Positions 1 through 39,034 of a DNA stretch of 39,034 nucleotides are shown here, one piece after another. The stretch covers positions 1 through 39,034 of the forward strand of contig VGTH01000050.1 in assembly GCA_016874755.1 (NCBI GenBank), written 5' to 3'. The stretch's first letter is position 1, and every line of letters starts with the position of its first letter. A program made the translations under genes and the position numbers. The notes beneath the pieces were generated by a model. It had not been told where the DNA came from. It saw only the letters and a list, made by a program, of their open reading frames with translations, and did not search any database. This DNA comes from Deltaproteobacteria bacterium (GTDB lineage: Bacteria; Desulfobacterota; Binatia; UBA9968).

Positions 1-96
1 AAGAGCTTCCGCAAACTGAACGCACCACAGCTTGTCGGAAAAGTAGCGCGCGGGACGAAGTATGACAATGGCAAAGAGATGAGGGTCGCCGCCTAG
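1..96 (+). CDS. 3' end of an unidentified gene (partial)
   Basis: Frame 1 is open from the first base of the window to a TAG at 94-96. It encodes a basic C-terminal tail of 31 residues ending in KEMRVAA. The downstream gene has its own promoter, so this looks like the tail of a gene that starts outside the window. It is too short to identify. A chance open frame is possible, since 32 codons is a weak signal. Confidence 0.35.
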   Translation, partial: KSFRKLNAPQLVGKVARGTKYDNGKEMRVAA

Positions 97-143
97 TATC
101 TTTTTACACACCTATTGACAACGGCTCGCCGATGGTCGTTTGA

Positions 144-173
144 TTGACAATTGGCCCTCTAAGCTCATATCAT
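144..173 (+). promoter_or_regulatory. sigma70-like promoter of the TPR/beta-barrel gene
   Basis: A perfect -35 box TTGACA lies at 144-149. It is followed after 18 bases by TATCAT at 168-173, which matches the -10 consensus at five of six positions. Transcription would start near 180. That argues against translation from the TTG at 181 and for a start further in. Confidence 0.5.
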
Positions 174-285
174 CGCGGGTTTGTATATGAAATGCAAAAT
201 AGCAGGCTTTTCCATGAGATTTCATCAATGTGACGACATCAAAGTTGAGCTCAGTAGTCAGCCGCTGCTTCTTGCCACACGCAGA

Positions 286-1791
286 ATGCTTTTCGCGCTG
301 GTTTTAGCCATCGCGCTCTTGCACGCCATAGGTTCGGCGCCGCTAGTGTGGAGCCAGAGCATCGCGACGGTTGCCACGGTGCATATCGATCGTGCCGTGC
401 TGGCCTACGATCAGGGCAAGTTCGACGACGCCCTGAAGGAGCTGCAAGAGGCGCTTAAGATCGAACCGGAAAACGTCGAAGCGCTGTATTACCAGGGCAT
501 CGTCTATCTGGCGCTCAATCGTCCGGCGGAGGCACAGGCGGCGCTTGAAAAGGCCCGCCGCCTGCGGCCGGGCAATAGCGACGTGGCATTCCAGCTCGGC
601 GTGCTCTACTTCGGGCAGGAGAACTATGATCGCGCCGAACCACTGTTACGACAGGTCTACCGGGTCGAACCCCGGCGGCCCAATCTTGGCTACTATCTCG
701 GGTTTATCGAGTACCGCGACAAAAACTATCGCGAAGCGGTGCGCCTCCTCGATAGCAATGTTGCCAGCGATGACAAGTTCGCGCAGTTGGCGAAGTTCTA
801 CTCAGCACTGGCGATGACATCGCTGGGGTTTCCGCGCGAGGGTCAGTCGGCGCTCGATCAGGCGCTGCGGCTCGATCCGGCGTCGCCGTTGAACTTGCCG
901 GCGCAGCGTTTCGGCGAGGTTTTGCAGAGCGCGGTCGAACGCGAGAAGCGTTTTAATGGCGAGCTGCGCCTGGGGATTTTTTACGATACCAACGTGCCAG
1001 TCGTTCCGGCTGCCAGCAGCGATATCGTCGCCCAAGCGATCCAGCAGGGGCAGCGCAGAAGAAAAAGTGAAGGTGAGCTGGCGGCACTCAATTTGTCTTA
1101 CACTTGGCTGAGAAAGCTCGATTGGGAGGGAACGATTTCGTATCGGTTTCTGCAAACGTATAACAATCATCTGACGGAATTTAATACTCAAGACCACACG
1201 CCAAATTTAAATATCGCTTACCGGACCTCGGTCGGCGGCATGCCGCTGATCGCCGGCTCGCAGTTTGCCTACGATTTTATCACCCTGGGTAACGCAAGAT
1301 TCTCCCAGCGCGGCATCGTCAATCCCTATTTAACATTGGTGGAAAATCAGGGAACGACGGTGTCGAATTCGACAAACTTGCAGTTTCGCCTGCAGGCCAA
1401 GGATTTTTTCAACGATAGGAAAGTCACGCGCCGCGAAGTGCGCGATGCGATCAACTATGCGCTGGGGCCGCTGCACTTCATAGCGTTTGAAGACGGCCGC
1501 CACTACGCCAAGCTCGGCTATCAGTACGACTTTGACAAAGCCGAAGGCGAGGACTGGACCTACGCGGGGCACAGATTGCAATTTGGCGGCCAGTACACAC
1601 TGCCATGGTGGGATGTGCGGCTGCGCTATGATTTAGACTTGCACTGGCGCGCGCACAAGTATCGCCATAGTCTAATTCCCGCCACGGCTACCGGCACCGT
1701 GAAGCGGCGCGATGTCGAACCGGTGCATCAGTTCGGTGTGGCGAAAGATTTTTGGAATAACTTTACCGCCGGCATCGATTATCTATTCTGA
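286..1791 (+). CDS. secreted TPR-repeat protein with C-terminal outer-membrane beta-barrel
   Basis: The open frame reaches back to a TTG at 181. I prefer the ATG at 286 because it begins a clean signal peptide (MLFALVLAIALLHAIG, then a likely cut near WSQS) and because the promoter would start transcription at about 180. ATGs at 187 and 214 are alternatives, and no start has a clear Shine-Dalgarno. The mature N-terminal third is tetratricopeptide-like, with repeated motifs such as ALKIEPENVEALYYQG and ARRLRPGNSDVAFQLG, followed by further TPR-like helices. The remaining 280 or so residues are rich in alternating aromatic and polar strands and end in a terminal Phe (GIDYLF), the pattern of an outer-membrane barrel. 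The architecture resembles TPR-barrel surface assembly or export proteins, in which the TPR part sits in the periplasm. Substrate and exact family are not recognised. Confidence 0.75.
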   Translation: MLFALVLAIALLHAIGSAPLVWSQSIATVATVHIDRAVLAYDQGKFDDALKELQEALKIEPENVEALYYQGIVYLALNRPAEAQAALEKARRLRPGNSDVAFQLGVLYFGQENYDRAEPLLRQVYRVEPRRPNLGYYLGFIEYRDKNYREAVRLLDSNVASDDKFAQLAKFYSALAMTSLGFPREGQSALDQALRLDPASPLNLPAQRFGEVLQSAVEREKRFNGELRLGIFYDTNVPVVPAASSDIVAQAIQQGQRRRKSEGELAALNLSYTWLRKLDWEGTISYRFLQTYNNHLTEFNTQDHTPNLNIAYRTSVGGMPLIAGSQFAYDFITLGNARFSQRGIVNPYLTLVENQGTTVSNSTNLQFRLQAKDFFNDRKVTRREVRDAINYALGPLHFIAFEDGRHYAKLGYQYDFDKAEGEDWTYAGHRLQFGGQYTLPWWDVRLRYDLDLHWRAHKYRHSLIPATATGTVKRRDVEPVHQFGVAKDFWNNFTAGIDYLF

Positions 1792-1854
1792 TGTGATTTT
1801 GACCGACACTACTCATCTTTACGTTCAGCAGCGCAAGTAGCGCACGGCGGCGGC

Positions 1855-3012
1855 CTACATGAAATGCACGAAGATCGAATTGGCGAGCAGTAAGCCTTTA
1901 GCCGTGAGCCGGAGAAAGCCGCTGCTCTCTTCTAGCAATCCTTCGTTGGTCCACAAGCCAATCTTTGGGTAAACACGCGCCGGAGGCTCGCCAAAGCGGC
2001 GGCAGAACTCTGCGACGGATATACCCTCGGTCAGGCGCAGACCGAGAAACATGAATTCGCCCATCGCTTTGTCGCGATCGATCGCTTCCCAATCAACAAC
2101 CGCTGTGCCAGTGTCGTTCAGCTGAGCCATGTATTTACCGGGATTTTTCTCATTGCTCCACCGCTGCCCGGTCACCGCGTCGCTGCTGCGCAGGTAGCTG
2201 TGGGCGCCGGCGCCGAGCCCCAGATAGTCGCCGCTTTTCCAGTAGTTCACATTATGGCGTGAGTGATGTCCGGGTCTTGCGTAATTGGAAATCTCGTAGC
2301 GAACTAAACCCCCTGGCGCGAGCTTATTTTCGATCAGCTCGGCCATGGCGATCTCTTCGTCTTCACTCAAGTTCTGCATGCGCCCGGCGCGATACTCGTG
2401 GTGGAATGGTGTGCCCTCTTCGAAAGTGAGGTTATAGGCCGAGAGATGCGGCGGTTGGAATCCCAACGCCGTGTCGAGATCAGCTGCCAGCTCGTTGAGT
2501 GTTTGGCCCGGGTTGGCAAAGATCACGTCGAAGCTGAAATTTTCGAAGCCCGATTGGCGGACCACATGCAAAGCTGTTTTCGCTTCATCTGCCGAGTGAA
2601 CGCGGCCGAGAAACTTTAACAGGCGTTCTTGAAACGATTGCACGCCGACGCTGATCCGGTTCACGCCGGCGTCTCGATAACCGGCAAAATTCGCGGCATC
2701 GACGCTACCCGGGTTGGCTTCCATAGTGATTTCGCAGGCGGCGTCGAGCGGAAACGTGGCGGCGACCCAAGCGAGAATCCTGCCGATGCTGGTCGGCTTG
2801 AAGGTAGACGGCGTGCCGCCGCCGAAGAAGATGCTCTGCAGCTCACGACCGCGCCAATCTCCTGCGGAACCGTAGTGCTCTAATTCTCGCACCAGCGCGT
2901 CCGTGTACTGCGCCTCCGGTATCTGTGGCACGACGTGCGAGTTGAAGTCACAGTAGGGGCACTTACTGACGCAGTAGGGAATATGAACGTAGAGTGAAAA
3001 CGGCGCCGCCAT
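1855..3012 (-). CDS. hemW: HemW-type radical SAM haem chaperone (coproporphyrinogen III oxidase-like)
   Basis: The 385-residue protein has the radical SAM motif C14-x3-C18-x2-C21 in IPYCVSKCPYCDFNSH. This is followed by the family landmarks FFGGGTPS, EITMEANPGS, RISVGVQSF and LGLGAGAHSY. Proteins with this CxxxCxxCDF pattern belong to the HemW group. They bind haem and a 4Fe-4S cluster and are thought to deliver haem to cytoplasmic or membrane enzymes. True HemN oxygen-independent oxidases carry a further cysteine after the motif, which is absent here (Asp-Phe instead). Length is normal for HemW. It is transcribed alone, divergent from the DUF898 gene. Old annotations call this family hemN, which is misleading. 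Confidence 0.9.
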   Translation of the reverse strand: MAAPFSLYVHIPYCVSKCPYCDFNSHVVPQIPEAQYTDALVRELEHYGSAGDWRGRELQSIFFGGGTPSTFKPTSIGRILAWVAATFPLDAACEITMEANPGSVDAANFAGYRDAGVNRISVGVQSFQERLLKFLGRVHSADEAKTALHVVRQSGFENFSFDVIFANPGQTLNELAADLDTALGFQPPHLSAYNLTFEEGTPFHHEYRAGRMQNLSEDEEIAMAELIENKLAPGGLVRYEISNYARPGHHSRHNVNYWKSGDYLGLGAGAHSYLRSSDAVTGQRWSNEKNPGKYMAQLNDTGTAVVDWEAIDRDKAMGEFMFLGLRLTEGISVAEFCRRFGEPPARVYPKIGLWTNEGLLEESSGFLRLTAKGLLLANSIFVHFM

Positions 3013-3104
3013 CCGAGTTCATCTTAGTTGGCCTTCAACCGCACCGCAAGAAAGCGGTTGGCAGCCGCGTGGCGGATTGTGTATCGTGGCGCGAATGGTT
3101 TGGC

Positions 3105-3113
3105 GGAGGTGAT
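3105..3113 (+). promoter_or_regulatory. near-perfect Shine-Dalgarno for the DUF898 gene
   Basis: GGAGGTGAT lies five bases before the ATG at 3119 and is complementary to the 16S rRNA 3' end over nine bases. It fixes the start of the DUF898 gene and predicts efficient translation. Most neighbours in the window have weak or no such site. Confidence 0.6.
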
Positions 3114-3118
3114 GTAGC

Positions 3119-4069
3119 ATGGCAATGGAACTGTTGACGGAAAGCTCCGGCGTCTTACAAAGCGCGGAGTCGCGCCGCTTTGCTTTCCACGGCGTCGGCG
3201 GCACGTTGTTCGGCATTCAGATTGTCAATTTGTTTTTGAGCATCGTGACATTGGGCATTTTCAGCTTCTGGGGCCGCGTCAAAGTTCGTAAGTACATGAT
3301 GAGCCAGACTGAATTCGAAGGCGATCGCTTTGCCTATCATGGCAATGGCCAAGAGCTGCTCATCGGCTGGCTCAAGGCTCTAGTGTTTGTTGGAGTTCCG
3401 TTGCTGATTCTCACGTTTCTCTCCGCCGGCGCGCTGGCTTACCTCGCGGTTCTCGCCTTCATGCCGATCGCGGTGGTGAGCGCTAGGCGTTATCGGCTCA
3501 GCCGCAGCTCCTGGCGCAATATCCGTTTCTCGTTTCGCGGGCGAGTTTGGGATTTTGCTTTGCTATCGGTCAAGGGCTGGTTTCTGAGCGCGGTGACATT
3601 TGGCATCGCCTACCCTGTCTGGCAGAACTGGCGCCAAAGCTATCTCGTTTCCCATTCACATTTTGGCAATCAAAAATTCGACTACGACGGCCGCGGCAGC
3701 GAACTCATATGGAACTTTTTGTTGCATTTGTTGCTAACGATTCCGGCGCTCGGAATTAACTGGTTCTGGTATTGGGCGCGGCTGCAACGCTACTATTGGA
3801 ATCATACGCGTTTCGGCGCGGCGCGTTTCAGCTCACAGGTCAGCGGCGGCGGCCTCTTCGGTCTCATGTTTGTCAATCTGCTGCTTTTGCTCGTTACACT
3901 GGGCCTCGCCTGGTCCTGGGTGCAGGTGCGCAACGCGCGCTACTACCTCGAACACCTGACCCTGGACGGCGCGCTCGACGTCGCGGCCATTATGCAGGAC
4001 GCGCAGACGGCCAGCGCCACGGGCGAAGCGCTGTCAGGATTTTTCGATTTGGATTTTGATCTCGGCTAA
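3119..4069 (+). CDS. YjgN/DUF898 family multi-pass inner-membrane protein
   Basis: This 316-residue protein contains three copies of the DUF898 module. Each has a FxFxGxGGxLF-type entry, a hydrophobic stretch, and a TLGI/L-x-x-FW/W block. The copies show as FHGVGGTLFGIQIVNLFLSI, then FAYHGNGQELLIGW, and finally FSSQVSGGGLFGLMFVNLLL. WGRVKVRKYMMSQTEFEGDRFAYHG is close to the family consensus around the first repeat. About six hydrophobic segments predict an integral inner-membrane protein. The function of the family is not established. It sits 87 bases upstream of an M48 protease on the same strand, a pairing that recurs in other bacteria and suggests a joint envelope role. The start is set by a very strong Shine-Dalgarno. 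Confidence 0.85.
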   Translation: MAMELLTESSGVLQSAESRRFAFHGVGGTLFGIQIVNLFLSIVTLGIFSFWGRVKVRKYMMSQTEFEGDRFAYHGNGQELLIGWLKALVFVGVPLLILTFLSAGALAYLAVLAFMPIAVVSARRYRLSRSSWRNIRFSFRGRVWDFALLSVKGWFLSAVTFGIAYPVWQNWRQSYLVSHSHFGNQKFDYDGRGSELIWNFLLHLLLTIPALGINWFWYWARLQRYYWNHTRFGAARFSSQVSGGGLFGLMFVNLLLLLVTLGLAWSWVQVRNARYYLEHLTLDGALDVAAIMQDAQTASATGEALSGFFDLDFDLG

Positions 4070-4156
4070 GCAGGGATATAAACCAGGAGACACAGCGGGC
4101 CAATCTCGCCTCTGTGACATCGGTTCATCAGTGGCGAATCTTCCGAAAGTTTCCAT

Positions 4157-5266
4157 ATGCAACTCGAATGGCGTGGCCACTACCTTGACGGCAAAAGCGC
4201 TCAGCGCCGCGGTGCCGTCGTGCAGCTTCAAGCTTCGGGTCTAAGAATTACACTTGACGACGGCGCGCTGCTCGATTGGCCCTACGCTGAAATCAAACAA
4301 ACCCAGGGGGCCTACGCCGGCGAGCAGGTGCGACTCGAACGCGGCGGCGAATTTGCCGAGGCGCTGCTAATTCAAGATAGCGACTTCCTCGCGACACTGC
4401 ATCGGGTGGCGCCAAACCGAGCTGAGCGGTTCCACAATCCAGCCGATCGTCCCGCGCGTCTTCGCGCGACCATCGTCGCAGGGGTCGTGTCCATCGTCGC
4501 GCTGATTGCACTCTATCTCTACGGCGTGCCCGCGTTGGCCACCGCCGTGACCCCATTTGTGCCGGTTGCCTGGGAAGAGAAGCTCGGCGCGATGGTGATG
4601 GACCAGATGGTGCAACCGGAGAAGCAATGCAACGATCCGGTTCTGCGCAAAACAATCGACGAGATCGTTGCGAAGTTAACGGCCACAGTGCCCAACAGCC
4701 CTTACAAATTTCGCGTCTATTTAGTGAACGACCCCACGGTCAACGCTTTGGCAGCGCCAGGCGGATACATCGTGATTTTTCGCGGCTTGCTCGAAGCGAC
4801 CCGGCGACCCGAAGAGCTAGCCGGCGTGCTGGCGCACGAGCTGCAGCACGTGCTCAAGCGCCACTCTACCAAGTTGATCCTACAACATGTGTCGACGGGG
4901 GTATTGATGTCGGCGTTTTTCGGCGATGTCAGCGGTTTGGCTTCGTTTGGCTTGGAAGCGGCGCAGACCCTGGCCTTGCTGCGCTATAGCCGCGGCCACG
5001 AAAGCGAAGCCGACGCAGCAGGTCTAAAGATGCTCAACGCGGCGGGCATTGACGGGAGCGGCATCATATCGTTCTTTGAGATCTTGCAAGCCAAATCCGG
5101 CGGTGAGCCCGGTTTCTTGAAGTACGTCTCGAGTCATCCCGATACCCAAGACCGCATTGCCCGACTCAAATCGTTGGCAGATCAAACAGAGCAGGCGGCA
5201 GCAAGACCACTGCGTTATGATTGGGCCAATGTGAAAAAAATCTGCGCGGCTCGCAGCACTCGTTAG
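4157..5266 (+). CDS. membrane-anchored M48 family zinc metalloprotease
   Basis: The 369-residue protein has three parts. The first 85 residues or so form a small beta-rich domain (LEWRGHYLDGKSAQRRGAVV) like the N-terminal domain of some M48 proteases. A transmembrane helix follows at about residues 104-125. The rest is an M48 peptidase domain with H227-E228-x-x-H231 in AHELQHVLKRHS, and the third zinc ligand is probably E282 in HESEAD. The APGGYIVIFRGLLE segment before HExxH is also typical of the Oma1/BepA-like branch. With a single helix ahead of the catalytic domain, the protease probably faces the periplasm and acts in envelope protein quality control. It follows the DUF898 gene in the same direction and overlaps the 3' end of the convergent MBL gene by four bases. 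Confidence 0.88.
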   Translation: MQLEWRGHYLDGKSAQRRGAVVQLQASGLRITLDDGALLDWPYAEIKQTQGAYAGEQVRLERGGEFAEALLIQDSDFLATLHRVAPNRAERFHNPADRPARLRATIVAGVVSIVALIALYLYGVPALATAVTPFVPVAWEEKLGAMVMDQMVQPEKQCNDPVLRKTIDEIVAKLTATVPNSPYKFRVYLVNDPTVNALAAPGGYIVIFRGLLEATRRPEELAGVLAHELQHVLKRHSTKLILQHVSTGVLMSAFFGDVSGLASFGLEAAQTLALLRYSRGHESEADAAGLKMLNAAGIDGSGIISFFEILQAKSGGEPGFLKYVSSHPDTQDRIARLKSLADQTEQAAARPLRYDWANVKKICAARSTR

Positions 5267-6033
5267 AAGCGCAGAACCTCGTCGTCCTTTAGAACGTGCA
5301 GCTGTGGTCGCCTGAGTGCTTTGATCTCGGCGATGATCTCGCGGCGAAATTGCGGTTTCAAATGAGTGACATAAATTGGCGTTGCAGGGCGATTCAGCTT
5401 GTCGATTTCTCGCGCCAACATTGCCGGCGTTAAATGCCGGCTGGCCGCGGCGACGTCGCGCAATCGATTGGGAAAAGATGTCTCGATAACAACGCCTCCG
5501 AGGCTGTTCTGCTTCTTCGCCAGCGACCACACCTCACTTGTCGGTCCGGTGTCGCCGAGGTGCAGCAGCGTTTTAGTTTGGTTCTGTATGAAAAATGCGA
5601 CACTTGGAACGATGTGATGCACCGCCACAGGCGTAATCCGATAGTTACCCACGCGGGTCGCCCGCTTGATTGGAAGCACACGCAGCTGCAGTACCGGCTT
5701 GGTCTGACTCGGACCTTTGATCTTAGTAAAATCCGGCCAAATTCCGTCGTTGAAAAAATATTTTCGCAAACCTTCAACGATCGGTCGTGTGCCCCATATA
5801 TTGATGCTCGCCTTGCACTTGCCAAAAAGATTGTCAGCTAACGTGCCGAGCCCCATGACATGGTCGAGGTGGATATGGGTAACCAGGATGTTTTGGATTT
5901 TCAGTTGCGCCTGCCAGCTAAGCGCCCCGGTCACGCCGCCAGCGTCAATCAACAAAGTATCGTCAACGAGAAACGACGATAACCTGTGGCCAGGCAACTG
6001 GCCGCCCGAGCATCCCAATACGCGCAGTTTCAT
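5263..6033 (-). CDS. MBL-fold cyclic-nucleotide phosphodiesterase, class II (PDE1) type
   Basis: This 256-residue metallo-beta-lactamase-fold protein has the metal motif H53-x-H55-x-D57-H58 in VTHIHLDHVMGL. It opens with MKLRVLGCSGGQLPGHRLSSF and later has HLGDTGPTSEVW, VVIETSFPN and the HLTP...YVTHLKP block. That set fits the class II 3',5'-cyclic-nucleotide phosphodiesterase family (PDE1/CpdP) better than RNase Z or lactonase MBL families. The expected reaction is hydrolysis of cAMP or cGMP to the 5'-nucleotide in the cytoplasm. The divergent neighbour begins with a cyclic-nucleotide-binding domain, which supports this assignment. Activity is inferred, since MBL substrates are hard to predict from sequence. 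Confidence 0.75.
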   Translation of the reverse strand: MKLRVLGCSGGQLPGHRLSSFLVDDTLLIDAGGVTGALSWQAQLKIQNILVTHIHLDHVMGLGTLADNLFGKCKASINIWGTRPIVEGLRKYFFNDGIWPDFTKIKGPSQTKPVLQLRVLPIKRATRVGNYRITPVAVHHIVPSVAFFIQNQTKTLLHLGDTGPTSEVWSLAKKQNSLGGVVIETSFPNRLRDVAAASRHLTPAMLAREIDKLNRPATPIYVTHLKPQFRREIIAEIKALRRPQLHVLKDDEVLRF

Positions 6034-6156
6034 AGGAAAATGAATTTGTAGTCTAACCTGCTTTGAAATACTTGACTAGCGGAAAATCTGGAAAAACGGT
6101 AAATACCGACATGCTCCGAGCACGCTCCGACGATTTCTCAGCTCGCTCCGCCCCAT

Positions 6157-7533
6157 ATGGCTGATCCTGCAATTACGATTCGCAGCATTCCGCTCTTCTC
6201 TGCGCTTTCTCGCGAAGACATCGCCAAGGTGCTGGGCAAGCTGGAGGAAGTCTCCGTTCCATCGGGCGCGACCATCTTTTCTCAAGGCGACCAGGGAGAC
6301 GCGTTCTACGTTATTCAATCTGGCGCAGTGCAGGTCATCGTCGAAGCGGCGGCGGGGCGGAGAGAAGTCGTCGCCGTCCTGGGCGCACAAGATGGCTTCG
6401 GCGAGATGGCGCTCCTTTCCGGTGAACCGCGCTCGGCGTCCGTGGTCGCCATCGCCGACACCTCGCTCTGGCGTTTGAGTCGCGAGTCATGGAATGAGCT
6501 GATCGAGAAGCATCCGTCCTGGCTGCTCCATTTCTGCGCCACCATTAGCAAACGGCTGGCGCGCCTCGACGCGCAATATTCTTATGGGCGCGATGCTTAT
6601 CGGTCTTTGGCAGAAAACTATTACGCTTCCCGCACCAGGGAACATCAGCAGTTCCTGCGCCGCGCGGCGCTATTGGATTGGCTGGACGCGGAAACCGCAG
6701 GGAGCTTGCTCCGTGCCAACGATGCTGCCGGTTGTATCAGAGACCTGCAGACCAGCCAGCTGCCGCTCCTGCAAAGTGGCAGCGACCATCGGCTGGAGTT
6801 CCATCCGCTATTCGGCGAATTCTTGCGTGGCAGGCTCGCCGCCATCGAAGGTTCGGCGGGCGAGCGCGAGCTTCATGCGGATATCAGCGCCGGCTACGAG
6901 TCGTTAGCACAGTGGCCCCAAGCGATCGAACACGCGCTCGCCGGCGAGAATTGGCGCCGAGCACGAATGTTGCTGATCGAGCACTACGGCGGTGGCGCAG
7001 AAACCTCGGCAAATTTTGTTAAGACCGCCCTGGATCGGTTTCCAACGGGTTTTTTCCACGGCGACACCGCTTTGATTCAACTAAAGGCTGACGCAATGTT
7101 GGCCTTGGCCGATCCGCAAGGAGCCTATCGAGTCTATCAAGAAGCGCTGGCACACCAGCGTTCACACGTCGGCGTAGTTCAATATCAAAACATGGCCCGA
7201 GCTTTGTACGAGAGACGTGAGTACAACCAGGCCGTGCAGTGTTTGCGCAGCGCGCTCAAGATCCTCGAGCAGGACGTCGGCGAGCACCGTGGCCCGTCGC
7301 TGCTGCGCCAATCCGATGGCGAGCCAGGTGAAAGACCCTTCTCACGACAAAAAACGCGCTACAGCCCCGCGCTCCGCCTCCGGCGCATCGTCAGAAAACC
7401 CAGCCTCATTCGTTGGCTCGGCGGCATCGCTGGCGCCGCCATTTGGGCCTACTTTTGGTTCGGCACTCCCGCCATCGGTTTGGAACCTGCGGCGACAAAG
7501 CTGTTAGGGCTCGTCTGCTTGACACTCATCTAA
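6157..7533 (+). CDS. cyclic-nucleotide-binding / MalT-like winged-helix / TPR protein, N-terminal part of a split permease fusion
   Basis: Residues 10-130 or so are a CRP-type cyclic-nucleotide-binding domain. Its phosphate-binding cassette FGEMALLSGEPRSAS (G82, E83, R92, S95) looks competent to bind ligand. Residues of about 145-260 resemble the winged-helix part of MalT-type regulators (FLRRAALLDWLD, LPLLQSG, LEFHPLFGEFLRGRL, WPQAIEHALAGENWRRAR) but no NTPase domain precedes it. TPR-like helices follow to about 370, then a basic linker, then one transmembrane segment (IRWLGGIAGAAIWAYFWF) and the start of a second. The frame stops at TAA 7531-7533, inside that second hydrophobic segment, and continues in the same frame as an anion permease. 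I read this as the front part of a roughly 880-codon gene interrupted by a nonsense change. A stable soluble sensor made from this piece alone cannot be excluded. Confidence 0.7.
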   Translation: MADPAITIRSIPLFSALSREDIAKVLGKLEEVSVPSGATIFSQGDQGDAFYVIQSGAVQVIVEAAAGRREVVAVLGAQDGFGEMALLSGEPRSASVVAIADTSLWRLSRESWNELIEKHPSWLLHFCATISKRLARLDAQYSYGRDAYRSLAENYYASRTREHQQFLRRAALLDWLDAETAGSLLRANDAAGCIRDLQTSQLPLLQSGSDHRLEFHPLFGEFLRGRLAAIEGSAGERELHADISAGYESLAQWPQAIEHALAGENWRRARMLLIEHYGGGAETSANFVKTALDRFPTGFFHGDTALIQLKADAMLALADPQGAYRVYQEALAHQRSHVGVVQYQNMARALYERREYNQAVQCLRSALKILEQDVGEHRGPSLLRQSDGEPGERPFSRQKTRYSPALRLRRIVRKPSLIRWLGGIAGAAIWAYFWFGTPAIGLEPAATKLLGLVCLTLI

Positions 7534-7536
7534 TGG

Positions 7537-8804
7537 GTGTTTTGGGTGTTTCCCGATTACGGCGTGGCACTCATCTTTGCATTGGGATTGATTCTGAGCG
7601 GTCTGGCAAAACCGGACATCGTGCTCGGCGGCTTTGCCAGCAGCTCATGGTTTATGACGCTGGGGGTGCTTGGCCTCGGCGTCGCCATCACAAGCTGCGG
7701 TCTGTTCTACCGATTGTCCTTGCAACTCGTCAGAGTCTTTCCTTTGAACTACTACTGGCAAATCGTCGCTCTCGGGCTCATGGGGGGCGTGGTCATGGCG
7801 CTGATTCCGCAGCAAAGCGCGCGCACGGCCATCATTAGTCAAATGCTCATCAATCTTTCCGAAAGCCTCGGCTATAAGAACCCGTCAAAGGCTTCCACTG
7901 GCCATTTCGCTGCCAGTTTCTTGGGCCTTGGTCAGTTGGGTTTCTTGTTCCTCACCGGTTCGACAACGAGCCTCATCGCCTACGGCCTCTTGCCACCCGA
8001 GGTGCAGGCTCGCTTTACTTGGGGTTACTGGTTTATCGCGGCAGTGCCACCTACCCTCGTGGTTATTTTCATCATTCTTGCAGCCACCATGATTCAATAT
8101 CGGCCCGAGTCGCACGCTCGCGTTTCTTACAAGTTAGTCGAGACCCAACTCGGTGTCTTGGGTACCATGTCGAAGCATGAGTGCATCACTCTGTTGGTGC
8201 TGGTACTTACGATCGCCGGCTGGCTCACCGCCGGTTATCACAAGATCGATGGTGCGTGGATTTCCTTGTCGGCGTTTTGCGTTTTGATTGTCAGCGGTGT
8301 TCTAGAGAAAGGGTTAATCAAAAACGGCATCGACTGGGAAGTGCTCATCTACATGGGCGCGACCTTGTCGATTCCAACCCTATTAACACAAGCACGTATA
8401 GACAAATGGCTGGTCGCGGCAGTCTCGCCGCCGTGCTGCCCTTCGTCGATTGGCCGCTCATCTGCATTGTGGTGATCGCGCTGATCACCTACCTCGCAAA
8501 ACTGATATTCACCAGTTTCCTGAAGGTAGTTACAATGATGGTGACTTTCCTGCCGCTGGCGCCCGCCATCGGCGTCAGCCCGTGGGTCATGGCGATAATT
8601 ATTTTGATCGCTTCCGAGGTATGGTTCTTCCGCTCCCAAGTCGATTGGCACACGATGGCGACCGCAACCACCGATGGCAAAGGTGTTACCTATCCGTTGA
8701 TGGCGCGCATCAACCCAATCTACGCCATCGCCTATATCGTCGCGCTCATCGCCGCGATTCCCTATTGGCGCTACCTGGGGCTCATCTCTCAGCCGCCTCA
8801 ATGA
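7537..8804 (+). pseudogene. SLC13/DASS-type anion permease domain, separated by a stop and frameshifted
   Basis: Directly after the TAA the same frame resumes with WVFWVFPDYGVALIFALGLIL, a typical second helix of the SLC13/DASS (divalent anion:sodium symporter) fold. It continues through many hydrophobic helices to DKWLVAAVS near 8428. There the frame turns to nonsense (PPCCPSSIGRSSALW, stop at 8475). A second frame carries on the homologous sequence from AAVLPFVDWPLICIVVIALITYLAK to a natural end at 8804. Adding one base near 8421-8440 restores a single reading frame. Both SNT signatures usual for carboxylate-transporting DASS proteins are replaced (QQSARTA and FTSFLKV), so the substrate may be unusual. 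Either the gene is decayed or the sequence contains two errors. Confidence 0.7.
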
Positions 8805-8909
8805 TATCGACAAGCTCGGCTGCAGCCAAAAGTATTTTAGCCTCGACCGTGGCGGGTTAATTGCCCTCCTTGAAAGCTCGTCATACGGACGCTAAGACTG
8901 AACTGTCCG

Positions 8910-9599
8910 ATGGCTAAATTGATTAACCAAGATCTGGGCTCGCTCGAATACCAAACCGCGCTGACGCTCCAGGAAAAGCTCGTCGAGTCCAAACAACGCG
9001 AGCCTTCCGATGACATTCTTCTGTTCGTTGAGCATCCTCACATCTACACGCTCGGTCGCGGCGGCAAAGAGACGAACGTGCTGGCGCCACGGGAAGTTCC
9101 GGTTTACCGCAGCAGCCGCGGCGGGGATGTGACTTATCACGGGCCGGGGCAGCTCGTCGTCTATCCGATCATCGATCTGCGCTCGAAATTACGCAAGGAT
9201 GTCCATCGCTACGTGCGCAATTTGGAAATGTCGGCGATTTCCACGCTGAAAGATTTCGGCCTTTCAGCGACTCGGCGCCCGCCGTATACTGGCATCTGGA
9301 TCAACGATCGTAAGATCGCGGCCATTGGCGTAGCCGTAAAACGCTCGATCACGTATCACGGTTTAGCGCTTAACGTGAATACTGATTTGTCTTACTTTCA
9401 ACGCATCGTTCCCTGCGGTCTGACCTGGGCCGATGTGACATCACTGCAGAAAGAACTCGGTGCGGCGCAGAATATGAACCTCGTCAAAGTACGCTTTCTT
9501 CACAACTTCGCGAAAGTCTTTGGCTACCCGGAGGTTCAAGAACCGTCCGAAACTCCGAGCAAACCCGAAACCCGAAACTCGGAACTCGAAACTATTTGA
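8910..9599 (+). CDS. lipB: lipoyl(octanoyl) transferase LipB
   Basis: LipB moves octanoate from acyl carrier protein to the lipoyl domains of 2-oxoacid dehydrogenases and GcvH. The 229-residue protein has all landmarks: VEHPHIYTLGRGG, the signature RGGDVTYHGPGQLVVYPI, K135 in DRKIAAIGV and the nucleophile C169 in IVPCGLTW. Both catalytic residues have the same numbers as in E. coli LipB. The last 20 or so residues (PSKPETRNSELETI) are not part of the family. They are encoded by a GAAAC-rich repeat that also occurs at 17644-17720. lipA starts three bases after the stop, so the two form an operon covering octanoyl transfer and sulfur insertion. Confidence 0.97.
   Translation: MAKLINQDLGSLEYQTALTLQEKLVESKQREPSDDILLFVEHPHIYTLGRGGKETNVLAPREVPVYRSSRGGDVTYHGPGQLVVYPIIDLRSKLRKDVHRYVRNLEMSAISTLKDFGLSATRRPPYTGIWINDRKIAAIGVAVKRSITYHGLALNVNTDLSYFQRIVPCGLTWADVTSLQKELGAAQNMNLVKVRFLHNFAKVFGYPEVQEPSETPSKPETRNSELETI
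9547..9593. repeat. GAAAC-rich direct repeat inside the lipB 3' end
   Basis: Several tandem copies of a 7-8 base unit of the type CCGAAAC or CTCGAAA occur here. The same unit forms the inverted-repeat block between glcD and glcF, and a weaker version lies in ileS. Here the array is in frame and supplies the last residues of LipB. Confidence 0.6.
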
Positions 9600-9602
9600 A
9601 CC

Positions 9603-10451
9603 ATGCCACGCCGTCACCCCGACTGGATCAAAGTCAAAGCCCCGGGCAACCCCAACTACATGCGCCTGAAGAAACTCATGCGCGAGAAGAATCTTCACAC
9701 CGTCTGTGAAGAGGCGCGCTGTCCGAACATCGGAGAATGCTGGGGCAACAAGACCGCGACGTTTTTGATTCTGGGCGACACCTGCACGCGTGGCTGCCGC
9801 TTTTGCGCCATCGACAAAGGCAAGCCGCTGGCGCTCGACCCGGAGGAGCCGCGCAATGTGGCACTGACCGTCAAAGACTTGGGGCTCGAACACATCGTTG
9901 TTACGTCGGTAAACCGCGACGATCTGCCCGACGGCGGCGCTAACCATTTCGCTAAGACAGTCTTCTGGATCAAGAGTTTGAATCCGGGCATCCGCGTTGA
10001 GCTCTTGATTCCCGACTTTGAAGGCAATCTGGACTCACTGCGTACGGTTGTCAGCTCAGGTATCGAAATTTTGAATCACAACATCGAAACCGTACCGCGC
10101 CTCTATGGCAAAGTCCGCCCGGGGCACACCTATGAATGCTCGGTGAATATTCTGAAGACCGCAAAAGAAATGCGGCCGGACGTGCTCACAAAAACCGGCA
10201 TGATGCTCGGCGTGGGCGAGTCCAAAGAAGAAGTGATGACGACATTGCAGGATCTGAAAGAACGCAACGTTGACATCATCACCCTCGGCCAATATCTGCA
10301 ACCCTCGTCGAAGCTAATGAAGGTCGAACGCTATCTGCACCCGGATGAGTTCAGGGAATTCAAAACCGAAGCAGACAAGCTAGGCTTTCGTCATGTAGAA
10401 TCCGGCCCGCTGGTGCGCAGCTCGTACCACGCGTGGAGCCATGTGGGATAG
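9603..10451 (+). CDS. lipA: lipoyl synthase LipA (radical SAM)
   Basis: LipA inserts two sulfur atoms into protein-bound octanoyl groups to make lipoate. The 282-residue sequence shows the auxiliary-cluster cysteines C35, C40 and C46 in CEEARCPNIGEC. The radical SAM cluster C61, C65 and C68 is in CTRGCRFC. The C-terminal RSSYHA holds the conserved serine ligand of the auxiliary cluster. VTSVNRDDLPDGG and the LNHNIETVPRLY block are also canonical. It lies three bases behind lipB and is almost certainly co-transcribed. No lipoate-dependent dehydrogenase gene is in the window. Confidence 0.97.
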   Translation: MPRRHPDWIKVKAPGNPNYMRLKKLMREKNLHTVCEEARCPNIGECWGNKTATFLILGDTCTRGCRFCAIDKGKPLALDPEEPRNVALTVKDLGLEHIVVTSVNRDDLPDGGANHFAKTVFWIKSLNPGIRVELLIPDFEGNLDSLRTVVSSGIEILNHNIETVPRLYGKVRPGHTYECSVNILKTAKEMRPDVLTKTGMMLGVGESKEEVMTTLQDLKERNVDIITLGQYLQPSSKLMKVERYLHPDEFREFKTEADKLGFRHVESGPLVRSSYHAWSHVG

Positions 10452-10551
10452 CAGATTGGTGTGATGAGTAGCGCTTCCTGCCCCCAGCACGCCAGCAATC
10501 CAATCAGATCGAAAAAACATTTGCATTTGCGTCAACCGCAGATCGCTTGGT

Positions 10552-11892
10552 TCAAATTTCTTTGAGTTTTCCGGTCAACCAGCGCGCCGTTCGTAGCAGC
10601 CGCGCATCGCCGCCACGCGGGCCGACGAGCTGCACGCCGATGGGTAAGCCGTTTGAACTTTGCATGAGTGGCAAAGTGATGGCAGGCATGCCAAGCAAAG
10701 TCCAAACCGAACAGAATGTCGGATCGCCGGTGGAAGATAACCCCTTTGGCGCCGCGCCGGGCGCGGTTGGGGTGATAATCGTGTCGTAGCGCTGCTCGAA
10801 CAATTCCACGAAGCTCTCGTTGGCCGCTTCCGCCTGTGCGCGGGCGCGCAGGTAATCCGCCGCGCGCACTTCTTGGCCGCGCTCGATCTGGGTTCTCAAC
10901 GCCTCAGAAAGTTTATCGCGGCCTTTGTCCCATTCACGATGCAGATTTACCGCCAGTTCGGCGCCGAGAATCGCGCGATGCCAATCCCACGCATCGGCTG
11001 CCGAGGGAAACAACTCCACTTCTTCGATTTGCGCTCCCAACTCTTCGACTAGTTCGCTGAATCCTTCTTTGCTCTCGCTGTCGACGCGCTCCCAATGGGG
11101 CGTTTTGACAAAAGCGAACATGGGCGCGAGCGGCGGCTCTTCGCGCGAGGTTTCAAGAAAAGGAATCCGCGCCCGCGGCCGCGTGTCGGGATCGTTTTCA
11201 TCGAAGCTGACCAGCTGCTCAGCCAGCAGGGCGACGTCGTCAATTGTTCGCGCGAACACGCCGATATGATCCAGCGTGCGCGAGAGTTGCAGCACGCCGT
11301 GACGGGAAATCATCCCATGCGTCGGTTTGAAGCCAATCACACCACAAAACGCCGCGGGACGGATCACCGAGCCAGCCGTCTGCGTGCCCAGCGCGAGAGG
11401 CACCATGCCCGCGGCCACGGCCGCCGCTGAGCCGCTGGAAGAGCCTCCCGGCGTGTGCTCGGCGTTGTGCGGATTGTGGGTTTTTCCCGGCGAGAAAAAC
11501 GCAAACTCCGTTGTCACCGTCTTGCCTACGATCACCGCACCAGCGGCGCGCAAGAGTGAAACCGTCGTTGCATCGCGCGACGGCGTGCGGCCAGAGTACA
11601 ACACCGAGCCGCACTCGGTGGGCATGTCGGTGGTATCGAAGATATCTTTGATACCGACAGGCACACCGTGCAGCGGCCCGACGGGTTGGCCGGTCAGACG
11701 GAATTGGTCCGCGGCGCGCGCCTGCTGCAACGCGTAATCCGGATCGAGAAACGCCCAGGCCCGCACCTGTGCGTCGACGTCGCGAATGCGCGCCAGGCAC
11801 GCCTCGACGAGCTGTTCGGAAGAAATCGCCCCTTCGCGAATCAAGCGCGCGGCATCGACAGCGGAGAGGAGATGGAGATTGGTCGTGTCCAT
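10552..11892 (-). CDS. amidase-signature family hydrolase (GatA-like)
   Basis: The 446-residue protein has the amidase signature catalytic triad Lys-cisSer-Ser: K82 in VPVGIKDIFD, S151 in TPGGSSSGSAAAVAAG and nucleophile S175 in GTQTAGSVIRPAAFCG. The spacing of 24 residues between the two serines matches characterised members. The family hydrolyses carboxamides to acid plus ammonia, or transamidates tRNA when acting as GatA. No gatB or gatC is present, so a free amidase is more likely. The gene follows dctM by 40 bases on the same strand and is probably the last gene of the TRAP operon. That context suggests the enzyme hydrolyses an amide brought in by the transporter. The substrate cannot be read from sequence. 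Confidence 0.88.
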   Translation of the reverse strand: MDTTNLHLLSAVDAARLIREGAISSEQLVEACLARIRDVDAQVRAWAFLDPDYALQQARAADQFRLTGQPVGPLHGVPVGIKDIFDTTDMPTECGSVLYSGRTPSRDATTVSLLRAAGAVIVGKTVTTEFAFFSPGKTHNPHNAEHTPGGSSSGSAAAVAAGMVPLALGTQTAGSVIRPAAFCGVIGFKPTHGMISRHGVLQLSRTLDHIGVFARTIDDVALLAEQLVSFDENDPDTRPRARIPFLETSREEPPLAPMFAFVKTPHWERVDSESKEGFSELVEELGAQIEEVELFPSAADAWDWHRAILGAELAVNLHREWDKGRDKLSEALRTQIERGQEVRAADYLRARAQAEAANESFVELFEQRYDTIITPTAPGAAPKGLSSTGDPTFCSVWTLLGMPAITLPLMQSSNGLPIGVQLVGPRGGDARLLRTARWLTGKLKEI

Positions 11893-11932
11893 TGGCGTTA
11901 TACAGAGGGCGACCAGCCGGTCACCCCTACCG

Positions 11933-14035
11933 CTAATTGCCGTAGAGAAACTCCGGCAGCCACAGCGTCATGCCGGGCCAGATGTACATGCAAATCAAAC
12001 AGAGCACGACGATCAACATGTACGGCATCATGCCGGCAAAAATCTGGTTGAGCGTAACATGGGGCGGCGAGACGCCTTTCAAATAAAAGGCCGACATCGC
12101 CACCGGCGGCGACAGAAATGCCGCTTGTAAGTTCACCGCGACCATCGTGCCAAACAGGATCGGATCGACGTTAAAGTGGGCTAAGAGCGGAATGAAAATC
12201 GGACAGAAGATGACGATAATCTCGGTCCATTCCAGTGGCCAGCCCAAAAGAAAAATAATCAACTGCGCAACGAAGAGAAAACCCAACGGCGAGAGATTCA
12301 TGCTCAGCACCCAGCGCTCGATCAAGCCCTGGCCGCCGTGCAGCGCGAAGACGCTGGAGAAAAGCGCCGAACCGATGAACAGCCAGCAGACCATCGCGGT
12401 AGTCTTCGCGGTGAGAAAGACCGCTTCGTTTAAGTTGCGGCGTAGGTCTTGTGATTTGCTCAGTCCCATCGCCCAAGGGATGACGGTGCCAAAAAAAGTC
12501 GCGCCGAGGGACGCCGACACGAGCAGCGGCACGAACTCACCGCGGCGCAAGCCCAGCGCAATGCCGACGATTGCGCCGAGTAAACTCCACCACGCCACCG
12601 GCCGGGGAAATTTTGCCATCGCCGCCAAGTAAAGCGCGCCCAATGCGCCGATGGCCGCCGACTCGGTGGCGGTGGTTATGCCGAACAAAATCACCGCAAG
12701 AACGATGATCGTAAGCACGCCGAGGGGAACGACCGAAGCAACCAGCTCGCGGAGAATCTCGAACTGCTCGCCGTCCATGCGCCAGTAATAATAGGTCAGC
12801 AACAATCCGAACAGTGCCGCAAAGGCCCAAAACCAACTATAGAAGTTCGCGGGAATTTTGCTCGTCGCAGCGGCGGCTGGCTCAGCAACCGAAGTCATCT
12901 CGCGCGGCGGCCCTTCGGACGGCGGCGCGGGAGCGATCTCCACCGGGCTGCCGGCGGCGCCGAGCTCCTGGGGTTTCTCGTCGGCTGGCACCGTAGATTT
13001 CTCAGCCGCTTGGCCCAGCTCCACGGGCTTCTCCGCCACGGCGCCAAGCTCCTGGGGCGCTGCTTCTGCAGCGGGCGCGGGCGCGGCCACGCCTGCCTGC
13101 TCCTGTAGCGGCTTTGCCGTGCTGACGGTTGCCGGCGCGTTGTAAATCACGACGTACCACCAGGTCATGGCCAAAGTGCCGGCGCTAAGCGCCAGCGGCA
13201 CCATCAAAGTGAGCACCGTATTGACGACGAAACCGTAGCCGATGGGCTTGCCGCCCGCGGTCTTCGCGCCGCGCAACAGACTCGGTCGAAAGAAAGCGCC
13301 GAGCAGGCCACCGAACACACGCTTTGCCGGCCCGCGCTCGAGCCGCTGCAGCCAATCGGGAACGTTCAAGCGATACTGGTCCTCGGAAAGCTTGGGCGCG
13401 ATTTTCGGATTGATGATCGCCCAGCCGAGAATGTAGACGAGATATAAAAAAGTCAGAAAGAAACCCGGCAGCATCGCCGCAGCGTACAGTTTAACGATCG
13501 ACTGACCGGCCACCGCGGCATAGACGATCAACATGACCGACGGCGGAATCAGAATCCCCAGCGTGCCACCTGCGGTGATCGCGCCGGAAGCGAGCCGGAC
13601 ATCGTAGCCGGCGTTGAGCATGGGGCGCATGGCGATGACGCCCATCAACACGACCACGGCGCCGACGATGCCCGACGCGATGCCCCAAAAAGCGCATACG
13701 AGTAATGTCGTCACCGCCAGCGACGCCGGCACGCGGCGAAACGCCAACTGCACAGCGTGAAACATGCGGTCGACCAGCGCCGCGCGCTCCATGACGTAGC
13801 CCATGAAGACAAACAACGGCACGGATAATAAAGTATCGTTAACCATCACGCCGTAGGTGCGCTGCACCATGAGGTCGAAAATGCGATTCTGCCACCAGTG
13901 CTGTGTCGGATCCCAAAAGGCCACGGCACCAAACAGCATGCCGACGCCCATGAGCGTAAACGCCGTCGGAAAGCCCATCATGATCGCCGCCACGATGAGC
14001 CCGAGCATAATCAAGCCGAGTACCGGGTCGCTCAT
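11933..14035 (-). CDS. dctM: TRAP transporter large permease DctM, with a large central insertion
   Basis: This is the ion-coupled large membrane subunit of a tripartite ATP-independent periplasmic (TRAP) transporter. Family landmarks in the first half include VPLFVFMGYVMERA, ASGIVGAVVVLMGVIAM and GGTLGILIPPSVMLIVYA. In the second half they include FGITTATESAAIGALGALY and LGWPLEWTEIIVIFCPIFIPL. The protein has 700 residues, where DctM proteins are often near 430. The extra length lies between the two halves, at about residues 215-430. It comprises two additional hydrophobic segments (about 268-298 and 398-417) joined by a Pro/Ala/Glu-rich linker with repeated A-E-K-P-x-E-L-G motifs. Its ATG overlaps the dctQ stop (ATGA), so translation is coupled. 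Longer DctM forms are known in the mannitol/chloroaromatic-type TRAP group. Confidence 0.92.
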   Translation of the reverse strand: MSDPVLGLIMLGLIVAAIMMGFPTAFTLMGVGMLFGAVAFWDPTQHWWQNRIFDLMVQRTYGVMVNDTLLSVPLFVFMGYVMERAALVDRMFHAVQLAFRRVPASLAVTTLLVCAFWGIASGIVGAVVVLMGVIAMRPMLNAGYDVRLASGAITAGGTLGILIPPSVMLIVYAAVAGQSIVKLYAAAMLPGFFLTFLYLVYILGWAIINPKIAPKLSEDQYRLNVPDWLQRLERGPAKRVFGGLLGAFFRPSLLRGAKTAGGKPIGYGFVVNTVLTLMVPLALSAGTLAMTWWYVVIYNAPATVSTAKPLQEQAGVAAPAPAAEAAPQELGAVAEKPVELGQAAEKSTVPADEKPQELGAAGSPVEIAPAPPSEGPPREMTSVAEPAAAATSKIPANFYSWFWAFAALFGLLLTYYYWRMDGEQFEILRELVASVVPLGVLTIIVLAVILFGITTATESAAIGALGALYLAAMAKFPRPVAWWSLLGAIVGIALGLRRGEFVPLLVSASLGATFFGTVIPWAMGLSKSQDLRRNLNEAVFLTAKTTAMVCWLFIGSALFSSVFALHGGQGLIERWVLSMNLSPLGFLFVAQLIIFLLGWPLEWTEIIVIFCPIFIPLLAHFNVDPILFGTMVAVNLQAAFLSPPVAMSAFYLKGVSPPHVTLNQIFAGMMPYMLIVVLCLICMYIWPGMTLWLPEFLYGN
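12850..13138 (-). repeat. Pro/Ala/Glu-rich repeat linker coding segment within dctM
   Basis: Codons for about residues 300-395 of DctM encode a low-complexity linker in which short motifs recur: APQELGAVAEKPVELGQAAE, then EKPQELGAAGSPVEI. It has no hydrophobic helix and separates two predicted membrane segments, so it should form a flexible extramembrane loop. Confidence 0.6.
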
Positions 14036-14718
14036 GGCTTTTTCTGCTCCTTGATGTCTGTCACAGTAACGGCACTGCGATGGCGCGCCGCTTCGTCGAT
14101 GGCGTGGGCCGATTTCAGCGTCGCTTGGCGCGATTCTTCATCGATAAACTCGCTCTGCGAAAGCTGCGTCTCTATAACGTCGATCTCTTCGACGTCGTGC
14201 AGCCGCGCCGGCCACGCGCCGGTCTTGAGACAAACAAAGCAGCGCAGAATTTCAGCGAGGCCCTGCAGCATCACCAGTGCGCCGGCGATGGGAATGAAAG
14301 TTTTGAAGTGATACACCGGCGGACCCGCCGCGGTGACGGTGGAATGTTCACCGATGCGCCAGGACTCAGCGGCGTAGCCGTAGCCGGCGTAGGCCAATGC
14401 GAGAATTCCCGGCAGAAAAAACAGCAAGTAAAGAATCAAATCGAGCAGCGCCTGGGAGCGCGGCTTTAAGTAGATGTAAACGAAATCGGCGCGCACGTGG
14501 CCGGCCAAGGCCAGCGTGTAGGCGCCGCACATCATGAACAACGTGCCGTAGAGCATGTTGTTCAAATCAAAAATCCACGCCGTCGGCGCATTTAAGATGT
14601 AGCGCTTGAAGACTTCGACGGAGACCACGAAGGTCAAAACCACGATCAGCCAGGCGAATAACTTGCCGATCCAGTAGCTGATGCGGTCCGCCGTTCGGAT
14701 GAGAGCGAGTGCATTCAT
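14032..14718 (-). CDS. dctQ: TRAP transporter small permease DctQ
   Basis: This is the small membrane subunit that pairs with DctM. Four hydrophobic helices are visible, with the DctQ landmarks VSVEVFKRYILNAPTAWIFDLNNMLYGTLFMMCGAYTLALAGHVRADF. The open frame reaches back to a TTG at 14748, but that codon lies inside a terminator-like hairpin. The ATG at 14718 (MNALALIRTADR) is therefore preferred, giving 228 residues. No clear Shine-Dalgarno precedes it. A hydrophilic C-terminal tail of about 60 residues, rich in Glu, Asp and Arg, follows the last helix. The stop overlaps the dctM start. Confidence 0.9.
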   Translation of the reverse strand: MNALALIRTADRISYWIGKLFAWLIVVLTFVVSVEVFKRYILNAPTAWIFDLNNMLYGTLFMMCGAYTLALAGHVRADFVYIYLKPRSQALLDLILYLLFFLPGILALAYAGYGYAAESWRIGEHSTVTAAGPPVYHFKTFIPIAGALVMLQGLAEILRCFVCLKTGAWPARLHDVEEIDVIETQLSQSEFIDEESRQATLKSAHAIDEAARHRSAVTVTDIKEQKKP

Positions 14719-14719
14719 A

Positions 14720-14769
14720 GACAAACAAAGACGCCAGCCATCCGGCAAATACCGGTTGGCTGGCGTCTT
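14720..14769 (-). terminator. strong hairpin with U-rich tail between dctP and dctQ (partial terminator/attenuator)
   Basis: The arms AAGACGCCAGCCA (14728-14740) and TGGCTGGCGTCTT (14757-14769) are exact complements. A further CCGG pairing closes a short loop. On the minus strand the stem is followed by TGTTTGTC at 14720-14727, a T-rich but imperfect tail. It lies after the dctP stop and just before the dctQ start. Such a leaky terminator or mRNA-stabilising stem would give more binding protein than permease. Confidence 0.75.
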
Positions 14770-14790
14770 CTCTAAGACCGAAGAACGAGC

Positions 14791-15936
14791 CTAGCCTTTC
14801 CTAGCACCGAAATAATGGTTGTAGGCCATGCGGCGGTCGACGACGGTGTCCAGCTCCCACTTCACCGCGCGCTGCGCAAAGGCGCGCTGCGAGTCGGCGA
14901 TCTCTTTGAACAATGGATTATCCGCAGCCTTCTTCGCCGCCGCCGCGTCATAGGCAGCCAGTTGCTGGCGCAGCACACCGGCCGGCGTCTGGTAAAAACG
15001 CACTTTGTCCTTGGTCTGCATCTCGATGTAGTCTTTGGAATAGCGATCGATGGCCTTCCAGGACATCTCCGCCGATGCCGCCTCGACGGCGTTTTCGATG
15101 ATCGATTTCATCTTCGCCGGCAGCGCGTCGTACTTGCCCTTGTTGAACATGATCTCAAACTGCTCGGCGTTCTGATGGTAGCTCTGCAGCATGCAGACTT
15201 TGGAAACATCGGGGAAGCCGAGCATCCGGTCGGAAGAGGCATTGTTAAATTCCGCGGCGTCGAGCAGACCGCGATCCATCGCCGGCACGATCTCACCGCC
15301 CGGCAATGCGTTGACCGCCGCGCCCATACCGGTGAACACGTCGGTGGAAATGCCGACGGTGCGGAACTTGAGTCCTTTAAAATCATCCGGCTTGGTGATC
15401 GGCTTCTTGAACCAGCCCAAGGGCTGGGTCGGCATCGGTCCATAGGGTAACGACACCACGTTCATGCCGATGGAGTTGTAAAGCTTGTTGAGCAACTCAC
15501 GCCCGCCGCCGTAACGATGCCAGGAGAGCAGCATGTTGGCGTCCATGCCGTAGGCGGGGCCGGAGCCCCACAGCGCCAGCGCCGCCTGTTTGCCGTAGTG
15601 ATAAACCAACACACCGTGGCCGCCATCCAGCGTGCCTTTAGACACCGCTTCGAGCAAACCGAAGGCAGGCACCACCGCGCCGGCCGGCAGCACTTCGATC
15701 TTCAAATCGCCGCCGGTCATGTCATTGACCTTCTTGGCGAAGTCCTGGGCGAACTCATGAAAGATGTCTTTCGCGGGCCAGGTGCTTTGCCAACGCATCG
15801 ATGTCGCGCCCTGCGCCTTGACGATGTTGGGAAAACCAAGTACCGCGGCTCCGCCCGCCACCACGGCGCCCTTGAGAATACTGCGCCGCGAAAGCTTACT
15901 TGCCTGCGGCTCCTGCTTCTTTGCTTCTTCAGCCAT
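14791..15936 (-). CDS. dctP: TRAP transporter periplasmic substrate-binding protein DctP, Tat-exported
   Basis: This is the solute receptor of the TRAP system. Residues 16-22 (SRRSILK) are a twin-arginine motif followed by a hydrophobic segment, with likely cleavage near residue 42 (VKAQ/GATS). The mature part shows DctP landmarks: AQDFAKKVNDMTGGDLKIEV, LEAVSKGTLDGGHG, DDFKGLKFRTVGISTDVFTGMGAAVNALPGGEIVPAMDRG and DAAEFNNASSD. The pattern resembles the TakP-like / mannitol-chloroaromatic branch, whose known ligands are organic acids such as 2-oxo acids; the actual ligand is unknown. An AGGAGG-type ribosome site lies eight bases before the ATG, and a strong promoter lies about 40 bases upstream. 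It is the first gene of the dctP-dctQ-dctM-amidase operon. Confidence 0.93.
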   Translation of the reverse strand: MAEEAKKQEPQASKLSRRSILKGAVVAGGAAVLGFPNIVKAQGATSMRWQSTWPAKDIFHEFAQDFAKKVNDMTGGDLKIEVLPAGAVVPAFGLLEAVSKGTLDGGHGVLVYHYGKQAALALWGSGPAYGMDANMLLSWHRYGGGRELLNKLYNSIGMNVVSLPYGPMPTQPLGWFKKPITKPDDFKGLKFRTVGISTDVFTGMGAAVNALPGGEIVPAMDRGLLDAAEFNNASSDRMLGFPDVSKVCMLQSYHQNAEQFEIMFNKGKYDALPAKMKSIIENAVEAASAEMSWKAIDRYSKDYIEMQTKDKVRFYQTPAGVLRQQLAAYDAAAAKKAADNPLFKEIADSQRAFAQRAVKWELDTVVDRRMAYNHYFGARKG

Positions 15937-15974
15937 GAATTTGCCTCCTACAGTCAGAAAACTAATTTCACTGA

Positions 15975-16004
15975 TTTATAGTACGGATGGGCAATTCACG
16001 TCAA
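15975..16004 (-). promoter_or_regulatory. sigma70-like promoter of the dctP-dctQ-dctM-amidase operon
   Basis: Reading the minus strand, TTGACG (16004-15999) and TATAAA (15980-15975) are separated by 18 bases and lie about 40 bases before the dctP start. The upstream part, CAATTCACGTCAATGTCG as read on the plus strand, is nearly identical to the block at the promoter of the doxX-like gene. Confidence 0.6.
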
Positions 16005-16199
16005 TGTCGGATTACCCGCAAAATCGCAATTTACGGCTTTGGCAAAAAGCCTCTCAGAGTCAACTCGGCGCCAATTACACCAGCACTTTCGGGCAACATA
16101 ACAATGACCAAACATCTCCGCAGCAGCATGGCTTTGCTTAAGTTGACACTCGCCAGGTCCACGGGCTAGGTTCCAGGACGTAAAGTTCACCGTCGACTC

Positions 16200-17636
16200 A
16201 TGAACCGCACAGAGCTCATCAGCGCGCTGCGCAATGCCATCGGCGCGCGTTATGTCTTGATCGAGAACGAAGACAAGATCGTTTACGAGCAGGACGGCTC
16301 GATCTTTCAGATCATGCCTGAGATCGTCGCCGTGCCCGCCAACACCGCAGAGGTCTCCGCCGTGGTAAAAATCGCCAAGCAGGCCGGCGTGCCAATTGTC
16401 CCGCGCGGCTCGGGCACGGGTCTGGCCGGCGGCTCGGTTCCTGCTGAAGGCGGCATCGTCGTTTCGCTGTCGCGCTTGGATCGCATTTTGAAAATCGACC
16501 TGGAGAATCGCATCGCCATCCTCGAGCCCGGTGTGATCAACGTGGACGTCACTAAAGCCGTCATCAAAAACGGCTATTTTTACGCGCCCGACCCCAGCAG
16601 CCAAGCAGCCTGTTCCATCGGCGGCAACGTCGCCAACAACTCCGGAGGGCCGCACACGCTGGCATATGGCGTCACCACCAACCATGTGCTCGGCGTGGAG
16701 ATCGTGTTGGACGACGGCGAAGTGGTCTGGCTCGGCGGTGAAGTGGCGGATGCGCCGGGCTACGATCTCTGCGGCGTTTTCGTCGGCTCCGAGGGCACCA
16801 TGGGCATCGTCACCAAGGTAGCGGTGCGGCTGATGCCGACACGCGAGGCGGTGCGCACTCTGCTGGCTATCTTCGATAGCATGGACAACGCGACCCAGAC
16901 GGTGGTCGATATCACCGGTGCCGGCATCATTCCGGCGGCGCTCGAAATCATGGACCGCACAACCATCGAAGCAATCGAGCGCGGCGCCCCGGCGGGACTG
17001 CCGCGCGACGCCGAGGCCGTGTTAATCGTCGAAGTCGAAGGACTGCGCGAAGGCATCGACAAAGCCGCGGCTATTTCGCAGACGATCTGCCAAAAAAATC
17101 ATGCGCGCGAAACCCGCATCGCCAAAGACGAGAGCGAACGGCAAACACTTTGGAAAGCGCGCAAGGGTGCCTTTGGCTCCATGGGCACGCTGGCGCCCAA
17201 TTACTACGTGCAAGACGGCGTCGTGCCGCGCAGCCAACTCCCCGAAATGATGCGCCGCCTCGCCGTTATCGGCAAAGAGTTTAATTTGATCATCGCCAAC
17301 GTCTTCCATGCCGGCGACGGCAACCTGCATCCCAACATCGCTTTTGATATGCGTGAGCCAGGCGTTCTCGATCGCGTCGTGGCGGCCGGCGCCGCAACGC
17401 TGCGCGCTTGCATAGAACTGGGCGGTAGCATCACCGGCGAACACGGCGTCGGTCTAGAAAAGAAAGCTTACATTGGCTTGCTGTTTAACGAGATCGATCT
17501 TGGAGCGATGACCCGCGTGCGCCAAGCGTTCGACCCCGACGGGCGCTTCAACCCGGCAAAACTTTTTCCTACTCCCGCAAGCTGCGGCGAAGTACGCCTG
17601 CAGCAGGCGCCGATTCCGGCGGGACTATGGATTTGA
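16200..17636 (+). CDS. glcD: glycolate oxidase-type FAD subunit GlcD (FAD-linked oxidase)
   Basis: This 478-residue flavoprotein is of the PCMH/VAO type. The FAD-binding half has VPANTAEVSAVVKIAKQAG, PRGSGTGLAGGS and DPSSQAACSIGGNVANNSGG. The C-terminal half has NVFHAGDGNLHPNI and GSITGEHGVGLEKK, the classic D-lactate dehydrogenase/GlcD signature. The expected reaction is oxidation of a 2-hydroxy acid (glycolate or D-lactate) to the 2-oxo acid, with electrons passed through the iron-sulfur subunit to the quinone pool. It starts the glcD-glcF-glcE operon and is divergent from the TRAP operon, with 263 bases between. D-lactate or another 2-hydroxy acid is as likely as glycolate. Confidence 0.93.
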   Translation: MNRTELISALRNAIGARYVLIENEDKIVYEQDGSIFQIMPEIVAVPANTAEVSAVVKIAKQAGVPIVPRGSGTGLAGGSVPAEGGIVVSLSRLDRILKIDLENRIAILEPGVINVDVTKAVIKNGYFYAPDPSSQAACSIGGNVANNSGGPHTLAYGVTTNHVLGVEIVLDDGEVVWLGGEVADAPGYDLCGVFVGSEGTMGIVTKVAVRLMPTREAVRTLLAIFDSMDNATQTVVDITGAGIIPAALEIMDRTTIEAIERGAPAGLPRDAEAVLIVEVEGLREGIDKAAAISQTICQKNHARETRIAKDESERQTLWKARKGAFGSMGTLAPNYYVQDGVVPRSQLPEMMRRLAVIGKEFNLIIANVFHAGDGNLHPNIAFDMREPGVLDRVVAAGAATLRACIELGGSITGEHGVGLEKKAYIGLLFNEIDLGAMTRVRQAFDPDGRFNPAKLFPTPASCGEVRLQQAPIPAGLWI

Positions 17637-17643
17637 TCAGACT

Positions 17644-17720
17644 GTTTCGAGTTTCGGGTTTCGAGTTTCGGATTGGTTCCGGAATTTCGAACCCGCAACG
17701 CGAAACCCGAAACCCGAAAC
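17644..17720. repeat. inverted array of GAAAC-rich repeats between glcD and glcF
   Basis: The left arm repeats GTTTCGAGTTTCGGG and the right arm GAAACCCGAAACCCG. Together they can fold into a long imperfect hairpin that fills almost the whole 98-base gap. The unit is the same as in the lipB 3' end. It probably belongs to a dispersed repeat family and may change the ratio of glcD to glcF-glcE expression. Confidence 0.7.
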
Positions 17721-17734
17721 AGATTTAAGCACCC

Positions 17735-19042
17735 GTGGAGCACCACCCGCATACACCGGTCACCGGCGACCAAGCGAAAAACGCCGGCCTCGATCTTCCC
17801 GAGCTCTATCAGTGCGTGCATTGCGGTCTGTGCTTGAACCAATGCCCGACCTATCGTGTCACTCGGCTCGAGCCGGAGTCGCCGCGCGGCAGGATTCATC
17901 TCGTCAAAGCAGCGGCCAACGGCCGCATTCAGCTGAACGAGCGCTTCGCCGAACATCTCTATCTTTGCCTGTTGTGCCGGGCGTGCGAGACCGCCTGTCC
18001 CTCCGGCGTGCAATACGGCCGCATCGCCGAAGCGGCCCGTGAACGTCTTGGTCCGCCGGGGTCGCAGACTATGCGAGCAATTCTCAAGTTTGTTTTTACC
18101 CAATTGCTCGCTTATCCGCGCCGTTTGAAGTTAACTGCAGGTTTTCTCGGATTCACCCAGCGCACCGGTTTGCAGGATTTGCTTGCGCCGCTGCTGCCGA
18201 AAAAATTGCGCGACATGCAAGCCATGCTACCGGCAATCCCAACCAGCTTTTTCACGCCACAAAAAACCTACCCAGCCATCGGACCACGCCGCGCCCGCGT
18301 TGCCATGCTCAACGGCTGCGTTATGCCCATCCTCTTTAGCGACGTCAACGCCGCCACAGTGCGGGTCCTGCAACGAAACGGCTGCGAAGTGATTTTTCCC
18401 GAAACCCAAACTTGCTGCGGCGCATTGAACACGCATAACGGCGAGAGTGCCGCTGCCAAAGATATGGCCAGGCGCAATATCGATGCATTTCTTAGCGCCG
18501 GGATCGACGCCATCATCGTCAACGCCGCCGGCTGCGGCGCGGCGATGAAAGAATACGGCCATTTGCTCAAGGACGACTTGGCCTACGCCGAAAAGGCGAA
18601 AGTTTTTAGCACGCGGGTCAAAGACGCCGGCGAGTTTCTTGCGGAGCTTGGCCTCGTCGGCAGGCTTGCAACGGTGCCGATGACCGTCACCTATCAAGAC
18701 CCCTGTCACTTGGCCCATGGCCAACGCGTGCGCGCGCAGCCGAGGAAATTGCTCCAAGCGATCCCAGGTCTGAAATTTGTCGAGATGGACGCCTCCGACC
18801 GCTGCTGCGGCAGCGCCGGCATCTACAACATCACCCACCCCAACATGTCGCAGCAATTGCTTCAAGAAAAAATGGCGGCGATCGCCGCCACCGACGCTCA
18901 GGCGGTGGTCGCGCCCAACCCCGGTTGCATGCTGCAACTGCGTTATGGCGCCCGGCAGTGCGGTCACAATCTCCAAGTTTTTCACTTGATGGATCTACTC
19001 GATCGCAGTTATGCCGCGGCGGAGAGCCAATCGGCACAATGA
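17735..19042 (+). CDS. glcF: glycolate oxidase-type iron-sulfur subunit GlcF
   Basis: This 435-residue protein carries two 4Fe-4S motifs, C27-x2-C30-x2-C33-x3-C37-P and C78-x2-C81-x2-C84-x3-C88-P. They are followed by two CCG domains with CCGALNTHNGE and CCGSAGIYNITHP (cysteine-rich DUF224/HdrD-like modules). It passes electrons from the flavin subunits to a membrane acceptor. The start is GTG at 17735, the only one possible because an in-frame TAA lies at 17726-17728; no Shine-Dalgarno is evident. The stop overlaps the glcE start (ATGA), so the two are translationally coupled. The order glcD-glcF-glcE differs from the E. coli order D-E-F. Confidence 0.93.
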   Translation: MEHHPHTPVTGDQAKNAGLDLPELYQCVHCGLCLNQCPTYRVTRLEPESPRGRIHLVKAAANGRIQLNERFAEHLYLCLLCRACETACPSGVQYGRIAEAARERLGPPGSQTMRAILKFVFTQLLAYPRRLKLTAGFLGFTQRTGLQDLLAPLLPKKLRDMQAMLPAIPTSFFTPQKTYPAIGPRRARVAMLNGCVMPILFSDVNAATVRVLQRNGCEVIFPETQTCCGALNTHNGESAAAKDMARRNIDAFLSAGIDAIIVNAAGCGAAMKEYGHLLKDDLAYAEKAKVFSTRVKDAGEFLAELGLVGRLATVPMTVTYQDPCHLAHGQRVRAQPRKLLQAIPGLKFVEMDASDRCCGSAGIYNITHPNMSQQLLQEKMAAIAATDAQAVVAPNPGCMLQLRYGARQCGHNLQVFHLMDLLDRSYAAAESQSAQ

Positions 19043-20328
19043 ATGTCAGCCGAGAACAATTGACCCAGCGGCTCGCCGCCGAGCTTGGCTCTGCCGCCGT
19101 GAGCAGCGACTCCGCATCACTTACGGCGCACCGCATAGACGGCATAACACCGAGGCTTTTTTGCGAACCCGATAGCGCCGAGCAAGTCAGTGCCGTGCTG
19201 CGCGTTTGTCGCGAAGCCAAAGCCGTCGTCGCGCCCTGGGGCGGCGGCACGGCGACTAACCTGGGCAACCTGCCGCGCGCGCTCGATGTGATCGTCTCGA
19301 CCGCCAAGCTCGACAAAGTCGTTGAACATGACGCTGCCAATTTGACCGCGACGGTGCAGAGCGGCATCAGGTTGGCCGCTCTGCAAAAAGCCTTGGCGCC
19401 GCAAAGGCAGCTGGCGCCCTTCGATCCGCCCCTGCCGGAGCGCGCGACCATCGGCGGCATCGTGGCGGCCAATCTGAACGGGCCGCGCCGCGGCTACTAT
19501 GGCAATGTCCGTGATCTGGTCATCGGCATGAAAGTCGCGCTCGCAACGGGTGAAGTCATCAAGGCGGGTGGCAAGGTCGTCAAAAACGTCGCTGGCTACG
19601 ATATGTGTAAACTCTTTACCGGCGCCCTCGGCACCCTTGGCATCATCACCGAGGTGACGCTGCGCATGGCCGCGCTTCCCGACGAGAGTGCAGTAATCAG
19701 CGCTTGCGGAACTTTGCCGCAGGCTTTCCAGTTCGCCGAAGCCATCATCGGCGCGCCGCTATTGCCAGCGGCCGTCTCGTTGAACAGCAACGGCGTCGTC
19801 AGTAATTCGCAAGAGGGTTGGCAATTGACAATTCTATGCGAAGGCTTTGCCGAAACCATCGCGCGTCAGATCAGGGACATTCAAACGCTGGCGGATTCGA
19901 TTGGCTTGCCGGCTCGCTGCGTCGAGCCGCAGGCCAGTGCACAGCAATGGCAACAGTTATGTAATTTTCCAGCACGCCCAAGCTCAGTCGTCTACCGCGT
20001 CACCGTGCCACGCACCGAGCTGCGATCTGTCGTCGCAACTACCGGCAACTGGAATCCCACCCCGGCCATTCTGGCCGACGTGGCCTCAGCTGTGGTCTGG
20101 ATCGTTTACCCAGCAAGCGAAGCAGCCACCCAGTTGTTTCCTAAACTAATCGATTTGGCAAAGGAGCGACGGGGCCACGCTGTCATGTTCGCGGCGCCGG
20201 CGGAAGTCAAAGCCGGCTTCGATGTCTGGGGTCCGCCGCCGCCAAGCTTCGCATTGATGCGCAAGTTAAAGCAGCAATTCGACCCACAGGGGATCTTGAA
20301 TCCCGGCAGGTTCCTGCAAAATTTGTAA
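19039..20328 (+). CDS. glcE: glycolate oxidase-type FAD-binding subunit GlcE
   Basis: The 429-residue protein has an FAD_binding_4 domain: EPDSAEQVSAVLRVCREAKA, APWGGGTATNLGN and ATIGGIVAANLNGPRRGYYGN. Also present is KAGGKVVKNVAGYDMCKLFTGALGTLG, a block characteristic of GlcE. It lacks the HAGDGNLHP motif of GlcD, as expected for the second, smaller flavin subunit. The frame is open further upstream inside glcF, but the ATG at 19039 overlaps the glcF stop as ATGA and gives the usual N-terminus, so it is chosen. C-terminal DPQGILNPGRFLQNL is the common ending of this family. Confidence 0.92.
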   Translation: MNVSREQLTQRLAAELGSAAVSSDSASLTAHRIDGITPRLFCEPDSAEQVSAVLRVCREAKAVVAPWGGGTATNLGNLPRALDVIVSTAKLDKVVEHDAANLTATVQSGIRLAALQKALAPQRQLAPFDPPLPERATIGGIVAANLNGPRRGYYGNVRDLVIGMKVALATGEVIKAGGKVVKNVAGYDMCKLFTGALGTLGIITEVTLRMAALPDESAVISACGTLPQAFQFAEAIIGAPLLPAAVSLNSNGVVSNSQEGWQLTILCEGFAETIARQIRDIQTLADSIGLPARCVEPQASAQQWQQLCNFPARPSSVVYRVTVPRTELRSVVATTGNWNPTPAILADVASAVVWIVYPASEAATQLFPKLIDLAKERRGHAVMFAAPAEVKAGFDVWGPPPPSFALMRKLKQQFDPQGILNPGRFLQNL

Positions 20329-20359
20329 AATTCGCGCGTTGAGACCTGCGAGGATCGAA

Positions 20360-20390
20360 GATTGATGATAGAGGATGGCGATCATCAATC
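20360..20390. repeat. inverted repeat between convergent glcE and doxX-like genes
   Basis: GATTGATGAT (20360-20369) and ATCATCAATC (20381-20390) are perfect complements around an 11-base loop. The flanks (GAGGAT/ATCCTC-like) allow some further pairing. No T-run follows on either strand, so a Rho-independent terminator is doubtful. It may be a short palindromic repeat or an mRNA 3'-end stabiliser. Confidence 0.45.
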
Positions 20391-20409
20391 CTCCATCTTC
20401 ATTCTCGCT

Positions 20410-20913
20410 CTAGAAGAACCGGATCACCCAGCCAGGCAACCAATTATCAACTCCCCAACCTCGGCTTCCCGCCACAGCGAAGTAGAGTGCCGCGGCGACG
20501 AAAACCAAGTTGTCGCGGATGCCAACCTCGTGCGCGTGGTAGGATTGACGGTCGAATGACTTGAAATAGTTCTGCGCCTTGTCGTCCTTGATCGCCGTCT
20601 TTACCACCGGCACCATGGTGGGCAAAACCTTGAGCCAGTAAGAATGAAGGCCGAAGGTCGGAATCAAAAAAATAATGATCATCACCGCGCTGATTGGCGT
20701 CTGGATGCCGGCGGCCAGGCCGAAGCCGCCGACCACCATTAGGAATGTCGCCACAGCGCCAAAAAATGTCGCGCCCTTGGGAAACAAGATGCTTGCGGTA
20801 TTGACCGGATTGGGCCAGCGTTGCACGTTGCTGATGCCGCTGATCAACATCCGCCAGCCGAGAATCACGCGCAAAATCGCTTCGCAGATCACGATAGACG
20901 TTTGCGGGTCCAA
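20410..20913 (-). CDS. DoxX-like small integral membrane protein
   Basis: This 167-residue protein has about four hydrophobic segments. Its N-terminal pattern LRVILGWRMLISGISNVQRWPNP and the following GGFGLAAGIQTPISAVMIIIF resemble the DoxX/TQO small-subunit superfamily. Such proteins have roles ranging from thiosulfate:quinone oxidoreduction to redox membrane complexes, and no specific function can be given. The start is a TTG (20911-20913), supported by GGGAGG six bases upstream. It is a single gene with its own promoter. Confidence 0.65.
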   Translation of the reverse strand: MDPQTSIVICEAILRVILGWRMLISGISNVQRWPNPVNTASILFPKGATFFGAVATFLMVVGGFGLAAGIQTPISAVMIIIFLIPTFGLHSYWLKVLPTMVPVVKTAIKDDKAQNYFKSFDRQSYHAHEVGIRDNLVFVAAALYFAVAGSRGWGVDNWLPGWVIRFF

Positions 20914-20951
20914 AACTTCCCTCCCGAAACCGGTGTCGAATAAATGACGCG

Positions 20952-20980
20952 ACTATATGCAGTCGCCAATTGCACGTCAA
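20952..20980 (-). promoter_or_regulatory. sigma70-like promoter of the doxX-like gene
   Basis: On the minus strand TTGACG (20980-20975) and TATAGT (20957-20952) are spaced by exactly 17 bases, about 40 bases before the TTG start. The surrounding block CAATTGCACGTCAATGTCG, read on the plus strand, matches the dctP promoter region except for one extra base. Confidence 0.55.
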
Positions 20981-21046
20981 TGTCGACTTGGCGGCAATTG
21001 TCGCCTTTTACCAGTGAAATTCTAAACAAAATTTGAAGAAACTGTA

Positions 21047-21075
21047 TTGTCAGCGGTGCAGAAATTCTCTAAACT
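21047..21075 (+). promoter_or_regulatory. candidate promoter of the transglycosylase gene
   Basis: TTGTCA (21047-21052) and TAAACT (21070-21075) are spaced by 17 bases and match the consensus at five and four of six positions. The gene starts 65 bases downstream at an ATG preceded by a GGTGG ribosome site. Confidence 0.4.
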
Positions 21076-21140
21076 ACGGTTTCTGCGTTTTAAATCATGG
21101 CATGTGAGTTGCTCGAACTTCACCCTCAAAGGTGGTGCAC

Positions 21141-22394
21141 ATGAGATATCCTGTTCGATTGACGCTAGCGTTTTGGGTTGCCGTGCTCGTGGCCGTTGTC
21201 GGGCACGCGCACGCACAACGGGATCCGTTTCCATTGCTTCCTGGCATGGAAAAGCAGGTGGAGTTTTGGAAGAAGGTATTCACCGAGTATAGCTTTTCGC
21301 AGTTAATCTATTTCGATCCGCAGGATTTGGCGACGATCTACGAGGTGAACGAGGTCGGCCCCGACAATCTTCCCGATGAAACCATCAGGTCGGAGCGTGC
21401 CCGCATTGCCGCCGCCAACGGTGTGACGATCGATCGTGTGTTTGCCCAGCGCGGTGTCAAGGAAAAAACCGCCGCAGGCTGGAAACGTTCGGGGCGCTAC
21501 ATGGCGCAGATGCAGCAGATCTTCCGCGAGCGGGGATTGCCGGTGGAGATCAGTTATCTGCCGATGGTGGAATCGTCCTTCGATATAAACGTGCGCTCCT
21601 ACATGGGCGCGCTCGGCATGTGGCAGTTTATGCCGGCCACCGGCCGCGGTTTCAATATGCGTGTCGATGGTGCGATTGACGAAAGACGCGACCCGATCGA
21701 ATCGACGCGCGCCGCGGCTTCGTATTTGAAGCAGGCCTATGAATCGCTAGGCAGCTGGCCGTTGGCGATCACCTCCTACAACTATGGACCCGCCGGGATG
21801 GCGCGCGCCGTCGCCGACATGGGCACAGCCAACCTGGTGGAATTGATTCGCAACTATAACGGTCCCTATTGGGGTTTTGCACCGAAGAACTTTTACGCGG
21901 AATTTCTCGTCGCGATCGAGATTGGGCGTAACATTCAACGTTATTTCCCCGGTCTGGTTCTTGATTCCCCGGTGACCGTAAAAGATCACGAGCTTGCCAG
22001 CATGACTTCTTTAGAAGCGGTGGCCAATGCCAGCGGTCTTTCCCAGGATCAACTGCTAGCTTGGAACCCCGCACTAACGTCGCAGGTGCGCTGGCTGCCA
22101 GCCGGTTACCGCGTCAAGTTGCCTGCCGACACGACCATGGCGCCCATCGTCGAAGTAGCTCGCTACGAGCCACCGGCTCGTCCGGTGGTTGGACGCGGGC
22201 GCGGCAGAGTTGTCACTGCGGCTAACAGTGGCACCCAGCCAAAAACGGTACATCATCAAGTCAAACCAGGTGAAACCCTCAGCAAGATCGCCGCGCGCTA
22301 CGGCGCGTCGGTGCAAAGAATTCTTCAGGCCAACGGCCTGCGCCATGCTAATCTCGTCAGAATCGGCTCAACGCTTGTCATACCGCGCGCGTAA
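21141..22394 (+). CDS. mltD: MltD-type membrane-bound lytic transglycosylase with LysM
   Basis: The 417-residue protein cuts the glycan strands of peptidoglycan, forming 1,6-anhydro-muramic acid ends. A signal peptide covers about residues 1-26 (ending HAHA/Q). The SLT domain has the catalytic Glu144 in YLPMVESSFDINVRS, then GALGMWQFMPATGRGF and ITSYNYGPAGMARAV, as in MltD. One LysM module ends the protein (HHQVKPGETLSKIAARYGAS), and a weaker LysM-like segment lies before it (ASMTSLEAVANASGLSQDQL). I start at the ATG at 21141 rather than the GTG at 21132 because GGTGG lies at the right distance. No lipobox cysteine is seen after the signal peptide, unlike E. coli MltD, so it may be soluble in the periplasm. 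A strong terminator follows. Confidence 0.9.
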   Translation: MRYPVRLTLAFWVAVLVAVVGHAHAQRDPFPLLPGMEKQVEFWKKVFTEYSFSQLIYFDPQDLATIYEVNEVGPDNLPDETIRSERARIAAANGVTIDRVFAQRGVKEKTAAGWKRSGRYMAQMQQIFRERGLPVEISYLPMVESSFDINVRSYMGALGMWQFMPATGRGFNMRVDGAIDERRDPIESTRAAASYLKQAYESLGSWPLAITSYNYGPAGMARAVADMGTANLVELIRNYNGPYWGFAPKNFYAEFLVAIEIGRNIQRYFPGLVLDSPVTVKDHELASMTSLEAVANASGLSQDQLLAWNPALTSQVRWLPAGYRVKLPADTTMAPIVEVARYEPPARPVVGRGRGRVVTAANSGTQPKTVHHQVKPGETLSKIAARYGASVQRILQANGLRHANLVRIGSTLVIPRA

Positions 22395-22420
22395 CTTCGC
22401 GCTAATCCAACAGCAGCACG

Positions 22421-22452
22421 AAAAGGCGAACCCTAAGGTTCGCCTTTTTTAT
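22421..22452 (+). terminator. intrinsic terminator after mltD
   Basis: AAAAGGCGAACC, loop CTAA, then GGTTCGCCTTTT make a perfect 12-base stem running into TTTTTTATT. This is a textbook Rho-independent terminator 27 bases after the mltD stop. Confidence 0.9.
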
Positions 22453-22507
22453 TGACATTCTCGTCGACACCGTGGGATGAACTGGACCAACAAAGGAGGA
22501 CGCCTTA

Positions 22508-23212
22508 ATGCCGCCACCGAGTATCGGTCTGATCATTCCATCGGCCAATCGTCTGACCGAACCGCAGTTCAACACGTATCTTCCGGCGGGCGTCGGAACC
22601 CATGTCACCCGTTTGCGCATGGCCGGCAAGTTCCGCAAGCCGCTCGCGGTCCTGAAACCAGAATTAATTCAGGCGGCCGAAGCGCTTTCCGACATCAAAC
22701 CCAGCGTCATCGTGTTTCATTGCACGGCTAATTCAATGGAGAGCGGCTTGGACCATGAGAAAGCGATCGTCGACATCATCGCCCAAGCAAGCGGCTGCCC
22801 GACGATCACAACGGCGCAAGCCCTGACCCAAGCCTTCGACCGCGTGGGCATCAAAAAAATGGTGCTGATCAGCCCCTATGTCCAGTCGACCAACCAACTT
22901 GAAGTGAACTATCTCAGCGAAACCGGTTACACGGTGCTCCACGAGAAAGGCCTAGCGCTTGACTCGGGCGCCTACTCGGAAATAACACCCGAAGAATGGA
23001 AGAAGATCGTAAAAGAAAACCAGCGCGCCGATGCCGACGGCTATTTCTTGAGCTGCACCAACACGCGCATGATCGAAACGATCGCCGACCTGGAACGCGA
23101 TCTAGACAAACCGGTGATCAACAGCAATCAGGCGACAATTTGGGCCTGTCTAAAGAAAATGGGGATTGCTTATTCGCATCCGAAGCTGGGCCGGTTGTTT
23201 AGCGGGAATTAA
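22508..23212 (+). CDS. maleate cis-trans isomerase / Asp-Glu racemase superfamily enzyme
   Basis: This 234-residue enzyme belongs to the Asp/Glu racemase fold group that includes maleate isomerase and arylmalonate decarboxylase. Two catalytic-type cysteines are present, C72 in VIVFHCTANSMESG and C183 in YFLSCTNTRMIE, plus GLIIPSANRLTEPQFN at the N-terminus. Having both cysteines favours an isomerase or racemase over an arylmalonate decarboxylase, which keeps only the second. The reaction may be maleate to fumarate or isomerisation of a related diacid. The start is secure, with AGGAGG eight bases before the ATG. It is transcribed alone, after the mltD terminator and before the convergent recD2 gene, so context gives no substrate. 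Confidence 0.8.
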   Translation: MPPPSIGLIIPSANRLTEPQFNTYLPAGVGTHVTRLRMAGKFRKPLAVLKPELIQAAEALSDIKPSVIVFHCTANSMESGLDHEKAIVDIIAQASGCPTITTAQALTQAFDRVGIKKMVLISPYVQSTNQLEVNYLSETGYTVLHEKGLALDSGAYSEITPEEWKKIVKENQRADADGYFLSCTNTRMIETIADLERDLDKPVINSNQATIWACLKKMGIAYSHPKLGRLFSGN

Positions 23213-23437
23213 GACAGCAAGCCGAGACTCCCCCGGGGCTGGTCGAAATCTCAGCTGATCAGCGATCTAGACGATCAATGGTGCGCAGAGTTTCGTCGCC
23301 GGGGGACTTTCACCGCCATTATCGTTGGTTTCGAAGGCGTCGGAGAAATCTGGTTGTTCCAGCTTGTTGCTCATACGATATTGCGGCAAAGTACTCATCT
23401 AGGGTTCGCAATCGTCCTCGGCGGCTAGGTCGTTCGA

Positions 23438-25693
23438 TTAGAACAGTAGCTTTTCTTCGTCTCGTGCCGGTACCGCGAGTCGCTCTTTCAACCCCGTATT
23501 GCGCGTTTCCACCCGCACATTGCGGATTGCCATGGCGAGCGCTTTGCGGTTGCCAACGACGATCACCAGTTTTTTGCCGCGCGTCACCGCGGTGTAGAGA
23601 ATGCTGCGATAGAGCATGATGTAGTGCGACGTGTGCAGCGGCAGAATCACCACGGGATACTCGCTGCCCTGGCTTTTGTGAATGGAGGTCGCGTAGGCCA
23701 GACTAATCTCATCCCATTCGTCCGATTCATACTCGACGATGCGCTCGTCGAACTCGACGCGTATCTTGCCGTCGTCGCGGTCGATGCTGGCGATGTGTCC
23801 GAGATCGCCGTTGAAAACTCCTTTGTCGTAGTTGTTTCTCAGCTGCATGACTTTGTCGCGCACCCGCAGCGTCGACCCGCCGCGCTCCAGGCTGACACCG
23901 GCGGGATTGAGCAACTGCTGCAGCTCGAGATTTAACTGCATCGTCCCGAGCAGACCGCGATGCATTGGCGTTAGCACTTGCACAGATTGGGTGATGTCTC
24001 CACCGCCGAGCTGCATCATTTGCGGGATGCGCACGCGCAACAGTTCTTTGATCGTCTCGAGAACTTCTTCTTCACTCTCGCGCGCCATAAAATCAAAGTC
24101 GCGCCGCTCGCGCGCGTCGGCGAACTCCAACGACTGGCCCTGGAGAATCTTGTGGGCGTTAACGACAATCAAACTCTCGCCCGATTGGCGGAAAATCCGC
24201 CTGAGCACTGCGACGGGAACCACGCCCGAATCGATCAAGTCCTTGAGCACGCTGCCCGGTCCGACGGACGGTAGCTGGTCAACGTCGCCGATTAGAATTA
24301 AATGCGTGTGCGGATCGATGGCGTTCATCAAATTATCCATCAACATGAGATCGACCATCGATGCCTCATCGACGATCACCACGTCGGCCTGAATCGGATT
24401 ATCCTGATGGCGCTGAAAGCCGCCTTCGCGCGGGTTGTACTCGAGCAGGCGATGAATCGTCATCGCCTCTTCGCCGGCAGTCTCGCTCATGCGCTTGGCC
24501 GCGCGCCCGGTCGGCGCCGCCAATGCAAAAGAGACCTTGGCACGGCGCAGAATGCCGAGCAACGACATAAGGAGCGTCGTCTTGCCGGTGCCCGGCCCGC
24601 CGGTGATGACAAAAACTTTCCGCTGCAGCGCCTGGCGCGCGGCTCTGATCTGATCCTCATCGAGCCGGATCGGCAGCGCCGCAAACAGATCGTCACTCAA
24701 CAAATCAACCGCACCGCGCTCCACGGTCTTGCCCTTGTCCCAAGGGCGCGGCATGCGCTCGTCTTGCAAATACGACGCGGTGCCGAGCAGACGGCGAATC
24801 GCCGCGGCAACGCGCTTTTCCGCCTGCCAAAATTCACTCAAGTAAACGCGCTGTCCTCGGCCATCTTTGCTCTCTTGCAAAATCACAGCGCCGCTTGCCG
24901 CCAGCTTGTCGACGGCGATTTCGATGCGGTCGTAATCGACGCTCAACATCTCGCAGGCGGTGCGCGCCAGCGCTGTCAGCGGCAAAAAGCAGTGGCCGCG
25001 CTCGGCCGATTCGCGCAGCGCGTGCAGCACTCCCGCTTGCACCCGCAGCGGAAAGTCGCCGCGAATGCCGATGGCGTTGGCAATCCGATCAGCAAGGATA
25101 AAGCCGATGCCGTGCACTTCGCGGGCAAGCAAATAGGGATTTCCCCGCACGCGTGCGATCGTATCGGTGCCAAAGACGCGATAGATGCGCAGCGCCAGCG
25201 AAGCACCCACGCCATGCCCCTGAAGAAAGACCATGACGTCTTGCATGCCGCGCTGCTCTTGCCAAGCCTGCATGATGCGGCGCGCGCGGCTCTCGCCGAT
25301 GCCTTCCACTTCCAGGACCCGCAGCGGTTCCTCGGAAAGAACGCGCAAAGTTTCCAAACCGAACGCCGCCACCAATCGTTTGGCGTAGGTCGGCCCGATG
25401 CCTTTGATCATCCCGGAGCCCAAATATTTCTCGATGCCTTCGAGCGTTGCCGGATCGACTTTTTGCCACTGCTCGACTTGGAATTGCAGGCCGTATTTCG
25501 GATGGCGCTTCCACGCTCCGGTCACGCGGATTTCTTCACCCTCGGAGACCGGGAAAATGGTCCCAACGATGGTTGCACCCGGCCCGCCGTCGGAGTCCAA
25601 ACGCGCGACAGTATAGTGGGTTTCCGGGCTCTGAAAAGTGATCCGGCCGATGGTGCCCTGCAGTGAGGTTTTATCGTTTAGCGGTCCCGCCAC
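23438..25693 (-). CDS. recD2: RecD2-type ATP-dependent 5'-3' DNA helicase
   Basis: The 751-residue protein has the RecD2 layout. An N-terminal OB-like region (GTIGRITFQSPETHYTVARL) is followed by tandem helix-hairpin-helix elements (KGIGPTYAKRLVAAFG, EGIGESRARRI, HGIGFILADRIA). The superfamily 1B helicase core follows, with Walker A ITGGPGTGKTT (K371) and Walker B VVIVDEAS (D442, E443). The late motif YATSIHKSQGSEYPVVILPL is also present. RecD2 acts without RecBC in DNA repair and replication-fork processing. The start is a GTG at 25691-25693 with GGAG seven bases upstream. Length fits the family. It stands alone on the minus strand. A long open frame on the opposite strand, at 24302-25666, is a by-product of codon bias. 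Confidence 0.93.
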   Translation of the reverse strand: MAGPLNDKTSLQGTIGRITFQSPETHYTVARLDSDGGPGATIVGTIFPVSEGEEIRVTGAWKRHPKYGLQFQVEQWQKVDPATLEGIEKYLGSGMIKGIGPTYAKRLVAAFGLETLRVLSEEPLRVLEVEGIGESRARRIMQAWQEQRGMQDVMVFLQGHGVGASLALRIYRVFGTDTIARVRGNPYLLAREVHGIGFILADRIANAIGIRGDFPLRVQAGVLHALRESAERGHCFLPLTALARTACEMLSVDYDRIEIAVDKLAASGAVILQESKDGRGQRVYLSEFWQAEKRVAAAIRRLLGTASYLQDERMPRPWDKGKTVERGAVDLLSDDLFAALPIRLDEDQIRAARQALQRKVFVITGGPGTGKTTLLMSLLGILRRAKVSFALAAPTGRAAKRMSETAGEEAMTIHRLLEYNPREGGFQRHQDNPIQADVVIVDEASMVDLMLMDNLMNAIDPHTHLILIGDVDQLPSVGPGSVLKDLIDSGVVPVAVLRRIFRQSGESLIVVNAHKILQGQSLEFADARERRDFDFMARESEEEVLETIKELLRVRIPQMMQLGGGDITQSVQVLTPMHRGLLGTMQLNLELQQLLNPAGVSLERGGSTLRVRDKVMQLRNNYDKGVFNGDLGHIASIDRDDGKIRVEFDERIVEYESDEWDEISLAYATSIHKSQGSEYPVVILPLHTSHYIMLYRSILYTAVTRGKKLVIVVGNRKALAMAIRNVRVETRNTGLKERLAVPARDEEKLLF

Positions 25694-25732
25694 AAACGCT
25701 CCAGTCGCAATCCTACTTGAAAGCCAGAGCCC

Positions 25733-25746
25733 GGTAAACGTTTACC
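25733..25746. promoter_or_regulatory. 14-base perfect palindrome, LacI-family-operator-like
   Basis: GGTAAACGTTTACC lies in the gap between the divergent recD2 and CorC-type genes. The core TAAACGTTTA resembles operators of LacI/GalR-family repressors. No such regulator is in the window, so a site for a distant regulator or a chance palindrome are both possible. Confidence 0.3.
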
Positions 25747-25909
25747 CTTGCGTTTTCGCCCCCCGATGCTTACATTTAGAGTATCCCCACATGACCACAC
25801 TCACAGCACCGCTTTGGCTGGCTCGCTCTGGTTTGATTGCTAAGTTCGTTTCCTAACCGCGCCGGTTTTCCCGCTTTAGAAAGTGCGGGAAATAGGAGTT
25901 CGCAACGCT

Positions 25910-27223
25910 ATGTCTTTGGAAAACATATGGTTTGAAGTCGTTTTGATCCTGGCGCTGATTCTCGCCAACGGTTTTTTCGCTTCGGCGGAAATCGCCATGA
26001 TCGCCACCCGCAAAAGCCGCATCGATGCGCTACTTGAGCGGGGCGTCCGATCGGCGGCGGCGGTGGCGCGCTTGAAGAACGACCCTGATCGTTTTCTCGC
26101 CACCGTGCAGATCGGCGTCACCGTTGTCAGCACCATGGCCTCGGCCATCGGCGGCGCCGCTGCGATCGATTATCTAAAACCGCAAATCGCCACAATGCCG
26201 TTCCCGTTCGCTGCCCGTTGGGCCGAAGCCATCGCCATCGGCTTGGTCGTCGCACCGATCGCTTATCTCTCGCTTGTTCTGGGCGAGCTGGTGCCCAAAT
26301 CTCTGGCATTGCGTTTCTCTGAAAAGATCGCCTGTGTCGTCGCCCGGCCGATCGAAATCCTCGGTCAGATCAGCGCACTTTTCGTTAAGCTTCTGACCGC
26401 TTCGAGCAATGCCGTGCTTTGGCTGTTCGGCGGCAAAGACGCCGAAGGCGCAAGTTTCATCTCCGTCGATGAAGTTAAATCGCTGGTGCGCGAAGGCGCC
26501 GCCAAAGGCATTTTCAATGAAACCGAAAAGGAGTTGATCCACAGCGTCTTTGAATTCACCGACACACCGGTCAAAGCGGTCATGCTGCCGCGCACTGAAA
26601 TTCATGCCATCGAAGTCCACGCGACGTTGGCAGAGGTCGCCAAAAGTTTTGTTGAAAGCGGTTTTTCGCGCATCCCAGTTTACGACGGCAGCTTGGATAA
26701 TGTCATCGGCATTCTCTACAACAAAGATGTCTTCAAAGCACTGCAAGAAAAAAGCGACTTTTGCATCCGCGAGCACCTGCACCCGGCCTACTTCGTGCCA
26801 AGCACCTTGCCAATCAGCGAACTGCTCAAGCATCTGCAACGGCGCCATCTCGCCATCGCGCTGGTGGTCAACGAATATGGCGAAGTCGAAGGGCTGGCGA
26901 CACTAGAAGACTTGCTCGAAGAGATCGTCGGCGAGATCCGTGACGAATACGACCGCGAGGAGCGCGGCCCAGTCGAGCGCGTGTCCGATGGCTCGATGGT
27001 GATTCGCGGTTCGGCACTGCTGAAAGACTTGAAATCCGACTACAACTTGCCCTTCGAAGAATCGCCGGACTATCACACCCTCGCCGGCTTCGTCCTGGCG
27101 CAACTACAAACCATCCCGCGCGGTGGCGAGCGCGTCGAGCATAACGGCTATCGGCTGACGATCGTTGACATGGAAGGGCGAAGAATCGTCAAGGTCAAGC
27201 TGGAGAAGGCCCAGCCGAACTAA
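25910..27223 (+). CDS. CNNM/CorC-HlyC family membrane protein with CBS pair
   Basis: The 437-residue protein has an N-terminal CNNM (DUF21) membrane domain of about 200 residues with the usual NGFFASAEIAMIATRKSRI and LVLGELVPKSLALR. It is followed by an acidic link (SVDEVKSLVREGAAKGIFNETEKELI) and a CBS pair (VMLPRTEIHAIEVHATLAEV ... GFSRIPVYDGSLDNVIGILYNKD). The protein ends with a CorC_HlyC transporter-associated domain (EERGPVERVSDGSMVIRGS). Relatives act in Mg2+ or other divalent cation efflux or tolerance, with CBS domains sensing ATP-Mg. The start at 25910 is chosen over the GTG at 25883 because AGGAG lies 11 bases upstream and the membrane domain begins directly after. The historical name haemolysin does not imply toxicity. 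Confidence 0.9.
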   Translation: MSLENIWFEVVLILALILANGFFASAEIAMIATRKSRIDALLERGVRSAAAVARLKNDPDRFLATVQIGVTVVSTMASAIGGAAAIDYLKPQIATMPFPFAARWAEAIAIGLVVAPIAYLSLVLGELVPKSLALRFSEKIACVVARPIEILGQISALFVKLLTASSNAVLWLFGGKDAEGASFISVDEVKSLVREGAAKGIFNETEKELIHSVFEFTDTPVKAVMLPRTEIHAIEVHATLAEVAKSFVESGFSRIPVYDGSLDNVIGILYNKDVFKALQEKSDFCIREHLHPAYFVPSTLPISELLKHLQRRHLAIALVVNEYGEVEGLATLEDLLEEIVGEIRDEYDREERGPVERVSDGSMVIRGSALLKDLKSDYNLPFEESPDYHTLAGFVLAQLQTIPRGGERVEHNGYRLTIVDMEGRRIVKVKLEKAQPN

Positions 27224-27303
27224 TCCGACAATAATAGTTTATTTCTGCTGCCAGCGTTCGGTGTACCTTGCCAGAGGCAGCACTGCCAACAACACTTCAT
27301 CGG

Positions 27304-27377
27304 TTGTCATGCTGAGCAACGCGAAGCATCTGCTTTGTCGGCGGCAGCAGATCCTTCGCTTACGCTCAGGATGACAT
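27304..27377. repeat. palindromic intergenic repetitive element
   Basis: The left arm TGTCATGCTGAGC-N3-GCGAAG and the right arm CTTCGC-N4-GCTCAGGATGACA are near-perfect inverted copies. ATCTGCT and AGCAGAT close the stem around a G/C loop. This TGTCAT-CTGAGC...GCTCAG-ATGACA pattern is a repetitive element type seen in intergenic regions of many bacteria, so more copies are expected in this genome. It lies between two convergent genes. Confidence 0.75.
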
Positions 27378-27437
27378 GCTGATTGTTCTCACAAGCAAGC
27401 GAACCTTGGTTGTCGATTTCGGGTCTTTGCAGGCAAT

Positions 27438-27472
27438 AAAAAAGCCCCGTCGCCATTTTCATGCGACGGGGC
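27438..27472 (-). terminator. intrinsic terminator of the acyltransferase-aldolase-ubiD operon
   Basis: On the minus strand GCCCCGTCGC (27472-27463) pairs perfectly with GCGACGGGGC (27453-27444) across a nine-base loop. It is followed by six T residues (27443-27438). It lies just after the ubiD stop codon. Confidence 0.9.
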
Positions 27473-27496
27473 TCTTTGGCAGCGATTAATCGCAGT

Positions 27497-29095
27497 TTAC
27501 TTCTTCTTGTCTTCCTCGCCCGGCTGCTTGCCGGGTTCGAAGCCGCCTACTTCGTGGTAAAGAACTTTCTTCTCTTCCTCGAAGGCGCGGACCGATGGAA
27601 TCTGCCCAGGTAATCCCAGCTTCTTCCATTCGCCGGCGACTTTATCGTACATCTCTTTGCGCAGCGCCGTGCGTTTGGAGAATACCGGCAGATAGCGGTG
27701 CTCTTTGCAGGCGTTGATCAACGCCTTCGAGCCATAGGGCCGTTTCTCCGGCGGATTTTGCGTTGGGTCGAGCCAGGTGCTCCAGGTGTTGCGCAGAATA
27801 TCGACATCGTCGATCGGGTTGCAGCGGCTGCTCATGGCCCAGATGACCTGATCCATATCGGTCGGGTCGATGTCTTCGTCAACGGCAATGATCCACTTGG
27901 TGTAGTAAGCGCCGCCAGGAACCTGCGCTGCTAGCGCCAGCGCTTGTGCGGCGTGGCCGGCATAGCGTTGTTCCAATGCGATCACCGTCATGCCGAACCC
28001 GCCGGCGCCAGCCGGATGGGCGTACACGCCTTGAATGCCCGGGACACCGAGCTTGTCGAGATCGTCCCAGATGCGCGCCGAGCGGATAATCGAGAAAAAG
28101 CCGCTCTGCTCGTTGGACGGATAATCCGCCATCAAAGCGTTGGTCAAAATCGGATTGCTGCGATAGTGAATCGCGGTGACTTCGACTAGCGGGCAGCCCG
28201 CTTCAGGTCGGCCGTAGTAGCCGGGAAATTCGCCGAAGGGTCCTTCTTTTTTCACCGAGTTCGGCTTGATGATGCCTTCGATCATGAACTCGGCGTTGGC
28301 CGGCAGCAGCAAGTTGGTCGTCTTGCCTTTGACCACCGGGATCGGCTCACCTTTGATACCGCCGAGATATTCATATTCAGAAACGTTCTTTGGAAAAGTC
28401 TGCGAGCCAACGACCATGAATAGCGGATCGATACCCCAGGCCGCCGCGACCTCCACCGGCTTTCCCTGCTCCCATGACCGGGTGATGTGCAAGCGCGCAT
28501 CTTTGCCGGGCGACAGGTACAGGCCGCATTCGTTTTTGCCCTGCAGCATCATGCGATAGGTGCCGACATTGAGATAACCGGAATCGGGGTCGCGGGTAAT
28601 AACGCAATCGGCGGTGCCAGCGTAGCGTCCGCCGTCGAGCGGCCAATGGCGCGGGATCGGCAGTTGGGTCAAATCGATCTTGTCGCCGGTCAACGTGTTC
28701 TGATAGAACCCCGCCTGGCTCGCCGGCACCTCTTTTGGAGCCATGCGATTTTTTAATTTGTCTTTGACACGGCGAATTAATTCTACCGTCGGCGTGTCCG
28801 GCGGCTCTTCCATGGTCAGCGCGATACGCGGAATGCTCGGACCTAAAATATTCCACAACGACTGCGCTTTGTACGGGCTCTTTTCATAGCCCTTGATATT
28901 GTCGAAAAGGATCGCCGGCGATGGTTTGTGCTTGGCGACGAGATAGCCAATGGCGCTCATCTCCTCTTCGCAGCTCACCGCTTCCTTGACGCTTACCAGG
29001 TCGCCCATCGCTTCTACGCGGTTTAACCATTCGCGCAGATCTTGAATCGGGCCGCCTTTGGCGTCCGACGTTTGCCGTCTTTCCGGTTTGGCCAT
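27497..29095 (-). CDS. UbiD-family prenylated-FMN-dependent decarboxylase
   Basis: UbiD enzymes decarboxylate (or carboxylate) aromatic and alpha,beta-unsaturated acids using prenylated FMN. The 532-residue protein has the expected R181 in NVGTYRMMLQ. The catalytic Glu pair E284 and E289 in KKEGPFGEFPGYYG has the same spacing as in characterised fungal Fdc1. Other landmarks are YLGGIKGEPIPVVKG, PANAEFMIEG and KWIIAVDEDIDPTDMDQVIWAM. It is longer than E. coli UbiD (about 497) mainly through a Lys/Glu-rich C-terminal tail. AGGAGG lies seven bases before the ATG. The class II aldolase gene is 35 bases upstream on the same strand, pointing to a catabolic rather than ubiquinone role. No ubiX flavin prenyltransferase gene is in the window. 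Confidence 0.92.
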   Translation of the reverse strand: MAKPERRQTSDAKGGPIQDLREWLNRVEAMGDLVSVKEAVSCEEEMSAIGYLVAKHKPSPAILFDNIKGYEKSPYKAQSLWNILGPSIPRIALTMEEPPDTPTVELIRRVKDKLKNRMAPKEVPASQAGFYQNTLTGDKIDLTQLPIPRHWPLDGGRYAGTADCVITRDPDSGYLNVGTYRMMLQGKNECGLYLSPGKDARLHITRSWEQGKPVEVAAAWGIDPLFMVVGSQTFPKNVSEYEYLGGIKGEPIPVVKGKTTNLLLPANAEFMIEGIIKPNSVKKEGPFGEFPGYYGRPEAGCPLVEVTAIHYRSNPILTNALMADYPSNEQSGFFSIIRSARIWDDLDKLGVPGIQGVYAHPAGAGGFGMTVIALEQRYAGHAAQALALAAQVPGGAYYTKWIIAVDEDIDPTDMDQVIWAMSSRCNPIDDVDILRNTWSTWLDPTQNPPEKRPYGSKALINACKEHRYLPVFSKRTALRKEMYDKVAGEWKKLGLPGQIPSVRAFEEEKKVLYHEVGGFEPGKQPGEEDKKK

Positions 29096-29130
29096 TGGTT
29101 TCCTCCTGGGATAGTTCGTTGCTTCGATAC

Positions 29131-29877
29131 TTATAGCTTGCCGCCCTTGGGCAGCAGCGATTTGAAATATGAGAAAGCGTCGTAAGATCGATACATCATA
29201 TTTTCTTTCATGTAATCGATCTCCTTTTGCGGCATGATCGCCGGCTTGCCGACGCAGCTGGCGACGAACTGCATATAAGCCGTCCGCTCCAGGTAAATCG
29301 CATGGACGGTAGCATATTCCAAGCTATCGCCGACCACAATAATGCCATGCCCCTTGAGCAGCATCGCCATGCGGTCCCGCAAGGTGGCGCAAATGTCTTT
29401 GCCATCCTGAACCGTGTAAATCAGCCGCGGGCTGGGAAAAATCGGCGTTTCCGGCGCGAAGACTGCCGCTTGATTGTAAATCGGCAATATCGGCGTGCCG
29501 GCGACGGAGAAAGCGGTGGCCAAAGTCTGGTGCGTATGCACGACCGAGTTCACATCGGGCCGGGCGTGGTAAATCGCCGCGTGGATCATAGCTTCGCGCG
29601 GCGGATTGGCGATCTTGGTGACCGATCGCTTATTGCCCGCCTTGGCATAGTTCTGCTCGCACACTTCCATGTACTGATCGATGTCGACGAGGATGATGTG
29701 CTTGGGCGCAATCGCTCCCAACGGCGCGAGCACCGGCTTGATAAAAAACTTGCGCGTGCCGGGAATGCGCGCGCTGACATGGCCATGATAGTCCGCCAGG
29801 CCTTGATGAAACATGATACGATTGCCCAGCGCGACTTTTTTCTTCAGTTCTTCGAGATCCTTCTTACTAGCTGCCAT
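29131..29877 (-). CDS. class II aldolase/adducin family protein
   Basis: The 248-residue protein has the class II zinc-aldolase fold signatures. E95 lies in NPPREAMIHAAIYHARPD, H114 and H116 in VNSVVHTHQT, and H177 in LLKGHGIIVVG. The early GLADYHGHVSARIPG block, in the place of the usual GLV/S-xxxGNxS, is typical of the decarboxylase/adducin-like side of the family. Characterised members cleave sugar phosphates (fuculose, ribulose) or decarboxylate hydroxy-aromatic acids. With a UbiD gene directly downstream, a role in aromatic or unsaturated-acid breakdown is more likely than sugar metabolism, but this is inference. GAGGAC lies close before the ATG. Confidence 0.85.
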   Translation of the reverse strand: MAASKKDLEELKKKVALGNRIMFHQGLADYHGHVSARIPGTRKFFIKPVLAPLGAIAPKHIILVDIDQYMEVCEQNYAKAGNKRSVTKIANPPREAMIHAAIYHARPDVNSVVHTHQTLATAFSVAGTPILPIYNQAAVFAPETPIFPSPRLIYTVQDGKDICATLRDRMAMLLKGHGIIVVGDSLEYATVHAIYLERTAYMQFVASCVGKPAIMPQKEIDYMKENMMYRSYDAFSYFKSLLPKGGKL

Positions 29878-29899
29878 AGAGTCCTCGATTTCTTAGGAT

Positions 29900-30832
29900 T
29901 TAGATTTTACTTGCCTCAGTGCCGCCGGCGCCGGACTCGGATCTGCGCAGGTTCATCCAATTCCACTGATCGGGGAATTGCCGCACCTTGCGCTCGAGCC
30001 ATTCGGTCATAACAACGGTATTTTCGCGAATCGCCTCTCTGTCCTTGGTGTCTCTTAACAAGTTCAACTCCGGTTCGATGATCAACTGCAAACGGTCGTC
30101 GGACCGGCGCACCAAGCATGCCGGCACCACCGCCGCGCCGGTGCGCAGCGCCAAAGTGACCGGGCCGCGCCGCGCATGAACGGTCTGGCCGAAGAGGGTC
30201 ACCTCAACTCCCTTACTGCGGCGATATTCGTCGGCGATGATGACCGCGACCTCGTTGCGGCGCAACATCTCGCTCAATTCGCGCAGCGCTTGACGCCGCG
30301 GCCGCGCGTGGATGGTGCGCTGGCGCACGCGCAAGCGATACTCATCCAACAACTCGGCGAAGCTGCCTTCGCGCGGTTGATTGATCAGGACCGACGCCCG
30401 ATATCCATCGATCGTCAGCCTGGTGCCAACCAGGAAAAAATTCCCCAGGTGGGCGCTCAAAACCAGCACGCCCTTGCCTTTCGCCAAGGCACGATCGAGA
30501 TGCTCGCGACCTACCACGTCGATCTTCCGGCGCAGCTCCTCGTCGGAAGCCGAGACCGCCGCCACCAACTCGACACACGCGCGAAAAAAATTGCGCAGGG
30601 TGCGCCGCGCCGTGTTCTCCGCTTCCGTCGCGCTGATGCTGCTGCCAAACGCTGCGCGAATATTTGCGATCGAGCGCCGGCGAAACCCCGGGAACAAACG
30701 GAAACAAAGATTCGCTGACCGGTCGGCCAGACTCAACGTTGCCCTGGGAAAGCGCCGCGACGCAGCGCAGCCGATTTTCAATCCCAACCACGTGCTTGCA
30801 TACGTAGCTTTGCCAATCAACCAATCGGTCAT
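29900..30832 (-). CDS. LpxL/HtrB-like lysophospholipid acyltransferase family protein
   Basis: The 310-residue protein matches the lipid A lauroyl/myristoyl-transferase family. It has RRSIANIRAAFG near the N-terminus, the GKGVLVLSAHLGN block, a later basic region (RPRRQALRELSEMLRRNEVAVIIADEYRRSKGVEVTLFG in outline), ALRTGAAVVPACLVRR and a C-terminal PDQWNWMNLR. The family adds a secondary acyl chain to lipid A or a related glycolipid at the inner membrane. The catalytic HX4[D/E] motif is altered: H128-LGNF-F133 has Phe where the acidic residue normally stands, so activity is uncertain. It is the first gene of the operon leading to the class II aldolase and ubiD, 22 bases upstream of the aldolase start. 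Confidence 0.8.
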   Translation of the reverse strand: MTDWLIGKATYASTWLGLKIGCAASRRFPRATLSLADRSANLCFRLFPGFRRRSIANIRAAFGSSISATEAENTARRTLRNFFRACVELVAAVSASDEELRRKIDVVGREHLDRALAKGKGVLVLSAHLGNFFLVGTRLTIDGYRASVLINQPREGSFAELLDEYRLRVRQRTIHARPRRQALRELSEMLRRNEVAVIIADEYRRSKGVEVTLFGQTVHARRGPVTLALRTGAAVVPACLVRRSDDRLQLIIEPELNLLRDTKDREAIRENTVVMTEWLERKVRQFPDQWNWMNLRRSESGAGGTEASKI

Positions 30833-30877
30833 GCAGTTTGTGGGTCAGCACGCTGGCCGAGCGACACGAAGTAGCGT

Positions 30878-30906
30878 AATCTACGCCACTTTTCTCCCAG
30901 TGGCAA
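30878..30906 (-). promoter_or_regulatory. candidate promoter of the acyltransferase-aldolase-ubiD operon
   Basis: On the minus strand TTGCCA (30906-30901) and TAGATT (30883-30878) are spaced by 17 bases and match the consensus at five and four of six positions. They lie about 45 bases upstream of the acyltransferase start. Confidence 0.35.
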
Positions 30907-31065
30907 GCACAACGGGGGTCAAGCCTAGGTCGCCCGCTGGCACAAAACTCTTTGTAAATCGGCTATTTATCCCTATTCGTGGGCATTTGAACGAAACCGG
31001 CGCGGTTTTTCTGGGGAGCTTTCTATGGTAGAAATTTGGGGTTATTCCAAACGAGAACTGCTCCC

Positions 31066-31443
31066 ATGAGAATGATACTGCCGCCGCTCAAAGAGCGCCG
31101 GGTCATCGACCGGCTCTTGTCTAGTTTTTTTCTTGAATATAAGCCTCAAGATTTTAAGAAGGCGATCGCCGCGCTTTGCCGTTTTTATAATTTGAAGATG
31201 CCCAAGATTGAATGGTTCGAATACATCGATTGGGGCAAGACCGCCGGCAAGACCTACGAGAACGGCCAGATTTATTTAGTTCATCCGGAGAACTGGAAGA
31301 ACGGCCGTAAATATAACACCGAGCGCCGCTGGATCAACATGGTCTATCATGAGATGGGCCATTATGTTTTTTGGGCCGACGCCGAAAACAAGGCCGATAT
31401 GTTCGCTGCGCGCATGGCGCGTGGATTGAACAATCACAAATAA
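31066..31443 (+). CDS. very small HExxH putative zinc metallopeptidase (ImmA/IrrE-like)
   Basis: From the ATG at 31066 the protein has 125 residues; a TTG at 31036 and an ATG at 31072 are alternatives. Near the C-terminus it has H95-E96-M-G-H99 in MVYHEMGHYVFWAD, followed by E107-N-K-A-D111-M-F-A. That layout (HExxH, then ExxADxFA) is the core of the ImmA/IrrE (DUF955) metallopeptidase fold, although the overall length is shorter than usual. A preceding strand-like part (GKTYENGQIYLVHPENW) fits the beta-sheet that normally packs on the helix. No signal peptide or membrane segment is seen, so it is probably cytoplasmic. It lies 42 bases upstream of ileS, possibly co-transcribed. Substrate and role are unknown. 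Confidence 0.65.
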   Translation: MRMILPPLKERRVIDRLLSSFFLEYKPQDFKKAIAALCRFYNLKMPKIEWFEYIDWGKTAGKTYENGQIYLVHPENWKNGRKYNTERRWINMVYHEMGHYVFWADAENKADMFAARMARGLNNHK

Positions 31444-31485
31444 TGATGAGGGGGCAATTGACGAATCGCCCTAACCCTAACTGTT

Positions 31486-34284
31486 ATGGACTACAAAGAA
31501 ACACTTAATTTGCCGAAGACGGCTTTCCCCATGCGCGCCAACCTGCCGCAGAACGAGCCCAAGCAGGTCGAGAAGTGGGACGCCGAGCGCACCTATTTCA
31601 AGATGCTCGATGCCAACGCCGGCAAAGAAAAGTTCATCCTGCACGACGGGCCGCCCTACGCCAACGGCAACATTCACATTGGCCATGCGCTCAACAAGAT
31701 TCTCAAGGACATCATCGTTAAATATCGTTCGATGACCGGCTTTCACTCGCCCTACGTGCCGGGTTGGGACTGCCACGGTCTGCCGATCGAACAACAGGTG
31801 GAAAAAAATGTCGGACGCGCCAAGAAACTGGCGATGAGCAAGTCGGAGGTCCGCAAGCTTTGTAAAGAGTATGCTGAGAAGTTTATTTCGATTCAGCGCG
31901 AAGAATTTAAACGGCTGGGTGTGTTGGGCGATTGGCAGCATCCCTACCGCACGCTCGACCCGCAGTACGAAGCGCAGGAAGTCCGCGAGCTCGGCAAGTT
32001 TGTTGCCTCCGGTGCACTCTACCGCCAGAAAAAGCCGGTCTATTGGTGTGCCTCCTGTATGACCGCACTAGCCGAGGCGGAGGTCGAATACGAAGACCAT
32101 ACCTCCGCGTCGATCTACGTAAAATTTCCCGTGGTAGATGACAAAGGCAAACTCGCAACCCAAAACTCGCAATCCGAAGCAGTGTATTTCGTCATCTGGA
32201 CCACGACTCCCTGGACGCTGCCCGCCAACCAGGCGATCGCGGTCCATCCTGAATTTACCTATCGCCGCGTCAAAACGCCCCAGGGCGATTTGATTATCAA
32301 TCACGAGTTAGTCGCCAAAGTAATGAGCGCGCTGGGTTTCGAAGCGAAAGACTATTCGATCAGCAGCAACGGCTGGCTGGGCGCGGACCTCGAAGGTATT
32401 CAGTGCCGCCACCCCTGGATGGAGCGCAACTCGCAGATCATCCTCGCCGACTATGTGACCCAGGACCAGGGCACCGGCTGCGTCCACATCGCACCCGGCC
32501 ACGGCCAGGAAGACTACAATGCCGGATTAAACTACGGCCTCGAAGTGATGGCGCCGGTCGACGCCGAGGGGAAGTTCACCGCGGAGGCCGGCGACTTGAA
32601 AGGCGAATCGGTTTACAAAGCCGATCCGATTATCATTCAAAAGCTCGCCGGACGCGGCATGCTCCTCAAAGAAGAAAAATTGGCGCACAGCTATCCACAC
32701 TGCTGGCGCTGCAAACGACCGGTGATCTTTCGCGCCACCGAACAGTGGTTCATCTCGATGGAAAAAAACGACCTGCGCAATCAGGCGCTCAAAGCCATCG
32801 ACGAAGTAAGATGGATTCCGCCCTGGGGCCGCGACCGCATTCGCGGCATGCTCAACGCGCGTCCCGACTGGTGCATCTCGCGCCAGCGCTGCTGGGGCGT
32901 GCCGATTCCCGCGGTCTATTGCAAAAATTGCAACCAAGCCGTGCTGACGCGCGAGCTTTGCGACCATGTCGCAGCAATTTTCGCGAAGGAAGGTTCCGAC
33001 GCCTGGTTCAACCGGCCGCTCGAAGAGCTGATTCCGCAAGACTTGAAATGCCCCGGCTGCAATGGTCGTGACTTCACCCGCGAAGAAGATATTCTCGACG
33101 TTTGGTTCGATTCGGGAGTGAGCTTCGCGTCGGTTGTCGAGCAGGATGCTCGCTTAGGCGGCCGCGCCAATCTCTACCTCGAAGGCAGCGACCAACACCG
33201 CGGTTGGTTTCACACCGCCCTGTTGACATCCTTGGCGACCCGCGACCGCGCGCCCTATGAAAACGTGCTGACGCACGGCTTTACCCTGGACGGCAAGGGC
33301 CGCAAGATGTCGAAGTCCGAGGGCAACACCATTGCGCCCCAGGACATCATCAAAAAATCCGGCGCCGAGGTGCTGCGCCTTTGGGTCTCGGCCGAAGATT
33401 TTCGCGAAGACGTGCGCATCTCAGATGAGATTCTCAATCGCTTGATCGAAGCCTATCGCCGGCTGCGCAACACCGCGCGATTTCTCATCAGCAATTTGTA
33501 CGATTTCAATCCCGCGACCGACGCGGTGCCGGTCAAAGATCTCGACGAGCTCGACCGGTGGATCTTGCACCGCACCGAAACCGTGCTGGCGCGCTGCCGC
33601 GAAGCCTATGAGAATTGCGAGTTTCATCTGGTCTTTCACGCGCTCAATAATTTTTGCAGCGTCGACTTGAGCGCGCTCTATCTCGATATCGTCAAGGACC
33701 GCCTCTACTGCGAAGGCACGGCATCAAAAAAACGGCGCGCCGCCCAAACCGCGCTCCATCGGATTCTCGACGTGCTGGTGCACTTGATGGCGCCCATCGT
33801 TTCGTTCACCGCCGAAGAAGTGTGGGGCTACATGCCCGACAAGGACACGCACTCGGCGAGTATTTTCCTGTCGCCCATGCCCGCGCCCGACCGCGCGTTT
33901 CTCAACGACGAGCTAAGTGAAAAATGGGACAAGATTTTCCGCGAGCGCAGCGAGGTCTTAAAAGCGCTTGAGCAGGCGCGCACCGCCGGGGTCATCGGTC
34001 ATTCGCTCGATGCTAAAGTGGTCTTGCAAACTCACAACGGTGCCGCGCCGTTAGCAGCGCTGCTCAGCACCGAGCCGCAGAAGCTCGCCGATGTCCTGAT
34101 CATCTCTCAGGTGACCGCGGCAGAAAGCGCAGGATCGAGTCAAGCGTTGTATCAGGTGGAAAAAGCCCAGGGCGTCAAGTGCGAGCGCTGCTGGAAGTAC
34201 GATTTGAAGGTAGGCACGGACGCCAGCCACCCGACGGTCTGCCCGCGCTGCGCCCAGGTGCTCAACTCTGGAGCGTCGACTTGA
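31486..34284 (+). CDS. ileS: isoleucyl-tRNA synthetase
   Basis: This class I aminoacyl-tRNA synthetase has 932 residues. It shows the HIGH motif at 64-67 in [16 protein letters not shown] and KMSKS at 607-611 in [17 protein letters not shown]. The editing domain has [16 protein letters not shown] and the [16 protein letters not shown] block, and [15 protein letters not shown] is present. The C-terminal zinc finger is C899-x2-C902 and C919-x2-C922. This is the bacterial type of normal length. Part of the early editing-domain loop ([11 protein letters not shown], bases 32149-32180) is encoded by sequence resembling the GAAAC-type repeat. The stop overlaps the TTG start of lspA, the order seen in many bacteria. 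Confidence 0.97.
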
Positions 34285-34784
34285 GCAGCAAAACCCGTCT
34301 GGTCACGATTTGGCTTGCCGTCATTCTGGTCCTCGACCAGGCGACCAAACTGATCGTCGATCGCAGCATGCCGCTGTACCATTCGATTCCGCTCATCGAC
34401 AATTTTTTCAATCTCACTTACATCCGCAACACCGGCGCTGCCTTCGGCATCTTTGCCGGCAGCGCCGAAATTTTTCGCCGGCCGTTTTTGATCGTGGTTT
34501 CGATCGTCGCGATTATTTTCATCGTCAACATGCTGCGCCGTCTACCGGCGCGGGAAACCGGTCTCAGCACCGCTCTGGCGTTCATTCTCGGCGGCGCCAT
34601 CGGCAATTTGATCGATCGGCTGATCTACGGCGAGGTGATCGACTTCCTCGACTTCCATTGGTCGGGCTACCACTGGCCGGCGTTCAACGTCGCCGACAGT
34701 TTCATCACTGTCGGCGTTGCGATCACGATTTTCTATCTCGTGCGCGCCAAAGGCGAAGACCCCTTCGCCGCCGCATCGCGATAG
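34281..34784 (+). CDS. lspA: lipoprotein signal peptidase (signal peptidase II)
   Basis: LspA removes signal peptides from diacylglyceryl-modified prolipoproteins at the inner membrane. The frame is open from 34179 inside ileS. The family N-terminus begins at the TTG at 34281, which overlaps the ileS stop (TTGA) and has GGAG eight bases upstream. This gives 167 residues with four membrane helices. The catalytic aspartates are D121 in GEVIDFLDF and D139 in AFNVADSFI, matching the two essential Asp residues of E. coli Lsp[13 protein letters not shown] and [14 protein letters not shown] are the other signatures. Coupled translation with ileS is likely. Confidence 0.95.
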
Positions 34785-34801
34785 TTCTATCGGGCTTGAG
34801 C

Positions 34802-35827
34802 TCAGCTCTTTTGCGCCAAGATCAATGTAGTCCCTGGTAAGGTCTTGGGGATGTCGCCATGGATCGTGATCGACGCAAACTCGGCCCGCTTGAGCCAATC
34901 TGAATACTGCGACAGGGTCCAGCATTCGCCTTCCGGCGTGTGGGTCAGCGTGTAGACGGAGAAACGCAGCGCAAATGTCGGCTCGGTGCGTTCTTCGTTG
35001 GGCACAAAATCGTTCACAACGAAAATTCCGCCGGGTTTGAGCGCGGAGTACGCCTTGGCAAACAGCTCCTGATTGCCTTTGGGCGATTCGAAGCGGCAGA
35101 AGTTACTCGCCAAAACCAAATCATAATGATTCGTTTCAATGTTCGCCGTATGATGCTCGCCGTCGATGAAGCGAATCTTTCCTTCGAGACCGCGTTCCTT
35201 GTTAGCCTTCTTCGCCACCGCGTTGACGTTGGGCCAATCCAACTGCGTGACCTGGGCGGTCGGATCGCGCGTGACAATCGTCATGCCAAAAATGCTCGAG
35301 CCGCCGGCGATATCGAGAACTTTGATTCCTTTGCGCTCACCGCCAATTTTGAGAATATCGCAGAGCGCTTTTGCCGCTGGCTCGGCGATGACAATGATGC
35401 CAAGCACGAGCTTCTCCCAGACTTGCAGCTCGGCGTTGGTGTCCATGCGCCTGAGCGGCTTGCCGGTTTTGAGCGACTCTTTCAAGTGCGCCATGCCGTC
35501 CCACAGCGCCAGCGCGACATGGCGGAAGTCGCCGCAGTAGGAAGGCTTGCCTTCGACGAGAAAGACTTGGCTGGTCGGCGTGTTGTAGTAGCAGCCGTCT
35601 TTTTTTTCAATCAATCCCAGTGCCAGCAAACTATCGAGCACGATTCTGGTCGCGCGCGGATCGGTGCCGGCCGCGCCGGCAATCTCTCCGGCGCTGTGCA
35701 AGCCCTCGTCGATGTGGGTAAAAAAATCGTACTCGATCGCGGCGTCGAGGATCTGGCTGTTGGCGAAGTCGCCGAGAATCCGCATCAGCGGCCGCGGCGA
35801 CAGTTCTTCTCGGCTAGCATCGGCCAT
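34802..35827 (-). CDS. SAM-dependent O-methyltransferase-like protein with winged-helix dimerisation domain
   Basis: The 341-residue protein has an N-terminal winged-helix dimerisation domain (NSQILDAAIEYDFFTHI, TRIVLDSLLALGLIEKKDG) and a Rossmann methyltransferase domain. SAM motif I is VLDIAGGSSIFG (D172, G175, G176), and the ALKPGGIFVVNDF block follows. This is the layout of the O-methyltransferase family that includes plant caffeate-type and bacterial BchU-type enzymes. The usual catalytic His of the HxWxD segment is absent: the equivalent region reads LASNFCRFESPKGNQ. Methyl acceptor and even O-specificity are therefore open. Its start lies two bases after the stop of the HDO-like gene, so it is the last gene of a tight minus-strand operon. 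Confidence 0.82.
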   Translation of the reverse strand: MADASREELSPRPLMRILGDFANSQILDAAIEYDFFTHIDEGLHSAGEIAGAAGTDPRATRIVLDSLLALGLIEKKDGCYYNTPTSQVFLVEGKPSYCGDFRHVALALWDGMAHLKESLKTGKPLRRMDTNAELQVWEKLVLGIIVIAEPAAKALCDILKIGGERKGIKVLDIAGGSSIFGMTIVTRDPTAQVTQLDWPNVNAVAKKANKERGLEGKIRFIDGEHHTANIETNHYDLVLASNFCRFESPKGNQELFAKAYSALKPGGIFVVNDFVPNEERTEPTFALRFSVYTLTHTPEGECWTLSQYSDWLKRAEFASITIHGDIPKTLPGTTLILAQKS

Positions 35828-35829
35828 GA

Positions 35830-36624
35830 TTATTCTTTGTAAAAGCCTTCCTTTTTGATCTGCTGGTAGACTCCCTCGAAAAACATCGCGAAATAGGAAG
35901 TTCCCATGCGCATGCAGTATTCTAAATTGAAACCAGGCCGGGTCTCGGCTCTACCTTCGATCAGCAGGTTCTTCAAAACCAGCCAATCGAGGTCGGCGTG
36001 GGCCATGATGCCGTCATGTTCTTCCAAGTCGGCCTTGGCGTGGACGCGGAAATAGACGATTTTCTCTTCAGGAAACTGGTAGCTTTTGCGCAGCGCGCCG
36101 CCAAAAAACCGCGCCCAGTGGCCGACTGCTTCTTCGACGCAGAACGACGCCCACCATTCGGCGATGGTCCCCTCGTACAGGACACCGCGGTAATACTCTA
36201 AGAAGGCGCGGCATTCGGCGAGCATTTCGTACTCGACCATTTCTTCGTCGCGCAGACCGAAGTTGCGCCCCTGCTCAAGCACGATTTGGATATGGCCCGG
36301 CGGCTTGGGATGGATCATCTCATCGGCCACGTGGGCGGCAAAATGTTTCAGCAGCTCGGGATGGCGTTTGAAGAACGGCTGCTGGCGCTGGTAGGCAACG
36401 CCGTGGAAATTGTTGATCTCGGCGACGAAGCCGTACCAGTTCTGCCAAAAAATTTTGATCGCCTCCATCGGCAGCGTGCCGCTGCCCATTTCGGTATGAA
36501 ATCGCCCTTTGATGAGCCACTTATCGGCGATGCCCAAGAGGTATGACTTCAAGTCGGCGATGACCGCATTGGCTTCCTGCTCGGAAAGTTTCTTGCCGGT
36601 AAAATCTTGTCTGCCTAGTCCCAT
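35830..36624 (-). CDS. haem-oxygenase-like (HDO / TenA-PqqC-type) iron-containing protein
   Basis: The 264-residue, all-helical protein belongs to the haem-oxygenase-like fold group with TenA, PqqC, CADD and UndA. Conserved acidic and His positions that could bind two irons are E102 with H105/H111 in VADEMIHPKPPGH, E164/E165 and H169 in CVEEAVGHWARF, and H195, D199 and H203 in YFRVHAKADLEEHDG. The last cluster fits the H-x3-D-x3-H type seen in haem-oxygenase-like diiron oxygenases. These enzymes carry out unusual O2-dependent oxidations, including N-oxygenation, decarboxylation and desaturation; the substrate here is unknown. AGGAGG lies seven bases before the ATG. It sits between an FAD-linked oxidase gene and a methyltransferase gene in one operon. 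Confidence 0.75.
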   Translation of the reverse strand: MGLGRQDFTGKKLSEQEANAVIADLKSYLLGIADKWLIKGRFHTEMGSGTLPMEAIKIFWQNWYGFVAEINNFHGVAYQRQQPFFKRHPELLKHFAAHVADEMIHPKPPGHIQIVLEQGRNFGLRDEEMVEYEMLAECRAFLEYYRGVLYEGTIAEWWASFCVEEAVGHWARFFGGALRKSYQFPEEKIVYFRVHAKADLEEHDGIMAHADLDWLVLKNLLIEGRAETRPGFNLEYCMRMGTSYFAMFFEGVYQQIKKEGFYKE

Positions 36625-36647
36625 GGGTTGTCCTCCTAAAGGGCGCT

Positions 36648-38132
36648 CTAGCAGAGTGCGCCCGGATTCAGAATGTTATTTGGGTCGACCAGCCGCTTGA
36701 TCTCTTTGACGACGTCATAGAGGCTGCCCAAACGCTGGTACGGCACCGGGCCTTTGGTGCTGAGCGTCGGCGCCGTCCAGACCACACCGCGTTCGTTGCT
36801 AAACTGCGCCACCATGCCCATCCAGCGCCGCAGCTTGCCGACGTCTTCATCGTCGTAGGGATTGTAAAAAGTAAAATACTCTTCTTTGATCGCCAAGTCG
36901 CGCGTTACGTAGCTGTCGTGCTGCGGCGAATGCGCCGCGTCCCAAAGGCCGCACTCACGCTTGGCCGCCTCGTCGAGATCGTACATTTCCTTCATGAAGC
37001 GCAGCGGATACATCTTCGACGTCACGGCAAACATTCCGGTATGCCGCACCACCACGCCGCACCATCCATCGGGGCCCATAATATGGTAGTCGGGCCAGCT
37101 GTGCAGGCCATGTTCCTGGGCCTTGGCGCCCATCGATTTTTCGGCGATCTCCGCAACGTCGACGCCGCCCGCCGATTCGTAAACTCGCCGCATCCGCTTT
37201 TCTTTAAAAGCCAGCTCTTCCTGATCGCGCGCCATGATCACGGTCTTTAGGAAAAACCAGGCATCGTCAGGAACTTTTTTCTTGTCGTACAGCCCCTCTT
37301 CCAGGGGCCAATGGTACTGCCAGCGATCGGTGAAGTGAATATCGAAGACCACTTCGCCTTTGACCAATTCGATCAGAGAATTCTGAACTTTCTGAAGCTG
37401 ATCGCGGCGAAATGTGTAGCAGTAATCGTGCAGCCATTCGCGCCTGCCCTCGATCGCCCGCAAACAAACCTTGCTGATGATGCCCATCGAGCCCGCGGCC
37501 AGCGTGAATAAACCCAGCAGATCGGGCAAGTGAATCCATTTTTGAAACGGCCCAAACGTGGTGCCTTGATTCGCCAGCGCACCCAAACGAATGGTTTCGC
37601 CGTTGGCAAGAATAACTTCCAGTCCCAGCACCATGTCGGCGATCCAACCGTAGCGGCTCATGCCGTAGCCGATGCCGCCTTTGTTGATCATCGCGCCGAT
37701 GACCACGGCTGGACCGTAGGTGCCAAAGTTCGGCAGCATCAGGCCATGCTGGCGCAGCGCGTGATGGATCGCATAAACGCTCGCGCCGCCTTCGGCGATG
37801 ACGTAGTTCATCTCCCGATTGACTTCGAGAACCTTGTCCATGCCGAGCATGTCGAGCAGCAGGCCGCCCTTGAGCGGCGAGCTAATGCCCATGCCCACGC
37901 CCCCCTTGGCAACGATAGGAATCTTGTTCTCGTTGGCAAATCGCAGAATGTCGGCAACTTTATGGCCGCCCTCGATATCGGATTCAATGCGCACAATCAC
38001 ATCGGGCAAAAAGCGATAGGCGCCGTAGGCCAGCGTGTGTTGATAATTGATCTTGTCGATGGGATTGGTCGAAACCAAGCGCGCCCCGACGATCTCTGTT
38101 AGCTTGGTGACAATTTCGTCTAGGGAAAGCAT
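36648..38132 (-). CDS. FAD-linked oxidase (PCMH/VAO type)
   Basis: The 494-residue flavoprotein has a PCMH-type FAD-binding domain: HKVADILRFANENKIPIVAKG, GGLLLDMLGMDKVLEVNREMNYVIAEGGASVYAIHHAL, INKGGIGYGMSRYGWIADMVLGLEVILANGE and LFTLAAGSMGIISKVCLRA. It ends with the common VDPNNILNPGALC. It is distinct from the GlcD and GlcE copies at 16200-20328, lacking the HAGDGNLHP motif of GlcD. The substrate domain resembles vanillyl-alcohol/4-cresol oxidase-like enzymes, so phenolic or hydroxy-acid substrates are possible. I see no His or Cys clearly placed for covalent FAD. The start has no visible Shine-Dalgarno. It follows the SDR gene by 22 bases and precedes the HDO-like gene by 23. Confidence 0.82.
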   Translation of the reverse strand: MLSLDEIVTKLTEIVGARLVSTNPIDKINYQHTLAYGAYRFLPDVIVRIESDIEGGHKVADILRFANENKIPIVAKGGVGMGISSPLKGGLLLDMLGMDKVLEVNREMNYVIAEGGASVYAIHHALRQHGLMLPNFGTYGPAVVIGAMINKGGIGYGMSRYGWIADMVLGLEVILANGETIRLGALANQGTTFGPFQKWIHLPDLLGLFTLAAGSMGIISKVCLRAIEGRREWLHDYCYTFRRDQLQKVQNSLIELVKGEVVFDIHFTDRWQYHWPLEEGLYDKKKVPDDAWFFLKTVIMARDQEELAFKEKRMRRVYESAGGVDVAEIAEKSMGAKAQEHGLHSWPDYHIMGPDGWCGVVVRHTGMFAVTSKMYPLRFMKEMYDLDEAAKRECGLWDAAHSPQHDSYVTRDLAIKEEYFTFYNPYDDEDVGKLRRWMGMVAQFSNERGVVWTAPTLSTKGPVPYQRLGSLYDVVKEIKRLVDPNNILNPGALC

Positions 38133-38154
38133 GACAAGACTTTTGATTTTTCAA

Positions 38155-38928
38155 TTAGAGTTGCAGGTGGCTGCCGCCGGTTATCAGGATATGACTACCG
38201 GTCAGCATGCTCGCTTCATCACCGGCGAGAAAAGCGATCGCGCCGGCGACGTCTTGCGGGTAGAGATGTTTTTTGAGCGGCCGAGTCTCTTTCACCCGTT
38301 CCCGAAAGGCTTCGGGCATGATCATCGAAGCGTCGGTCAGCGTGAACGCCGGCGTAACCACGTTGACGGCAATGCCTAATGGACCGAGCTCGATCGCCAT
38401 GGTGTTCGCCATCGACTCCAGCGCCGATTTCGCCGCGGCGTAAGCTCCCATGCGCGGCAAGGGCTGCTGCGCTAGCCGTGTGCTGACGACGACGATGCGG
38501 CCGGCCTTTTGCGCTCTCATGTCCGGCAAGCAGGCCTGCACGCAGTGGTAGAACGCCGACAGCTCGTGATCGATCGCCGCGTGAAACCTTTCCCAGGAAA
38601 TCTCGTGCAGCGGACTGACCTGGAACGGGAAGTAGGCGTTGTTGACCAGCACATCGAGCGCGCCAAGTTTGGCCTTGGTCGCTGCGACCATCGCGTCAAC
38701 TTGCGACCGTTGCCTGACGTCGGCTTGAAAAATCATGCCGCGGCCGCCGCCGCTTTCTATTTCCGCCAACACCTTTTGCGCGGCATCTTTGTTTTGGAAA
38801 TAGTTGACGACCACGGCAGCGCCGCCTTGGGCCAGGCGAATCGCCGCAGCGGCGCCGATGCCTCGGCTCGCGCCGGTGACCAGCACAACTTTACCGTGTA
38901 AGGAAGGAGGGGTTTTCTGCTCCGCCAT
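38155..38928 (-). CDS. short-chain dehydrogenase/reductase (SDR)
   Basis: The 257-residue classical SDR has the cofactor motif TGASRGIG after KVVLVTG and DVLVNNAYF in place of the usual NNAG. The catalytic Ser lies in RIVVVSTRLA and the YxxxK in GAYAAAKSALE. It ends with GSHILITGGSHLQL. It is probably an NAD(P)-dependent oxidoreductase of the FabG-like group; the basic residues after the first strand do not settle NADP versus NAD. The frame is open to 38979. The ATG at 38928 (MAEQKTPPSLHGK) gives the normal N-terminus and avoids overlap with the stop of the upstream gene. It is the second gene of the operon that enters from the right edge. Confidence 0.88.
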   Translation of the reverse strand: MAEQKTPPSLHGKVVLVTGASRGIGAAAAIRLAQGGAAVVVNYFQNKDAAQKVLAEIESGGGRGMIFQADVRQRSQVDAMVAATKAKLGALDVLVNNAYFPFQVSPLHEISWERFHAAIDHELSAFYHCVQACLPDMRAQKAGRIVVVSTRLAQQPLPRMGAYAAAKSALESMANTMAIELGPLGIAVNVVTPAFTLTDASMIMPEAFRERVKETRPLKKHLYPQDVAGAIAFLAGDEASMLTGSHILITGGSHLQL

Positions 38929-38941
38929 GACGCTGCCAGGA

Positions 38942-39034
38942 CTATATTGCCGCCTCGCCTTGCGCGGCGTTCTTTTCATACTTGGCGGCGTTGCTCTTGA
39001 ACGATTCGAACTTCATTCTCACGTAAGGCGAGGT
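38942..39034 (-). CDS. 3' end of an unidentified gene (partial), upstream in the SDR operon
   Basis: On the minus strand one frame is open from the window edge to a TAG at 38944-38942. It encodes 30 residues (YVRMKFESFKSNAAKYEKNA, then a short tail ending in AAI). The Lys/Glu-rich amphipathic ending looks like a protein C-terminus. It lies 13 bases before the preferred SDR start, so co-transcription is likely. It is too short to assign a family. Confidence 0.5.
   Translation of the reverse strand, partial: TSPYVRMKFESFKSNAAKYEKNAAQGEAAI

Follow-up and report, generated by a model that had tools for sequence, protein, structure and literature searches.

Fusion of a cyclic-nucleotide-binding domain, a MalT-like winged helix and a DASS permease in a bacterial gene family: candidate cyclic-nucleotide-controlled secondary carriers

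Gating by a second messenger is known or proposed for only a few carriers: it has been shown for SLC9C1 and proposed for the NTT-HEAT-cNBD proteins. A cytosolic N-terminal ligand-sensing domain is also fused to a DASS-fold carrier in the yeast Pho90-type proteins, in which an SPX domain senses inositol phosphates. The fusion family described here carries a cyclic-nucleotide-binding (CNB) domain in place of SPX, and has a winged helix that Pho90-type carriers lack. As far as the consulted part of PMC6052114 describes it, SLC9C1 is a sperm Na+/H+ exchanger with a CNB domain and a voltage sensor, whose activation is shifted by cAMP; it resembles the present family in having a CNB domain covalently joined to a secondary carrier, but its carrier is of the SLC9 type and it belongs to animal sperm, whereas the proteins studied here are bacterial, start with the CNB domain and contain a MalT-like module. 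Their carrier is DASS and not SLC9 by both sequence and fold, and no voltage-sensor Pfam match occurs in P0004, the intact paralogue introduced below. NTT-HEAT-cNBD fusions are, according to the sections of PMC5381601 consulted, nucleotide carriers of bacteria and oomycetes for which control by cAMP has been proposed. In them, too, a secondary carrier, helical repeats and a CNB domain are parts of a single protein (or the CNB domain is encoded by the next gene); however, the same sections give an NTT carrier, HEAT repeats and the order carrier-HEAT-CNB, in contrast to the DASS carrier, the MalT/STAND-type module and the order CNB-winged helix-TPR-carrier found here, and P0004 has no Pfam match to the NTT carrier domain. 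An earlier note on this DNA did not recognise the combination as a described family. No CNB-MalT-DASS protein is described among the papers listed in the literature searches, which cover few subscription journals, but the general kind, a carrier joined to repeats and a CNB domain, had already been described in the NTT-HEAT-cNBD proteins (PMC5381601, in the sections consulted).

Domain order of the window gene and its intact relatives

The window, that is, the whole stretch of DNA analyzed (39,034 nucleotides), contains at 6157..8804 on the plus strand one gene interrupted by an in-frame TAA stop (7531..7533, plus strand) and a frameshift. As delineated by ORFs, Pfam, NCBIfam and tblastn, this damaged copy encodes, in order, a CNB domain, a MalT-like winged helix/arm, TPR helices and a DASS permease. 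ORF 1 (6157..7533, plus strand, 458 aa) comprises the first three parts and the start of the permease and ends at the TAA; its reading frame resumes at 7534 and extends to about 8433, after which the permease shifts frame and continues to 8804. Alignment by tblastn covers 6169-8442 in frame 1 and 8433-8789 in frame 3, which places the frameshift at 8430..8442 (plus strand), between two permease segments. The earlier note had bridged both lesions into a single frame of about 880 codons joining the same four parts, and the genome itself bears this out: P0004, located at G000:C18, is an intact single-ORF paralogue of 878 aa, and all four parts are real by sequence or fold. The window thus holds a second paralogue in damaged form; most likely it was disabled recently, or else the sequence is misread, and this copy is probably not functional.

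An intact full-length copy in a single ORF is present in 11 of the 25 genomes of the family, and a shorter cousin of about 800 aa is likewise intact in 8 genomes from three other families of the class (clade 2, with 8 intact copies and one split). The homologue search for which the note had called therefore found the parts co-encoded; relatives in two separate genes, which the note held would count against it if universal, were not found, except for a linker stop in copy L053 (genome G012). Because an intact P0004 lies in the same genome and 11 of the 25 family genomes hold an intact copy, the CNB-MalT-DASS arrangement is not a product of chance, and the intact homologues in many genomes rule out a fortuitous fusion or an assembly join.

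Three further ORFs (L047, L067 and L068; 651 to 677 aa) also encode a CNB domain followed by a DASS permease, but they have no winged-helix or TPR match and their permease identity to the family is about 30 percent. Beyond the phylum, plasmid records and one genome-contig scan yielded no full-length match: none of the 745 matching plasmid records covers 80 percent of the query, the best 20 of the 745 are single-part matches, and the 12 loci of the scan apparently all lie in family genomes. One of these 20 plasmid matches, H17 (Methylobacterium), looks by eye like a CNB plus patatin-like protein.

The CNB domain and the MalT-like middle part

The CNB domain (PF00027, E 4.2e-25) spans residues 32-119 (6250..6513, plus strand) and includes the phosphate-binding cassette FGEMALLSGEPRSAS (6397..6441, plus strand). 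The clade-1 cassette fits the bacterial consensus given in Table 1 of PMC2246266, a source consulted in part, and its FGE and Arg are kept in all 15 full-length copies of clade 1 compared. Both hallmarks of a CRP-type CNB domain, PF00027 and a canonical cassette, are present, in agreement with the CRP-type ligand domain with intact cassette that had been described from the letters alone. In the full-length model the CNB part is low in confidence.

Behind the CNB domain, a winged helix with its arm (6607..7146, plus strand) resembles the DT2 domain of MalT. The NCBIfam MalT model NF003420 matches window residues 151-330 to MalT 255-435 with an E of 2.4e-11, far under that model's cut-off, which is set for whole MalT. 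Residues 149-310 of P0004 align by sequence with MalT 253-415, and a MalT sequence match was obtained in 10 of 11 family members and in 8 of 8 members of clade 2; a phmmer search of PDB sequences with the middle part gave four weak matches, none of them MalT. The predicted fold agrees with this assignment. The model of the P0004 middle part (pLDDT 90.8) has as its best PDB match MalT 253-408 (8bob_C; Z 15.5, rmsd 2.6, 145 residues), followed by the STAND proteins 6mfv, Apaf-1 and CED-4. A predicted structure without a MalT-like winged helix, which the note would have accepted as a refutation, was thus not what the model gave, and the proposed post-NTPase winged helix devoid of its NTPase is confirmed by sequence and fold. 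An origin of this winged helix from CRP's own wHTH is unsupported; no CRP is among the best 50 matches listed, which in itself excludes nothing. The TPR helices occupy approximately 6994..7287 (plus strand), as judged from Pfam and the P0004 model, the Pfam TPR matches in the window gene being under their cut-offs.

The family therefore shares with MalT-type STAND proteins the winged helix/arm that in MalT follows the NTPase, but differs in having a CNB domain rather than an NTPase in front, no LuxR-type HTH behind and a membrane carrier attached. Up to E 1, Pfam shows neither an NTPase (NOD) domain nor a LuxR-type HTH in P0004, and the CNB domain and the permease occupy their places.

The DASS permease and its altered motifs

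The DASS/SLC13-type permease (7390..8801, plus strand, with an approximate start) spans both the stop and the frameshift. PF00939 matches the stretch from 7534 with an E of 9e-26, scores 110.5 bits in P0004 against a curated cut-off of 27, and is found in 11 of 11 members at E up to 0.5 (best 1.1e-37). The curated cut-off of TIGR00785, 198.6, is not reached by P0004 (120.9 bits) or by L082 (143.4 bits). LaINDY and DiT1 are the best matches by sequence, and the predicted fold of the P0004 permease matches DiT2.1, LaINDY and VcINDY along its length, Pho90 being a fold match as well.

Two Ser-Asn-Thr (SNT) motifs, which bind the substrate and contribute to the Na+ sites, are expected of DASS carriers. 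In the window gene the first position reads QQS (7810-7818), followed by A and R (QQSAR; 7810..7824, plus strand), and the second reads SFL (8514-8522), preceded by a Lys codon (8499-8501) in the segment 8499..8522 (plus strand) that continues as LIFTSFL; clade-1 copies read QQ(S/T), in one case QKS, and SFL, SGL or SRL. The statement that both SNT signatures are replaced is consequently right for two residues out of three per motif, but not for the third residue of the first motif or for the Ser of the second, which stay S/T-like. By alignment, the Arg codon 7822-7824 corresponds to Arg159 of LaINDY (the Na1 surrogate) and the Lys to His392 (the Na2 surrogate). In the part of PMC7553777 consulted, these two basic residues, which occupy Na1 and Na2 in LaINDY, are the mark of DASS exchangers. 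Their counterparts R556 and K782 of P0004 are basic in all 15 full-length clade-1 copies, with Lys replacing His. Because Arg and Lys occupy both Na+ sites, the main-clade permease is a predicted Na+-independent exchanger. Clade 2 shows half of the exchanger signature, with Arg at the second site and no basic residue at the Arg159 position (8/8). The family thus resembles LaINDY and the chloroplast carriers DiT1 and DiT2.1 in sequence or fold and in its basic Na1/Na2 residues, but departs from them in the motifs QQ(S/T) and S(F/G/R)L, in Lys for His, and in the fused CNB domain, winged helix and TPR. Since these basic residues stand where the Na+ sites would be, the charge-compensation idea put forward for DASS exchangers could be tested directly on this family.

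Gene neighborhood, proposed control and competing readings

A class II cyclic-nucleotide phosphodiesterase-like gene (PF02112, PDEase_II; E 5e-16) lies divergently at 5263..6033 (minus strand), 124 bp from the window gene, and is the sole PF02112 match in that genome. Of 15 genomes, 9 have a single PF02112 match each and the other 6 have none; the match lies within 2 kb of a fusion gene in 3 of the 9, the window included, and elsewhere in 6. In 14 of 15 genomes a PF04392 binding-protein gene directly precedes the fusion gene on its strand, and a class III cyclase, of the response-regulator or CHASE2 type, is encoded within 5 kb in 11 of 15 (0.34 expected under random placement), both counts being inflated by shared descent. 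The 13 binding proteins compared group as a single clade (100/100) that excludes 7 further PF04392 proteins from these loci. Among the 15 genomes, no cyclase is nearby in G017, and none is on the visible side in G009 and G011. The nine clade-2 stretches read contained no cyclase, binding-protein or phosphodiesterase marker, and the second-copy loci (window and L065) have no binding-protein or cyclase neighbors. These calls combine ORF calling with tblastn, since ORF calling alone misses some opposite-strand genes, such as the L062 binding protein. The loci do not fit a TRAP transporter, which has DctP, DctQ and DctM parts: in the six scanned, the adjacent binding protein is PF04392 and not DctP, and PF06808 in P0004 reaches 19.7, under its cut-off of 23.8.

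This context of cyclase and phosphodiesterase genes supports control by a cyclic nucleotide, although the neighboring cyclases may serve other effectors. We consider it probable that the family represents cyclic-nucleotide-gated DASS exchangers, or cyclic-nucleotide-controlled secondary carriers; nucleotide binding, gating and its direction, substrate, exchange and any role of the binding protein are what we infer. A class III cyclase, often encoded nearby, would produce cAMP or cGMP, which the N-terminal CNB domain would take up in the cytoplasm and the class II phosphodiesterase would clear. The helix behind the CNB domain would continue into the MalT-type winged helix and TPR arm, which could relay the change to the elevator-type permease and so open or lock the exchange of an anionic substrate that the dedicated periplasmic binding protein would deliver or help to sense. 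More tentatively, the protein might be a STAND-type switch rebuilt on a carrier, in which the CNB domain replaces the NTPase before the MalT winged helix/TPR and the effector is a DASS exchanger with its own binding protein. If so, it would make up, with the neighboring cyclase and phosphodiesterase, a self-contained system of secondary transport that depends on a binding protein and is gated by a second messenger. A bacterial DASS carrier that combined a covalent CNB domain with an adjacent cyclase and a MalT/STAND coupler would be tractable for studying the gating of elevator carriers, and would address the role of a STAND winged helix without its NTPase and of cyclic nucleotides in an uncultured lineage.

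Because the SNT motifs are altered, in two of three residues each, some probability, albeit low, attaches to a sensor, in which the DASS part would no longer transport but, together with the binding protein, would perceive a ligand outside the cell and signal inward via TPR and winged helix, with its sensitivity set by the CNB domain. The binding protein of its own clade, the STAND-like scaffold and the nearby response-regulator cyclases would suit such a transceptor. However, the permease is the best-conserved part (A5, with a mean column identity of 81 percent, versus 59 for the middle part, A2), keeps its cationic surrogate residues and matches the fold of DASS carriers along its whole length, and no output domain such as HTH or kinase is among the Pfam matches up to E 1.

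Less likely still is a constitutive DASS-type carrier in which CNB domain, winged helix and TPR would serve just to anchor the protein or to assemble it, with no response to cyclic nucleotides. The retention of CNB domain and winged helix in clade 2 without a cyclase neighbor would fit this, as would the report, in the part of PMC2246266 consulted, that CNB-fold domains with other cassettes answer other signals; yet the canonical cassette with Glu and Arg in all 15 full-length clade-1 copies compared, together with the cyclase and phosphodiesterase neighbors, argues for a cyclic-nucleotide response.

That the window gene is naturally split, yielding a soluble protein of CNB domain, winged helix and TPR alongside a permease of its own, is very improbable: L053 does bear a TGA at codon 407, exactly in the regulator-permease linker, with 0 of 261 invariant residues lost, and the window copy has lost about as many invariant residues (6.9 percent) as intact copies (0.8 to 7.8), but the stop in the window gene interrupts the second helix predicted for the permease (444-461 in the P0004 model) with the frameshift after it, 19 relatives are intact single ORFs, and L065, the comparable second copy, has its break elsewhere.

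The fusion gene in the window and beyond

The damaged gene at 6157-8804 (+) opens with an ORF of 458 aa (6157-7533, +) that terminates at an in-frame TAA, after which the same frame stays readable to about 8433 and the remainder, to 8804, lies in a different frame. Pfam matched it to cNMP_binding (E 4e-25), Na_sulph_symp (E 9e-26) and, weakly, TPRs, and residues 151-330 matched MalT in NCBIfam (E 2.4e-11). The sequence contains the four parts that an earlier note had proposed, a cyclic-nucleotide-binding (CNB) domain, a MalT-like winged helix, TPR helices and a DASS permease, and the phosphate cassette is intact, as the note had said.

The genome of the window (G000, 5.56 Mb) carries an intact paralogue of 878 aa, P0004, on contig C18. 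It was matched in 24 of 25 genomes of the family at E up to 0.001, several through the CNB part alone, and full-length ORFs without an internal stop occur in 11 (G000, G004, G006, G007, G013, G014, G015, G016, G017, G019 and G024). The fusion gene is a real family, with its domain identity, order, conservation and context established by observation. Lesions affect the window copy (stop and frameshift) and those of G011 contig C11 (frameshift), G012 (TGA at codon 407) and G009 (TAG at codon 817); the copies of G010 and G011 contig C14 are cut by contig ends, and G020, G022 and G024 hold partial pieces. An additional broken copy in G015 (L066) retains the middle part, its permease being 36 percent identical. 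The G012 TGA (locus L053, about 8886) falls between TPR and permease, in a linker of low conservation, and none of 261 invariant residues is lost from this copy; either the gene is naturally split here or the sequence is in error.

Across the class, with a limit of E 1e-25, P0004 found matches in 27 of 148 genomes, 17 belonging to the family. The other ten comprise eight, from three families, with a cousin of about 800 aa and 32 to 36 percent identity (clade 2) that has CNB, winged helix and DASS parts with little TPR; G480, whose cousin is split across two frames; and G500, left out of examination. In a phylum sample with few candidates scored per genome, 6 of 395 genomes gave a match with E no higher than 1e-50: G000, one with a CNB-DASS protein (G225, L047) and four with shorter permease ORFs, of which the single one read had no CNB.

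Regulator part and permease

PF00027 and PF00939 were both matched in 11 of 11 intact members, and NCBIfam MalT in 10 of the 11 (best E 2.9e-17) and in all eight cousins (best 8.9e-16); the middle regions of the family copies (clade 1) and clade 2 are homologous (hhalign 99.0, E 2.2e-18). A model of the P0004 middle part, built from 23 sequences (mean pLDDT 90.8), shows helices and a two-stranded wing, followed by helical hairpins. Foldseek placed MalT (8bob_C) at the top (E 1.5e-4, the sole match under 0.001), followed by 6mfv, a STAND protein with a TPR sensor (E 3e-3). VIA-align superposed the model on MalT 253-408 with Z 15.5 and rmsd 2.6 (145 aligned), ahead of 6mfv (10.2), Apaf-1 (10.1) and CED-4 (8.5). 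The model of full-length P0004 has low confidence (mean pLDDT 64; below 50 over much of the CNB); its permease matches the carriers DiT2.1, DiT1, LaINDY and VcINDY by fold.

In an alignment with LaINDY and DiT1, Q-Q-(S/T), or Q-K-S in one copy, stands at the first SNT position, with A-R after it, and S-(F/G/R)-L at the second, so that two of three residues differ in each motif; this also holds for the window permease, whose SNT signatures the earlier note had described as replaced. P0004 R556 aligns with LaINDY Arg159 and Lys782 with His392 (construct offset of 28, counted by hand). According to Sauer et al. (PMC7553777), these LaINDY residues are located at Na1 and Na2; exchangers conserve them, whereas cotransporters lack them. 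All 15 full-length clade-1 copies, that of the window among them, have a basic residue at each of the two positions, and in all eight clade-2 proteins the second site is Arg while the first is not basic. Since both Na+-site positions are basic, the clade-1 carrier is predicted to be exchanger-like.

The best-supported account, which we consider fairly probable, is that a cyclic nucleotide would control the carrier through the CNB domain and the MalT-type module, with nucleotide binding, gating and its direction, substrate and exchange all putative.

Gene neighbourhood

Neighbours were counted for the 15 genomes of the family that have a long copy, without G020 and G022, which hold partial pieces. 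A PF04392 binding-protein gene lies immediately upstream on the same strand, within about 140 nt, in 14 of 15 (only its last part is on the G009 contig); G024 has a different gene there. Thirteen of the adjacent proteins group together with 100/100 support in a clade that excludes seven other PF04392 proteins of the same loci. Because PF04392 proteins are common in these genomes (4 to 83 in each of the 15), the argument rests on clade and position, not mere presence. That range spans a single family, and the genes form runs in places, such as G017 contig C13.

In 11 of 15 genomes there is a class III cyclase no more than 5 kb from the fusion gene, against 0.34 expected by a random-placement model (3 to 16 such cyclases per genome); given the relatedness of the genomes, the nominal probability of 6e-16 is not to be read literally. 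Nine scanned loci hold response-regulator-cyclases and CHASE2-cyclases, on either side of the gene. The genomes with no cyclase nearby are G017; G009 and G011, each with one side cut by a contig end; and G024, on a contig of 4.3 kb. The class II phosphodiesterase PF02112 occurs once in each of nine of the 15 genomes, within 2 kb of a fusion gene in three (window, G012 and G015). Away from the fusion gene, G006 has its PF02112 match and a class III cyclase match about 240 bp apart (contig C3, 49173-50454), another cyclic-nucleotide pair. At three loci (L054:2298-3224, L058:6388-7314 and L064:2973-3941) the binding-protein gene is adjoined by a PF12706 metallo-beta-lactamase-fold gene whose product starts FWGVRGSYP; as a guess, this could be a further type of cyclic-nucleotide phosphodiesterase.

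Nine stretches around the clade-2 genes, 8.6 to 18 kb long, gave no tblastn match to any of seven neighbour proteins, except receiver-domain matches in L084; blastp adds one such match in L083. Beside P0004 (L004:5484-7081, -), a response regulator-sigma54 activator fragment overlaps a response regulator-cyclase fragment in a different frame, an arrangement that looks like the insertion of one gene into another, a recombination between two genes or a misassembly.

Known relatives and the second copies

Carriers with a covalent CNB sensor are already known; the MalT/STAND coupling module and the carrier type are what is unusual here. NTT-HEAT and NTT-HEAT-cNBD carriers, for which control by cAMP has been proposed, are described from bacteria and oomycetes (PMC5381601), and SLC9C1 is a demonstrated case of a CNB on a carrier (PMC6052114). 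The portion of Kannan et al. available to us (PMC2246266) gives, for 30 CNB families, partners that include channels, kinases, CBS, AAA (some with an ABC-transporter-like region) and HTH, and no DASS carrier among them. The CNB-MalT-DASS combination had no description among the literature matches listed. Simpler proteins of the same phylum (L047, L067 and L068) differ in joining CNB straight to DASS, without the MalT module. L090, the wider stretch around L047, contains a PF04392-like match about 4.3 kb downstream, weak at 25 percent to the marker.

The first copies of the genus form a clade that excludes the window copy, whose exact position the tree does not fix. Of the residues that are invariant in the 11 intact copies, 6.9 percent are missing from the window copy, against 0.8 to 7.8 percent when each intact copy is compared with the other ten, and the lesions of the window copy thus appear to be recent damage or else sequence error. 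A different genome of the genus has a similar second copy, L065, which is broken at another place; the two are 57 percent identical, were not joined in the tree, and both lie near HemN-like, DUF898 and M48 genes (assigned by Pfam in the window, by likeness of starts at L065). By tblastn, the phosphodiesterase is the only neighbour protein at the window copy, and L065 has none. About 3.1 kb downstream of the window gene begins a TRAP transporter set (DctM-type of 700 aa, DctQ and DctP; 11933-15936, -); a lipoyl ligase gene, another gene and an amidase gene lie in between.
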